Assembly (NCBI GenBank): GCA_002897115.2
Contig: BCIH01000006.1
Span: forward strand, 133,250 to 197,249
Length of the DNA stretch: 64,000 nt
Direction of reading: 5' to 3'
Source of the DNA: Prototheca cutis
Taxonomy: Eukaryota > Chlorophyta > Trebouxiophyceae > Chlorellales > Chlorellaceae
This document shows positions 1 through 64,000 of the stretch, one piece after another. Below the pieces are notes generated by a model, which did no database searches, had not been told where the DNA came from, and saw nothing but the letters and a program-made list of their open reading frames with translations. The position numbers and the translations under genes were made by a program. Numbering within the stretch: position 1 is the stretch's first letter; every line of letters starts with the position of its first letter.

Positions 1-1952
1 GACGTCCCCCCGGCTGTCGCCGGTGCTGCAAACATCGGGTCGTCAAAGGTCGTGCCCCAGTCGTCATAGCCCCCGACGTCAGGTGTTGCTGCAGGCAACG
101 CTGCTGCTGGCTGGGATGCCCATGTGTCATTAGACANAATGCCTGCTGGGCGAGCGGCAGCTGCACCAGCCTCGGCCGCGCCCCGATCCATCCTGCTGGG
201 ACCCATAGTGACCCCGCCGTCATCCCCAGCCATGTCCCGCGCATTGTCGCCCCGGCGCACAGCAACTCCACCGCCGTCCTCGACCACGAGACCCAGGTCC
301 GCACCCCCGAGGTCGTGCCGGGGGGCCTGGATGGACAGGGCCCGAGCAAACAGACTCTCAAACGCACCAGCTGCTGCATTGCCAACGGCGGGGGTGCTGG
401 TGGAAGGCCAGACTGCACTCAGAGGGCCAGAAGAGCCATGGGCTGCACTGCCGTGCGCCAGATGCCGCTGTTGAGAACCGCGAGACCCAGCAGCACCGCC
501 GCCGACCGCCCCAAAATTCGTGACGCCGCGCCGACGAACTAGACATGAGCGATCCTGGAGCAAGGCGCGCATCTCGGCGCCCGAGAGCTCCGTTTCAAGG
601 TTGCCATCTTCGCCGACGTCCACTTGTGCGCGCTTTCTTCGCAGGCGTGCAGCACCATTGCTGCGAACGGCAGGCCGATCCCTGCTCCCCGGCGGCGTCC
701 GTGTGCGGTCCGGCTCCACGGCACTGCTTGACCCAGGCAGGCCGGCAGACAGTGCAGCGCCGGTTGGTGTGCCCGCAACCAACCCTGGCAGGGGCGTCCC
801 CACACCAGAGCCCGGCAGAGGCGGCAGCGACACTGCCGAGGCCAGGGGCAGCGACGGCACCGACCCCGGGAGCGCGATACCCCCAGGAGAAACAGGGGTC
901 TTCACCGGCGTCAAGCCCGCCAAAGCATCGTCAGCACCACCATGCAGAAATGCGTCATCCCCAACGCCGTGCATGGTCCCTGCAGGATCAAACACCAGCG
1001 CGCCCTGCGCCGCGGCGGCCGCAGCTGCACGTGGGTTTTCGGCCGCTTGGGATCGCAACATCTCCAGCTCGATGCTGAAGCGGCGGTCAATCTCCTCCCC
1101 TGGGGCCGCGCCTTCAAAGACGGCGTCCGAATCGTACCAGCCGCCGCCGTCCTGGCTCCCCGAGCCCCAGCCCTGGGAAGAGAGGTTGTCGGCCAGGGTC
1201 AAAGACACGCTGCCCGACGCCGCCGAGCGACGCGAAGACCCAGATTGTGTGGGCAGGGGCAGCAGCGCCGCGCCAAACAGGCCCGTTTCAGGGTCAAACA
1301 GGTCCATTGGATCGGCCAAGGGCAGCGTGATAGCCGCTTCTGCAGCCTTGCCATCCCTCACGTCTGCCCCGGCCGGCTGACTCCCAAGCTACAGTGCAGT
1401 GTGTGCGATGATTGTGGACGACCAGCAGCTGGCATGGACATGCGACAATGTACATGAATGATGAGGTCTAGATAAACACGACTAGATCAACCCCCCAGAA
1501 TCCGCCTGACCGACTCCGCACACCTGTTGGAGCCCGGCAATGGCATCCTGGGCGTCTATTTCCAGCAGCTGGAGCTTCCTGATGTATACCCGCACGATTC
1601 CCAGCAGCAGCTGGCCCGACAGGCGGAGTGCCAGAGGGGCCTCCGGGTTGAGCACCAGCTCTGCACGGAGCAAGGAGTTGATGCACGAGTATGAACACGA
1701 ACGCAGAGTGTAGACGAGACTCGGGCACGGGACGGACGTGGGGGTTGGGCCTGTAGTCCGACACCGTCGCGATTGGTCCGCACCCACCCCATCCCAATAT
1801 AACCTGCCACCTCCCCCGCGCAGCTCACCCACGGACTGCGCGATGCTGGTCTCGAAAATTTGCGACTTTTTAAGTCGTTTCTCCAGGTGCGAGGCGATCC
1901 ATATGGTGGCCAGCGGGCCCTTGCGGCTCAGGATCTGGGTGGAGTAGAACAT
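1..1952 (-). CDS. RAD21: Cohesin kleisin subunit RAD21/SCC1, 3' end outside window
   Basis: This is the kleisin that closes the SMC1-SMC3 cohesin ring in the nucleus. Reading the minus strand, exons are 1952-1829, 1660-1524 and 1388 to below base 1. The protein opens with MFYSTQILSRKGPL, the almost invariant start of the Rad21/Rec8 family. Spliced exon 2 gives ELVLNPEAPLALRLSGQLLL and VRVYIRK, which complete the SMC3-binding N domain. The long third exon is glycine/alanine rich and holds IDRRFSIELEMLR and, near 540-620, the motif ELSGAEMRALLQDRSCLVRRR, the family's central region. The C-terminal winged helix that binds SMC1 is not in the window, so the gene runs off the edge. All three splice phases agree. 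It could be a meiotic REC8 paralogue, but the N-terminus favours RAD21. Confidence 0.9.
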
Positions 1953-2389
1953 GGCAGGCCACCGGCTCGCAGGATGCCAGGTGAGACTATGTCATGGCGG
2001 CCCGCTCATGTGGATGCCCCTGGACAACATGCATTTATTGTTGTACTGTGAGGACACGACCGCGCGAGTAGACCATTGCGTGGATCAAGGTGGTGCGGGA
2101 AGGTCCCTGCAGCTCGCGGCGCCGGGCCATTTGCAATTTCAAACCGGCGACCCTGCTGTCGTGCTGCGTGCGTCCGTTGGGGGGGGGGGGGGGNTTTTTG
2201 GCTGATCTGTTCGCTAACATGATGAGCTGTATTGTTCTTTAATTGCGATCAATTCGCCTGTGTACAGGTGCGGACCAGCAGGAACCGCAAAGAAATGCCG
2301 TGTTCTTTGGTCCTTCTGCGGGTCTGGCCAAAGCAGCCTTTGTGCTGTGGATGTCTCACAAGCATCAACCAAACCCGACATGCACATCA
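1953..2389. other. Intergenic, RAD21 upstream region with poly-G tract
   Basis: About 0.44 kb between the POLD2 stop and the RAD21 start, both genes being on the minus strand. It holds a run of 15 G at 2179-2193 followed by an N at 2194 and five T, a likely sequencing trouble spot. I see no gene here; it should contain the RAD21 promoter and the POLD2 3' end. Confidence 0.6.
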
Positions 2390-4552
2390 TCAGGCCAAAG
2401 TCTGGCCAAAATGCAGCGTGTCGCATGCCAGGGAGTCAATATTGACCAGGACCATGGCCGGACAGACGTGGAAGGCCGGCACCATGACTAGTCTCACGAT
2501 CTGACCGTCCGGCCCACGAACCAGGCGCGTGCCAAACCCGGCTTGTCCTCCCACAAACAGCACATTCGGCGCGCTTTCCAGCAGGAACGGGTCGCGGTCG
2601 TGGAAGGGGTAGGCCGCCAGGGTGTCGGGTGCCGTGGGCGCCGTATGCCGCCATCTCAGCATCGCCTCCAGGACATCCAGCGGATCGGTGGTCTCCGAGT
2701 ACCGCAGTACGTCTGCCACGCCCTGACCCGAACAGCCCAGGAATCGCACACCTGCGATTTCAAACTCGTGTGGATTCGTTGCCCGCACGAGGGCAGGCGG
2801 TGGGGTCGATTTGGGTTCAGCGCTGCTTGCGCTCCCGCTGGCCCCCACTGTGGCGGCTAAAAGTGCCGGGTGGAGGGGCTGCTGGGGGAGCGCGGTGTTG
2901 GCCGGATCGCCTGGACCCGGCATGACGTCCAGCGGCACCGCGGAACACAGCGTACACAGCGTGGCATCGGCATCGCGCAGCGCGCCCAGCGCCGCACTCC
3001 GCGCCCACGCGTCGACCGCCGACTTGCCCGTCGTCGTTGGTGCGGTGCCGTCGGAACCAGCCCCGGCCAGCAGACCGCCTGCCACGACGACGCGAACGAC
3101 GCGGGCAGCCAGCGCCTGCTCGCCCCGTCCGCCCAACGCCCCCGCCAGCCAGTCGACTGCAAGCTGCAGTGCAAGCGCAGCGTCGGGGCCGGGAGTGGGC
3201 TCACCACCAACACCAGCACCGCTGTTGGCGTCCGCATTTTCAGCACCAGCGGGCACTGTCATCCCCACTGTGGCGGCGGCACCCAGGCCGGAGAGGAGGG
3301 CCACATAGCGATCCGAGGCGCGGGCAGCACCCGGGCCTGAAGCACCAGTGCCGGCTAGGGCGCGTTCGTGCACTGCACCGTTGCCGACATCCCCCTGAGG
3401 CGGCACGCCTGCAAAGCAGACATCGATGACGTCGAATTCGCCGCTGGCCAGAAGCCGGCCACGGACAGCTGTCACGACCCCGGTGACCAACGATCCCACG
3501 GGTGCACCGGCGCCACCCAGTGTGATTCGGGCGCTCTCATCCTCCAAGATCAAACGGTCGTCGCCCGATGTAAACCGTGTCNGGCCTGCGTGGTTGCGGA
3601 ATGGTCGGGCGCGAGACGACTGGGCTTTGTTCTGTGGGTATGTGGCGCGTGGTTGGTCTCACACTGGGTGGCACCTGGGGGGGCCCCCGTTCCTCGGCTC
3701 ACAAGACTCCGACTGAAAGCCAACTATTCAGCCACCACCACATTCCAGAAACCCAAGCGTTTCACGTACCGAGCTGGCGCGCGGTGGCCTTGTCCTTTAC
3801 GTATTCGTCAAGGATACTGGGCTTGAGCTTCATGTCCTTGTAGATCGTGCCGGTGATGAAGCACTCCACGCCCTCCGCAGCATCCAACACGTGAGCCTCT
3901 GGTTGTTGAGAGACGGGTGCACGTTTTGATTGGACCAGTGTATTCGCGTGTGCATGTGTGTGCAGTGGAAGGAGGGCCTTTTCAGCGTTTTCAAATCCTC
4001 CAACTTTATCTCGTTGCATGACCACTCCACGAGCAGTGGGACAGGGNCCCTGATGGCACAACTGTGCCGCTGTCTGTTCCTAATGCCATCCAGGCTAATC
4101 AACCCCTATAGAAACAATGCTGTGCAGCAGCGCTTCACCTCCATTGGTTCCCAAAGAATGCAGACAAACGCAAAGTACCACAAACCACGCCCCACTCAGG
4201 CACCTGGCAGGCCAGGCCACCTCTGCTTTGCTGCAGCAACCACGGCTGGGCGCAGCCTGAGCAGTCTGTAAAAGTAGAATTGGGCATACTGGCGCTCGTA
4301 GTTCTTGTCCTTCAGGACGAAGCGTGCGTCCAAATTGGTGTACGGCGCGGTAGCCCTGAGAATGGGTTGGGCTTGGGTGGGGGGTCCCAGCAGATCATCG
4401 TATGCTTCCGATCTGCGGCAGAGCGGGGAAGAATCATGTACGCCTGAGAGTTAGGTGTTGACGCATCCAGTTCAGCATCGACATCGCGGCGTGATCGCCC
4501 TCCCACTCACGCACCCAGCTCTGGGACCCTCCGCCTCCATCGCCGTGCTCAT
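2390..4552 (-). CDS. POLD2: DNA polymerase delta small subunit
   Basis: This is the B-subunit of replicative DNA polymerase delta, which holds the catalytic subunit to the rest of the complex. Minus-strand exons are 4552-4515, 4412-4204, 3898-3770 and 3585-2390. All phases agree and give 523 residues, longer than the usual 430-470. Recognisable stretches in order are YERQYAQFYFYRL (N-terminal OB region), GTIYKDMKLKPSILDEY, TRFTSGDDRLILEDES and, near the C-terminus, PNVLFVGGQAGFGTRLVRG, the inactive phosphoesterase-like domain of this family. The extra length is an alanine/glycine-rich insert in the last exon. An N at 3582 lies in the first codons of exon 4. POLD2 is divergent from the TPR gene, with a shared 344 bp upstream region. 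Confidence 0.93.
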
Positions 4553-4896
4553 TGCTCAACCGCACGGGGCATGCACACGCTGCTGATCAAAGTAGATACT
4601 GTATTGGAAAGGATACAAGGGATGAATCGTGGAATGCTGGAAGCACATCACCCAGATCGCACTTGAAGCGGAGATGGTATCCGAGATCTCGTTTTCGTTT
4701 TAAACCTGGCGATGGGTGCATCGGATCAAGGGAAGGACTATTTTGACCATCCCACCCCCGCCACTGCATGATCCACGGGCTTGCTGTAATGTTTTGAAGA
4801 GTTTTGCGTCTGATTGATCTTGCCGTGGTGTATTGGACCCGCTGCGAAGCGGTGTGTGGGGCGCCGTCGGAAGTTTCGGCCGAGAGACGTGGGGCA
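4553..4896. promoter_or_regulatory. Divergent promoter region, POLD2 / TPR gene
   Basis: These 344 bases separate the start codons of two head-to-head genes, so both promoters must lie here or overlap the 5' UTRs. No clear TATA box was seen. The inference rests only on gene geometry. Confidence 0.5.
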
Positions 4897-5596
4897 ATGT
4901 GCGAGGGCGTTGAGGCCCCGTCTCCTTCGTACCGCGACCAGGGCAACGCCGAGTATGCCAAGCAAAACTACTTGAAAGCAGCGGCCCTGTACACCCAGGG
5001 CCTGAAGGAACAGAGCAATGACGCCACCCTGCTGAGGTGGGTGGAGGAGACCGGTGGAAGCGATGGTGTTTGATGAGCCTGNGGGTCGCCTCCAAGGTCC
5101 CCAGCGGCCAGGCCTTGACAAGATACCACACCCCCGTCCATTGGATGCTACAGCAACAGGAGCGCCGCGCTCCTGAAGCTGAACAAGGTGCAAAAGGCGC
5201 TGGCCGATGCAGAGTCTTGCATCCACCTCCGTCCGGACTGGCACAAGGCGTACTACCGGAGAGCTCTGGCACTGGAAGCTGCAGGAAAGCTGGAAGAGGT
5301 GAGCTGTGGCTCGAGGGAGGAGCCTGCCTGTGGGTGTGGTGCTGTCTCCTATTGTTGCAGTGTGGACTTTTTGTGTGCATGGGCTCTGGAGGTGATGGCG
5401 CATGCCGACGCTCGCCACCGTCGCCAGACGATCAACAGCATAGCCCAGAAAGAAGCTTCCATCCATACAAATCACACCACGACCCAAATTATGACAGGCG
5501 CTCAAGGACTACCAGACTGTTCTGAGCATGGCTCCGGGAGAGAACAAGCAGATCGCCTCAAAAGTCAGAGAGTTGACCAAGCAGCTCCGGCAATAG
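4897..5596 (+). CDS. Small TPR protein, Hsp70/Hsp90 co-chaperone type
   Basis: A compact tetratricopeptide protein of 127 residues, with exons 4897-5036, 5154-5298 and 5498-5596. It is essentially three TPR motifs with little else: RDQGNAEYAKQNYLKAAALY, then SNRSAALLKLNKVQKALADA, then DWHKAYYRRALALEAAGKLEE. The positions that form the carboxylate clamp in Hop/STI1 for EEVD tails are mostly kept (Asn in QGN, Asn in SNRS, Lys and Arg in HKAYYRRA), while the first Lys is Gln. That suggests binding of Hsp70/Hsp90 tails in the cytosol. The first in-frame ATG is 4897; upstream in-frame starts are non-ATG. Which TPR co-chaperone it corresponds to cannot be told without a search. Confidence 0.8.
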
Positions 5597-5892
5597 TAGC
5601 AGCCAGCCCTGGCTGCGCTATCGCTGAGATTGACGACTGAAATGTGAATGGATTTCACTGAGTCCATCTGCATGCCTGCCTGATGGTCTGGATCACTGTA
5701 TGATCCATGCTCACGGCAGTCGTGCACTGTGCCGGCAACCTCTTTGGGGTCCCCTTGCCTGAGCAAATTCTTGAAGGCTGCCACGGCTGCCATGCAGAAA
5801 ACATTCCGACCTCGGATTTGGGTATTGCAGGGTTGACGGCATTTTAATCGTGACATTAAGCATTTTCATAATTCATGCAGTGACAAGCCGAC

Positions 5893-6856
5893 ATGTCCGA
5901 AGCAGACGTCCGGCTGCAGTCTCGTCTGGACGCCGTGTTCGGCAGCCTGGGCGCTTCGCAGCGCGATCCCAGCCAGCCCGCCCCATGGAGACCTCGAGCG
6001 GACACGCTCTTCCGCAGGGGGGTCCGAACAGATGAGAGCGATGAGGAAGCCGATGCCCGAGAGATAGAGCGACGCCAGGGCCTGGAAGGTGAGGGTTGTG
6101 ATAGAGGATGGATGGACCTGCCTGGCAGCTGCTGGGCGATGGCTCGTGACGCCGTGGAGCACCCACGCAACCCCATCTGGGTACACCATTACCGTGATTT
6201 CGAGGCCATGTCTGCAGGTCTAGAGGAGCTGGTCGAGGAGGATGCAGAGTGCGCTCCATCACACGCCTTTTGCCGCGCAGTGGTGAGGCGGTTGCGTGCC
6301 TGTTGGTTGCCGGCGGTTCTGTGTGTCTGGAGGGATGCCAAGGTGGATATGTCGACCGCTGCATGCCATGCTTTGCAGCCGACCATTTGGCCACTTGATT
6401 TTGTCTGTTTTCTCTGGTTTTGCATGGGGGGAGGGGAGTATTTCTAGGAACAGGCCCCGAGCCCTTCAAGAACACGTGCTCTCTGACTCACAGGACGCCG
6501 AGGAAGAGTTCAGCATTGTCGATGCGCTGGCAGATCCATCTGGTAGGGATGATGCCAAGCCCAGTGTTTCCACGATCGTAATGGACGAAGAGGATGCGGA
6601 TGGTGCTATAGTTCCTCGACAGGCGCCGGTGCGGGGTTTGTCCACCCCAGCAGTGGGTGGCCCCCGTCCTCCCAAGCAGGACTCCAGGCCAGCTGCCAAG
6701 GTAGCACGCCGGGCACCTGCTCCTTCAAAGGTCCCAGACTACCTCCTGCATCCGGAGCGATACACACGTTATACATTTGAGGAACCCATTATCGTTGGCG
6801 GGGGCATCGGCCAGCTTCAAGGAGCCGCGCAGGCACCAGAGGTGAGGAACTCAGGA

Positions 6857-6907
<51 letters not shown>

Positions 6908-7366
6908 CTCCGCTGGCATGTGTTCTGGAGGCCCCAACTGCAGAGCGTCATTGCGCTTGCCGCCCTACAGCAATCCTGCACATCACCGCAGGCCGCTGAG
7001 CTCCCGATGGCAGCACTGCCCCGAGTGGTGGAGGAGGGTCCAATGGATGTGGATCTGGCCAGTCCCGCAGAGGTTCCCTCGTCGACGGAACAGCCTTCCG
7101 GTGCATGTGCACGAGACGAAACGCTAGGAGAAGGCCCCGCGGCTGCCCTCCCTAGGGTCGAGTTTCGGTCCACACGAGCGCCGACAGCCCATGCCCTGGG
7201 ANCCCCTGTACCGCGACGCAGCCGGCCGGCTGTGCGGCTGAATCACGACTGTGAGGACGACGACCAAGCCGGCGGAAATGAAGAAGATGGACATCCTGCG
7301 GGGGGGGCGCGACAAGGCACTGCTGCTGGAAGCACGAGACGAGCANATCGCCGAACCCTAGGCTGA
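5893..7366 (+). CDS. TSSC4: TSSC4-like U5 snRNP assembly factor
   Basis: In human cells TSSC4 helps assemble the U5 and U4/U6.U5 snRNPs by binding PRPF8 and SNRNP200. Exons here are 5893-6088, 6218-6282, 6494-6841 and 6944-7366, about 343 residues. The family signature is VPDYLLHPERYTRYTFEEP near residue 170, together with the N-terminal RLDAVFGSL. The rest is acidic or low complexity, as is usual for this largely disordered protein. Intron 3 contains an extreme poly-G run (6860-6907). The last acceptor is uncertain: 6944, 6971 and 6992 are all in frame. The two-residue agreement between plant and human versions is weak outside the signature, so the assignment depends mainly on that motif. 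Confidence 0.72.
6860..6907 (+). repeat. 48-base poly-G run inside TSSC4 intron 3
   Basis: An uninterrupted run of 48 G directly follows the donor region of the intron, which begins at 6842. The run length may be an assembly estimate. Confidence 0.95.
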
Positions 7367-7774
7367 CCTAACCCATGTCTACAACTGCTGCACAACAAAT
7401 GAATCCCTTTTTAGGTTTTTAACACGAAAGGAAGCGTCCCAAGGTGGCTGTGCTTGGGAAAGAGGCAAGGTCTATCCTGGGATGGACAAGGTATGGGCGC
7501 CGTGCAGGTGCACGCCCGCCGCGACACAAAAGACGCCATGCAGTGGCGATAAGGTTTTCTGTGATCTCATGGCACCAGGTGGCGTGTGTGTGTTTGGGGG
7601 GGGGGATGGGTTACCGTTGGTGCTCAAAATGATGTTTCCTCTCTGGGATGTCGGCAGCGATGCCCGAGCAGNGGTGGTCGGCCTGGGAGCGATCAACGAC
7701 TGCTTGAGCAGTCGCCGCAACGACAGTGGACGAACAGCACCTCAGCAGACAGAAACACGCAGACCAGCCCCACC
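7367..7774. other. Intergenic, convergent 3' ends
   Basis: About 0.4 kb between the stops of TSSC4 (+) and the AGC kinase (-). It contains a GT-rich stretch leading into a G10 run around 7577-7606 and an N at 7672. No gene was seen. Confidence 0.55.
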
Positions 7775-10700
7775 TCACGGCGCGGAGGAGCGCATGGAGG
7801 CCGGGACAATGCCTGGGGGCAAATCAAACTCTGCAAAGACGCGCTCCGCGGCCACACCCCCACCGTGCGCGAGGGGCGAGACGGCAGCAGCGAGGAAACT
7901 GTCCTGCAGTCCCTCACCGTCTTTGGCCAGGGCAGCCGGCTGCTCACCGGCGTCAGCTGCCGTGGAGTCGATCTCATCCACAATCTCGAGCCGAGGCGCT
8001 GGCGCGGCGGTCTCCTGCGCCGGTGGGGACTCCCCCGGGTCCGTGGGCGCTGCGCCCATGGCCCTTTGCGTGACGTCCTGTTCCTGGTCCGCCTGTTGTG
8101 GCGGCAGCACGCCGGCGGCGGCTTCGTTCGCCAGCAGTGCAGCGGCGCTACTGCGACCCCCGCCCGGAAACCCCGAGCGCAGCCCAATACCACCCCCCTC
8201 CCTCCATGATGCCAGCGCTGTGGCTCTGTTGGGTGATCGTGGGGGCAGGAGGCTCTTGGTCGAGGAGGTCGCCGAGGGAGCCTGCAACGGCTGCACCGAC
8301 AGCGTCTTGCCTGTGTCCAGTGCGACGGATGGCAGCGGCCCGACGTCCGCGCCCTTGTCCTCCGCCGCCGCTGCAGCCGCCGCAGCAGCCCAGGCCGCGG
8401 CGCAACTAGGGATGTGGTCTCCAGGTCCCAGGGCCGGCGGGCCCTCTGGCAAACCCACCCCACTGCCACCAGCGCCCGCCGCTGGGGAAGGCAGCACAGT
8501 GCCCGCACCCCGGGCGCCTGCGGTCGAAAACGACGCCGACGAGCGCCGCGACGACACGACGTCAAACCCGCGCTCGTCGTCGATGCTGGCCAGGACCGAG
8601 GGTGTGGCCTCCAGCCAGGCCCTCGGATCCGGCGGCGACACGTCCGGCGGCAGCCGGCCTGGCAGCGATGTCCATGACCCCGGCGGCCCACCGGTCGTAG
8701 ACAGCAGCCCCATTCCCACACCGCCGCCCCCGCCTGCACGGAGGCTGGACCGGGAAGCTCGGCACGTGGTGGGCAGGGAGGTCGGCGACCCCGGGTCGGA
8801 GGGCGGCACGTCCAGCGACAGCGACATCTGGCTGACGGGGCGGGAGGAGAAGTAGGACGTGTCCGTGTCGCCGTCGGTCACGGGGACAAACGCCGCTTTC
8901 CTCCGTGCCAGCGAACCCCAGTCCATGCCGGAAAACCAGGGGTGCAGCTTGACTTCACCCGCGCCGCGCCGGCCCAGCCGCCGGGCGGGGTCCAGAGTTA
9001 AAAGACGCTCCACCAGGTGCCGGAACTCTGCACTCGGATGGACCGCTTCAGCAGGGGGCGGCGACAGGTGATTTCCGTCGTCGTCACCAGGGTCACCACT
9101 GCGGGGCTGTGGTGACGGGGCACCGTGACCAACCCCCCCTGGTGGTCCTGGGGAGCGCTCCGCTTCCCCGGGCCAGTGCACGCGTCCGTCCAAAACGTTG
9201 CGGAAGATGTCTTCGGCGCTGTCGGCAGCAAAGGGCGGCGTGCCCATGACCATCTCGTACAGGACCACGCCCAGCGACCACCAGTCCACCTCCAGGCCGT
9301 GTCCCGTGCCGAGAAGGAGCTCAGGCGCCAGGTAGTCGGGTGTGCCCACTGCCCGGGCCGTCTCCTCGCCGCCCGCGACGACGTGCGACTGACCGGCTTG
9401 GTGTAGGTGATGCTGGGCCGGTGGTGGCAGCAGCGACGGCTCGCGACTGGATGCACTGGCGCCTCCGAAAGCAACGGGACCTGGAGCAAAGCCCGGCACA
9501 GATTGCGCGTGATGGTGATGGTGTCCAGCCGCCGCGGCACCAGCACCGCCAAACTCGGAAATGCTGGGCTCCGGCAGGACAAGCCCCCGAACGCTGGCAA
9601 AGGACGCTGGGCGAGACAGCAGGCCGGCACGGGGACTGCCCGCACTTGAAGTCGCCGCCGAACCGCAAAAACTGCTGCCACCGCCATAGCCATCGGTCGA
9701 GACCNCGGCATCACCCTCACCGCCGTCCCCACCGGTGCCGCCAGTCCCGCCCCCGGCGCTGCCGCCAGGGTCGGTGCGGTCGATGACGCCGAAACAGGAA
9801 AGCCCNAAATCNGCGAGTTTCAGGTGTCCATCCGCAGCAATGAGGAGGTTGTCGGGCTTGAGGTCACGGTGGATGATGCCCTGGGCGTGGCAGTACTCGA
9901 GCGCCAGCACCGTCTCGGCCGCGTACTGCCGCGCAACGTCCTCGTCCAGCGAGCCCATCGCGCGCAGCAGGGAGTACAGGTCCCCACCGGGAGCGAACTC
10001 CATCACAAGGTACAGGTTGGTCGGAGACGTGAACGAGCTCAGGAATCGCACGACAAAGGGGTTGCGTGCCGCGGCTAGAATGTTGCGCTCATTCCGAGCG
10101 CCCTGCACCATGTTCTTCCGCACCAGATCCGCCTTGCGCATCACCTTGATCGCGACCAGCTCGCCCGGCAGTGGCGGCTGGTGTTGGCGTTGCTGTGGGG
10201 GAGAGGCAGGGCTAGGATCGCTGCTTTCCGTCACCGTGGTCACGGGAGCTAGATTTGGTCCAACTCCTACTGCGTCAGCACCAGGGCCATCTGCACCCCC
10301 ACTACCATGGCGCCTAGCCAAATAAACGCGGCCAAAGGCTCCGCGGCTGATGGGCTTGATCACTTCAAACTCGTCCAGACTGGTGGGCGCAGAGCCATGA
10401 TGGGCACCGAAGCTCGCCGCACCGCCGGCCCAGCCGGGCGAGAGGGCGCCGCCACCGCCTGTCATCGCTGCCACTCCCGGCGCGGCACACGCGCACACCC
10501 CGATGTGTTCGCAGCTGGAACTCCGGCCGCGGCCATGGCGCGACCCGGTGCCGCCGCCGCCGCCGCCTGCCAGACACCGCAGGTCGGCCCACCCCATCGT
10601 GCCGCCAGCGTAGCTCAGCCGCAGCTCCTCCGCCTTTGCCTCTGCGAGACTTAATACTCGTGCCGCTGCGGCGGCCAGGTCCCCCGGCAACTGCTGCTGC

Positions 10701-13634
10701 TGGTGTTGCTGTTGGGGTGCAGTGACAGCCCGAGCAGGCGCCGTCACCGGCGGGNGCACAGCACCGTCTGCCGCCAGTGCATCGCTGCCAGCATCGTCCT
10801 CGGCAGAACAGACCCCGACTCCTGTGGTGTCGGATGCGGTCAGAAGCTGCTGGAGGGCCAGGACCAGATCGGCCGCACGCAGGGCGGGCTGCGGCGTGCC
10901 ATCGGGCTGCAGCGACGCCGCAGCCCGCGCGACGGCCGCCACCTCCTCCACCGCATCGCTCAGTGCCCAGGGCGCGCCGGCTCCGCTCGAGGCCTCGGAG
11001 ACGGTCGACGAGGCGCGCTGGGCCGACAGCGTCGACGCGACGCGCTGAGGCGTCGACGCGCCTGACACTCTCGGCGGCGGTGGCTGCGCCAGAGGTGCGG
11101 CACCAAGCAGGCTGCCGGTGCCGAGGCACGGTGAAGACGCTGCTGAGGCCGCCGGCAGCGCCACCGCTGAGACGCCGTGTGCCCCGCTAGCTAAACTGGC
11201 AGAAGAAGTGGTACTCGGCAGGGGAGCGGGAGCGCTGAGTGTCAGCGCCAGCGTCGACCCCTGCTGCTGTTGTGAGGGTCCGGCGGCAAACGGAGCTCCA
11301 GATGCCATGGAGGAGGCAGCAGCAGACTCGTCATAAGCACCAGAGCCTTGCGGCACAGCAGCAGGAGCAGTGGTATGAGCGTTTCCTCCAGCCGCACGCC
11401 CCACAACATGCCCCGCTTCGCCCTGCAGGTCGAGGGCCTCGCCCAGCACATCCTCCACGTACGCAGCCAGCCGTGTCAGGGCAGCGTCCACGCCGCCCGG
11501 TCCTGCCACACCTCCGGCTTCGGCCGCGTCCAGCGCCGCGCACAGCGCCACGTGTGACAGCAGCACCGCCGCGGGCACATCCGTGCCACAGCGCGCACAT
11601 CGTGCCAGCGCTGGTTGCGTGGGGGTGGTGCCAGCAGGGCCGGCGGCGGGAGCCGAGGTACTGGCTTGCTCGTCAACGGCACGCCTCGTGGTCGCGGGCG
11701 TGCGGCCCCGTGCCGAAGGCGGCGTATCCTTCTCCTCGTCGCTCGATGCACCCGACCGTGCGGCATGACCCCGACCACCACCGCCACTCCCACCATCTTG
11801 CGGTCGGTTGCGGGGCGTGGCAATCCCCGCCAACCCTTCGGCCACCAGACGCAATGCACCGGCCAGGCTGTCGGCCACGCCGCGGGTCAGGGGCGTCGCG
11901 ATGGCACGATCCACCTCGCGCCACGTGCCCCGCACCGCCGCCACAAACGGAGTGGTCACGGCGGCCAGAGGACCCTTGCTTACGCGCCCGGCGCGAGGGG
12001 AGCCGCTGTCTTCGTCAGCAACGGCAGTGTCGTCGGAACCGTCGGCCAAAGGAGAAGGCGACCCACCACTACCAGCAAGCCCGCGTGCCGGCGCCGACTG
12101 ACGGCCGAGCGGCGTCGAGGGCGCAGTATGCGAGCCCATAGCTGCTGCCACGGCACTTGCGCGCCGGGCNAGCGGCGATGACGGCGCTCGCCGCGGTTGA
12201 GCGGCAGTCGCAATTGCCGCGGCGGCTCCCCCCGGTGCCTCGCCACGGGGCCCCGACAACGCCGTCGTCGTGGTGGTACCCTGGTGCAGCAGGTACTGCA
12301 GGCCGTGCGACGGCGTGCTGAGCCGCCGCGGCGTGGTACCAGCGCTCACACTGCCTGATGCGCCGCGCCGACCAGAGGCAGCAGCGGCGGCGGCGGACGA
12401 TGTCTGAGGCTGGCCTCGCAAGTTTACAGTTCCAGCGGCTGCGCCGATGCGCATGCCACCGGCAGCCTGGTCCATCTCTGCTTCCAGGGCCGTCACGACG
12501 CTGCGTCCCAGAGGGCTCAGCGCCAACGGCCGCAGCGCCGACCCGGGCGTCCGAGGTCCGCTTGCCGCAGCGAGCTCGTCGATACTGCCGCTGCGCCGGT
12601 CAGAGCCCCCGCCGTCGTCGGAACGAGGTGACCGTGGGGCATGGGCAGTGGCAGTGCCACCGCCGCCACTGGGGGACGGCTGCTGGCCCGCACCGGCCCC
12701 AGTAGAAGCAACAGCGCCGCTCCGCAACCCGCCGAGATCAAGCGACCGGTGCCGCACGTGGCCGTGATCGTACGGCGCCGCAGCGCCAGTGCCGCGAATG
12801 ACCGTCGCTCCGCGGATTGGGGGTGGCGATGACGATGAAGAAGAAGGCCCCGCCCGGCCCGGACCCGGTGCAGCGGGGCTGGCGCTGCCGCTGCGCCCGT
12901 CGACGCCGGCGTCGCCCGGCGGGGGCGTGCCGGGCGCGTGGCCCCGGCGGTGCGGGGACGGTGACGGGGACAGCGAACCCTCGCCGCCGCCAAACGATCC
13001 CCGGCTGCGGTGCAGCGCCAGGACCGAGGGCAGTGCCCGCGTGCGCCGGCGCGGCTGCAGCGTCCGCGGCGGCGCCAGGCCCGTGNCCCGACCGCGCCAC
13101 GCAGTGCCGGGCCCGCCGCTGCTCCCGCCGCGGGCGTCCTCACTCAGCACGAGTCGGCTGCATCGCGTCAGCACAAACAGCAGCCGCGTCGCCAGGGCAC
13201 GCTGCCGCGGGTCGCGGGCTTCGCCCCGCAGAGCCTGCATGTTTGTTTTTGTATGGGGTTAGGAGGGTCAGGAGCTGGTCATGGGTGAGAAAGAGAGACC
13301 TCAGTCAGNACACACCAACGAGCCCCTTCTTCCTAGGAGAAGAACGTGGCCCACTGCCTGCCATCCCCCCCCATCCCCAACCCCGCCAACCACCAGGTTC
13401 CCCAAACTCCCCAGCAACACCCACCCCGATCTCATCGACGGTGCCCCGGATGGATTCACGAAAGCCCTCCGCGTCTTCGGACAGGCTCCGCTCCGCGAGC
13501 GCAATCAGCGCCGGCAGCAGGTCGAGCTCACTGCCGGCAGAGCGCCCGGGGCCTGCACCGCCTGCGGCCGTGCCGAGCCCGTCTTGGCTCGCGGCTCGTG
13601 CTTCTTCCAGCCACGCCACAAGATCCCGTCGGAC
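7775..13634 (-). CDS. IRE/MAST/Greatwall-type AGC protein kinase, 5' end open
   Basis: A serine/threonine kinase of the AGC group nearest to plant IRE kinases and to yeast Rim15 and animal Greatwall/MAST. Supported exons are 13634-13425 and 13234-7775, at least 1,889 residues. The N-terminal part carries the IRE-family helical region ending in [16 protein letters not shown] possible zinc-binding [20 protein letters not shown] follows mid-protein. Near the C-terminal third lies the kinase domain: [30 protein letters not shown], a DFG motif masked by Ns at 9806 and 9812, [14 protein letters not shown], and the AGC tail DTSYFSSR. About 155 residues separate DFG from APE, an enlarged activation-loop insert. 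ATG 13240 lies just before the acceptor of exon 13234 and is not the true start. Upstream of 13634 the frame stays open to ATG 13826, but the real first exon is unresolved. Confidence 0.88.
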
Positions 13635-15000
13635 CTGTGATGGGGAGGGTTCAGCGCAACAAGGGGTCATCTTGGGCCGCGTGGCAGATATATCTGACAT
13701 CATGCAAGAAAGGGGGAAAGGGGCGGTGGGACCTACACCTGAACCCCCCCTCCCCCCCATGCAAGATTGCCCCGTCCCATGTCTTAAGGACCATCTCGCC
13801 TCGCCTCGCGAATGCGCCACCCGCATACTATCCACACCTGAGATCGAGCCGCAAGGAACGTGCGGTTGAGGCGCCGCCTGCTGATTGTGAAAGGTGACGG
13901 CGCACCAGGGCTCGACTCCTTCAGGGTTGGTTTGGGCAGGGTTGAGACATGTGCCGGTGGCGCAGTTGATACACGTGCTGGGCAGAACAGTTTAAACCTT
14001 TGCTAGGACCGGCGGGCTCTCGCGAGATGCTGCCCAACACATGCATGGCTGCTGGCCCAGCTCAAAACCCTGCAGCGGTCCAGCAGCAGATTCATCCCTG
14101 CCACGCAACGGCATGCCGAGGAGCCACAGGAGCACCCCAGTCCGGACGGGGCTATTCCTTCCCTTCGGGCTACTACCCCCCACCGCGCCTCCGGCTTCCA
14201 AACGAAGGTCCAACAGCCACCCTAGGCGCTCTATCGTCACGTACCGGCTGGAGGTTGGTACCACTGGGTGTCGCGTGCTCATCCGTCCGGAGGAAGAGGG
14301 AGGGCGCCCGGGAGGGCCGGATCTCAGTGGCAAAGCCCAAGTGCCTGGGCAAGGCAGGTGTGCAATTCTCCGGGCAACCCAGGGCGCCGAAGGGGGTATA
14401 CGGGGTCCCAGCCTGCGCATGTCAGGACACATGAACAGTAAGCACGATATCGGGAACGGTCCAAAGGTGTGAGGCTAGGCTGCCCGTCGACCCTGCACAC
14501 CCAGCTGCACTCGCACATCCTTGCTCGAACTAGGCTCCGCCTTGGCTGCCTTCTCCGACCCAACGCCTTCAAAGGACACGCGGCTGTGGCTCACGGTTGG
14601 CGTGAGCTCACTCATCCTACACGCATCCGCGCTGGGGAGCACGGGCTCATAGACAGAGAGCCAAGGATCCCCGCCTCATGGCGCCTGTCGACCATGGGCT
14701 CATGTGCAGGAGGGCATGATGGTGCATAGGTACACGATAAAAATGTAAACAAATTTTACAAGCGCATGACTGGGACGCCCAGCCTGGCGTTAGTGCAGAT
14801 GCGGTTCCAGATCGGATGCGAGGGAGTGTAGGTGATCTGGCACGCTCACGGCAGGTAGCTGCTGGGCCCGCCCAGATTCGGATCACCGTTAGGCCTTGAG
14901 CAAGTCAGTCTCCGTCTCAGAATCGTTTGATTGGAGATTGTCCGTTGATCGACATACTCGAGCGCTTTACATACAGGGCGTGCGTGAGGAGGAGCTGAGG
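13635..15000. promoter_or_regulatory. Region between kinase and endosulfine genes
   Basis: About 1.3 kb between two head-to-head genes. It must hold both promoters and probably one or more 5' exons of the kinase. Open frames of 140-146 codons exist on both strands at 13992-14472, but none shows a recognisable domain, and they shadow one another. Confidence 0.5.
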
Positions 15001-15394
15001 ATGAGTGGTTCCACGGGCGGGGCCCCGGAGGCGGTGCGCAGGGTTGGCACATCCGCGTGGGCGCCTACCTTGTCATTGTTCATGATGGTCTTGAAGAGCG
15101 TGCATGGCTTGTCTTAATATTCCATCTAAACCTCGTGTGTCGGCGCGCCTGGCGCAGGGGCGGGCCCTGTCGGATGAGGAGCAGCAGGAGGCGCTGCTGC
15201 GGGCAAAGTATGGTGGCCTGCTGCCCAAGAAGAAGCAGGGCCCCAAGGACCACAAATTTTTCGATTCCGCGGACTGGGCGCTTTCAAAGCAGGGCCAGGG
15301 GGGCCAGTCCAACAGCCATCAGGGCCTGGAGCCCAAGCTGGGCCCCACGGAGCTACCCGGCCGCCGCACGTCCCACCTGGGACCTCAGCAATGA
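15001..15394 (+). CDS. ENSA: Endosulfine (ENSA/ARPP19/Igo family)
   Basis: Endosulfines become PP2A-B55 inhibitors when Greatwall/Rim15 phosphorylates the serine of their FDSxD motif. Exons 15001-15033 and 15158-15394 give 89 residues. The family core is LSDEEQQEALLRAKYGGLLP followed by KKKQ and HKFFDSADWALSKQG, in which the target serine and the following acidic residue are present. The family is small, so 89 residues is a normal length. The start at 15001 and the donor GTGCGC at 15034 are inferred; the alternative ATG at 15104 would give a different N-terminus but the same core. It is divergent from the Greatwall-class kinase. Confidence 0.85.
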
Positions 15395-15752
15395 ATGAAT
15401 GGAAACCGGGGGGGTGTGCCTGAGGGCGCCTGGGGTTTTTACCCGTTCCAATGCGATTGTTTGTGAGAAGCCAGCAGTCCAACTCCCCTGCCTCCCCCCA
15501 CCACGAAAAGAATAATCCGCGGGACACTCTGAGAAGAACAAACGAGTGCAACTGGATGTGCCCAGGTCCCTTTTCCTAGCTGGCTGGTGTGCCCCGCTCT
15601 TCGGCCCCCATCATTTTCCACCGGCGCACCACTCTGTGTGTGTGTTTGTGAAAGTCTGTACGGTCTTTTTCCATGTAGTCGACATTCTCCCCCCGCCCCC
15701 ACGCCCATCTCTTGGGCCTGTCTATCGCTGTAACAGGCGACAGTGAACAGGG
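15395..15752. other. Intergenic, convergent 3' ends
   Basis: About 0.36 kb between the stops of endosulfine (+) and RWDD1 (-). A TGTAA element lies on the plus strand at 15729-15733, but it is far from the endosulfine stop. No gene was seen. Confidence 0.5.
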
Positions 15753-17387
15753 TCAGAGCCCCCGGTCCGCCGCGAGCTCGTCCAGGAGGAGCTCATCGTC
15801 GCTGCTCTCATCCTCGTCAAAGTCTGGCTCTTCGCCGTCTTCCTCCGGCACAGGGGCAGGCGCATCCCAGCCCTCCTCGTCCGAACCAGACGGCTCCTCT
15901 TCGACCTACGCAACGGGGTGGGGTGGGGGGCCGGTTGGGGGTCGGGATGAGTGAGGCATTCGGGGTTTGCGAGTGGGGTGCTGGGATCGGCTCCCCCACA
16001 GCGTCGACATGAGCAGCATGTTCGCCCAAAGCGCACACAGGCACCGGAGCCCCCCCCCCAAAACAAAAGAACATGCTTGCCTCCACGTGGCGGGCCTCCT
16101 GCATCTTGAAAAACTGCTTGCCCGTGACGCGGCCTCCTGCAGCACCGGCTTGCTGCCCCGCACCGAGCGACACTGCATGGACACCCTGCTCGGCTTCAAA
16201 GGCTTCCTGCCAGGCACGGAAGGCCTCTGGGGTCACAGGCGTGCCGTGCGCACGAAGCTCCGCCCGCCGAGCCTCCTCGGCCTCTTGCTCCTTGCGAAAC
16301 TGCGCCTCTGGATCCAGCGTCCCGACCGCGCTTTCTTGTGCCTGCGTTGTTCATGGTGGCGGGAGAGATGGTGGTAGAGGAGGCGGTGGTGACGGAGGAG
16401 GTTGTGGCGTGGATGGGCAAACTGAGACAGTGCAGGCCAGGCGCTCGACACCTGCCAATCCCCGGGCTCCAACCACCCGCCTTTTCATTGATCCACTCTT
16501 GGGCAATGCTGATCAGAGTGTAGATCATGGCCATGCCCAAATTGGCAACGACCTCCTCCTCCAGCTGCCCCTGCAGCGATGCCACGTCAGCGTCCGCAAG
16601 ACCCGACAGCCTGCGGGAATGGCGGTGGGTCGGACGACCAGTGCATGAAGCCCGGGACGCCGGTGGCAACCCGGCAATGGCAAAGGAAGTGGTGCAAGTC
16701 ATAAACAAATGAAACGCTCGGGCAGCGCTGCAGCCCCCTCACCCACCCGTCTGCTGCCGCTGTCATTCGATCAAAATCGTGGACAATCACCAGGGATTAG
16801 TCCTCCCAAACAGAATACAACACACACGGCTCCCGAAATCAAGCATGACTCACCCGCGAACTCGGAGCAGCGGTGCCTCATCGGGGTAGGTGGCAGTGTG
16901 CGCAAAGACCAGCTCCGCATTCACTGCAATGCCGGTGCGTGGTATTGCTCGGTGCATGGCAGTGGACAGTGCACAAATCCAACGATGAGCCAGGTGTGGG
17001 ATTGGGCTTTGCGGTCACAAGAAAAGATGATGCAGCATCCAACAGCGAGTTGGGCACCCCCCCCTTTTCCCATCCCAATCCGCACAAAAGCAGGCTGACC
17101 TGGGACGTCTGCTTTGACCTCCTCCTCAAGGTTGGGTTGCAGTGTGATCTTGTAGACCTTGCCAGGCGGGGCCCACCCGGAGGGAACCTGGTCTTTCACC
17201 TCTGGTCACAGTGGCCCAGGGGAGTGGGGGTCTTGGGGTCGGCACCTCCGGGACTGAGTGATGCGTGACGCAGAGCACAGGTCATGCACTTGTCGTAGAA
17301 CACGTCCTCCAACACACCTTTAAGATCGTCCATCAGAATTGCCTCGAGGGCTTCCAGCTCCATCTCCTGCTCCGCCGAGTAGTCCAT
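15753..17387 (-). CDS. RWDD1: RWD-domain protein, RWDD1/GIR2 (DFRP2) family
   Basis: This family pairs with the DRG2/Rbg GTPase and with Gcn1 in translation control. Six minus-strand exons (17387-17318, 17201-17100, 16923-16854, 16610-16477, 16307-16087, 15905-15753) give 249 residues, close to the human 243. The RWD domain starts MDYSAEQEMELEALEAIL and continues with YPDEAPLLRV and NLGMAMIYTLISIAQEW. The C-terminal half has the DFRP region HGTPVTPEAFRAWQEAF and VTGKQFFKMQE, and ends in an acidic tail. Intron 5 in the sense strand runs through a T-rich stretch into 10 G. The exon 4/5 and 5/6 borders are the least certain. It is divergent from TFIIB. Confidence 0.88.
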
Positions 17388-17770
17388 GGCTGCCTCCCCG
17401 CGAAGTGGTCACCGGCTGCTGCCTGGCACCCGGACCGCGTCCCCACCCCTCAGCACATCTCATGCGCTTATGAACATGCTGCCGTGAATTGTAGACATGC
17501 GTGCGATTGTGGTACAGCCCCTTTAGCAGTGGGCAGTGGTCCCTGGACACCCAGCCAGCTTTGCTTGCCCTGCGCCTGTTCATGAAGAGATTGCTCGGGA
17601 GATTGCTCGAGACGGTGACTCGTCCGGGAGCACATTTTCTTGTGAAGGACGTTGTCTGCCGGGTATTGATAAGATTGCATGATCATTTCATGATCACCGC
17701 TTTATTTCCAGCTTCATTTGGAACTGTATAGTGCAACCGCGAGCCGGCCCCCCGGGGCCCAGGGGCAGCC
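17388..17770. promoter_or_regulatory. Divergent promoter region, RWDD1 / TFIIB
   Basis: These 383 bases separate the start codons of two head-to-head genes. No distinct core promoter motif was recognised. The call is by geometry only. Confidence 0.5.
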
Positions 17771-19315
17771 ATGGCGCAGTTCAACGCGGCCCTGCGCATG
17801 AAGTTCGAGCAGCGCTGCCCCGAGTGTGGCGAGAGCGATTTCGTTGAGGACCATTCTTCAGGCGATCTTATCTGCAGGGTGCGCTGGCAGCCTGCGGAGT
17901 TGAGGGAACTGTCATGGACGCAGGATATCTGTGCCCAGGGCCTCTGGTCTGTGCTGGTGATCCTGCTCATGACGCCCGCGCAAGGTCCCCGCACCGCAGT
18001 CCTGTGGTCGAGTGGTGGAGGCCCATGTGATTGATGAGCGCTCGGAGTGGCGAACGTTCGCAGACAAGGTGCGGTGGCATGGATTGGGGATGTCCCTCTT
18101 GAGGAGGAAACTGCTGCTCCCCCCAAACAGGCAAACATGCAGGATGCTTCCGCCACCGAAGCAGGAAATGACTTCTCCCACCCTCACATTGCCCCCACGT
18201 AGGACAAGGAGTCTGCCGACCCGACGCGGGTGGGTGGCCCAGTGAACCAGCTGCTGTCTGACGGCGGGCTGTCCACGCTGATCGGTGCCGGCAAGGGTGT
18301 GGACCGCGCACTGGCAAACTCGCTCCAGCGCGTTCAAGCACGGACCGAATCGGGGGGCACGGACCGCACGCTGACGGCGGCCTTTCGCGAGATTGGCCGC
18401 ATCTGCACCGCCATGCGCCTGGCCGACGTCGTGCGGCACCAGGCCAACGAGTACTACCGAGATGCGCTGGCCAAGAGCCGTGCGGTGCGGGGGAAGGCCC
18501 AGGCCGCCGTCTACGCTGCCGTCATCTTCCTGGCATGCCGGCAATGTGGCTACTCGCGATCATTCAAGGAAATCTGCGCTTTTGTGCCCCAGGCCAGCAA
18601 GAAGGTAGGAATTGGCGTTGCTGTTGTTTTGGTTGTCCTTGTGTCTGTGTTGGAAAGGTTGATTGGATGTCATGTTCGCACGACACCAGACTCCAACGCC
18701 ACCAACGGCACTGCAGGATATAGGCAAGTTGTACAAGGCGATTGTGGAGGACCTGAAGCTGAAGCAGGCAGAGGGCTTCCGGTCGGAGGTGGCGTCCATC
18801 CACCCCGAGAACTACTTGAGGCGGTTTATGTCCTCGCTGCAGTTCGGGCAGGCGGAGATGCGGTTCGCCATCGGCCTGGCCAACGCGGCGNTGCCGCGGG
18901 AGGGCCCCGGGGCGGAGGAGCACACGCCCTGGCACGGCCGCAGCCCCGTCAGCATCGCCGCCGCCGTCATCCACATCACCGCCCTACTCCCCGTCTCCGG
19001 CACCCACCCGGCCGCGGAGGAGATTGGAGCCGTCTGCGGCGTGGCGGAAGCCACCATCAAGGGTGTATACAAGGACATGTACCCACACTTGGTACGCTTC
19101 GTCTCTGTGTGTGTGTGTTGGGGGGGGGGGGGGGGGGGGGTTGCATAGGTGGGGTGGGATGAATGGTGCCTGCAAACTCTCCGGTGGCGCTCCAGAACCC
19201 CCGTCGACTCGTCTCTGCGAAGGCTTCCCCTGTGCTGCAGCCAAGACTCTTCAAGGCAGTGAACAGCTCGTGGGCCCCGCCTCAGGCGGTCAATGAGCTA
19301 CCAGCCCCAGCGTGA
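17771..19315 (+). CDS. TFIIB: Transcription initiation factor TFIIB
   Basis: TFIIB bridges TBP on the promoter to RNA polymerase II. Exons 17771-17878, 18000-18068, 18203-18604, 18717-19091 and 19196-19315 are all phase 0 and give 357 residues, somewhat longer than the usual 310-320. The zinc ribbon is CPECGESDF paired across intron 1 with CRSCGRVV, followed by the B-reader SEWRTF. The first cyclin fold has LADVVRHQANEYYRDAL and AAVIFLACRQCG. The second has SIAAAVIHITALL and IGAVCGVAEATIKGVYKDM. An N at 18891 affects one residue. Intron 4 runs from GT repeats into 21 G (19120-19140). Confidence 0.95.
19120..19140 (+). repeat. 21-base poly-G run in TFIIB intron 4
   Basis: It begins 29 bases after the donor and follows a short GT repeat, the same order of elements as in several other introns of this window. 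Confidence 0.9.
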
Positions 19316-19898
19316 GCTGCTGCCGCTCGCTCAGGGTGTGGGGCGGGGGGGAGGGATTGCAAATGGAGCATTTGGGCCCCGTTTTGGATAAACGAAGTCA
19401 CTGACGAAGCCTCGGGCACGATGCCACTTCCAGGCAGCATGTGTCGTGTGTGTCCTTCTGAACACCAACTGTGCTCCTCTCCACTGGCCGGGCTGGTTAG
19501 CTGGGGCGCTGTGCGGGACGAAGAGATGGATTTTAGCGTTGTACGCGACGGGCCTCAGGGGTGAGGAGGACAGACCTGAGCGTGTCATGTGCTGGAAGGC
19601 GTGTGGCCACCATGCCAAAGGGTGCAGGTGGTGGCCCTTGTGTTGTGAGGAAAGCATGCAGAATCCCGCATGACATTCCACGTCCACTGCACCCGCGACT
19701 GGTGATGAGGATGGGCAGAATGCCGCGTTTAACACCACCCTGGATGCTCATGCAGCATTCTGAAAGGCCACTCGAACGAGGAGAGCACCCTTTCCACAGG
19801 GGAGGACAGATTTCAAACTGAGATTTTACCACAGGGCGCTTGATCGAAACCACATGCCAGTGAGTTGCCCCATCGTTTAACTCCACCGGATCTAGAAA
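19316..19898. other. Intergenic region
   Basis: About 0.58 kb between TFIIB and the next plus-strand gene. I see no convincing gene here. It should hold the promoter of the downstream gene. Confidence 0.5.
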
Positions 19899-20514
19899 AT
19901 GTCGGGCAGCGCAGCCAATCAGATTAAACTGCAAATGGTCAAGGGACAGGTGGTTTTTTCCGGACGTCATGCCCACCACACCGCATTCCAGCTGCCACTG
20001 GGAAGATGTGGCTCAGCGCTGGAGAATGGAATGGCTGTATGTGAGGTGGCTGTCGCTCGCTTTAAAGACTCCTTGCGGGAGACGTCCAGCACCGTGGACA
20101 TGACCCTCCCTCCCCCCGCGCCGCTGGTGCAGCCTGCTATCGTGGTGCACAAGGCATACTGCAGCCAAGCGGACGCCGGCGTCGTCCTGTGCAATGGCTC
20201 TGTGGCCGCGGAGTCACCACCTGTTGAAGGCACGCTGGTGATGCTGATGTACGATCTGGATGGCGAGCTGTTTGGAGGATATCGGGGAGCCCGCCGCTGG
20301 CAACTCCTCTCACATGTCAGTGTTCAATGCCACCTCGAGCTCGGGCACCGCCCAGCGCCTGTTCATCAGCCTGTCCAAGAATTATTACCCCTCGCCCTTT
20401 GTTTCCGTCCAAGACCTGTCTGCTTGGGAGGAGATGCATGGTGTTTGCGGCTCTGCATGGCATTATGGCACTGGAAGAAGAAGGCTCATCTGGACGCAGC
20501 ATGAAGCGATGTGA
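19899..20514 (+). CDS. Unrecognised protein, possible frameshift
   Basis: I do not recognise this family. The frame from ATG 19899 is open to about 20280 (MSGSAANQIKLQMVKGQ..., ending ...LVMLMYDLDGELF). The protein-like continuation EDIGEPAAGNSSHMSVFNAT, ending at a stop at 20514, lies in another frame that joins at the sequence tttggagg near 20270-20278. A one-base sequencing error there, or a missed small intron, would unite the two halves into roughly 205 residues. No membrane segment or clear motif is visible. It converges on MDAR. Confidence 0.4.
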
Positions 20515-20790
20515 TCCTTCTGCCATGCAAACAGCGTGCAATCCATCCTGTCGTGTGCGCGGTAGCATCGCTCCAGTCCATCCACCGATGCGCCCTGAAT
20601 ATGAAGCTGCATTCTCGCGGCTATTCCCGTAACAAGTGTACCATTTCTTTTGCATACAAAGGCAACAATCGCAGCCTGTTGTGGGATGATATTGCTGGGA
20701 GGGTTTGACACACAGTCGTAAACCGAGCTACTGTCCTTGCAGCCGACCAAACACCCACGGCCGAGCCGTCGTACGCCCCAACAAAAAAAC

Positions 20791-23567
20791 TCAGGCAGTT
20801 TCCATCAACGATTTGATCCNGGCCTCGTCCAGATTGGCCGGGGCCTTGGCCTTGGACTGCACCACCCTCTTGATGGCGGCAAACTCCTCGGCCGAGCCCG
20901 ACTCCATGAACATGCCGATGACGATGCCGTCCTTGACCCAGCACGCTCCAAATTTGCCCGATCCAAAGTCACCAAAGTGCACCGCCTGGCCGTCAGTCTG
21001 CCCATAAAACTGCATTGATATTTGTTCGGGAGGAGCAGGGTGATGTCTGCGCCAACACGTGTGCGATGTGTATCCCTGGCACCATCCGCACCTCTTGCAT
21101 GCCTCCACACCAGGCATTCATACCTCACCACCACCCCACCCACCACCCACCTGCCATGACAGGTCAAACTCCCGGCTGTAGAAGAAGGGCAGGTAGTCAT
21201 AGGCCGGCTGCTCCCCCGGCTTCAGGATCTCACGCGCTGCATGTGCTCCTGTGAGCCTGCATGTGTGGGTGCATGGGCGTGGTCAGCCGGGGGCCATGCA
21301 ATGTGGTGTGTCGTCTGATAGTTTCGGCCATCCCTGTGTGGAAAGGAGCTATTTCATTCCCCTGCCGTTGCCATCACAGGCCCCCCCTCCCTCCCCCCCG
21401 TCCCCCCTCTCCCCCGTCCCCCACCCCGTCTTGTCCCACCCTCTCCAAAAAAACACATACAAACAAAAAGAAAGACAGAAAACAAACCAAAACAAACCAA
21501 CGACCAAATCCAACGTGCCTGGCATTGGCGACGTGCTCCTGGCGCATGCGCTCGCCTGTGAACGCCGCGGAAAAAGCGGCAATGTCGCCCACCGCATAGA
21601 CGCCCGGTGCCGAGGTGCGCAGCCCGCCATCCACCAGCACCCCCCCTGGTCGGGTTTCCCACTGGTCCAGCTGGTCCTTGATCAGGTCCAGGCAGGGGGC
21701 AGCGCCGGTGCCCACGAGCACCAGGTCAGCGGGCAGCGTGGCCCCAGACTTGAGCTTCACGCTCTTCACCCGACGGGCATCGTCTCCTTCCAAACCAACA
21801 ACCAAGTCCTTCTTCACCAGATGCACGCCCTTGTCTGCGATGTTGGATCAAGCGTGTGTGTGTGTGTGTTTTTGTTGTTAGGCATCGTCACCACGCATGC
21901 ACTGCCGATCACACACACAAAACAAACATGAAGCCGGCCGTGTCGTGCCTGCATAGTATTTTTCATAATACGCTGCAATCTCCGGGGTGAAGAACCGCTC
22001 CATCAGCCTGCGCATGGCGCCAAAGCAACGGAGCGTGAGAGACGCGGGTGCACGAGGCTATGTGAGAGGGGGGGGGAGGGGGGTTTCAGATGCAGCTGCG
22101 ATCTGCGGCGACGCAACCTCTGTGAGGCGACAGCATGCCCCTGTTGTCGCAGGGGTGCCTGCGTCCCCCCCCCCCAGCAAAGAAAAAGAAACCAAGAAAC
22201 AGCAACAAACAAACTACGCACCGCNTCTCCGGGAAGACGAGCGTCACGTCCAAGCCGTGCAGGGACAGTCCCGCGCCGACCTCCATGCCGATGTACCCTC
22301 CGCCGACCACCACAGCCTGCATGGCATTTTGGTGGGGAATGAATGGTGCAGCATGTGTGCACGGAGGTGTGCTGCTGCCGTGCACCATGGCATCCCGGCT
22401 CTTGTTGCCCCCGACCCCCGACCCCCACCACCTCCCACACACAAGCAAAAAAGGCCAGCACGTGCCTTGCCGCCGGCGGCCTTGGCCGCAGCCACGCTTT
22501 CCAGAAGCTTGTCGGCGTCAGCGACATTGCGGAGGTACTGCACACCTGCAAGGTCCGCTCCGGGCGTCTTGAAATCCGCCAGCGTCAGCGGCTGCAATCG
22601 TGAATGTTTTTTGGGGGGGATTTACTGAGGATTCGGAAAATAGGGTCATAAGCACCAGCGGCGTGCCACCAACGGGGTACAGGGCCCCCTCCGCCCCTAC
22701 CTCCAACACACCCACAGCACTGGCCGCACCCGGGATCCCATGGCCAAGACGAGGTAGTCAGCGTGAAACTCAGTGCCGTCGTTGGCGGTCAGCTTCTTGG
22801 CAGCCACATCCACGGTCGTGATGGGGGTGTCAAAGTAGCAGTCGATGCCTGCATGGGATTTGGGCAGTGTGTGAGTAGGGTGGGGGACCTGAGGGCTGCC
22901 ATCGGCCGCCAGTGGCCGTCGACCCTGAGCTCTCCTCAAACCCTGCAAATCAGGCGCACCATGCTGGGAGTACCACTCCGGCCCTTGCCTCTCGCCCCCG
23001 GATCCCACGCAGGTGTGAAAGCCTGGCAGCCGGGCAGCTCCTGCAGAAAAGCGTGGATGGAGCAGGAGCTGGGTAAGAGCGGCACAACAGCTGCCCCACG
23101 GTAGCGCCACGATGAGATGGCGACAGCAGGCCATTCTGGCCGTTCGAATGTCCCAGGAGAATGTAACGTTTGCGTGCAAAGTAAAAAATGTGAAGGTGTA
23201 AGGAAAGCCGGCCATTGCTCGGGGCCAGCAGAACAGGGCCATCTCCCTGTGGGCCACCAGAGCCACGGTGAAGCTCCCTCACCTTCGGGGAAGAGGTATG
23301 CCTTGCTCAGAGCAGGGCGCTCGTAGGGGGCCACCTACGATGGGTTGGATGAAATCGTAATGGTGTGTCATGACGAGATCGCGAGCCATTGGGTGGGAAG
23401 TTGTAGGGGGATCCTGCCGAGGCTCCNTGTCGCACCTTCTCTGCCGAGATGATGGCGAGCTGGCGGCCGTCGCCGCCCTGCTTGATCCACTCCTGGGCAA
23501 AATACCCGGACGCCACGCCCCCTCCAAGGACGATCGTCTGGTACTTGAACTTTTCCACGTCGGACAT
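20791..23567 (-). CDS. MDAR: Monodehydroascorbate reductase
   Basis: An FAD/NAD(P)H enzyme that regenerates ascorbate from its radical, part of antioxidant recycling. Ten minus-strand exons (23567-23436, 23334-23283, 23040-22960, 22848-22730, 22591-22466, 22316-22222, 22007-21949, 21834-21519, 21256-21151, 21009-20791) give 434 residues, the normal length. Motifs in order: FAD-binding VLGGGVASGY, APYERPALSKAYLFPE, NAD(P)H-binding VVVGGGYIGMEVGAGL, GVYAVGDIAAF, and DYLPFFYSREFDLSWQ near the C-terminus. No targeting extension precedes MSDVEKF, which suggests a cytosolic or peroxisomal form. Three introns need GC donors (after 22466, 21949 and 21519). An N at 22225 affects one residue. The exon 4 end is a choice between two nearby donors. 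Confidence 0.93.
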
Positions 23568-23843
23568 GGCTGCGAACAAAGCAACGCGGAGGTTTCGGGG
23601 ACCCTGGAAACTGGCCCTGCGATGGCAGCCGATCACTCTTGCAGGGAGGCAAGCTGTGCGTATGTGCTGTAGTTGAGCAACCAGCATCGTTTCAGAGCTT
23701 GACATGGAGAGGCGGATTCCGGCTCATCATGCCGGACCGCCCCGGCTCTCGCGAGTTTCGGTGCAAGATGTCATCATCAGCTTCGTCCCAGCAGCCCAGA
23801 TTCCCAACCACCTGCATGCCCCAACCAGGACTTTCCCAGGCGC

Positions 23844-25492
23844 TCACTCTCCAGCCGCGTCGTCCAAGGGAACAAGCATGAACAGCAGGACGCACTCGGG
23901 CTGTCTGGATGACCCATTGACGTCCTGGGACTGCAGCAACTGGAGCGGGTGGGACACCTGTCCCGCACCTGCCTCCCCCAGCGCCAGCAGGTGCGTCACG
24001 CGCATCAGCCCCCGCGCGTCCATCGCCACGCGCACTGGTCCCGACGTGGCGTCCTGCGCCGCGGCACGGGCCAGCGCGGGGCGCAAGTGCCGCAGCGCAT
24101 ACCGCGCTCCGGCTCGGCCGGGCGGGCAGGAGAAGGAGATGAGTTGCTCCACGGGGACCTCGATCTGTGTTCATACATGTGTTTGGATGAGGATGCCACT
24201 GGTCGGGAGCGTATGCTGCTGCTGAGATGCTGTGGCATGGTCTCTCCATATGACCCCTCAGTCGTCTGCACCCGCCGCCATCCGGTTCACAGCAGCTCAC
24301 CTTGAGCGAGGCACTCTGCTCGCCGGCAGACAGGGTCAGGCGTGGCGGCGCTTCCTGCAGCTCGATGCCTGCACTCTTGCCAGCCCACTCCAGGTCCTCC
24401 ATCGCCTCTCGGAGCAACGCAGCTGTGAGGGCACTTGGTCAGGGGGGTTTGGAAGTGAGGCAGCGGCACGGAAGCGCCACGTGCAGACGGGGAATCCGGG
24501 CCCGGAGCCTGGCGACGCGTCACCCCACACTCAATGCATGTCCGCATGCCATGCCCCCCGGTCCATTGGCACCCCCTGACCACCTCACGCCAGCAAACGG
24601 TACTCAACCCACCCGGGGCAATGAAGTGGGTGCCAGCCTCCTGCCAGTAATCTTCCAGGCTCGCATGCTCGGGCGCCGTTTCCGTGGACAGGCGTGCATA
24701 GAGCTGGTCCGTCCGATCCAGCTCCGGGGCAGCCCTGACCGTGCAAGGGGAGAAGCATGTGATCAAGGGGCTCAATGACACACTGCAGATGTGCACCCAT
24801 TGCCGTGGCCCCGGTCGCGACGGAGCAGGCCTGCCCCACAAGGCAGCATGATCACAGGCCCCCCCTGCCAACAAATTCAACTTCCCGCTCATGGGAAAAC
24901 CCAGCACTGTCGTGCACCTGAGCACCAGCTCGCAGTCCAGTCCAGGGTACTCCATGTCAATGCGGCTGCTGCCGCTAAACAGCTGTAACGTCTCCAGAAA
25001 TGTGCCGAACCGTACGCCAAAGGAGATGGAGGCAGAGACATCATAGGTGGAGAATGCCTATATCGGGGCGAGGGGCTGGTGGCTGGGTGGCGGCACCGGT
25101 GGCCCTGAGCAGGGTACACAGAGAAGGCCTCGCTGCATCAAGACCATTCAACCTACAGAACATAAGCACAGGAGGCGTCGACAGCACTCAAGCCACACGG
25201 CCCTCCTTGCCTGTGCAGTGAGTCGCGCGGAGCAGCGAAAGGCGTGGGAGTCGTGCTCCCATCGCACGGTCAGGCCGTCAGGGTCAAATGTCACAGTGCA
25301 GATCTGCGGCAGGCAGTGGGACAGGGAGACACGCTGAGCATCAGAATCCCCAGCAGGCCAGGACGTCAGGCCTGCACCCCCATGAACCCACACTCTGAGT
25401 CATGCCTGCTTGCTGGGCGCCTTGATGGCCTTCAGAGCCCACACAATGCCCCGAATGTTCCGGGTAGAGACTTTTGCAGATGGGAGGCTCAT
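23844..25492 (-). CDS. RAD1: Checkpoint clamp subunit RAD1 (9-1-1 complex)
   Basis: RAD1 is the PCNA-like subunit of the RAD9-RAD1-HUS1 clamp loaded at damaged DNA. Six minus-strand exons (25492-25406, 25303-25211, 25057-24918, 24734-24613, 24422-24301, 24164-23844) give 294 residues, against about 282 in human. Family stretches are ICTVTFDPDGLTVRW, FGVRFGTFLETLQLF, LREAMEDLEWAG, and VPVEQLISFSCPP followed by ARYALRHLRPAL. Introns 1 and 2 start with GC (AG|GCATGA and AG|GCAAGG). For intron 1 the in-frame TGA just after the donor leaves no GT alternative. It lies 277 bp upstream of the MDAR start in the same orientation. Confidence 0.88.
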
Positions 25493-26828
25493 ACTTGCTT
25501 CCGTCTGGGCGTGCACATGCCCTAGATCACTTTGTTGAGCGAAGGCCGACGGCTGTTCAAGGCCCCTCCGCAAACACCACCGATGGCGTTTCTCATGCTG
25601 CTCGTGATCACTCCATGAACCGGATCAGATTAACGTGTACGTCCATGATACACATTTTTCTATTCAGCTCGAGCATTGTTGCGCGGTTCTTTGTATACAC
25701 TCCGACGGCACGTCGCAAGGATGGGTCTCACCGAAATACGGGCAACGGCAGCCTCGCAATGAATTCCCGTTTCAGCCCTTCCGGCCCTCCCGTGCCGCAC
25801 CCCCTTTGTCCCGCACTACAACAATGCTTATTGGACATCCAGATAACAGTGCATGAACAGTACCCCTCCATCATAACGGGGCATACTTGCGGGCAATCAC
25901 TCTTGGAAGTTCGCGAGGGGCGCAGCCGTGGAGGTCGCGCCCACTAGACGGCGCGTACAGGCTTTTACAGTGCTTGTGAACTCCAGAAATAAATATGATA
26001 GGTCTTATTATACGATATGTTGCACAAGTTGGGGCTGTATTTGTACAGTTATTTAGGTTTCCCGGCAGGCCGCCTCAGACCCTTGTCCGCGACGGCGGTG
26101 TGTCAGTGGGCGACTGGGAGCCTAGGCCACACCAGGTCTGAACAAGCGCTTTCGAGGGGGGAGGGGTGTATTCCACAAGACAGCCTCCCAACCATGCCTA
26201 CATATCCATATCAAGTGGTGCCTAGTCAGGGCTAGGGAAGTAATGAGCAGTCAATGGCTTGTTGGCAGCTCGGTCTGGGAGCCAGCATCACGGTCCACAC
26301 TGGGCAATGCACGGGCAAACGTTTGGGCATCCATCGTCGCACCGCATGACTGCGTGGTCCATGTGGATGCACGCTCAGCTAGTCTGACATTGCGCGGAGT
26401 AGCGGCGTGGAAGCGAGCGAACCACCCAGGTCTGGAAAACCTGGGGCTGCCAACTCTCAAGGACCACGAAAGTGCCGTCCATGTTCAGGTGGTGCCACCA
26501 CGCGGACCCATGACGGGGTATGACCCGTGTGATAGTTTAGGTGCAGAACTACTGCGTGGGTGCCCGCGGGGCGCCCCTGTAGGGGTCTGGGCCAAGTCCC
26601 TGGGCGAACTGGGTCCCTGAAATCCCCATCGATCAAGCGGGCGTGGGCATCGTGAGTAGGGCTTGGCGGCCTGAATTCATTGTGAGGGTGCCCACCCCCG
26701 AAATTCGTCACGCAATTTTTTGTTGTTGTGCACATCAAGGCCCAGTCGAAGGGGGGTGTTGCCAGCACGCATGGCACTCCACGTTTCAAAGGGCTACTCT
26801 CTCCCAGCATTGTCCATGGGCAGCCATT
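25493..26828. other. Intergenic, RAD1 upstream; contains a dispersed repeat
   Basis: About 1.3 kb between the HISN2 stop and the RAD1 start. Apart from the repeat copy at 26333-26633 I see no gene. Open frames here are short and have no recognisable content. Confidence 0.5.
26333..26633 (-). repeat. Dispersed repeat copy A
   Basis: The reverse complement of this stretch matches 44664-44966 at most positions by eye, with a few small indels. Shared landmarks include GGGGATTTCAGG, GTAGTTCTGCACCTAAACT, GGTGGCACCACCTGAACATG, CACTTTCGTGGTCCTTGAG and AGGTTTTCCAGACCTGG. Both copies lie outside recognised genes. No terminal inverted repeats were obvious. Confidence 0.8.
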
Positions 26829-28605
26829 TCAAGCCTTTTTTGGCCGCCGGCTTGCCTTCTCCTCCAGACCAGAGACGGAAAACCGCTTGCGCAGCGCCTC
26901 CTCCACCGCCTCCAGTGGCACGTCCTGCAAAGAGGAGTGGAACCGCTGTGCCATGCTGCCTGCTTTCCATGTGTGACATTCTTTTGGTTAAAGGAAGGAA
27001 TTGCAGAAGCAAGTTCACCTGAGAGTTGAGGAACACCAGCGCATGGTACAGCAGGTCTGCCGCCTCGGAGACAGTCCTCTCCCGCCCTGGGTCGAGTGTG
27101 GTGGGGGGCGTTACGTGGGCGTTGGGTTCGGGGGTCGTCAGTCGGACCCAAGCGGCCAGGGTGGACCCCCATGGTAGACGAACAAACACATTGCTGAACC
27201 CAGACTCCCCAGAAGCACTCGACCCCACGACGTGCTGCACGTGCCTCGCGCGCACTGGCAGCACCCACCATTCACGCGCATTAGTCCCGGGGCGGCCTCA
27301 CCTTCTTGCTGCTCCCAAGTCTGGCACAGCTCGCCGGCTTCCTCCCGGATCTTGCTGCACAGCAGCGCCGGATTGTCCAGCAGCTTGACCGTCCACGACG
27401 GCTTGGCCCCTTCAGCAGGACGTGGCCGAAAGTGGGTGGCTGATGATAGGCTTGAAAAAGGGGCCCAGATGTGGTCGGGTGCTGTGGGTGGTGTGGCAGC
27501 AACCCCTCTCNCCTCTCCCCTTCCCCCTCCCCCCTCCCCCCTTTCTCATTCAGCAGCCCTCACCTGGCACGGCTGCTGCCGCACGTCGCTGCTGGATGAT
27601 GCGCTCCAGAGCCAGCAGCGTCGGCATGGGCGCTGCCGCCCGGCTGCTGTGGTGGCCCTGCTCCTGCACGGGCCTGTCTTCCGTCGAACCCGGGCCCAGC
27701 TCGCGGAAGTAGCAGGTGGGGGCATTGGTGTGGCAGGCCGGGCCGATCGGCTTGCCCAGGTACACCAGCGAATCGCCGTCGCAGTCGGCATGCACCGAAA
27801 TGACCTGTATTTTTGCAAGAGTGTTTCGGCTTTGTGGGTGGGATTTGCAGTGCGCAAGTACACAGCACAAAACATGAAGCACATACACTGTGGGAGGTGA
27901 AACATGGCAGCAGCAGCCCTCGATCGTCAGGCGACACTGCAGTCACAACCATGACCGCTGCTATGCCACAGGACTCCCAGACACACACACAAACGTACCT
28001 GGATGAAGTGGCCCGATGTCTCACCCTTGCACCACCTTCCCTGGCGTGACCGGCTGTAGAATGTTGCCAGACTGCAAGTACCGGCAACAGGGGTTGGGGT
28101 CAGTGCAAGGGAACACCCGGGCGCCTGTTGGCTGCCGACAGGAGAGATTGACCAGCGTACCGAGGTCTCAGACCCCTCTGTGGTTCACCACAGGCACGTG
28201 CCTGCCGCATCACACTCCACAAGAGGAAGCATCAGCCAATTGCGGCCCCACCTCCCCCAACTCCACGCACCCTGTGTTCAGCGTCTCCTTCAGGGCTGCT
28301 TCGTCCGCAAATGCCTGCATCAGAATCTCCCCTGTATCCACGTGCTGCACGATGGCCACCACAAGGCCCCTCTCATCGTAGCGGAGCCTTGCGATGCGGG
28401 TTTCCTGGGTGGCACCTGGTCCATCTGTCGTGACTGCCAGAGCGACCCCAGACCTCTCTGCCTGCTGCGTCCTACGCCGCCTGAATGCCACAAACGGCTG
28501 CTGCAAGGAACTTGCTCGCAGTCCAGACACTTGGGACGAACTGGTGGCGCGGGGCGTGAGGAATCGCGGCAAGGGCCCCGTGCACGGCCTGCATGCGGCC
28601 GACAT
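26829..28605 (-). CDS. HISN2: Bifunctional phosphoribosyl-AMP cyclohydrolase / phosphoribosyl-ATP pyrophosphatase
   Basis: This catalyses steps 2 and 3 of histidine synthesis in the plastid. Six minus-strand exons (28605-28271, 28071-27999, 27804-27564, 27409-27302, 27086-27019, 26924-26829) give 306 residues. The first ~60 residues are rich in Ser/Ala/Arg with almost no acids, as expected of a plastid transit peptide. The HisI domain has [17 protein letters not shown], the metal site HADCDGDS, and the cysteine pair [10 protein letters not shown]. The HisE domain has [15 protein letters not shown] and [14 protein letters not shown]. Motifs of both active sites are intact. The bifunctional I-E order is that of plant HISN2. 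Confidence 0.94.
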
Positions 28606-29778
28606 GGTGCTGCGGGACCCTCAATGTCCTTCCCCCCAGGACCAGCAACAGAGCAGGCAATATGCAAATGCTTACACTTGCAGTGGAGTATTTCCTTGTT
28701 GCATTTGATAGTCGATATGCAGTGGCAGCGAACGCTTGGCAACCTCCCCAATTCCTCGTCCTGCAAGTGGATCATTACCTAAGCCGCCGAGTTACCACAG
28801 AGCTGGGAAGCGGCACCCTGGGGATACATGATGGCGCATCAGTGCGAGTTCCAATGAAGTTGTGCAATCATTATACGTCTGTTGAAGTCTCTCCATCTCT
28901 TTCTGATGACCGTCCACGACGACAACGTGACGGCAGGGAAGAGGAGGGCTGGGGAAGGCTGCCCAGGGCCATCCTGTGCGCCACATGCCGTCCCGCCGGT
29001 GATGAGACCTGTGCACGCATCCCCTGCGGCGGCATCTGAGCCCTTTCGCAATGGGAGAGGTGACATTGAGCAGGTGCCCACCAGCTCCAGCCGGACAAGA
29101 GCTGCTGAGCTCATGGCGGCAGCAGATGCTGGAGAGCAACGTCCCCTAGACATCACCGGTCTGCAATGGCCCCTCCTTCCAATCGTCAGTTTCATTTTCA
29201 TGACTGGATCGTTGTTTTCCCTTGGTGCCATGTCCGACCATGCCCAGTTCATGACATGATCCCCAGACTGGAGTGTCGCCCTCTTGTTAACAATGGCCCC
29301 TGCCCGGTCCTGGCACAGGCCACGGCCCGCGGAGTCATCCTGCACGCCGTTCAGCCTGCAGCTTCGAGCGCCCTCCTTCCCAGTGGCACAGCAGCATCAT
29401 GTAAGCAAGGACGGTCTGAGATCCTCCCCCGGGCGCCAGCATGCGAGCAGCATGCTTTCGGCCGGGGAGTGGGGAATTCCATGCCATGGGGGTCGCGATG
29501 CACAAGGCGACCACTCATGGGCCCCATTGTTGCATCCTTGCTCCGCAGGCACCTCCATCATCGGCAACAAACGGCTCATGTGTGCAGAACCATGAATCAT
29601 TGTTCCAATGCCCGTCTTCCAACCGGCGCCACTTCACACGTTGGTGTCTTGCACGGGCCTGCACTGGCAGGGGGGAGAGAAATCCCCCTTGGGTGGCATT
29701 TGTGCCGGCATTGCCGGCTTCCCTTCCTAGAGGCGACTGTGTGGCCAGTCCACATCGTGACCACAGTCTCTGTCGTCA
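28606..29778. other. Intergenic, HISN2 upstream
   Basis: About 1.17 kb between the zinc-knuckle gene stop and the HISN2 start, both on the minus strand. Open frames on both strands are compositionally unremarkable and have no recognisable domain. I see nothing certain in it. Confidence 0.5.
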
Positions 29779-31316
29779 TCAGTACCATCCACGGTACCGC
29801 TTGCGCGGCGGGGACGGCGAGCGCCCCACCGAGGAGCACTCGTAGCCGGCATGTCCAACTGCGGTGTGCGAGCATCGTGTCGGAAGGGGAAATGCCTGAT
29901 GTCGACAAGCTCGTGTAAAAACCAGTTCAGGCTGCTGGGACAATAGTGTTCAGATAGACGACGGACAGAGACCGCAGAAGGATGGGCCACGATGCGGTGT
30001 CACCACCAGAAGGCCCTCTCTGAACATCCGTCCACCTCCCCTGCACGCACCTCTCCCACAGTTGTAGCAGGACAGACGGGTGTTCTGCTGCGGCGCCGGA
30101 GCACAGGACATGTGTCCCCGCCTGCCACACTGCGCGCACCGGACCCTCGCCAGGTCTTCGGGCATGTACGTCGTCGAGCATCCCCCTTTCCACCTGTAGC
30201 CCAGAGTGCTCGGGGATTCGGTGATCACACAAGCTGCACACCCCTTCAACAGGCAAACACGTGCACCCCCACTACCGCCCCCCCAAAGCGGACTCACTCC
30301 TGGTTGGCTGGGCCACCTGCCATGCTGCAAGAGGTCCGGCCGCAGCGAACACATCGCTGCGCGACGGCTGGGGGCGTGGCCGGTCGGCCCTGGCGCGCAT
30401 GGCAGTCGGCGATACGGTGGCCAGGCTGGCCGCAGCGGAAGCACAGCGAGCGGGGGCAGCCATAGCTGGTGTGATTGAAACTGGCGCAGTAGTAACAGGG
30501 CCGGGGGCGCCGGGGGTTTGGACACTCGCGCGCGAGGTGGCCCTCGCCGCCGCACTTGAAGCAGCACCTGACCGCATCAGCCACTATTGGCATGAAGTAT
30601 CTGACGTGGGGAGGGTAGTGGAAGGTGTCGCGAGGAGATTGGATGGCGGGGATGCGTCAACATGCATACGAGCTTGCTGTGGACTCCTACCCTGAAACCA
30701 TGGGGGCCCGCCGACATCGGGCTCCCGTTGGTCACCCTCCAACCCCAACCCCACCGCCCTACCCACCCACCCCACACCTGGGCTGCCGCAGCAATGTTTT
30801 CACTTTGCTTCTGACGTCGATGTCTGCGTCCGGCACGACCTGCATGCCCTCTGGGAGAAGGAGATGTTCCAGCTCCAAGTCGTCCAGTGGGTTTGTGGCC
30901 TGGGCGTCGAGGGCAGCCCCGCTGGGGCTCTCGCCGCCGAGGGACATCTCAGTGCCGGGCTCGATCTCTGGCTTTGCGCCGCCATCGTCCTCTCCTTCTC
31001 TCGCTGGCTCGTTGCCGTCGGCCTGAGCCTGGGCCTTGACGGCACTCCCCTTCCTTGCCAGGGGTTCACCTGGTGCGCTGCTCCCACCAGGCGCCTCCGT
31101 GGCCAGTTGCGCCATCTGTGACGTTCCAGTCCTGTCTCTCCTCGCCACCACGCTCTCCAGGTACGAGGACCACTCGCTGGACCGCTCTTCTTCGTCACCA
31201 TAGCCGCTGCTCGCGCTGGTGGTCGAGGACTCCTCCCAGGAATCCCACTTCGAGCCAAGCATCCGCCACAAATCTCTGTTTAGGCCCGACGTATTCCTGC
31301 GCTTGGACCTGCCCAT
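29779..31316 (-). CDS. CCHC zinc-knuckle protein, AIR1/ZCCHC7-like
   Basis: A nucleic-acid-binding protein with tandem zinc knuckles. Exons 31316-30778, 30600-30298, 30193-30051 and 29858-29779 give 354 residues. The first ~200 residues are acidic and disordered. Then come knuckles [42 protein letters not shown], a partial [21 protein letters not shown] and, joined across the last intron, [14 protein letters not shown]. The tail is [18 protein letters not shown], basic and RS-like. The knuckle array recalls Air1/Air2 of the nuclear TRAMP RNA-surveillance complex; this link is inference. It is divergent from the NOG1-like GTPase. Confidence 0.82.
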
Positions 31317-31781
31317 AGCTCCAAAGACTCCAATGAATCAGCGGACGCCGCCTGTGCCGTCAGCTACGAACCATGGGCCCGTCGACTAAGGAACCGTGAG
31401 CCGTCACCAATGGTCCGGCCCAGTCCAAAGCGCTCCCCTCCGCGTGATACGAGGTCGGCGGTGCCAACCAAGTAATCCAGAAGTTTAGCTTGAAGCATGC
31501 TCACACAGCATGCATGTCAGTGTGCACAAGCGCGTGCATGAAGGCGCATCCATTTCATCCAATCAATCTGCGGCCCACTCTCTCTCGACAATGCGCCCCA
31601 TGCAAATAAATGAGACGGATATATCTTGATCCTTGGGTCCAACAGGCCTCTCCTACAGAGCATTGCATGAAATTGCATATATATGTGTGTGTGTGTGTTT
31701 TTTGAGGACTCATTCTTTGTTCTTTCCGCAGCGCCAGGGTGGAGCCATGTGGTAGAGCTGGGCACCTGACCCGTGGCACCA
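31317..31781. promoter_or_regulatory. Divergent promoter region, zinc knuckle / NOG1-like
   Basis: These 465 bases separate two head-to-head genes. A short GT repeat occurs at 31686-31699. No other motif was recognised. Confidence 0.45.
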
Positions 31782-34290
31782 ATGCCAGGGCCTCGACTCC
31801 TGAGCCCCTGCCGGCTGGGCGGCCCAGCCACGCTTCCCAGGCTGCTTTTCAGCTCGGGGATCGCGGCGCAGGCCTGGAGACCGTGCCTGAAGCGACACGT
31901 TCTGCACATGTCCAGCATGCAGGGCACTGGTGCGCCCAGCACAGGCACAGTGGCGCCACCCGCCCCACGGGATGTGGGCCCAGCCTCCGGGCAGCTGCTG
32001 GAGGTTGGCGCTTTCCAGAGACTGCCCATGGTGCCCCCAGCCCGGGAACTGATCAGCACTTCCCTGCGCAGAGCCTCCAGGATTGGGCCAAACCCAAAAC
32101 TCAAGAACGAGTCGGCTCGAGCCCGAAACAGGTGGGCAACACTGGCGCCGGGTCCAAACGGAGGAGGGAAGGGGGGCCATCTTATTGCTTGAATTGTATC
32201 ACGATGTGGCTGTTGGTGCAGGCATTGTATCCTGCATGCCAGTGCAATCAAGTCTCTCACAGCATCGCCACAAACATCCCACACAGAGCGGCGCGGGCAA
32301 TGGACACGCTGATGAAAGCGGTTTGTGGGCCGCTGTCATCGTATCGAGACGCTTTCCCGCCGCACGACCGATTGCATGCCTTTGATGCTGCCTTGCTAGA
32401 GCTTACGGTGTGTAGGTTTGTGCGCCAGGTGGAATTGTGCATGGCAGAGCTGCCGCCCTGGGGCGTGTCAGAAAGACCATGGCTGCTGCAGTGTCACGGG
32501 TTTGAATGACCACCCAATGACGCTCTTGAAATCCCGAACTGCATGGCACGCATGTGCAGGTTGGGTCTGAGCGCTACGAGCGGACGCTGCGGCAGCTGGA
32601 AGCCTTTCGCAAGGCCACCGTCCAAGTGCGTGTGCTTATGGAGAGTGTGTGCAGTGTTGCGTGAATGTGTGGGAACGAATACATGGGCGATCGCTGGGTT
32701 GGATAGGAATGGGACGATAGGGGGTAGGGGAGTGCTCCGTACATGGGCTGGGTGGCGTCACCGCGGCGCACAGCCCGTCAATGAATCATAACAAACACCC
32801 CTCTGACCATTCTTGGCACCACGCATGCACATACACTGTGGCAGTGGACCAAGGCGTATGCCAACAGGGCTGTCCAGGCTGCCGGGAAGCGGGAGGCAGT
32901 GCTCCTGCGAGATGAGGCCCTTCAAACCATTGGCGCCTCACTAGAGAAAGGTACTCTTTTTCTTTTCTATCCCTGTTTTTGGTGGTGTGTGTGGGAGGGG
33001 TTGTTAAGGGACCCTGATTGATGATTGAGAGTCAGAAAGGCATGGTACTCATTGGTTGCAGTCAGGAATCCTGCCAGTCTGTGACGCTCCAGACTGCAAG
33101 CATTGGGACTGTTGGACACAAAATACAGCAGTCCAAGACCTGAGCATATTTGGCGTTCTTTCCAAATACAACCAGGCGGCGTCGTGCTGGATGAGCTCAA
33201 GGAGGTGGCCAGAGTCCTGCGCAAGCTGCCCGTGGTTGACGCCGGAGGATGCACGGTACTGAGTGGGACATCTGGGGGCCCTGCCCGTTGAGGACAAAGT
33301 GGGGATGGAGGGTGGGGTTGACTCAGCCTTCGGGTGCATGCATGCCTGCTGAAGTTGACAGACCTGTCCAAGGCCCATAGATCCCAAACTGCACTCCCCT
33401 CCACTGCCGCTGGCATACCAGGTGGCGTTGGTGGGTGCGCCGAACGTGGGCAAGTCGTCGCTCGTGCAACAGCTGTCCAGCGGGCTCCCCGAGATCCGGG
33501 ACTACCCTTTTACAACGCGCAGCATCAAGGTCGGTCATTTCTACGTCGACGGCAGGCGCCACCAGGTGTGTTGGCTGTTGCAGGGGGAGCAGTGGTCCGC
33601 ACTGGCTGTGCACGAGTTCCGCCGCTTGTCCAGCACCCTCCCATGCATACTTAGAAACCCAACCGCCCATACCCCCACATTCCTTGACGAACACACAGCG
33701 ACGCTCCCCCCCAACCCTTGTCTAGGTCACGGACACACCTGGGCTGCTGGCTCGACCAGACGACCAGCGCAATGCCATGGAGCGCTTGACCCTCGCGACG
33801 CTGCTGCACCTGCCCACGCTCGTGCTGCACGTGGCAGACCTCACCGGTGACTGCGGCACGCCCGTGGCCGAGCAGTGGGCCATACGGTATGGGGCCGGGT
33901 GGGAGTAGGGGATTTGGGCCTTCAAAGGGGTCTGGGAAGCAGCAGCAGGAATTCCTGCTGCTGCTTCCCTCTGTGCCCCCACCCCAACCTACTGAATACC
34001 AAAATCAAATCTGCAGGCAGGAACTGCGACGACGCTTTCCCGACAAGTCCTGGATCGATGTGCTGAGCAAGGCCGACTTGCTGTCCGATGCTTTTGCCGA
34101 GGGCGATGCGCTGCGAGCGGCAGACCCCGCCCGCCCGGCACCCGATGCCCTGGATCGCGCCGCCGACTGGGTGGCTGCCGTCCCAGACACGATCCGCACC
34201 TCGGCACACACGGGGGATGGGGTGGACACACTCAAGCGCCGCCTCGCAGATCTCATCCGCCAGGAAATGGACGCTCGGAGCGAGCAATGA
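31782..34290 (+). CDS. Organellar NOG1-like GTPase (OBG/NOG family)
   Basis: A TRAFAC GTPase related to nucleolar NOG1, in the version plants carry with an organelle-targeting leader; it probably acts in organellar ribosome assembly. Eight exons (31782-32131, 32287-32407, 32560-32625, 32845-32950, 33176-33255, 33422-33565, 33726-33886, 34017-34290) give 433 residues. The leader is Arg/Ser/Leu-rich. The NOG1 N-terminal helical part includes AFQRLPMVPPARELI and AMDTLMKAVCGPL. The G domain has GAPNVGKSS (G1), DTPGLL (G3), SKADLL (G4, with Ser in place of Asn) and TSAHTGDGV (G5). All splice phases agree. Plastid versus mitochondrial location cannot be told. Confidence 0.88.
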
Positions 34291-34612
34291 TAGCACCGCT
34301 GTGTGGTGCTGTGCCGAGGCCAGGCCTGGCCGGCGGGGGTTGCTGCAATTGGAGGCCCATCTCCATTCATGACAATAAACTTCTCTCTGATTCTTACAGC
34401 GCACGCGACATGAGATTAAAAAAGGGGTGCCGTCATGGGTGCTCCCGAGCATGTCGTCTGACTTCAATGGCAATGACAAGGTTTCAAAAAAGGCACATGA
34501 CTTGGTGCCGGGCTGCAGGCCCCTGGGAAAAATTGCGTGGCGGGAGGGCCTCAGCACGACATTGGTCATGCCCTGCGCTCACGCCTGTGCACTACAAAGG
34601 CCTCACGACAAG
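34291..34612. other. Intergenic, convergent 3' ends
   Basis: About 0.32 kb between two stops. It contains AATAAA-like caataaac at about 34374. No gene was seen. Confidence 0.45.
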
Positions 34613-35377
34613 TCACAGCCGGCGTTTCTGGGCCGGCAACGGCGAATAGGCCGCCCCAAGGTGCCACTTGGAATGCAGCTGGGCAAAGTCAGCGTCCCGG
34701 TACCGAATTGGAGAACCCTGCAAACACATTGCGGCGATATTTTCGCGAAATTGAGTGGGCGAGATGCAGGGCCATCGTGAAACCAGGTGGCCGCAGCGCC
34801 TCTGCCTAGCCATCCTTTAAGCATCGGTTCGTCCCGGACCCGACAATACCCATACCATTCACAAAACACGCATCCCCGCACCATAATCAAGCTCCTGGTG
34901 ACCTCGTCTTCGGCGACCTCCAGGTAAAGGCGGAGGAGGGCCACCCGCAGCGCCGTGCATGTGCCTGGTTAACAACGGTCATGGTTGGACACCGAGTGAG
35001 TTGCCGCAGCCCTTGGTCCATTCTTGCTACCACGTTCACAGGCGTGGAAACAGTCGGCAATGGATGATCACCCGGCCTGTAATCATGCCCATCTCTCTGT
35101 TCCCACCTGCCAAGGCTCCCAGCCAGTAGTACGTGTCTTTCATCGCTTCGTCGGCAGAGGCGGCCGCCGAGGTTTTGACTGGGCGTATCCTGTCTCCAGC
35201 AGAGTGAACATTATGCTTGACGAGATCTCGCAGACGGCTGCAGAGGGCGTCGCTGTCTTGGGCGACGGCCCTCCGCAGACCCTCCACTACGCCCACGGAG
35301 GCCCCCGCCGCGGCGTACAGAAACTGCGCGAGCAAGCGAGTCTCGCTGTTCGCTGCCTCCTCGTGGAGCTCCACCAT
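34613..35377 (-). CDS. Unrecognised three-exon protein
   Basis: I do not recognise this family. Exons 35377-35107, 34964-34882 and 34717-34613 join in frame to give 152 residues. The protein-like content supports a real gene: an amphipathic stretch LLAQFLYAAAGASVGVVEGL and SRLRDLVKHNVHSAGDRIRP, then ALRVALLRLYLEVAEDEV, and an end of YRDADFAQLHSKWHLGAAY then SPLPAQKRRL. It is mostly helical with no membrane span or catalytic motif. The start ATG 35377 is the first of the exon, and an upstream exon is possible. The splice sites are ordinary GT-AG. Confidence 0.5.
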
Positions 35378-35942
35378 GCAACTGCTGTGATGTCAGGTCG
35401 CCAGGAAGATAGGTCGCCTCGAGCTCGATCTGAATTCGCTCTCGATGGGTTAACCTTGGAAGAACATGAATCCGAGCCTCACGACGATAGGCCTGAGGCA
35501 AGCCCCTCGTTCCTGTCGCGGCACACAAAATACCCCGATGTGTGGATATGGTAGGTGGTAGAGAATGATTGTATGGACGAGGTCAGGGGGCTACCCTTCG
35601 GGCGGGNTGTATGTGGTGTATGGCCCCCGGGGGGGCTGGTGATTCTCGGGAAATGTCGATTTTTGCCCAAGCCAAACAAACAGCCTTTTCCCATTTTTTT
35701 GAAGCGGTGGTGTAAGTACACGCTTGTGGGAAGCCAGACCGGTCCGCATATTTGCATACAAATATTTATCCCCCGATTACGCCTCGCGGACTTGTTCGGG
35801 TTCTTGCGTTTGGGAAGCACGGTCTGACGGAACAGCTTCGCCTGTCGTGACAGTAAAGTGGCAAGAACACCCCCCCGCGCCTGCCGCACGACACGCTCCC
35901 TCTGTTGTCCCGGATTGGGGTTGCCTTTGCAATTGAGCGGCG
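35378..35942. promoter_or_regulatory. Divergent intergenic region
   Basis: About 0.56 kb between head-to-head unrecognised genes, with an N at 35607. No further feature was seen. Confidence 0.4.
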
Positions 35943-37047
35943 ATGGTGCTGGGACTTGGCGTTCCAGGCCTGCCGATCAGGCAGAAGGACATGTTTCCGC
36001 AGCTGATGCCCCCCAGGGCGTTCTCCGCTTTCAACCCTGTGGTCACGGCACCGCACGCCCCAGTGGTGATTTACCCCGCCCGCCTCGCGGCCCCCACGCA
36101 CCGGCACTTGGCCGGAGATGTGGGGGAGAGGCCATCCTCAGCCTTTAGGGCCTGGCACCCTCCTGCCCAGCCCAGCGGGGCCAGAGCCTCCGACACCGGT
36201 GCCGCCAGACCAAGGACCTCTGGCGCTGCCGAGCCCGCCGTGGCACCTCAGGCCAAAGGCAAGCTTGCACCGATCAAGACGGAGCCTGACCATGCTGGGG
36301 CCCTGGAGGTGACCACCTCACTGGGGTCTACTGGGATCCCAGCGGCCATGCCAACCCCCACTGCCCGAGAGGGCGCGGTCCGCACCGCTTCGTGGAAGGG
36401 CCTGGGCGTCGGACAGCAGGGCGCCGGCGCGGGGGTGTCCAAGCCCTCCGCCTCGGGGCGCAAGAAGAAAGGAAAGCGCCGGGACCCAGCGGCGCCGCCC
36501 ACGCGACTGGACCTTGTCGCAGACATCGTCGGCCGCAAAGTCAACATCCCCACAGCCGTCTTTGGGTAAGCGCGTGTGGATGGGTGGGCGGCCTGTGTCG
36601 CTTCTGTGCTGTGTATGGGAGGGGGGAATTTGTTCCAGGGTGGCGGGCATGGGCCTGGAGCAACGCCGGGCACTGCCGACCGGCACGAACCTATGCCAGG
36701 CGCCTCGGCAGTGAGGCCAACCCTCTGCAAAATGCCGACGACCTCCATGCAGCGTGCCATCTACGGAACGGAAATACTATACGGGGACGATAAAAAAACC
36801 TGAAAAACGACGACCATCCTGCGTGGAAGTTTATTTTCCCAAGGAGCGGCCCAGCAAGTATTGGTTCCCAGCCGACGACGTCCGGCGCTGGCTGGAGGAG
36901 CATGGGCCGGCGGACACGCGGCCCGGCAGCCGCCCCGGCAAAGGCGACCAAACAACAGCAGCAGAGGACGGGGAGGAGTCGGTGCAGCCGTCGCCTGGTG
37001 GCCAGGACGCCGCCAGCATCTTGAAATCCATGTGCCGGGCAAGGTAG
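35943..37047 (+). CDS. Basic/disordered protein with unrecognised C-terminal domain
   Basis: Exons 35943-36565 and 36753-37047 give 305 residues. The first ~180 residues are proline/alanine-rich and end in a basic patch (GRKKKGKRRD) that could be a nuclear signal. Across the intron follows a compact domain of about 65 residues: LVADIVGRKVNIPTAVFG, then YYTGTIKKPEKRR, VEVYFPKERPSKYWFPADDV and RRWLEEH. Its pattern of short beta strands with aromatics and a closing WFP..DV.RWL recalls small chromatin-type beta barrels (Tudor/PWWP-like), but I cannot name the family. A poly-C run (37059-37079) starts 12 bases after the stop, and AG|GTAGGC at the stop could also be a donor to a further exon. Confidence 0.6.
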
Positions 37048-37586
37048 GCACTGCCGGTCCCCCCCCCCCCCCCCCCCCCACCCACACACACACCAAAGAG
37101 AAGCTGCTGGCAGCACCCGCGATATGACAGTGGCCCCAGCATCCCACAAATCACCTGTATCTCCGCCATGTTACACCACAATTCTGCGATGCCGCACGGT
37201 TTTTGCCCGCATGTCGTGTTTTCTTGATTGATACCGGGTCGCAGCCTTTGTGATTGCCCTCGTGATTGCATGCTCGTGATGCAACACCTCCTGCTATGCC
37301 CGTGGTACCTGGCGGGTTCGGAGAGGCTGGGTCGCATGCCTGCCCCAGTCAGCTTGGCACGCCTCAGGACGCAGCGTGCTCGTCAGCCCTGTCTGTCTGT
37401 ATCGGAGCCAGGGTGGACTTGGGGTTTGCTCTGGTGCTGCGCGGCGCGTGCGTCTGTCGCCGGAACCCCCCTTGTGCACCGTGGCGTTGCGAGGGGATTA
37501 CCCCACCGGAACATGGCAGCTCACATAACAGCATAGAGATTCGCAAGGGGGTCCGCCAATGCATGCACGTTGAGCACTGCATTACG
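37048..37586. other. Intergenic with poly-C run
   Basis: About 0.54 kb between two plus-strand genes. C runs unbroken at 37059-37079 (21 bases). The MOG1 reading frame is open upstream into this region, with an in-frame ATG at 37296, but that extension does not look like protein. Confidence 0.45.
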
Positions 37587-38645
37587 ATGTCCTCGGACGA
37601 GCAGTTGGAGCTCCGAGACCTGTTTGGCGGGGCGATAAAGTTGTCCCTGCCCGCCCGGCTTGGGGACGTTTCGGCGGTGCGGCCTGTGCCCGACCACCAG
37701 GAGGTGCGCGGCCTGGGGGCTCCCTGGGCCGCCTGCACTGTCATGAATGCAGTGATGATTGCTTGTGGAGGGTGTCCCGTGCACCACAAAGCTCCCGTGC
37801 TGGCTCCGCAGGTGTTTGTCGATCCGGAGCGAGACCAAAGTTTGATCGTGGAGATCGTGGTGCGCCGGGCACTGGATTGGATGAGCGATTGAATTGGGGC
37901 CCATATGCAAACAGACGTGTCTTCCTTGGCAAGACTGGCCTTGGCCTGCCTGGACCTATTTGCTTGCCACAGTTTGCATCCCATTCTTGCTCCGTTGGCT
38001 GTCCATCCACACGAAACTGCTCCTGCATGGTTGGTCGGTCCCATAACAACCGCAGGAGTTTCAGGACGAGATTGCTGACGACGAGGCTGCCCGGTTCTTT
38101 TTCCAGGACCTCGCCCAGCTCGGCAATGCACCGTCCTGCAGCCTGGAGGCAGTGCTGCCTTTGGGCGCCACGGAACTCCCCCTCCTGCCATCTGGCCTGA
38201 GCGCCTCGCTGGCCGCCGGCCAGCAGGTCTTGAAAAAGGGCGGTGCCACCGCGCAGGCCCGCCCCGTTCAGGTGGGAGGAAGAGTGGGTGGTTTCTGACT
38301 GAGGTGGTGCTGGTACCTTTGTGCGTCCCTGGCTCCACACGCCGNCAGNATTTTTCTGTCGCAATCTGCTCATTGCCTTCCTGTTCATTTCTGTGTTAGA
38401 CAGCAACAGCATCACACCAATCCCCTCTTCTTTTCCTTCCCCCTTATCTTTTACAGGTGTTGCTGGCCAATGTGAGGCTCCCAACAAGAGGCAGCGACTT
38501 GCTGGTCACCCTCAACACTCCGCTGGCCGCCGCGGGCGTGGTCGAGGGTAGCCGATCCCTCAACGAGGACGCGCCCCAGCTGTTCCGGCAGCTCCTCCGC
38601 TCGCTCCAGATCGTGGACTGGAGCCTGTTTGGGGAGGAACCCTGA
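37587..38645 (+). CDS. MOG1: Ran-binding protein MOG1 (RANGRF)
   Basis: MOG1 binds Ran/Gsp1, promotes nucleotide release and supports nuclear transport. Exons 37587-37703, 37812-37859, 38056-38271 and 38457-38645 give 189 residues, the usual size. Family stretches are RDLFGGAIKLSLPARLGDVS, RPVPDHQEVFVDPERDQSLI (joined across intron 1), DDEAARFFFQDLAQ (after intron 2) and FRQLLRSLQIVDWSLF near the end. All phases are 0. ATG 37563 would add eight residues in frame. It converges on MED12, 126 bp away. Confidence 0.87.
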
Positions 38646-38696
38646 TGACCGTGATGAATCATCGCAAGTCGCTCCTACACACACACACACATATGC

Positions 38697-38701
38697 TTAC
38701 A
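38697..38701 (-). terminator. Possible TGTAA polyadenylation signal for MED12
   Basis: TGTAA, the usual green-algal poly(A) signal, lies on the minus strand about 70 bases after the MED12 stop. It is a short motif, so chance occurrence is possible. Confidence 0.35.
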
Positions 38702-38771
38702 AGGATGATCTTGTCGTCATCAGCTCCACACGTCGTCAGCAAGATTGTCCAGCGGAATAAAACCCACATCG

Positions 38772-41700
38772 TCAGTCATCCCCCCTCCGCCGCCGGATGG
38801 CGCCGTTGAGCCATGGGGGCACGACGCCAGTGTCTGTAGCTGCTGGCCTGCCATCTGTTGCGCTTGCAGGCCTGTTATCCCCGGCGGCGCCTGGCAGCCT
38901 GCCATCCCCAGTGCTCGCACAGGGAAGGAGNTCCCAGGTGTCGATGCAGCAGCGCCGAAGGTCGTCCAGCATCACCGCACCTGGGCCGGGTCCCAGCCCA
39001 TCGGGCAGTGCCTCCCATAGAACCGTCCGAATCTTGGGCGGGAGCGGTAGTCGGTCGAGGTCCGCCGCCAGCTGGCGCCCCCCCTCAAAGGCCGGAACGT
39101 CCCGGAGCTTCCTGTCGGCTGTTTCGGCGTGGTTTTTTGACGGGGGCAGATGTCAGAACAGGATGATGATTCGCTGTTTGCTTTCCAAGTTTGCCGCAAG
39201 GCATGTAAAGAGCCCAGGATTCGGCTAATAGGCCCCCCCNNAAAAAAAGAAAATCTGCTGTGCCACCGAGAAAGAAGACAAGGCGACTCACCATCACCAC
39301 GGAGCCAGGGTGCCCACTGTCCTGCGACAAGGGCCTGAATGACCGCCAAGAGCCGGTCCAGGATCCAGCTGTCCTGGTCGGGGGCGGTACTACCCGGTAT
39401 TGCACCGGCCACGACTGCCACGAGCACGCAGCATGCATGCACCGTGCCGGCGCGCAGGTTCCCTGCAGTTTCCATGCCCCGGTCCTGGTAGACGAGGGGA
39501 AGCAGCGGGAAGAGCGCGGACAGCAGTGCGTCGAGCTGGTCCAGCGTCCCTTGACCCTGGGGGCATGTCGGTTCATCCACAGGCGTGCTGGGCCTCGCTT
39601 GCTGATGGTGTCGATGCACTGTCACTGCCGGCAGCNTGCCCAGTCGTTCCAGCGCGCCTACGAGCATGGCCGCAAAGGCACGCTGACGAGCGGCCGGGCA
39701 GCGCGACAGGCAGAGCAGGGCAGCTTTGACACCGCTCGTGTCGGTGGCCCCAGACTGCAGTTGCGCCTGGAGACCATCCAACAGATCGTACCGGCACTGC
39801 TCGCCACGGGAGAGGCAGTACACCGCAATGCTCGTCGCGTCCGCCGGCAAAGAGGGTGCTGCTTCCCGGTTGTCATTGCCGGTGTCAGCACTGACACCAG
39901 CACGGCAAGGTACCGGGTCCTTGCCACGGCATTTCAGCGCGGCCAGGGCTGCAGCGACCAGCTCTATGTCCAGCGCTGCAACCTCCGCACCCGTTGCCTT
40001 TCCCAGGTCCAAGGAAACCCAGTCGAGAACAGGCGCCAGCAGCAAGGTGTTCTCTGGCCGCACCNGCCGCAGCAGGCTCGCCCTGCAGGACCGTAATGCT
40101 TCCGGTCCTTCAGCAGGAGCACCTTCACCCTGGCCTGCGCCAAACAGGTCGGGCAGCATGCGGCTGAGCTGGGCAATCACAGTGGAAGACGGCCCCGCTT
40201 TCGTTATATCGCCGCCAGAGGCAGTCACNGGTGCATTCGCGCCCACTGCCGCTTGTCCGGCGGCGGCAGCGCGGAGGAGACGGGCGATGTCGTCGGCAGT
40301 AGCAGTACATTGCCGGGCATTCCCATACCCATCGCTCTTGTGATCTGGTGTCGCCAGCGCAGGAAAGTCTGCGTCCCGCAGGAACCAGCGCACCGACAGC
40401 CAGTCTGCCAGAGCGCCTTGGAGGAACACCAGGCTGCTGCTGCAGCTGCTGCTGCTGGTTGTGCTATAGGCAGGGTCGTCCTCAACACAGCCACCAGCCG
40501 ACTGCACGTCACTACAGTTCGCACCGAGGATGTGTTGGCAGAGATCGGCTGCGTCCGTCAAGAGCCAGCCGCTCAAAATGAACGAGTCACCTGCGCTCGA
40601 GCCACCGTCATCCACACCCCCATCCTTCATCTCCAGGATGGGCCAGAGCCAGTGCTCGGCTCCGTATTTTGTCAACGCCTCGTCACGCCAGCCACTGAGC
40701 GCTGTCTTCCCCGTGGCATGCAGAACCGCCTGCAGGACGCCCAGAAACCGGCGGCACACACCGCTGCCGAGCAGGGCCGGTGCCTGGGCCGCCGGCACGC
40801 GCCACAGCCCAGCGGAAAGCATGCGCAGCACGCGCCGCTCCGTGCCGGCGCAGCACAGCGCCGGCATTGTGACACATGTCAGTGCAAACAGGCACCGCAT
40901 GCCAGGGTCCGCCAGGAAAACATCCAGTCCGGCCCAGCGGGCCTCGGGATCCGCGCCCGGCGCAACAGTCACAGTGGCGCCACGCAGGATTTCCGATGCC
41001 AGTGTCTGCAGGCGGGGTGCCAGCATCCGGGGCAGAAGCTGCACCAGCTGGGGGCCAGCTTGGCAGGCCCGGAACAGTGCCAGAACGTGCAGGGTCCAGC
41101 TCGCCTTGGGCCAGTCTGGTCGAGCCTGCCCAGCCGCCGCCTGCCCTGCCTGCTGTGCCACCAGCCTGGCCATTGCCGTGGCAAGCTCGTGCTGTTCCCA
41201 GGGCCTGCATTGCATTTGTATGGTGCATGGAAAGGGTGTTCCTGATGGGAAGTCGACAGCACTGCAGGCACGAGCTGCGCGAGTGCGTGACATCGGTGAT
41301 GAAACGCAGGGCGTCCGCTTGCATGCATGCATCATCCAATCACGCCCTTCTTTCCACTNCACCTACCGAAGGCGCTCCACATGGGCCACGAGTGCAGCAA
41401 AGTCCCCACTACCATGCTCCTCAGGGGAGGACAGACAGGTCGCAACACTCCGCTGCAAGTCCTCCAACGTGCTGCTGGGCTCTTGCGACCGCCGATCGTC
41501 GGTGTCAACAAACGCAGATTCATTCAGGAGGTCTGCTGGACTGGCACTGCGGTCGTTGCAGATGTTGTTGCCGCCGGCCAGTTTGCCATCAGCAGCATGA
41601 GACATTCCGGCTCGGCGATCGGCAGCCAGGCAGCTGTCCTCGTTGCCACAACCCAGANCATCACCCTGTCGCCCTCTATGCTCTACCGTCTGCAGTACCG

Positions 41701-43764
41701 CCTGTCGAAGTGTGGCGTACTCGTGCCTATCGCCGCGGCCTTCGGGCAGGCAGCTGGGAGGGAGGTGCCACAGCAGGTGAAGCTGGCCCGCCGTGAGCGC
41801 ACGCGAAGACAGCAACCGCCGCAGGGCTGCCCCGGGGTCAAACACACCCTGCGCAACGAGGTGCAGCACGAGATGCACAAAACGCTCAGCGAGCGGTGGC
41901 AGGATGGCGTCTGCCGCCCCGATGGCAAGGTCTGGAAACACCAAGTTGCTGAGCAACAAGTCAGCCGTCTCCGTCACCCATTTGGCCAGGCCTGCTAGCA
42001 GCGCATCGCCAGCTCCGGCTTCGGCAGCACGATGCAGCGTGCCCAGGGCGCACGTCATGCGCAGCGTGTCGACGCCCCACGGCGTGGGCAAACGATCGGT
42101 GGGTCTTTTCGCCCTCCCTGCCTGCGCTCGACAGCTGTCCTTGGAAGTGCCACCGGCGACTCCCAGTGCCGACCACAGGTCGTGCACCGGATCGGCGCAG
42201 GCCCACTGTGCAATCAGCGGCGCTCCTCGCTCCAGCCACGCCGTCTCGCCTTCCCCCTTTCGGCCGATCAGCTGTCGCAGTTCATCGACTGTCCGGGCGC
42301 AGTCGTGGTGCACGAGCGCGGTTTCCAGGATCCAGCACACATCGTCGGCCGTCCAAGTCAGCACGCTGCCATTGCTCACGGGTGTAGGGTTTTAGGGGTT
42401 TGTAGGCCGGTCATTGTCTTCTTCATCACAGCCATCACAGTGTGCGCGCTCCCACCTGACCCTGCAAGTCGTCTCATGCAATGCAAGGACAACAAGTCCA
42501 CAAAGCAACGCACCGAACCCCTGACACACAGAGAGGCATACCTGGCTTGAACCGCGTTTTGCAGGGCGGCCTGCAGCTCGGCCAGGCNTCGGAGTTCCCT
42601 AAGAACTCCCGGTGCTAGAGCCACTTTCCCGCCGTCCTCATACTTGTCAACTATCTCCAGCAACGGCTGCAGGCCTTCCCAGTCGACAAAGGACTGGGGG
42701 CTGTCGATCACAAACTGCATCAGGTGCTGTGATAAGGTCGCAGCTTCAGGATTTTCGAATAACGTCGCCGCCGTCCCTCCCACCCCTCGGAGCACACCAA
42801 GGAGAATGGAGGCCGTGGTGCGNCGGGCAGCGGCCGAGCAGCCTTCTGGGCTGGCAAGCCCCAGAGCTTGCAGCGACACGGGCACCAGTGCCAGCGCCCC
42901 ACGTCGAGCGACCTCGGGCACGGTGGCACAGCACGCGCAGCGTGCGGCCCAGCTCGCCAGCCGCTCTGGGTCTGCCAGGCTCAGCGAGCCCACTGCGCCC
43001 GCCAGGTGCAGGCAGTAATGCCACGTGTCCGACGGCGCTTGGCCTTTACTGCAAAGCTCGTCCAGGTACTCGCACAAGTGGATGGCGCAGCGCACCGCTC
43101 GCTCGGCCACCGGCGGGCTCTCCTCCGTTGACGACCATCGGTTNCCACTGCTGATGCTGGGCCGGGTACTGCATCATTGTCGTTTGAGTGGACAAGGAGG
43201 AGGCAGGGATGGGATGATCAGTAAGTGGAACCAGGTTCCATGCAAGTAAGGTGTGGCTGCTGGCGAGCACACCCACAAAGCATCCCGATGAATTCGGAAT
43301 GACGAAAAAGTTTCTGTCCATGACGTCAAATACTACCCCCGTCCCCACCCCCCACGCCCAGCCACAAACTTCACACACGCACATGGGCTTGTGGGTGTAG
43401 ACAGTGCGGATGAGCCAGAGGGCACGTGGCGTCGACACGCCTGCGGTCGCTAGGGCTTCCCACAGCCGGCCCTTGCCCAGACTGTGCGGAACGCCCTGCG
43501 CCGCAAGCGTGGCCAGTGGCGCATCCCCCGCCAGTGCCGCAAACCAAGCCGACCGGCCGGCGGCATCCTGCCGCAACGCGCTTGGCGCCAGAGTGGCTCC
43601 AGGGCCGGCAGGCGCACCAGGCAAGCCCAGCGGACCCCTGGCTGTGGTGGTGCCTGCCACCGATGGAGCGCCGCCACGGAGCGGGACGTCAAACACAGGC
43701 TGGTCGTCGTCCCTCCCACGCTTGGCCGCCTGGCGCTGGCCCCTTCGCAGTGCATCGCGCAGAT

Positions 43765-43835
<71 letters not shown>

Positions 43836-44399
43836 TGGCATGCTCATGCGGTGGGAAGAAAGGACATGCGATGAATCAGCACGCGGAGATGACTAGTCAC
43901 GGCGTCACCACTCTTTTATTCCAAGCCCCTCCCCCTCCTGCCATCCAAACGAAAGAGAAAACCCTTTGACCGGAGTCAAAAATTCACCTTGCACAGCTCC
44001 CTGTCTTGCAAGAATCGAGCCCGGAGGTCGGTCCTGTCTCCCGCAAGCAGGCCCAGCTGGAGCTCTGCTGCACGGTCGATGCCCCAGTCCTCGGTGTAGG
44101 AGACACAGTAACCATGCAGCAGCCGGTCGGCTGTGAGCACTTCCTCAGGCGCATCCTGTGTTGTGTGGATTGAGGCGCGTACTGAGGCATGTGACCGCAG
44201 CGGTAGTGTGGGGCATGACCGAGTCCCCAGTATCGGGGGGCAGGCCGCTGGGAATGGGGCCAAGGCACTCTAACTTCCGTCTCCTGGCCTCCCTGCCGCT
44301 CAAAGCACGCACCTTGCTGTAGGGATAGAGGCCTCGCAGGGGATTCCAGGCCTCCTCCCCCTGCGCCCCTGACCTGCTCTGTGGCCGTGATCCAGCCAT
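38772..44399 (-). CDS. MED12: Mediator kinase-module subunit MED12
   Basis: MED12 activates CDK8/cyclin C in the Mediator kinase module. Seven minus-strand exons (44399-44313, 44155-43988, 43765-43383, 43168-42542, 42365-41367, 41204-39292, 39118-38772) join in phase to 1,507 residues. Identification rests on the N-terminal Med12 domain: DLRDALRRGQRQAAKRGRD, then SAWFAALAGDAPLATLAAQG followed by VPHSLGKGRLWEALATAGVS and TPRALWLIRTVYTHK, continuing across intron 3 into RPSISSG, as in plant MED12. The remaining ~1,200 residues are leucine/alanine-rich helical repeats with low-complexity breaks and no other domain I recognise. The protein is shorter than plant MED12 (over 2,000). Ns at 39618, 40065, 40229, 41657, 42589 and 42823 affect single residues. 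Confidence 0.75.
43767..43829. repeat. GT/AC dinucleotide repeat in MED12 intron 2
   Basis: About 31 GT units on the plus strand, equal to (AC)n in the gene's sense strand. The repeat runs right up to the acceptor, so ...ACACACAG forms the 3' splice site. Confidence 0.95.
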
Positions 44400-44663
44400 G
44401 GGAACCCGGCGTCCTGCCTGTCGCGCCAGGCAAGGCTTCCTCAGCTTGCTTCCTCACACCGCATGGCTGCCTGCGGCCCAGCCCCCAGGGCCGTCGTACA
44501 AACACCAGGTGACCAAGGCGGCACATTCATGGTCGTGGATGGTCTTTGTAACACGACGTGATATGAAGGCACATTATAAATATGCACATCGGGACTTGCG
44601 CCTTGCTCTCCTGGGGCGTCCGATGGATTGCGAGCACGGAACAGCGATCACTGTTGTCGCCTG

Positions 44664-44966
44664 ACCGACGGGGATTTCAGGACCCAGTCCAGGGACTTGG
44701 CCCAGACTCCTTCAGGGGCGCCCCACGGGCAACCACGCGGTAGTTCTGCACCTAAACTGCCGCGTGGGTCTTAGCCCGTCATGGGACCACGTGGTAGCAC
44801 CACCTGAACATGGACAGCACTTTCGTGGTCCTTGAGAGTTGGCAGCCCCAGGTTTTCCAGACCTGGGTGGTTCACCACTTCCACGCCGCAGCTCCGCACC
44901 ATGTCAGACCAACGGAGCGTTCATCCACCTAGAGCATGGGGTCATGTGGTGCAACGGTCCGTGTCA
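44664..44966 (+). repeat. Dispersed repeat copy B
   Basis: It matches the reverse complement of 26333-26633 over its whole length with scattered substitutions and small indels, then the two diverge sharply. A 249-codon open frame (44832-45581) begins inside it, but the same start in the other copy is followed by different sequence, so the frame is unlikely to be a conserved gene. Confidence 0.8.
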
Positions 44967-45994
44967 ACCAGGCACGACTGTCGCACTGACCACCAAGATG
45001 TCATCACATGCAACCACATGCCCCACCCCAACAAAAANCAGGCAGATGCGCTCCAGTTCCTCTCTGGGAACCCACGGGGGAGCTACTGCTCAGCTGCTCA
45101 CCTGCTCAGACGGATCTTGGGCGGCCTTGGATCCAGCGACGCGCGGCCTGCAGACGTGCGTGAAATGGTGATCCCGAAGGAGCTTGCAACGGACAAGGTT
45201 TGCTGGAGCCACTGCGGAGGCGACATCACACCGCCCGCGCGAACGATGGCCCCCACGCCAAGGGGTCATCCCCCACCTTGCTTTCTGTTCCCTCGCGCAC
45301 ACATACACACCGAGCAAATGCCCGACTGGTCAACCACGAATCCCTATCGCACACGCACCTGGCAAAAACGGACCCGGAGGGTTTTTTGTTGGACCCGTCG
45401 TGGGCTGCAGGCTCTTTTTGTCGCGGTCCGGCCGATGGTGAAGGGGGGGGTGTCCCGCAGCGGCGACCGGATTCCTAGATGCTTCGATGAGCACCTGGTC
45501 CGGTCGAAAATATTTTTTTTGAAAAGATGCCAGAGAACGAGGGGTGCAACCGATCATGTAGTGCTGCCCAGCTTCCAATAGATCCGGGAAGGTTCAGGGT
45601 CTAGTACTCCGCAGGCCACAGGTTGGTTGCACGTCAGACATTGGCACCCGCTAAAAAGAACGGCGATGGGGAGATCAAGACGAATCGGCCGCAACAAAAC
45701 CCTGTCTCCGAAACTGTCGGAGTTGCGAGAGAAACCCAGCGCCTCGGGTGCTTCTTGTCCTTCCAGACAGTACATATCGGTTTCTCGTCAAGACGCGACA
45801 TGAGTGCGACGAACGAACACGCCGCGACCGGAGAGAGCGGCGACGACCCCGAGCGGCCGCCGCCCACAGGGGTACGAGGTTGCGAGACCCTTCGCTTATT
45901 GCGTATCGGATGATCAGGCTCCAGGATCCTATGGTTATTCAATCCGAGTCGCAATGTAAACCCTGAGAAAACGCCGACGAGCCGCACGCGCCGT

Positions 45995-46660
45995 GTGATG
46001 CAGGGACGAAANCCGCGCTCGCACCCGCCCAGGCACCATCGCAAGAAGCCCGGCACCAAGTCCTCAACTGCCAAGTGCCCGCTGCGCGACGCGCTCAGGC
46101 CTGACCGGTGCGACGAGATGATCGCCGTCATCTGCTACTTCGTGCTGCACGCAACACGCTTTTGGCATCTGCTGGGCGCCATTGCCAACACCTTTGTGGT
46201 TCGCGTCTTTGCCGCGTTGGCGGGGCCCTGCCGAACCTGGAGCACACCAGTATCGATGCTTGCTGTCCTACCTGGGCGGGCACAAACACTACGATCCCAG
46301 TGCGGTGGACACCGACCGCGTGAATGGCGTGCTGGCCCAATTCTGTTCTGTCAACTTCAAGGGCCGCGTGAGGCGGGTGACAAAGCAGTCCCATGTGAAC
46401 GACTACCTGGCATTTGAGTACGAGCGGGCAGTCGGCTGCCACATCTGGGACCACTTCCTGATGGCCTCGAGGAGTTTCCCGAGGGCACTGTTGGAAGGGG
46501 GTGGCATGCTCAGCCGAGATGCCGCGCGGAACATGGTGTGGCAGGTGCGGAAGGCCGTTTTCTATGGTGACGGAACCCACGACCCGACGGAGGGGGACGG
46601 AGAGAATGCCAGCCTCCCAGAAGCCCAAGGGGTTGCCACCGACCGGGTNGCACGCCAGCG
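45995..46660 (+). pseudogene. Degenerate ORF of unknown type, possibly mobile-element derived
   Basis: Protein-like sequence is spread over more than one frame. DEMIAVICYFVLHATRFWHL lies in one frame (about 46100-46170). YRCLLSYLGGHKHYDPSAVD, RVRRVTKQSHVNDYLAFEYE and WQVRKAVFYGDGT lie in a second frame (46245-46580). The switch near 46210-46245 is not at a splice-like site. The content is hydrophobic/aromatic and unlike the neighbouring genes. I cannot name a family; a captured or transposon-derived gene that has decayed is the simplest reading. Confidence 0.4.
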
Positions 46661-46867
46661 GCGGGTCTGCACGGCATCGTTGCCATGTCAGAAANAACGA
46701 TGTTCTCGTCACAACAGCTGCAGCTGTTCAGCACAAATTAACAGCCTTTCCCCTGGCCCTGGTTGCTGTTACCCCCCTAGATTTCAATTCAATAGTCCAC
46801 TGAATACACTGTTTTCGTTGACCAAACAAAAGCACATCGCATCGTCTGCACAAACCAGGCAAAGGCA

Positions 46868-48901
46868 TCAGTACAGGGGGTAGCCGGGGTCCACCTGGTG
46901 GGCCCAGGCTTCGATGCCGCCCACCACGTCCACGGCATCCGTATAGCCGAGTTGATGCAGGCGCTGCAGCGCACGCTGAGAGTCGTTCCCCCTGCGGCAC
47001 ATGACCACCAGAGGGCCACCCGCCGCGAGCTCGGGCAGGCGGCCTTCATGCTCCACAAACCGTGCCCAGGGCAGGCTGNTCGAGCCGGGCAGGCTGCAGA
47101 TGGCATACTGCTCCGGTGGCCGCACATCGATAACGGTCGTCTCCTGGCTGCTCCGCAACCTACATGCGTGTGCCGATGGTGGTGGGGAGGTAGGGTGGTG
47201 TGGGGCCGTGCGGCTACACCCNGTCGGACCAGAGCATGGTGAAAAGGCCATCGCTGAGCATGCATGCCGCCCGAGTCTAAACCTCACACACGCCTGCTGT
47301 CCCATTTCCCAACACACCCCAAACCTACCACACCCACCCATCCCACAGCGTACCGCTCCTGCAGTTGCTGCACGGTGATGCGATGCTCGGGATCCACCAG
47401 GNCCAGGGGCTTGGGAGGGCCGTCGTTGGGCGCTTGGCCGGTAAACGCGGCATAGTCATAGCTATCCAGTGTCTGGCGTGTGATGCTCGGTGCATCCCCA
47501 CATGCCACACATGCCCCGGACCTGTGAGATGACAGTCATTTTCCTTTCTTTCCACAANAAAAACAGTGGATGACGAAAACACCACTCCTCCAGCCGCAGC
47601 CGTGTGACACCATGCAAGAAAACCTCAACCCACCGCACCTTCCGCGCAGCTTCACGGCGTGCACCCGGCCTGCGGCGGCATCCAGCAGCAGCAGCCGCCT
47701 CGTCAGCGGCTCCCCGATCCCCGTCAGCAGCTTGATGGCCTCCAGCGCCTGCATGGTGCCGATGATGCCAGGGACGATTCCCAGCACACCTGCGTCTGCG
47801 CATCGTGCGCAACTCTGGGGCAGGGGGGCTTCGGGGAACAGGCACCGGTAGCAGGGTCCGTCACCGCCACCGCAGTAGACTGTCAGCTGTCCCTCCAGCC
47901 CGATGGCCGCACCAGAGACCAGCGGCCGCCCCGTGACGCAGCACGCATCGCTGCATTATGGGTGGTCGGCTTTGGGTGGTCGATTGATGCCTTGGTTACG
48001 CAGCCATGGATGCAACAGTCTGCAGTCTGCGTGCATTCGCACAGCACCACTCCACCCTACATTACCTGATAAGGTAGCGAGTGGGGGCGTTGTCGGAGGC
48101 ATCGATGACAACGTCGTATCGCTCCACGATGCCCACGGCGTTCTCCGGGGTCAAACCATCCGGGTGCGTCTCGATGGCGATGCTCGAATTGAGGGCGTGC
48201 ACTGCTCGCCGAGCCGACTCACACTTGTGCACCCCCACCGTGGCCTCCCTGGGGAAATAAAGTGGGGATAAAAACAAGTGAGGGTTCGCCTTTAGTCAGA
48301 GAATCTAGGAAGCAGGCACAGGCTCTTCAGCCCGCCTCACGTGGGTGGGGAGGAGGAGCGGCAAAAACACCCTCCCACGCACGTGTGGATGATTTGGCGG
48401 TGCATGTTGCTGAGCTCCACAGTGTCCTTGTCCAGCAACCCCAGCCTCCCGACGCCGGCAGCAGCGAGGTAGAGCGCCGCGGGCGATCCCAGGCCGCCCA
48501 TGCCCACGATGAGCACCGACCCGCGGCATAGCTTGCCCTGGGCTGCACATGTCACAGTGATTGCAGCGCTTCCTGTCGTCATGCCAGCACAGTGATGGCC
48601 ACGACGACTCGTCCAATCCACTGCCCTCAGCACAGTGGGACCCCAAACCCACCCCCACGCCCCACCTACCCGCGGCCCCAAAGCTGGGGAGCACAATCTG
48701 CCGGCTGTACCGGCCAATCTGGTCCCTGGTCAGTCCGTGCGCCAGGCCATCCCACTCCCGCTCTGAACTGGATCTGGGGGCATTAGGGCACGTGGGCTGG
48801 ACCGCAGAAGCTTGTCCTTGTCGCAGTCGGGCCAGCTCAGCTCTCAGGGCTTCATTCTCCTCCTGGAGCCTGGCGACCTCATCCTCCACGGGGCGCCCCA
48901 T
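46868..48901 (-). CDS. MOCS3: Adenylyltransferase/sulfurtransferase MOCS3 (UBA4/CNX5)
   Basis: This E1-like enzyme activates URM1 and MOCS2A, feeding tRNA thiolation and molybdenum cofactor synthesis. Exons 48901-48670, 48542-48383, 48248-48066, 47950-47639, 47521-47347 and 47143-46868 give 445 residues (human 460). An N-terminal coiled coil ([20 protein letters not shown]) leads to the ThiF domain: [13 protein letters not shown]-binding [38 protein letters not shown], zinc cysteines CYRC and CVACG, and the catalytic [11 protein letters not shown]. The rhodanese domain has [11 protein letters not shown] and the active-site loop CRRGNDSQ. The exon 5 donor is a choice; the one used gives the family's spacing. 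Confidence 0.93.
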
Positions 48902-49218
48902 GTCGCTAGACGATCAAAGGAAAGCACAACTTTACAATTATAGCAACACTTTAGATCCCAGTTTACTCATGAGCCGACGAATGCATGAGACGGGAGGGTC
49001 GACATGGAAGGGCCCCCGACATATTTTCATTCACCTGGGCGACGGGAGGGCGATGGCGCCCATCCCCGCATGCAGCCAGCCGGCCGACCTCTCCACCGAA
49101 AGTGCAGAGTGTGCAGGCCTCATAATCGGGCTGCGTGCGACAATTTTTTCTCAACGCTATCGTTTGAATTGTGCAAGCACTCTTCTATCCCGAGAGAACA
49201 AGCTCGGTTCTGGCGCCG
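48902..49218. promoter_or_regulatory. Divergent promoter region, MOCS3 / mL59-like
   Basis: These 317 bases separate two head-to-head start codons. No specific motif was recognised. Confidence 0.45.
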
Positions 49219-50006
49219 ATGTCCTTGCAGCGCCTGTTGCAATTGGGTGAGGCCGCCCTCAAGCCCCGTCTCGTGAACGGCGTCTGGCGCAAGGCTGAGA
49301 TCTCCGCCAAGAACGCTGCTCTTCTGCGCAGGCAGTCGCTGATTTCCCTCGGGTGAGCGGGCGTGTTGGACTGGGAAGTGTCGCGCCGTGCTGAAGAGCG
49401 ACTGGCGTGACTGGACTGGGTCTGGTCCACCCTGTGATGCATTCCTCATGCCATCACGCAATGCTCGCAGGGAATGGAAGTACGAGCCTGAACCCAAGCC
49501 AGAGGTCCCACGCAAACCGAACAAGGGCCACAAGCATGACCGCCAGAAGCCTGCCAGGTGGGTGGACGCCGAGGGGGTTGCACGGTACTTGCTTGATTCC
49601 ATGCATGCAAGGCATCGATGCTGTACAATGCAGTCTTTTGGTGTCAACATCATCGTGTCCGACACAATGCATGCCCAGAACACATCCGTTCTGACCCTTG
49701 CAATCCGCCCATTCGCAGGATGAGGGCCATCGCCGAGAACATGGCTGGAATGGAAGAACGGATCGCCAAGTACCGGGTGAGCCTCCATGCCTGTGGGCCC
49801 ATGCTGCAGCCATCAGTGCCGGGAACAGAGGAAAGCATATGTGCGGAGCAATGGAGTACACCTCGCGCCAGGGTCAATCACCCCTTCCTCATCACCACAA
49901 TTGCCAAATGGCCTCGCAGGCTGCAAAGCGTGATATCAAGGTTTCTCTGCTGGATCGGCTCACCATGTCACCCAAGCAGATCCGGCAAAAGGCCAAGACC
50001 GGCTAG
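49219..50006 (+). CDS. Mitochondrial ribosomal protein, mL59-like
   Basis: Exons 49219-49352, 49471-49557, 49719-49776 and 49920-50006 give 121 residues, strongly basic. The pattern PRLVNGVWRKAEISAKNAAL then LRRQSLISLG resembles the start of mL59-type mitoribosomal large-subunit proteins. It is followed by EWKYEPEPK, KGHKHDRQKPARMRAIAENM, and a C-terminal helix ending KQIRQKAKTG. Small size, basic charge and conserved-looking aromatic positions fit a ribosomal protein. The exact member is uncertain, since other small mitoribosomal proteins share this look. Confidence 0.6.
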
Positions 50007-50047
50007 GTGTCGTCTGCGACACGGCAACGGGCGGGCTGCTTTATTTC

Positions 50048-50052
50048 TGTAA
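50048..50052 (+). terminator. Possible TGTAA polyadenylation signal
   Basis: TGTAA lies 42 bases after the stop of the mL59-like gene, on its sense strand. This is the usual signal in green algae, though the motif is short. Confidence 0.4.
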
Positions 50053-50159
50053 CACTCGCAGCCTGCCAGCCCTTTTCTTGAGGGCTTCCTTGCAGGTCAT
50101 CCCCTGCCCTTTTCCTCCCTTGAAAGCTTTTTTTGCTCACCTCTGTTCTTTTTCCTGCG

Positions 50160-50162
<3 letters not shown>

Positions 50163-50199
<37 letters not shown>
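50163..50199. repeat. CA dinucleotide repeat
   Basis: About 18 CA units on the plus strand lie upstream of the dioxygenase gene, in its probable 5' UTR or promoter. Confidence 0.95.
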
Positions 50200-50201
<2 letters not shown>

Positions 50202-50300
50202 TCGAGCCTTCGTGCCTGCACTGGCCAGTGATTGGGCGAGCCTGCCCTGTCTAGATTGCACAGGCCCTGGTTTTCCTGCGAGCCGACGTGTNTTGGAGCC

Positions 50301-51671
50301 ATGGATGCTCGCGGTGAATCGCGCCGCTTGGTGGATGCTCCGCCCGAGCGTGACGTTCCGCCGCCTGCGGGCGGCCTGGCCTGTGGGCCGAACGACGGCC
50401 ACATGGGTGGCCCCTCTGCTTCCGTTGATACCATCAACAGGGAGGATCTGCTGCCAGCAGTCTGCCACCCCGGCGGCGTGCCGATGAAGCTGCTGTCAAG
50501 GGGCGCCACGGATTGGACCCCGGCGGCAATGCCTGCGCCGGTGCTGAGCGTTGCGCTGGACGCCTGCGTGGTGCCGTCACCCGCCTCGCCGGCCGGGGCG
50601 CGGCTCTCCGTCTCGTCCGTGATCGCAGTGGATGGACTGCTGGATGAGCCGCTTCGCGCGCAGCTTCTGGCGGCACTGGTCGGGGAAGAAGCCGCGGCAC
50701 GACTGGAGCACGGGGAGCCCATGGCTGTGCCGCCGACCGAGCTGTGGGAGCGTGCGACGGCCGACGGCGCCGGCGCCGCGGCCACGTGGGGACTGCGACC
50801 TGAATCGCTGGCCCGCCTCACACAGTGGCAGGTGCCGGCTCTCCGTGAACTGGGGGCCCGCCTGGCCGCCCTGTTCCCAGAAGCCGACGTTGCACTGCTG
50901 CCCAGCGATGCCATCCAGAGCGTTGGTGAAGCTAGTCGTGCTAATGGCCGTGACTGTAACAGCCCTGTTACTTCCGGCGTCGCCACCGTTGAGCATCATG
51001 CGAACGACGCGGAGTCGGATTTTGGAGGGAACGATGATGAGGAGTCCCCTGGCTCGGACGAAGACCGGCGTCCCCACAAGAGACGGCAGCAGGAGAACCC
51101 TCCCCAAGCGGCATCACACCATCCTCCCTTGTCCCCACCAGCACCAAACAAGCCCAGCCAACGAGTGGACTGCGCCTGTGTCTTGGCCAACGCAGCGGTG
51201 CCCGGGGACGAGTTCAGCTACCACGTGGATGCCGATCCGACGTCGTTCCCTGACGGCACTGCGTGGACGGCGGCGTATGGCGACTACTTTAACGGCGAGC
51301 CCGGCGCACCGCTGCTGGCCAGTCTGGTGCTGTACCTCAACCCAGAATGGCACCGGGACTGGCTCGGGGAGACACTCCTGCTCGACGGCGCCACCGGCAC
51401 TGGCGTGGTCGTCGCGCCGCGGCCCGGCCGGGCACTGCTGTTCCACCAGGACATCACGCACCGGCTGTGCAGCCCCGCACGCGCTGCGCCTGTGCCACGC
51501 TTCTCCTTGGTCCTCAAGTTGGTGCTGCAGCCACGCCGGCCGCAAGGCGTGGTGGATCTCGCGCGGCCCGCAGCCTGGGGCCGGCCCATAGCCTTTGGCT
51601 CCGCCGCCGCACTCGAAGCGATCAAACGCCGTCTGCTTGCGGAACGAGCGCACAAGTCCCCCGACACCTGA
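50301..51671 (+). CDS. 2-oxoglutarate/Fe(II)-dependent dioxygenase, single exon
   Basis: An uninterrupted 456-residue frame from ATG 50301. The C-terminal half carries a double-stranded beta-helix oxygenase core: the iron-binding HxD in FSYHVDADPTSFPDG, hydrophobic strands ASLVLYLNPEWHRDW and GETLLLD, then the distal His and 2OG-binding Arg in ALLFHQDITHRL and PRFSLVLKLVL. This order is that of prolyl-hydroxylase-type (P4H/OGFOD-like) enzymes. The middle (about residues 220-290) is an acidic, disordered linker. The substrate cannot be told. Being intronless, it contrasts with most neighbours. Confidence 0.8.
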   Translation: MDARGESRRLVDAPPERDVPPPAGGLACGPNDGHMGGPSASVDTINREDLLPAVCHPGGVPMKLLSRGATDWTPAAMPAPVLSVALDACVVPSPASPAGARLSVSSVIAVDGLLDEPLRAQLLAALVGEEAAARLEHGEPMAVPPTELWERATADGAGAAATWGLRPESLARLTQWQVPALRELGARLAALFPEADVALLPSDAIQSVGEASRANGRDCNSPVTSGVATVEHHANDAESDFGGNDDEESPGSDEDRRPHKRRQQENPPQAASHHPPLSPPAPNKPSQRVDCACVLANAAVPGDEFSYHVDADPTSFPDGTAWTAAYGDYFNGEPGAPLLASLVLYLNPEWHRDWLGETLLLDGATGTGVVVAPRPGRALLFHQDITHRLCSPARAAPVPRFSLVLKLVLQPRRPQGVVDLARPAAWGRPIAFGSAAALEAIKRRLLAERAHKSPDT

Positions 51672-52003
51672 GCCTGGTTTTGGCCCCAGATCGGCCTTCC
51701 CAACCATGTGCCCTTGTCTTCCAAGACCAAGGGCATGCTGCCTTGGATGAAACTCATGCTTTGATCTGATAGGATTTGTCCTACAGCTCGAGAGACTCAG
51801 GCAGTGCATGGGCTTGTGCAGAATCGGAAGTGGGATGAGAAGAGACACAACCGGGGACACCTGGAAGATACAACGGCACACCGAAATTAGCTTACATCAC
51901 AAAACAAATCGGAGCAGTTGGCACACAACAATCCCCCAAGGCAGTCTTTGATCACGTTCTCGGCGGGGGCTTGCGCAGCCTCATGCCCGACCGGGCATCC
52001 CGC
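51672..52003. other. Intergenic, convergent 3' ends
   Basis: About 0.33 kb between the dioxygenase (+) and SDR1 (-) stops. A minus-strand TGTAA at 51892-51896 lies about 110 bases past the SDR1 stop and could be its poly(A) signal. Confidence 0.45.
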
Positions 52004-53417
52004 TCACCACGGGAACTCGGCGCCATCGTAGGAGCGGAAGCTGCCCTGAAGGTTCTCGCCCTTTTCAATGACCTTGATCATGCCCGCCACCGACTCAGTC
52101 GGAGAAATCACGCCATCGTCCGCGACCGTGAGCCCAGTGCCTGCATGGGTTTTGGGACATCAGTGGCACTTGCGCTCAGCAGCATGTCCTAATCGACCAC
52201 CGATGGCATGCCCTGATCGCATGGCCCTCATCCTTTCACATAATCAATGATCCCCGCAGCCATGCCGCCGACGCAAAAGAGCCCCCGAGCAATAACCCCA
52301 CCCATATCCCCCACTCACCATCGCGCAGCATGTCTGTGGCAACGAGGCCAGGATGCAGCGCCACGGAGGTCACTCCCTCGTCGAACAGGTCGTACGCCAG
52401 CGAACGGACAATGGCGTTCAGTGCCGTCTTGCTCCCCCGGTATGCATAAAACTTGCCAGAAAAGTCACCCAAAGGACCACCGCGCCGGTTCAGGTCGATG
52501 CTGGCCAGCTGCAGGATTGAATGGTGGGATGCGGCAGTCAGGCAGGCAGTCAGACGGCTCTCTGCAACAACTCCTGAGACGCACAAGCCAGCACATGCCA
52601 GCATGCATGATACCCCCCCCCCCCCCAAAAAAAAAAAAANAAAAANAAAAACACATGCGCGTACCACAGTGGAAGTGAATACCAGCAGGCTCGGTCCTTG
52701 GGCGCCACCCACGAGGCCCTTGGCATGGAGACCCTGGGCGAGCAGCAGCGGGCCCACTGTGTTGACCTTGTACGTCTCCACCAGGCTCTCATACGTGACG
52801 TCGCCCAGTCCAGCGACTGGTGCCACTCCAGCGTTCAAAACAACAACCTGCAAGACAAGATGTGAGCAGCATGAGTATGATGTGCCGTCATCAAAGGGGA
52901 CTCAATGTAGGAACAAAGTGGCTCCAGGAAATGATCAAAGCAACGGTGCACGTGCTTAACCCAGCAGACGCTGTGAACATCAGCAATACCAACACCAGCA
53001 AGAGCGCCAAGCCGGTTCCTCACATCAATGTGCTTGACAGTTGACGCAAGTTCTTCAACAAAAGCGTTGATAGAAGACTCGCTGGCAACCTCCAGTTTCA
53101 GGACCTTGACATTGGGCCCAACCTGCTTGAGCGCCCCAGCGGCTGCGGGGTCCCGGGCTGTGGCGATGATGGTGGTACCCGGGCGAGCTGCCAGCTGCTT
53201 AACCCACTGCAGTTGAGTTGCAAAAGGAACACTGTTTGCATCCAAGTGCTATGCTCCGAGGCTGCTCGTCATCGGTCAATCCCCGTCTGCAGTGGCCCGG
53301 CAAACCCTCCCGTACGCACACGTACACCCCGAAACGCCCGCATAAACCCAGGCGCACCTCCAGGCCGATGCCGCGATTGGCCCCCGTCACAACGATCGTC
53401 TTGTTGTCGAACGACAT
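52004..53417 (-). CDS. Short-chain dehydrogenase/reductase, copy 1
   Basis: A classical SDR oxidoreductase. Minus-strand exons 53417-53358, 53206-53024, 52847-52665, 52508-52319 and 52140-52004 give 250 residues. Motifs: cofactor-binding VVTGANRGIGLE, VVLNAGV (the NNAG position reads LNAG), VNTVGPLLLAQ, and catalytic YAYRGSK, the YxxxK pair, with upstream Ser/Thr in FTSTV. The end is GAEFPW. Intron 3 in the sense strand has long T runs followed by 14 G, seen as C 52613-52626 on the plus strand with Ns nearby. The substrate is unknown. It belongs to a cluster of related genes extending to 57.2 kb. Confidence 0.87.
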
Positions 53418-54318
53418 GGTGCTTTCTTTTCTTTTAGTGTGTGAATACCGCTTCGAAAAGGTGGAGGTGGATGGTGTCGGTGTGCGATCGGCCCCAATAA
53501 GTATTGACCGGATTCCGGGATGACCTAACAGGTTAGGTCAGGGATCACCCTCGCGCTTATCGCCCCCTTGATTCGGCTTCTGATGTGCGTGCTAAAGACC
53601 CACCACGTTTCTAGAATCGATTCTATGCTTCGAAGCCGAACAGACGATGTTGCATCAAGCGCCGTGACGTTTGGGATTAGGCAGCTGTCTGGGCCGGCGC
53701 GGGGCTCGTCGACTGGCACGCGGATCATCACTTGCGCCCATACCAAAGACCTCGCTGTTCATGGAATTCGCACTACCCGCCATGCATGACATTGAAGGCC
53801 AGACAAGAAATTGGGTCGGACCTTCCATCCGTGCTGGGACCCTTGAATTGAGGCCCGATCGCGAGGCGAGGGATGTGGCCGTGCCACCCGACCGGATCCT
53901 TGTGATGCTGGCCCCCTGCTTCCTGGACCTTTGAAACCTGTGCGAGGATGCAGCAGCCGTTGGCTGGGCGAGACATGCATGGCCAATCAACAATTGGGTG
54001 GTGCATGGGTTGCTCTAACAAAAGTCGCAATTGCCATGCGCGCTGCTGCCGCCCGGGATGCAACACCTTCGCCCCGGCTGCTCGGCTACCGATCACTAGA
54101 GTGGCACGGCTCTTACATGAATCATAACAACGAGCAAGCAGTTAGAGTCCACAACACATGGCTTTTGGCTCCATGCCGCACAACAGGCCAGTGCACTCGA
54201 TTTCCAGGGGCTGGGCTGCCTCCCCTGGGCAGGCCAGCAATCGCCTCGCCTCAGGGCAGCAGCTTCTCGGGGAGCATCTTCCCTTCTGGGACGCGCCAAA
54301 CAGACCCCAGCATTCAGT
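53418..54318. other. Intergenic, SDR1 upstream
   Basis: About 0.9 kb between SDR2 and SDR1. It contains a near-perfect 20-bp inverted repeat at 53521-53540, listed separately. No gene was recognised. Confidence 0.5.
53521..53540. promoter_or_regulatory. Inverted repeat upstream of SDR1
   Basis: Arms TGACCTAAC and GTTAGGTCA are exact reverse complements with a 2-base spacer, 104 bases upstream of the SDR1 start codon. It could be a dimeric factor site. The role is inference only. Confidence 0.4.
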
Positions 54319-55458
54319 TCACCAGGGAATGACCTTGTCGTCCCACGCAATAAACACCCCATTCAGGTCACGCCCGCTCTCCAACACGCTGAGCATCCCC
54401 TTGACGGAAGTTGTGGTGTCGATGAGGCCCCGCCCGCCCGTCATGTCTGCAGAAAAGAAAGGCATGAAAAGATGGATTTGACCTCGCCGTGCTCTGCAGC
54501 TCTGCAGTTCATGCATGCGATTGGATAAACCATGGAGCCCATTCGGCCTTGCCCATCCAACTGCACCCACGCACACGTGCTCCCCTCCCCAACACCCTGC
54601 ACCGACCTGTCATGACAAAGCCCGGGTGCAGGAGGGTGACGGTGGTGCCCTGCGGTCCCAGCTCGTTGGCCAGAACCTTGCCCAGCATGTTCACAGCTGT
54701 CTTGCTCGCGCGGTAGGCGAACGAGCCGGTGCTGGCATCGGCGATGCTCCCCATCTGCAACGCAGGGCGAGCGTGGTTGGGCAGAGTCCTTGGAGTTTGT
54801 GCACGCAGGAACAACGGCAGGCAGGCATGAGGCGGGCAGGGCAGTATGTTTGAACCTGAGGGAGAGAGCAACGATCCCCGTACCTTGCTGGTGAGGATGG
54901 CGACCAGGCTGGGACCGGCGCTGCCACCCAGCAGGCCTCGGCCGTGCAGTTCCTGGATCAACACCAGCGGGCCCGCCGTGTTGGCGGTGAAGGTGGCCAC
55001 CATGTTCTCCACGGTCTCCTCGCCAAAGCCCAGTCTCTCGCCGTACACACCGGCATTGTTGATGAGAACCTGAGGGATTGGATCGTGCGTTACATTGCGA
55101 TCAGACTCTGGCATTCATCCCGGCATTCAGACGGCTGGATCCCGGCATTCAGACGGCTGGATCTGCACTCTGCTGGGGGCCCACGCACTCCCCTCCCAGC
55201 TCCCCACGTTCTCACGTCGACGTGGGAAGTCAGGCCCTTCAGCTCGTCGGCAAAGGCCTTGATGGACGCCGGCTTGCTGACATCCAGAGCCAGCACGCTA
55301 ATGCTGGGACTCAGCGCCTTGAGCTCCTGGGCCTTGTCGGGGTTCCGCACGCCCGCAATGATGCGGTTGCCCGGTCGCGCCAGGATCTGCCGGGTCCATT
55401 CTAGACCAATGCCGCGATTGGCACCGGTGATCACCACGGTCTTGTTTGCGATGGACAT
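54319..55458 (-). CDS. Short-chain dehydrogenase/reductase, copy 2
   Basis: A paralogue of copy 1 with four minus-strand exons: 55458-55216, 55069-54884, 54754-54607 and 54446-54319, 234 residues. Motifs: VVITGANRGIGLEWTRQIL (uninterrupted, so the intron found here in copies 1 and 3 is absent), VLINNAGVYGE, TANTAGPLVLIQE, ILTSKMGSI, catalytic YRASK and HPGFVMTDMTG. The end is DDKVIPW, parallel to copy 1. The active site is complete, so an NAD(P)-dependent reductase is expected. The substrate is unknown. Confidence 0.88.
55119..55162. repeat. Two exact 22-bp tandem copies in SDR2 intron 1
   Basis: The unit begins CCCGGCATTCAG and is repeated twice head to tail without mismatch. A partial third unit (ggcattcatcc) precedes it. 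Confidence 0.9.
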
Positions 55459-56116
55459 TGTGATCGCGGCTGGGCGGGTTCTGCAGCGGCCTCAACAATG
55501 GTGCAGTGTTTCGTGGGTCCATCCACTATCACCAGAGTGTCAACCCCGGCCGTCGGTAGTTCGGGGTGGTGGCAGCCTTTACGTCATCCTGGCCACCAAC
55601 CCCAGCACTGGAATGCTGCCCTGTACGGTGCCGATGAACTGCTGTGAACACGTTTTATTCATCCGTGTCAAAAGTATTGCAAATACATGGTGCAGTGTAC
55701 ATTTCTGGGGGTCACAAAAAAGAGTGGGCAACCCCGTCGCCAAGGCGATCGTGCTTCAACAAGGCTTGCCCCGTGGCTATGGCCACGCAAGCCGTTCTCG
55801 AACATCACAAGCGAAAAAAATTATGCAGGTTGTTTTGGGAAAGTTTTCGTGTGTCTTGGGCGTGCCGCTGCAGAGCATGGGCAAAAAAAAGACAGCAATG
55901 GGTCGCTGCTCCTTCCAGCTATCGCAGCTCCTGGCCTGTAACGCGGTTTGTGGAGCTTGTCTACCTTAGACAACGCGAACCAGGAATCAAAAAGACCTCC
56001 CCCTTTTTGGCAAGATGCCATAGCCCAGAATGCGCATGCACCATGCGGCCCCGACTTGGACGCCGATCGGCGGCCCCCCAAAGAGCCTTCCAACCCCGAC
56101 ATGCAGGCTCGCTCAC
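55459..56116. other. Intergenic, where the missing SDR3 exons should be
   Basis: About 0.66 kb between the SDR2 start and the last SDR3-like exon. I looked for exons with YxxxK and the C-terminal FPW/IPW tail on the minus strand and found none. Short A-rich runs occur (55813-55820, 55884-55891). Confidence 0.5.
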
Positions 56117-56787
56117 CAGCTTGGGACACGGTTGCGAGCATCGTTTGGCCCCCATACCCTCCAACAAGGTGCCGGCTCTGCAGGGCCTGCATCACTGGCA
56201 TGGCAGACAGAGGCACGCCACCGAGCTCGCTGGTAACGGGGCTTGTTGTCACCCGGACGTCCGCCGCTGAGGTTGCCACGCCGGCATTCTCAATGAATAC
56301 CTGCATGAGGGAGGGAATGGAAATCGTGCTTGTGAGCAGCGGTAGATGCGCGGCTGAACGGGGGAGACACGGAGCACCGTCCAGCCAGGAGAAGCTAGCC
56401 CGAAACTCACATCCACGTGTTGGGTCGAGCTGGCCACCGCATCTGCCCACTGCTCCAGAGACGCCGGGTCGTCTGGCCGCAGGGGCAGGATCTGCAGGCC
56501 AGCGTACTCTGAAGCAAACTCACGGATGGCATCTGGATCGGACACACCGGCCAGGACCTGGTGCCCGGGCCGCACCAGCATCCGCCGAACCCACTGCAAG
56601 TAGGGGAAGCCGGGATTCCAGAAGGTTACTCATGGCACCCACCCATGCCCAATGACGAGCCGTCCCAACTCCAGAAAACAACAATTCGGATATGAACAAT
56701 GTCGATCGACCGAATTCCCCGCACCTCTAGCTCAACAGCCTTGTTTGCTCCCGTGACGACGAAGGTCTTCAGCAGTTGCAGGGGCAT
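56117..56787 (-). pseudogene. Decayed short-chain dehydrogenase, copy 3
   Basis: Three minus-strand exons (56787-56725, 56593-56411, 56300-56117) line up with exons 1-3 of copy 1; exon 2 is 61 codons in both. The cofactor motif has lost its glycines (TGANKAVELE instead of TGANRGIGLE) and NNAG reads IENAG. No exon with the catalytic YxxxK or the C-terminus follows downstream. The frame is open through all three exons, so decay may be recent or the fragment may still be expressed. Confidence 0.6.
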
Positions 56788-58126
56788 GGTCGTCAGTCTC
56801 TCGCTGTTTGTGCCTTGCTGTACAATTCCAATAGCCATGCGTGATGGATAAAATTTAATATAAACTGCTGTGGGCGTCTCTTGCCATCATATCGCATCGA
56901 TCGATGCTGCAGCAGTGACCTGTTTGGCCGTGCTGTGCATGCGCCGGTGAGCAGCGCATGAGTGTGGATGTGACGTAAGGATGAGCGCAGCGTTATGGCG
57001 CCATTATGGCGCGCTGCCACCATGCTTTCCCGGGGCATTCCGTCGAGTCCCATCGCACAATTCTGCACCCTCGGAGTTGTGTTGGGTCGTTTTGGATGCG
57101 GAGGCAAGCCGCTATAGAGGTTGGCAATTGCGATGCGGGATCCTCCTCCACTCCGAGGCCTTTTCCGCAAAGGGCTGCTTTGGAAGCTGGGTAGAAGCCC
57201 CAACTGCCCACCATGTCGTCAACATGACCAGACAATAACATAGGCTCATTGCGCGGCGAACGTTGAAGTGTGCTAACCGCACACTACATCATCACCTTTG
57301 TTGGGATAGACAGAAGTGAGTCCCTTTGTCTTTCTTGCACTGCAAATGCATGCGTCGCCATGACTGTTCGTTGCAGAAGTATGATGGCAGATTCTGCATA
57401 CTGCAGTCCTGGTATGTGTATCATCGAAGCAGAGACACATGAACGGCGCTGATTCATGCACGGTTGGAAGAAGGGTATGGCTGGGGCCATGCACGCGTGC
57501 CCCCTACCTGCGCAGCCTAGCCGTCTGAGAACTTGGGATTCCATCAAGGTGGGAAGCAACATGCAAGGCAAATTCTTTTTGTCTAGTGTGATGCAGCGGT
57601 TATGTTGTACAGAATCCTCTGTTCAGTCAGAGAGCGCGCAGTCTTTTGATGTCAAGTTCCCTTTTCTCCCTCGTTCGGGGAAGCCGATCGCATTTGGTGA
57701 AGGGGGCCCGGCCCTTGTTTCGAAGCACCGATGGACCGGCCGGAAGGATGCTCACGATCCCTGAGTCCAGCGCAAGCTTCAGCCGCGGGATTGTAAACAG
57801 CGTGACCAGGCTGTGTGTATTTCAACTTGCCGAGCGTCCCGGCTGTNAGATCTGGCATCGCTGTTTGTGGGCGGTTGTCGCCCGCGTTGACGGAGCCTGC
57901 ACACCGGGCTGTGCACCGGTGCACCTTGTGCCTAGGCGCTGATCTCGATTTTGACTCTTTGAGCAAGTACATTTTAGTCTAGATATTGACGTGCTGCTCC
58001 CCCTGTGGCCCTGCGAGCGGAGCCCGATAGCGCCAAGGACCAGGGGCGCGGACGGGCCTCGTGCCTGGCAGTGGCCTGCAGGGCTGGACCTCTGCTAGGC
58101 CGTGATCGGCGCTGGACGTGGCCGGC
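56788..58126. other. Intergenic, SDR3 upstream to syntaxin
   Basis: About 1.3 kb. Apart from the stranded SDR-like exon at 57130-57230 I recognise nothing. An N lies at 57847. Confidence 0.45.
57130..57230 (-). pseudogene. Stranded SDR catalytic-exon fragment
   Basis: On the minus strand this reads HVDDMVGSWGFYPASKAAL, resembling the SDR catalytic exon (YxxxK kept as YPASK). It lies upstream of the three decayed SDR3 exons, so the order is wrong for one gene. It is either a remnant of a fourth copy or the SDR3 exon moved by rearrangement. It is short, so chance likeness is possible. Confidence 0.4.
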
Positions 58127-59861
58127 ATGCGGCCTCGCTTCGGAGTGGGGGATGCCGATCCCTCCAGGGCACCCTCTACCAGCGGCACTGCGCCGCTGGG
58201 CACCATCCGCAACCGAACAGAGATGTTCATGAAGTACCGACGCCATGCACTCGCTGGCCGCCGGCCCATGTTCCCAAGTGCCACCAACAGCTCATCAACC
58301 CTGGACGCGTGCGTGTGTGTGGAGAGGCTGGGCTCTGTGTGTGGGGGTTGTAGTAGCCTGTGAGCAGGCCCGAGGAGCAGCCATGCCGAAAGGGGGAAAT
58401 CATTGCTGCAGCACTATAGCAGCCCTCTACACACCTCTGGGCACGGCCTTGCTCATTTCAGATCGGAGACGGTGCGGCTGGTATCGACAGCGATGGGCGG
58501 GCCCTCGGACGTGGAGACCGGCGGCCCCGAGCCACCGCAGTATGTCACATTCCGCGACGCCGCCCGCGCCGAGATGCGGGCCATCCGCGATGAGATGGCC
58601 AAGCTCAAGTCCCTGCATGGCCGCGCCACGCTCAACCGCTTTGATGACAGCAACGACGAGGAGATACAGGTGGGCTGGCAGTTGGACGGCGGTTGGAGGT
58701 CTGTTTCGGGGTGGATCGAGGGGACTATCTGAGCAGCACATCGTATGAAGGCCTTTGCAGAACTCCAACCCCCCGCACGCACGCACGCACACCATCCCTG
58801 GCAGGTGGAGATTTCGACACAGCACATCACCAAGCTCTTCCGGAAGTGCGAGTCGCGGCTGAAACAGTTTGGTTCGTTCCCCTCCAGCACCGATGCCGAC
58901 GAAAAGGTGGGGGGGGGGGGGGGGGGGGGGGGGCATGATGCTCTGGCTGCATGGCCGGCCGTGCATGCGATGACACGAAACCCTGTGGCTCAAGTCCCGG
59001 GCATCGCTCCGGCCCCCGCTCTCATCGTCCTGTTACCATCCTCCTCACACATGGAACGAGCAACAAACGCCCGCTCATGCGCCGCAAACCTGTAGGTCAA
59101 GCGGGCACTGCAGCGGACATTGGCGGCGGAGTTGCAGGGTCTGTCATTGCAGTTTCGTAAAGACCAAAAAGCTTATTTGGCGACGCTGCGTCGGCGGGAG
59201 GCGGGCAGCACGGGCGCGGGCAGCACGTTTGCCAGCTTGAACGGCGGTCGCGATGACGCCGACTTTGATCTGGGCTTTAGTGACGTCCAGGTGCGTGTGT
59301 GTTGTTGTTTTTTGGGGGGGGGGGTGTACTGGGAGGAGTGGATGGGACGGAGGGTGGAGGGGAGAGTGGGCGAGCGTGGCCGTAGGCTGTGGCTCGACCA
59401 TGTGGAACCCCTCGCTCGTCTGGGCCCAGGGTCTCACTGAGGCCACATCATCTCACAGCTCTGCTGCCGCGGCCTTGCACAATGGCTTCACTGTGGCTTT
59501 GGCACGAGCCTCCACCGTACCCAAGAGCACATACATACCAACACAGATGCAAAAGGCCGACACGCTGTCGACGCTGATCGACGATCGTGCCAAGGAGGTG
59601 GCGGGGATCGTGGCCAGCATTGGCGAGTTGGCCCAGATCATGCGCGACCTGTCTGTGCTCGTCATCGACCAGGGCACGGTGCTGGACCGGATCGACCACA
59701 ACATGGAGGCCGCCGCGGCGCGAGTGGAGCAGGGCGTTCAGCAGCTGCAAAAGGCGGAACGCAAGCAGAAGCAGGGCCTGGCCGCCACATGCATCATGGC
59801 GCTCCTCGTGGCCATCGCCATCCTCGTGGTCTTTGTTGTCATCAAAATCATCGTGTTCTGA
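58127..59861 (+). CDS. Syntaxin-16/TLG2-type Qa-SNARE
   Basis: A tail-anchored t-SNARE of the trans-Golgi/endosome pathway (SYP4 in plants). Exons 58127-58308, 58462-58669, 58805-58906, 59096-59290 and 59547-59861 give 333 residues. The N-terminal peptide RNRTEMFMKYRRHAL is the usual syntaxin-16 start and is likely the Sec1/Munc18-binding site. SETVRLVS and the Habc helices follow. The SNARE helix has IGELAQIMRDLSVLVIDQGT then VLDRIDHN, with the central Gln. The C-terminal membrane anchor is IMALLVAIAILVVFVVIKII. Introns 3 and 4 carry 25 G (58909-58933) and 11 G (59314-59324) soon after their donors. Confidence 0.9.
58909..58933 (+). repeat. 25-base poly-G run in syntaxin intron 3
   Basis: It follows directly after the donor GT at 58907. 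Confidence 0.95.
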
Positions 59862-60254
59862 ATTGAGATCGTGTGGCATTCGTGCATGCTGCAGGCGCCC
59901 CAGCCTTTGCAGTGCATGACGGATGCCGGAACTTGTCGCCCCGGCCCCGATCCCCAGCTGGCACTTCCCCGACGAGGACAACCGACGATGGCCCCTCCAG
60001 GCTGAAAATTCCCAAAACTCGTCTCAAAAAAGCAGCTAGGGTAGTGTAGTTGGGACATACGATGCGGCGCAGCGCCAGTCTGACCACGGGAGAAGCTCAC
60101 GTCACGTTACCAAACAAGCGGTCCCCTTTAAGCGACAATTTTTCGGCAGCGTCAGTTTTTTTCCTCAGGCACCCCCCGCTTCCGCATCGACCTACCTGCA
60201 CTACCCAGACGAAGCGCCAAGAGAAATGCTGTTATCTTGACAACATTTAATTGC
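59862..60254. other. Intergenic region
   Basis: About 0.39 kb between syntaxin and the PP2C-like gene, both plus strand. No feature was recognised. It should hold the promoter of the latter. Confidence 0.45.
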
Positions 60255-63200
60255 ATGGAGACGGACTATGTCAAGGCGCAGTTGCCGGGCGTCAAGGGGG
60301 AGGTGCGCAGGCGGTCGATGGCGAACTCTCGGGCGAGGGTAAGCGCAACCTTGCGGGGTTGAGAGCTCTTACCGAGAGCCGCTCCGTGGCGCCCAATACA
60401 TGCAGGATCGTATCATCGCGGTGCATCGGGCCTGGCCCACCGATGACGGCAATGGCGTCTCGGTGGTGGGGCTCGCGGACGAGTCCCCCACGAGCAACTT
60501 TATGCAAATGAGCGAGGCGCTCGGTGCCGACGCATCCAGCAAACGGTACGCGCGGTTGATTTCGTTCCAGTCATCTTGGAGGCTTTAAACCGAAAGCTGG
60601 GGGCGCTGAGGCCGGGGGTTCGCGTTGGACGAGGGCTCCCTGGCGAGCCAGGGTTGTTCTCCGGTCAGCGTGCGTGCGGGCCCGGCGGCCCGGCAAAACG
60701 TTGTTGACGTTGCGGCGGCACACCCCGCGGGATCTTTTTCGGGTTCTGTTTGGGTCTCTTTCGGTCTCTGGGGAACCTGGGGTGAAAATAGTCACGAAAT
60801 TGCACACGGCCTGTCCTCGCAAGAAAAGCAAACGATTCCCCGCTCCTTTTTCGCCTGCACGACAGGGATGATCTGCCCGAATACTACCTGTTTGCGGTGT
60901 TTGACGGGCACAACGGCGACGCAGCGGCTGCGTTTGCCCAGGCCGCACTGGTCCCCGTGCTGGAGGCATACCTCCCTGTGCCCGAGATGGCTGAGGGCAT
61001 GGACGGCGCGGCGGCGTGGGCGGGTGCAGTCCAAGAGGCGATGGTGAAGACGATACTGGAGCTGGACCAACGTTTCGCAGCTCGGGGCCTGTCGGGCGGC
61101 ACGACGGCCACGCTGGCCCTGCAGGTGGGCCAGCTGCTTACCGTGGTGGGTGTGGGCCACAGCGCTGCGGTACTGGACACGGGGGGGGGCCTGCTGGCCC
61201 TGACACGCGACCACGTCATCGGAACAGATTCCGCCGAGCGCGAGCGTCTGCAGGCGGCGGGGTTTCGGCTCGCGCCCATGGACGTCACGGGCCGGGGCCC
61301 CGCGGCCACGCCGCAGCGTGGCACCGGCGCCATGCGTGTGTGGCCGGGGGGCCTGACCCTGTCACGGTCGCTGGGGGACTTTGGCGTTGGGCCGCACCTG
61401 CTGTGCATGCCCCACGTCGTTGCGGTCCTGCTGCCCCCGGGCGGGGCAAGGCTCGTCGTTGGCTCGGCGCCGTTTTGGCGGGCCGGAGGCGAGGCCGCAG
61501 TGCTTGATGCCCGGGCTGCGCCGCTGCGCTCGGCTGCGCACCGGTTGCTGCGAGCCGTGGCGGGAAATGTCCGCGGCGATGCCTCGGTCATCGTCGCCGA
61601 CACGGCGCCCAGAGGCGAAGGGTTTCCGGCCGTTGCCAGCCGTGCCGCCCGCGCGGCGACCAAGACCAAGGTCGGTGGCGGGCTGGGTGGCGCATCGTCA
61701 CTTTCTGCGCCGAAAGCCTCAAAGCTCTGGAACCTTCTCACAGGCAAGGGTTCGACGAGCAGCCTTGCGGCACTCGCCTCGGGGAGTGGAGGTGAGTCTC
61801 ACGGCGGATCAGCGACCCCCTCCCCCCGAGACGGCACGGCCAAGGGCGGCGCGCCGCTGGCGGTGGCGGTGGCGCCCGACGCGGCCGTGCTTCCTGCGGG
61901 CGTGCGTGTGCTGACCGTCTGCGATGTGGCGGCGCTGCTGGGGCTGACGCTGACGCCCCATGGTGAGGACGAACCCTGCCCCATCTGGTTTGAGCCCTGC
62001 GTCGCCGACGACCTCAACCTCGCCCGCGCCGAGGCCTGGCGCGCGTGGCCCATCGCGCGGTCGCTGGTCGTCGGCGCCGGGTCGCGCTCGCTGCGTGGAT
62101 CACGCTCGGTGGGCAACTTTTCAGACTGGTCCTCGGCGGGTGCTGGCGCGTCCAGCGGCCCTGACACCCCCCGCGGTGGTGCGGGGCGCAGCCTCCGTGC
62201 GGGGCCGGGGGCCCTGCGCACCTCGTCCAGCGTCGACGCGCCACTGCCGCCCATGCCCAGCGGCATCAGCGTCACAACGACGTCGGCGGCTCGCGTGCCC
62301 AGCCCGATTTTTGCGCGGCGATCGTGCCTCAAGCCCGTCGGTGGCGGCGGGGGCACGGACTCGGGCGCCGGGGGGGGCAGCGGGTCGTCCGACGAGGGGG
62401 CCAGCAGCTCGCCGCTCAACAAGCGCGTGTCATTCGCGTCGGAGCGTGCCGCCGCGGCCGCCGCGGCCGCCACCGGAGTTGACACGGCAAGGATGGAGCC
62501 GCCCATCCTCCGGCGGTCCAGCTCCGAGCTGGCGCTGGTGAGCTCGACACCCTCACTCAGCTGGCTGAGTGGCGCCAGCTTTGTCGGCGGCCCGTCTTTT
62601 ACCACGGACGGCGAAGACGGAGGCAACGCGCCCATGCCGATCGGCGGCGTCGGCCGCACCGTGTCGCTGCCGGTGGGCAAGCCCCCGCGGCCGGGGCCGA
62701 CGGCCTTTAACCCCATCGGCCCGGACTTTTCCGCGCTACTGGGGTCCCCAAACACACGCTGGCAGGCAAGCTACGCGTCCACCGCATCCGTGTTCACAAA
62801 GGGCGGCTCGTCCCGTCGCAGGGACCGCATGCGGTAGGTAGTAGTGTGAGTGCGCAGGCAGTGCAGCGCGGTTCCCACGAGGCAGCGGTCCTGGCGTGAG
62901 CCAGGTGGCCCTGCCTTCCGGGGTGCCGGTTGCCATGCACGTCTTCTGTGTCCGTGCCCATGTGCGACACTCATGTCGTCGTGCCTGTGTCCGTATGTTT
63001 GTCCGTATGTGTCTGTGGCTGGGGTTGCACCCCAGCCATGCCGGTGCTTGCCTGAGCCAGCGGGCGATCGAGCCCGCGGCGCGGTGCCCTTGCAGTGCGG
63101 CTGGCGGATTTGGCCCTGGTCGGGGCCGAGCCGCTCGCCGTACCCAATTTGGGCAATCGCCAAGGCACACTTGTCGGTGGGCCCAGCTCGAGCCCAGTCC

Positions 63201-63361
63201 GAGCCCAACGCGGCTCCCGGCGAGCATGCATACCACCCCATGTGCACTCGGCTGATGCCCCTGCACCAGGCGGTGTGGATTGTCCACCTAGTGACAGCCC
63301 TCGCCCCTCGCTCCCCAGGGATGTGCTCCGCGAGATGCATCTGCCCATAGTGTCGGAATGA
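60255..63361 (+). CDS. PP2C-like protein, probably catalytically impaired
   Basis: Exons 60255-60338, 60406-60545, 60866-62833 and 63319-63361 give 744 residues. The N-terminal half is a PP2C fold: LFAVFDGHNGDAAAAF (motif with the metal Asp), LSGGTTATLALQ, LALTRDHVIGTDSAERERLQ and GGLTLSRSLGDFGVGPH. Where active enzymes have a DGxWD metal site the sequence reads LVVGSAPFWRAGG, lacking the Asp, and the late RGxxDN site reads RGDASVIV. The second half (~370 residues) is Ser/Gly/Pro-rich and probably disordered. The first two exon borders are uncertain. The last exon adds DVLREMHLPIVSE in frame and is inferred; without it the protein ends at a TAG at 62835-62837. Confidence 0.65.
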
Positions 63362-64000
63362 GCTGCGCCGACCACCCCTCGGCCCAGCTTTCGGAAGACG
63401 CCGCGCGTGTGTAGTGCTGTGTGCCATTTTTGAGTTCTACGGGAAGCCCCATATGGCATGCCCTGAACATGCACCTACCCTCTCTTCGAACGAATGTCCC
63501 GGGGAGAAACCGCGCTCGCGTGGCGCACCGCGCACTGCATCTCCCGGGTCGATTCGTCCTTCTGCAAGAGTGCCCAAATGTGTTGGAGTGCAGTTGAACG
63601 ATCTGTATTTTTTAATTGAGGTTTACACAAAGCAACCTTTTTCCATGCGCTGCCTTGCCCGTCTTATGTGGGCCACTGTTGACCCAAGGGTGGGTGGGTG
63701 TCTTGGCACCTGATCCACCCCCGCCGCTGGCTCACAAACCCTAAGACCTACTTGATGAGGCACGGATGAAAACGCTCATGACATACACCAATGGGTGGAA
63801 AATGGGTGGTCGGGCTTGAGGAGAGGGGAAGGGCGCGCAAAAGTTGTGCCTCTTGGCTACCCTTGGCAAGCCGCCACGAGTGCGGCCTTCCCCAGCTGCT
63901 GTGCCGGCCTTTTAAAGCTCTGGTGCCTACCGACGTGGCATCACGCCCGGCCCAGCATGGCAAAGGGAGACAAGACACGCATATTTCTGGGCCAGAATGG
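63362..64000. other. Right-hand end, nothing recognised
   Basis: About 0.64 kb after the PP2C-like gene. Short open frames on both strands show no recognisable content. A gene beginning beyond the window edge may have its regulatory region here. Confidence 0.45.

Follow-up and report, generated by a model that had tools for sequence, protein, structure and literature searches.

A MAST/IRE-class kinase gene and an endosulfine gene head to head in Prototheca cutis: a candidate Greatwall-type pair partly conserved as neighbours in green algae

Animal endosulfines carry the acceptor motif FDSGDY. Greatwall, KIN-4, MAST2 and MAST3 are described as phosphorylating serines of ENSA/ARPP proteins, which thereby become inhibitors of PP2A-B55 (PMC11961639, PMC12732324). 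KIN-4 phosphorylates ENSA-1 and can substitute for Greatwall (PMC11961639), and Ser67 of ENSA is phosphorylated by Mast2 (PMC12732324). Plants, according to the account in PMC12024977, have MAST/IRE kinases and no separate MASTL. Whether the MAST/IRE kinases of plants and algae act as Greatwall is stated to be open in a 2025 review (PMC11829769), which agrees with the caution in the first-pass annotation of the DNA considered here that a Greatwall role of IRE kinases is not established.

In the window, by which we mean the whole 64,000-nucleotide stretch of the Prototheca cutis genome that was analysed, a kinase gene on the minus strand and an endosulfine gene on the plus strand lie head to head. 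The minus-strand open reading frame 13258..7775 encodes 1827 aa of an AGC kinase, in which a Pfam profile search finds both parts of the PF00069 domain (185 bits). The first-pass annotation had assigned this kinase to the IRE/MAST/Greatwall type and had named its divergent neighbour as an endosulfine with an intact FDSADW site. Both assignments hold, with Greatwall as the closest solved relative of the kinase (243 bits) and PF04667 matching the endosulfine at 50.7 bits (cut-off 29.8). The features of the two genes and of the region between them are as follows.

7775-13234, minus strand: large last kinase exon, with kinase domain, C2HC-like knuckle and C-terminal tail; open frame, acceptor AG, phase 0; backed by homologues P0003, P0006, P0012, P0020 and P0055
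8849-10378, minus strand: kinase domain, from LDEFEVIKP; PF00069; motif positions 9871-9848, GTPDYLAPE at 9346-9320
11540-11599, minus strand: C2HC-like knuckle of the kinase; C..C-H-C pattern in 117/120 listed homologues
13148-13189, minus strand: N-terminal kinase motif TRLLFxLTRCSRL; pattern in 95/120 listed homologues
13425-13634, minus strand: kinase exon 4, conserved N-terminal region; GT-AG, phase 0; P0003 alignment
13838-13918, minus strand: kinase exon 3; GT-AG, phase 0; P0003 alignment
14245-14412, minus strand: kinase exon 2 (GTPxTPF), the outermost with homology support; GT-AG, phase 0; P0003 and P0012 alignment
14512-14615, minus strand: predicted coding exon 1 of the kinase, beginning with an ATG at 14615; an open frame with candidate donors is its sole evidence
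14616-15000, no strand: intergenic region of the divergent pair, 385 bp long provided that the predicted first exon is right; 57% G+C
14731-14760, no strand: AT-rich island with 20% G+C; the palindrome TGTAAACAAATTTTACA occupies 14744-14760
15001-15042, plus strand: endosulfine exon 1; the start MSGS is also found in P0123, P0124 and P0126
15158-15394, plus strand: endosulfine exon 2 with stop; PF04667
15260-15277, plus strand: FDSADW, with the FDS acceptor motif present and the predicted phospho-acceptor Ser at 15266-15268
15362-15373, plus strand: C-terminal RRTS, a basophilic-kinase-like site

In the predicted gene model of the kinase, the introns are GT-AG at all splices from exon 14412 onward. 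The joined N-terminus is 46% identical to P0003 of Prototheca wickerhamii over 248 aa and 41% identical to P0012 of Micractinium over 199 aa. The first exon is predicted from the reading frame rather than from homology, and its end is placed provisionally, near candidate donors at 14517 or 14511. The endosulfine model (15001-15042 joined to 15158-15394) is likewise predicted, with a GT-AG intron in phase 0. Single N positions are scattered over the window, for example at 9811 and 10755, and some of them fall in coding exons; one assembly N falls in the Phe codon of the kinase DFG motif, leaving this residue as F or L. Beyond the kinase gene there is a DNA polymerase delta small subunit-like gene (2390-3658, minus strand; PF04042 and PF18018) and a TSSC4-like open reading frame (6287-7363, plus strand), which is tail to tail with the kinase and scores 21.4 bits, under the Pfam cut-off of 27.

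The first-pass annotation gave the gap between the two genes as about 1.3 kb because it was measured from an inner kinase exon. With three more homology-supported 5' exons and the predicted first exon, the gap is reduced to about 0.39-0.59 kb: the distance from start to start is 386 bp (predicted kinase ATG 14615 to endosulfine ATG 15001), and 589 bp separate the homology-supported kinase exon 2 from the endosulfine ATG. The G+C content of the divergent region is lower than that of the window (62%), and its AT-rich 30-mer (14731-14760) ranks 16 of the 63,970 30-mers in the window. The TGTAAA-N3..7-TTTACA pattern of the palindrome occurs at 6 places genome-wide, and the reversed control at 0. 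Both the island and the palindrome were picked after the sequence had been seen and are leads only. The distance, the island and this post hoc palindrome together raise the idea that the two genes may share a promoter.

The solved structures closest to the window kinase are two Greatwall chains, followed by CBK1 at 187 bits, and a profile of 12 green algal IRE homologues scores 446 bits against Greatwall and 344 bits against the next solved structure. The kinase domains of MAST1-4, according to PMC12732324, lack solved structures, so Greatwall as the closest structure shows membership of the MAST/Greatwall class and not Greatwall as such. The 120 listed of 2,641 kinase homologues come from green algae and land plants or are unnamed, and many of the plant ones are called IREH1. 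The IRE N-terminal region and the C2HC-like knuckle are both found in the window kinase, and DTSYF follows the kinase domain at 8863-8849 and in 113/120 listed homologues. A Pfam search of the window kinase protein (P0001) gave no match over the knuckle and no PDZ domain, the latter in keeping with the plant branch of IRE/MAST; the N-terminus matches 0 models in the Pfam copy used, and PF26031 is the precomputed annotation on most listed homologues. On these sequence features, the window kinase is assigned to the IRE/MAST class of AGC kinases.

The T-loop of the window kinase has no PDK1-type S/T-x-x-G-T acceptor (it reads RAVGT) and GTPDYLAPE is conserved. Among the 120 listed homologues the T-loop reads RAV in 40 and SAV in 58; the green algal ones have RAVGT and most land-plant ones SAVGT, a split by lineage that is our own reading. 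An S-P site (SPR) precedes GTPDYLAPE in 6/12 aligned homologues and is absent from the Prototheca protein P0003 and from the window kinase (QSHVV); it is possible that a proline-directed input to the T-loop was lost in the colourless lineage. From DFG to APE the T-loop of the window kinase is 164 residues long, and T-loops of the homologues have 78-159 residues (41/59 measurable by pattern). Published lengths are 37 in MAST1-4 and 460 in MASTL (PMC12024977). The window kinase thus lacks the insertion that lengthens the T-loop of strict Greatwall/MASTL to some 460 residues or more, and the 164-residue T-loop rules out that it is a Greatwall in the strict sense.

The Prototheca cutis genome (19.9 Mb, 23 contigs) has 143 protein kinase matches at exon level, only part of which were classified, and the genome kinases examined include no second member of the MAST/Greatwall class. 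When the lobes of the window kinase were used as queries, the runner-up matches were far weaker. With the Parachlorella IRE kinase as query, the pieces of the window kinase score 215, 115 and 102 bits, against 106 bits for the runner-up, a kinase that is CAMK-like by eye. For three further AGC-like kinases encoded in the genome, the closest solved relatives are S6K/RSK, PKG and PDK1, respectively, and a phototropin-like AGC-like kinase, its class judged by eye, is also present. The first-pass annotation had named a kinase closer to Rim15/Greatwall as evidence against its proposal, and these searches returned none. Its suggestion that the window kinase is the Greatwall of the alga is refuted neither by this search nor by the conservation of the pair, but it fails on T-loop length when Greatwall is strictly defined. 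We regard the window kinase as the best candidate for the endosulfine kinase of this genome. There is also one PP2A-B55 candidate, at C5:906393-908112, with 42-69% identity in five pieces to a hand-written query consensus. Chlorophyll a/b-binding protein (PF00504) gave 0 matches in the genome, in a search whose controls held no alga, and this would fit a colourless alga.

The FDSADW motif is found in 120/121 listed endosulfines, and 89/121 have an [RK][RK]xS pattern within the last 45 residues. PKA acts on ARPP proteins (PMC5515580) and, by analogy, the C-terminal pattern suggests a second, basophilic input. A second endosulfine is located at C7:509266-509442 (PF04667 at 32.4 bits, HFDSADWALS) and is unlinked to the IRE/MAST kinase. 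This gene, too, faces a divergent kinase head to head, at a distance of about 1 kb, and that kinase looks MAPK-like by eye; in the locus (L002, C7:507766-510942) the endosulfine is at L002:1456-1725 on the minus strand and the kinase runs from about L002:2735 on the plus strand. A kinase beside an endosulfine therefore means little by itself.

The closest named relatives of both the kinase and the endosulfine are in Prototheca, Auxenochlorella and Chlorella-type algae. Conservation of the pair was read from locus tags and from equal size of contigs, not from DNA, and orientation is invisible in tags. Both proteins are listed for 11 assemblies, which are the ones compared; outside this count are Nannochloris, whose two proteins come from different strains, and species for which just one of the pair is listed. 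The arrangement by assembly is as follows.

Parachlorella kessleri, N2152v2_006130/006131: consecutive tags, equal-sized contig
Trebouxia C0010 (another order), ABBQ32_001154/001155: consecutive tags, equal-sized contig
EukProt alga, scaffold20 g7617/g7618: consecutive tags
Haematococcus lacustris, QJQ45_017100/017098: tags 2-3 apart
Gonium pectorale, 4g630/4g627: tags 2-3 apart
Micractinium conductrix, Chlorella vulgaris and Myrmecia bisecta: equal-sized contig only; Myrmecia tags 5,362 apart
Apatococcus fuscideae (fragmented), Chlamydomonas UWO 241 and Pedinophyceae YPF-701: pair on different contigs

The tags are thus consecutive in 3/11 and 2-3 apart in 2/11, with an equal-sized contig only in 3/11 and different contigs in 3/11. 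The expectation of the first-pass annotation that the neighbours would recur in other algae is borne out in part: three of the 11 have consecutive tags and five a looser linkage, but in three the pair is separated. In Haematococcus, another endosulfine-like protein, QJQ45_013233, whose tag is far off, is on an equal-sized contig, so that either contig size or tag order cannot be fully trusted in this species. The endosulfine of Chlamydomonas reinhardtii is CHLRE_06g307200v5 (Cre06.g307200), and its numerical flanks, as given in papers, are Cre06.g307150 (beta-amylase) and Cre06.g307250 (SMC) and not an IRE/MAST kinase; linkage in this species is judged from these two flanking loci, the kinase tag being absent among the listed homologues. 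Neither the endosulfine nor its locus appears in the main text of a Chlamydomonas phosphoproteome paper. No relatives of the endosulfine or of the kinase were found in viral contigs, and the 80 listed of 527 kinase loci in genome contigs are bacterial kinases by title.

The reading that we prefer, with a probability of roughly 0.6, is that the pair is a Greatwall-type kinase-substrate module whose genes have been retained as neighbours in trebouxiophyte algae. It starts from direct results, namely the class of both genes, the intact catalytic and acceptor motifs and the head-to-head layout, together with a B55 candidate in the genome, no other member of the kinase class among the kinases found, and neighbouring locus tags for the pair in other algae. 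From there we infer the phosphorylation, the inhibition of PP2A, the co-expression and the physiological setting. The IRE/MAST-class kinase would phosphorylate the FDSADW serine of the endosulfine, and the phosphorylated endosulfine would then inhibit PP2A-B55. This inhibition would shift the balance of phosphorylation that depends on CDK or TOR, either as cells enter mitosis or in a nutrient-controlled arrest, and the short divergent region may let the two genes be expressed together. Endosulfine is reported to be a substrate of MAST-class kinases besides Greatwall (PMC11961639, PMC12732324), which makes it likelier that the algal IRE-type kinase is a functional Greatwall, as by analogy it may be. 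Counting against the module are the different contigs in three assemblies, the non-kinase loci flanking the Chlamydomonas reinhardtii gene, the second endosulfine with another divergent kinase and an acceptor, FDSADW, that is not of the animal form.

It could be that the genes have been neighbours since one ancestor and were kept by slow turnover of gene order, or by a shared promoter that cannot be dispensed with, the relation of kinase to substrate being irrelevant. This is unlikely on balance, although it deserves serious weight. Conserved neighbour pairs are known between trebouxiophyte genera, with 252 adjacent pairs reported among 5,232 orthologues for Chlorella variabilis and Coccomyxa, and a weak but significant synteny is described for Trebouxiophyceae compared with Chlorophyceae (PMC3446292); the linkage of our pair is, moreover, loose or missing in some lineages. 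This published figure, rather than the tag method applied to other pairs, is the yardstick for retention, and it suggests that retention of a pair is uncommon and not unique. Only about 1 orthologue in 20 is in such a pair, however, and here a kinase class is joined to its one known substrate family. Adjacency in Chlorella-type algae and Trebouxia is therefore unusual, and it is not by itself proof of selection. Simple coincidence, with unrelated genes side by side in the Prototheca cutis genome only, was our first hypothesis and is now very improbable. Kinases are abundant in the genome and the second endosulfine has a divergent kinase neighbour as well, as coincidence would allow, but locus tags place the pair side by side in further genera, one of them of a different order, which contradicts it, and the hypothesis was dropped.

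The kinase might also serve mainly other substrates, in the cytoskeleton or in growth, with the endosulfine phosphorylated by another kinase or controlled mainly at its C-terminal basic site. We consider this improbable. Plant IRE kinases have been connected with the elongation of root hairs, and in animal cells IREH1 has been connected with centrosomes (PMC12732324, PMC12024977), and the study of IRE kinases in root-hair growth and microtubules (PMC12732324) also counts against the module; the frequent C-terminal [RK][RK]xS site and the PKG-like kinase of the genome would suit such a division of labour. Against it, the FDSADW serine is nearly invariant among the listed endosulfines, and the window kinase is the one member of its class found among the genome kinases examined.

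If the pair is a Greatwall-type module, it specifies which enzyme, substrate, site and phosphatase to test, in algae that seem to have a single kinase of this class, and the neighbouring genes are a reason to expect co-regulation. The plant Greatwall question becomes directly testable through the pair. A wider proposal, which we put forward tentatively and with some doubt, is that IRE-type kinases are the green-lineage Greatwalls and that the linkage in core chlorophytes predates the split of Trebouxiophyceae and Chlorophyceae, the linked genes making up a PP2A-B55 switch whose parts are physically coupled. Fungi, animals and the green lineage would then, if this is true, share the Greatwall switch, and IRE would be the form that it takes in plants. 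Among the papers examined in a literature search for this pair, or for a Greatwall in algae, none described the pair, which is no proof of absence. What is new is an arrangement of known parts that is real, partly conserved and closer than first described.

The locus resembles the Greatwall/MASTL-ENSA/ARPP19-PP2A-B55 module of animals and the Rim15-Igo1/2-PP2A-Cdc55 module of yeast in having an AGC kinase nearest to Greatwall, an intact acceptor serine and a B55 candidate. It differs from them in its FDSADW acceptor and in the adjacency of the kinase and substrate genes in Prototheca cutis; the kinase and substrate genes of the Greatwall/Rim15 modules are not known to be adjacent in yeast and animals. 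The T-loop of 164 residues is also unlike that of MASTL (about 460; PMC12024977). With the plant IRE/IREH1 kinases, which are of the MAST class and give many listed homologues their name, the window kinase has the N-terminal motif and the C2HC-like knuckle in common, whereas green algal T-loops read RAVGT and most land-plant ones SAVGT. Finally, it is like KIN-4 of C. elegans and mammalian MAST2/MAST3, which are described as MAST-class kinases without a PDK1-type T-loop acceptor that act on ENSA/ARPP proteins and, in contrast with the window kinase, in which none was found, carry a PDZ domain (PMC11961639, PMC12732324).
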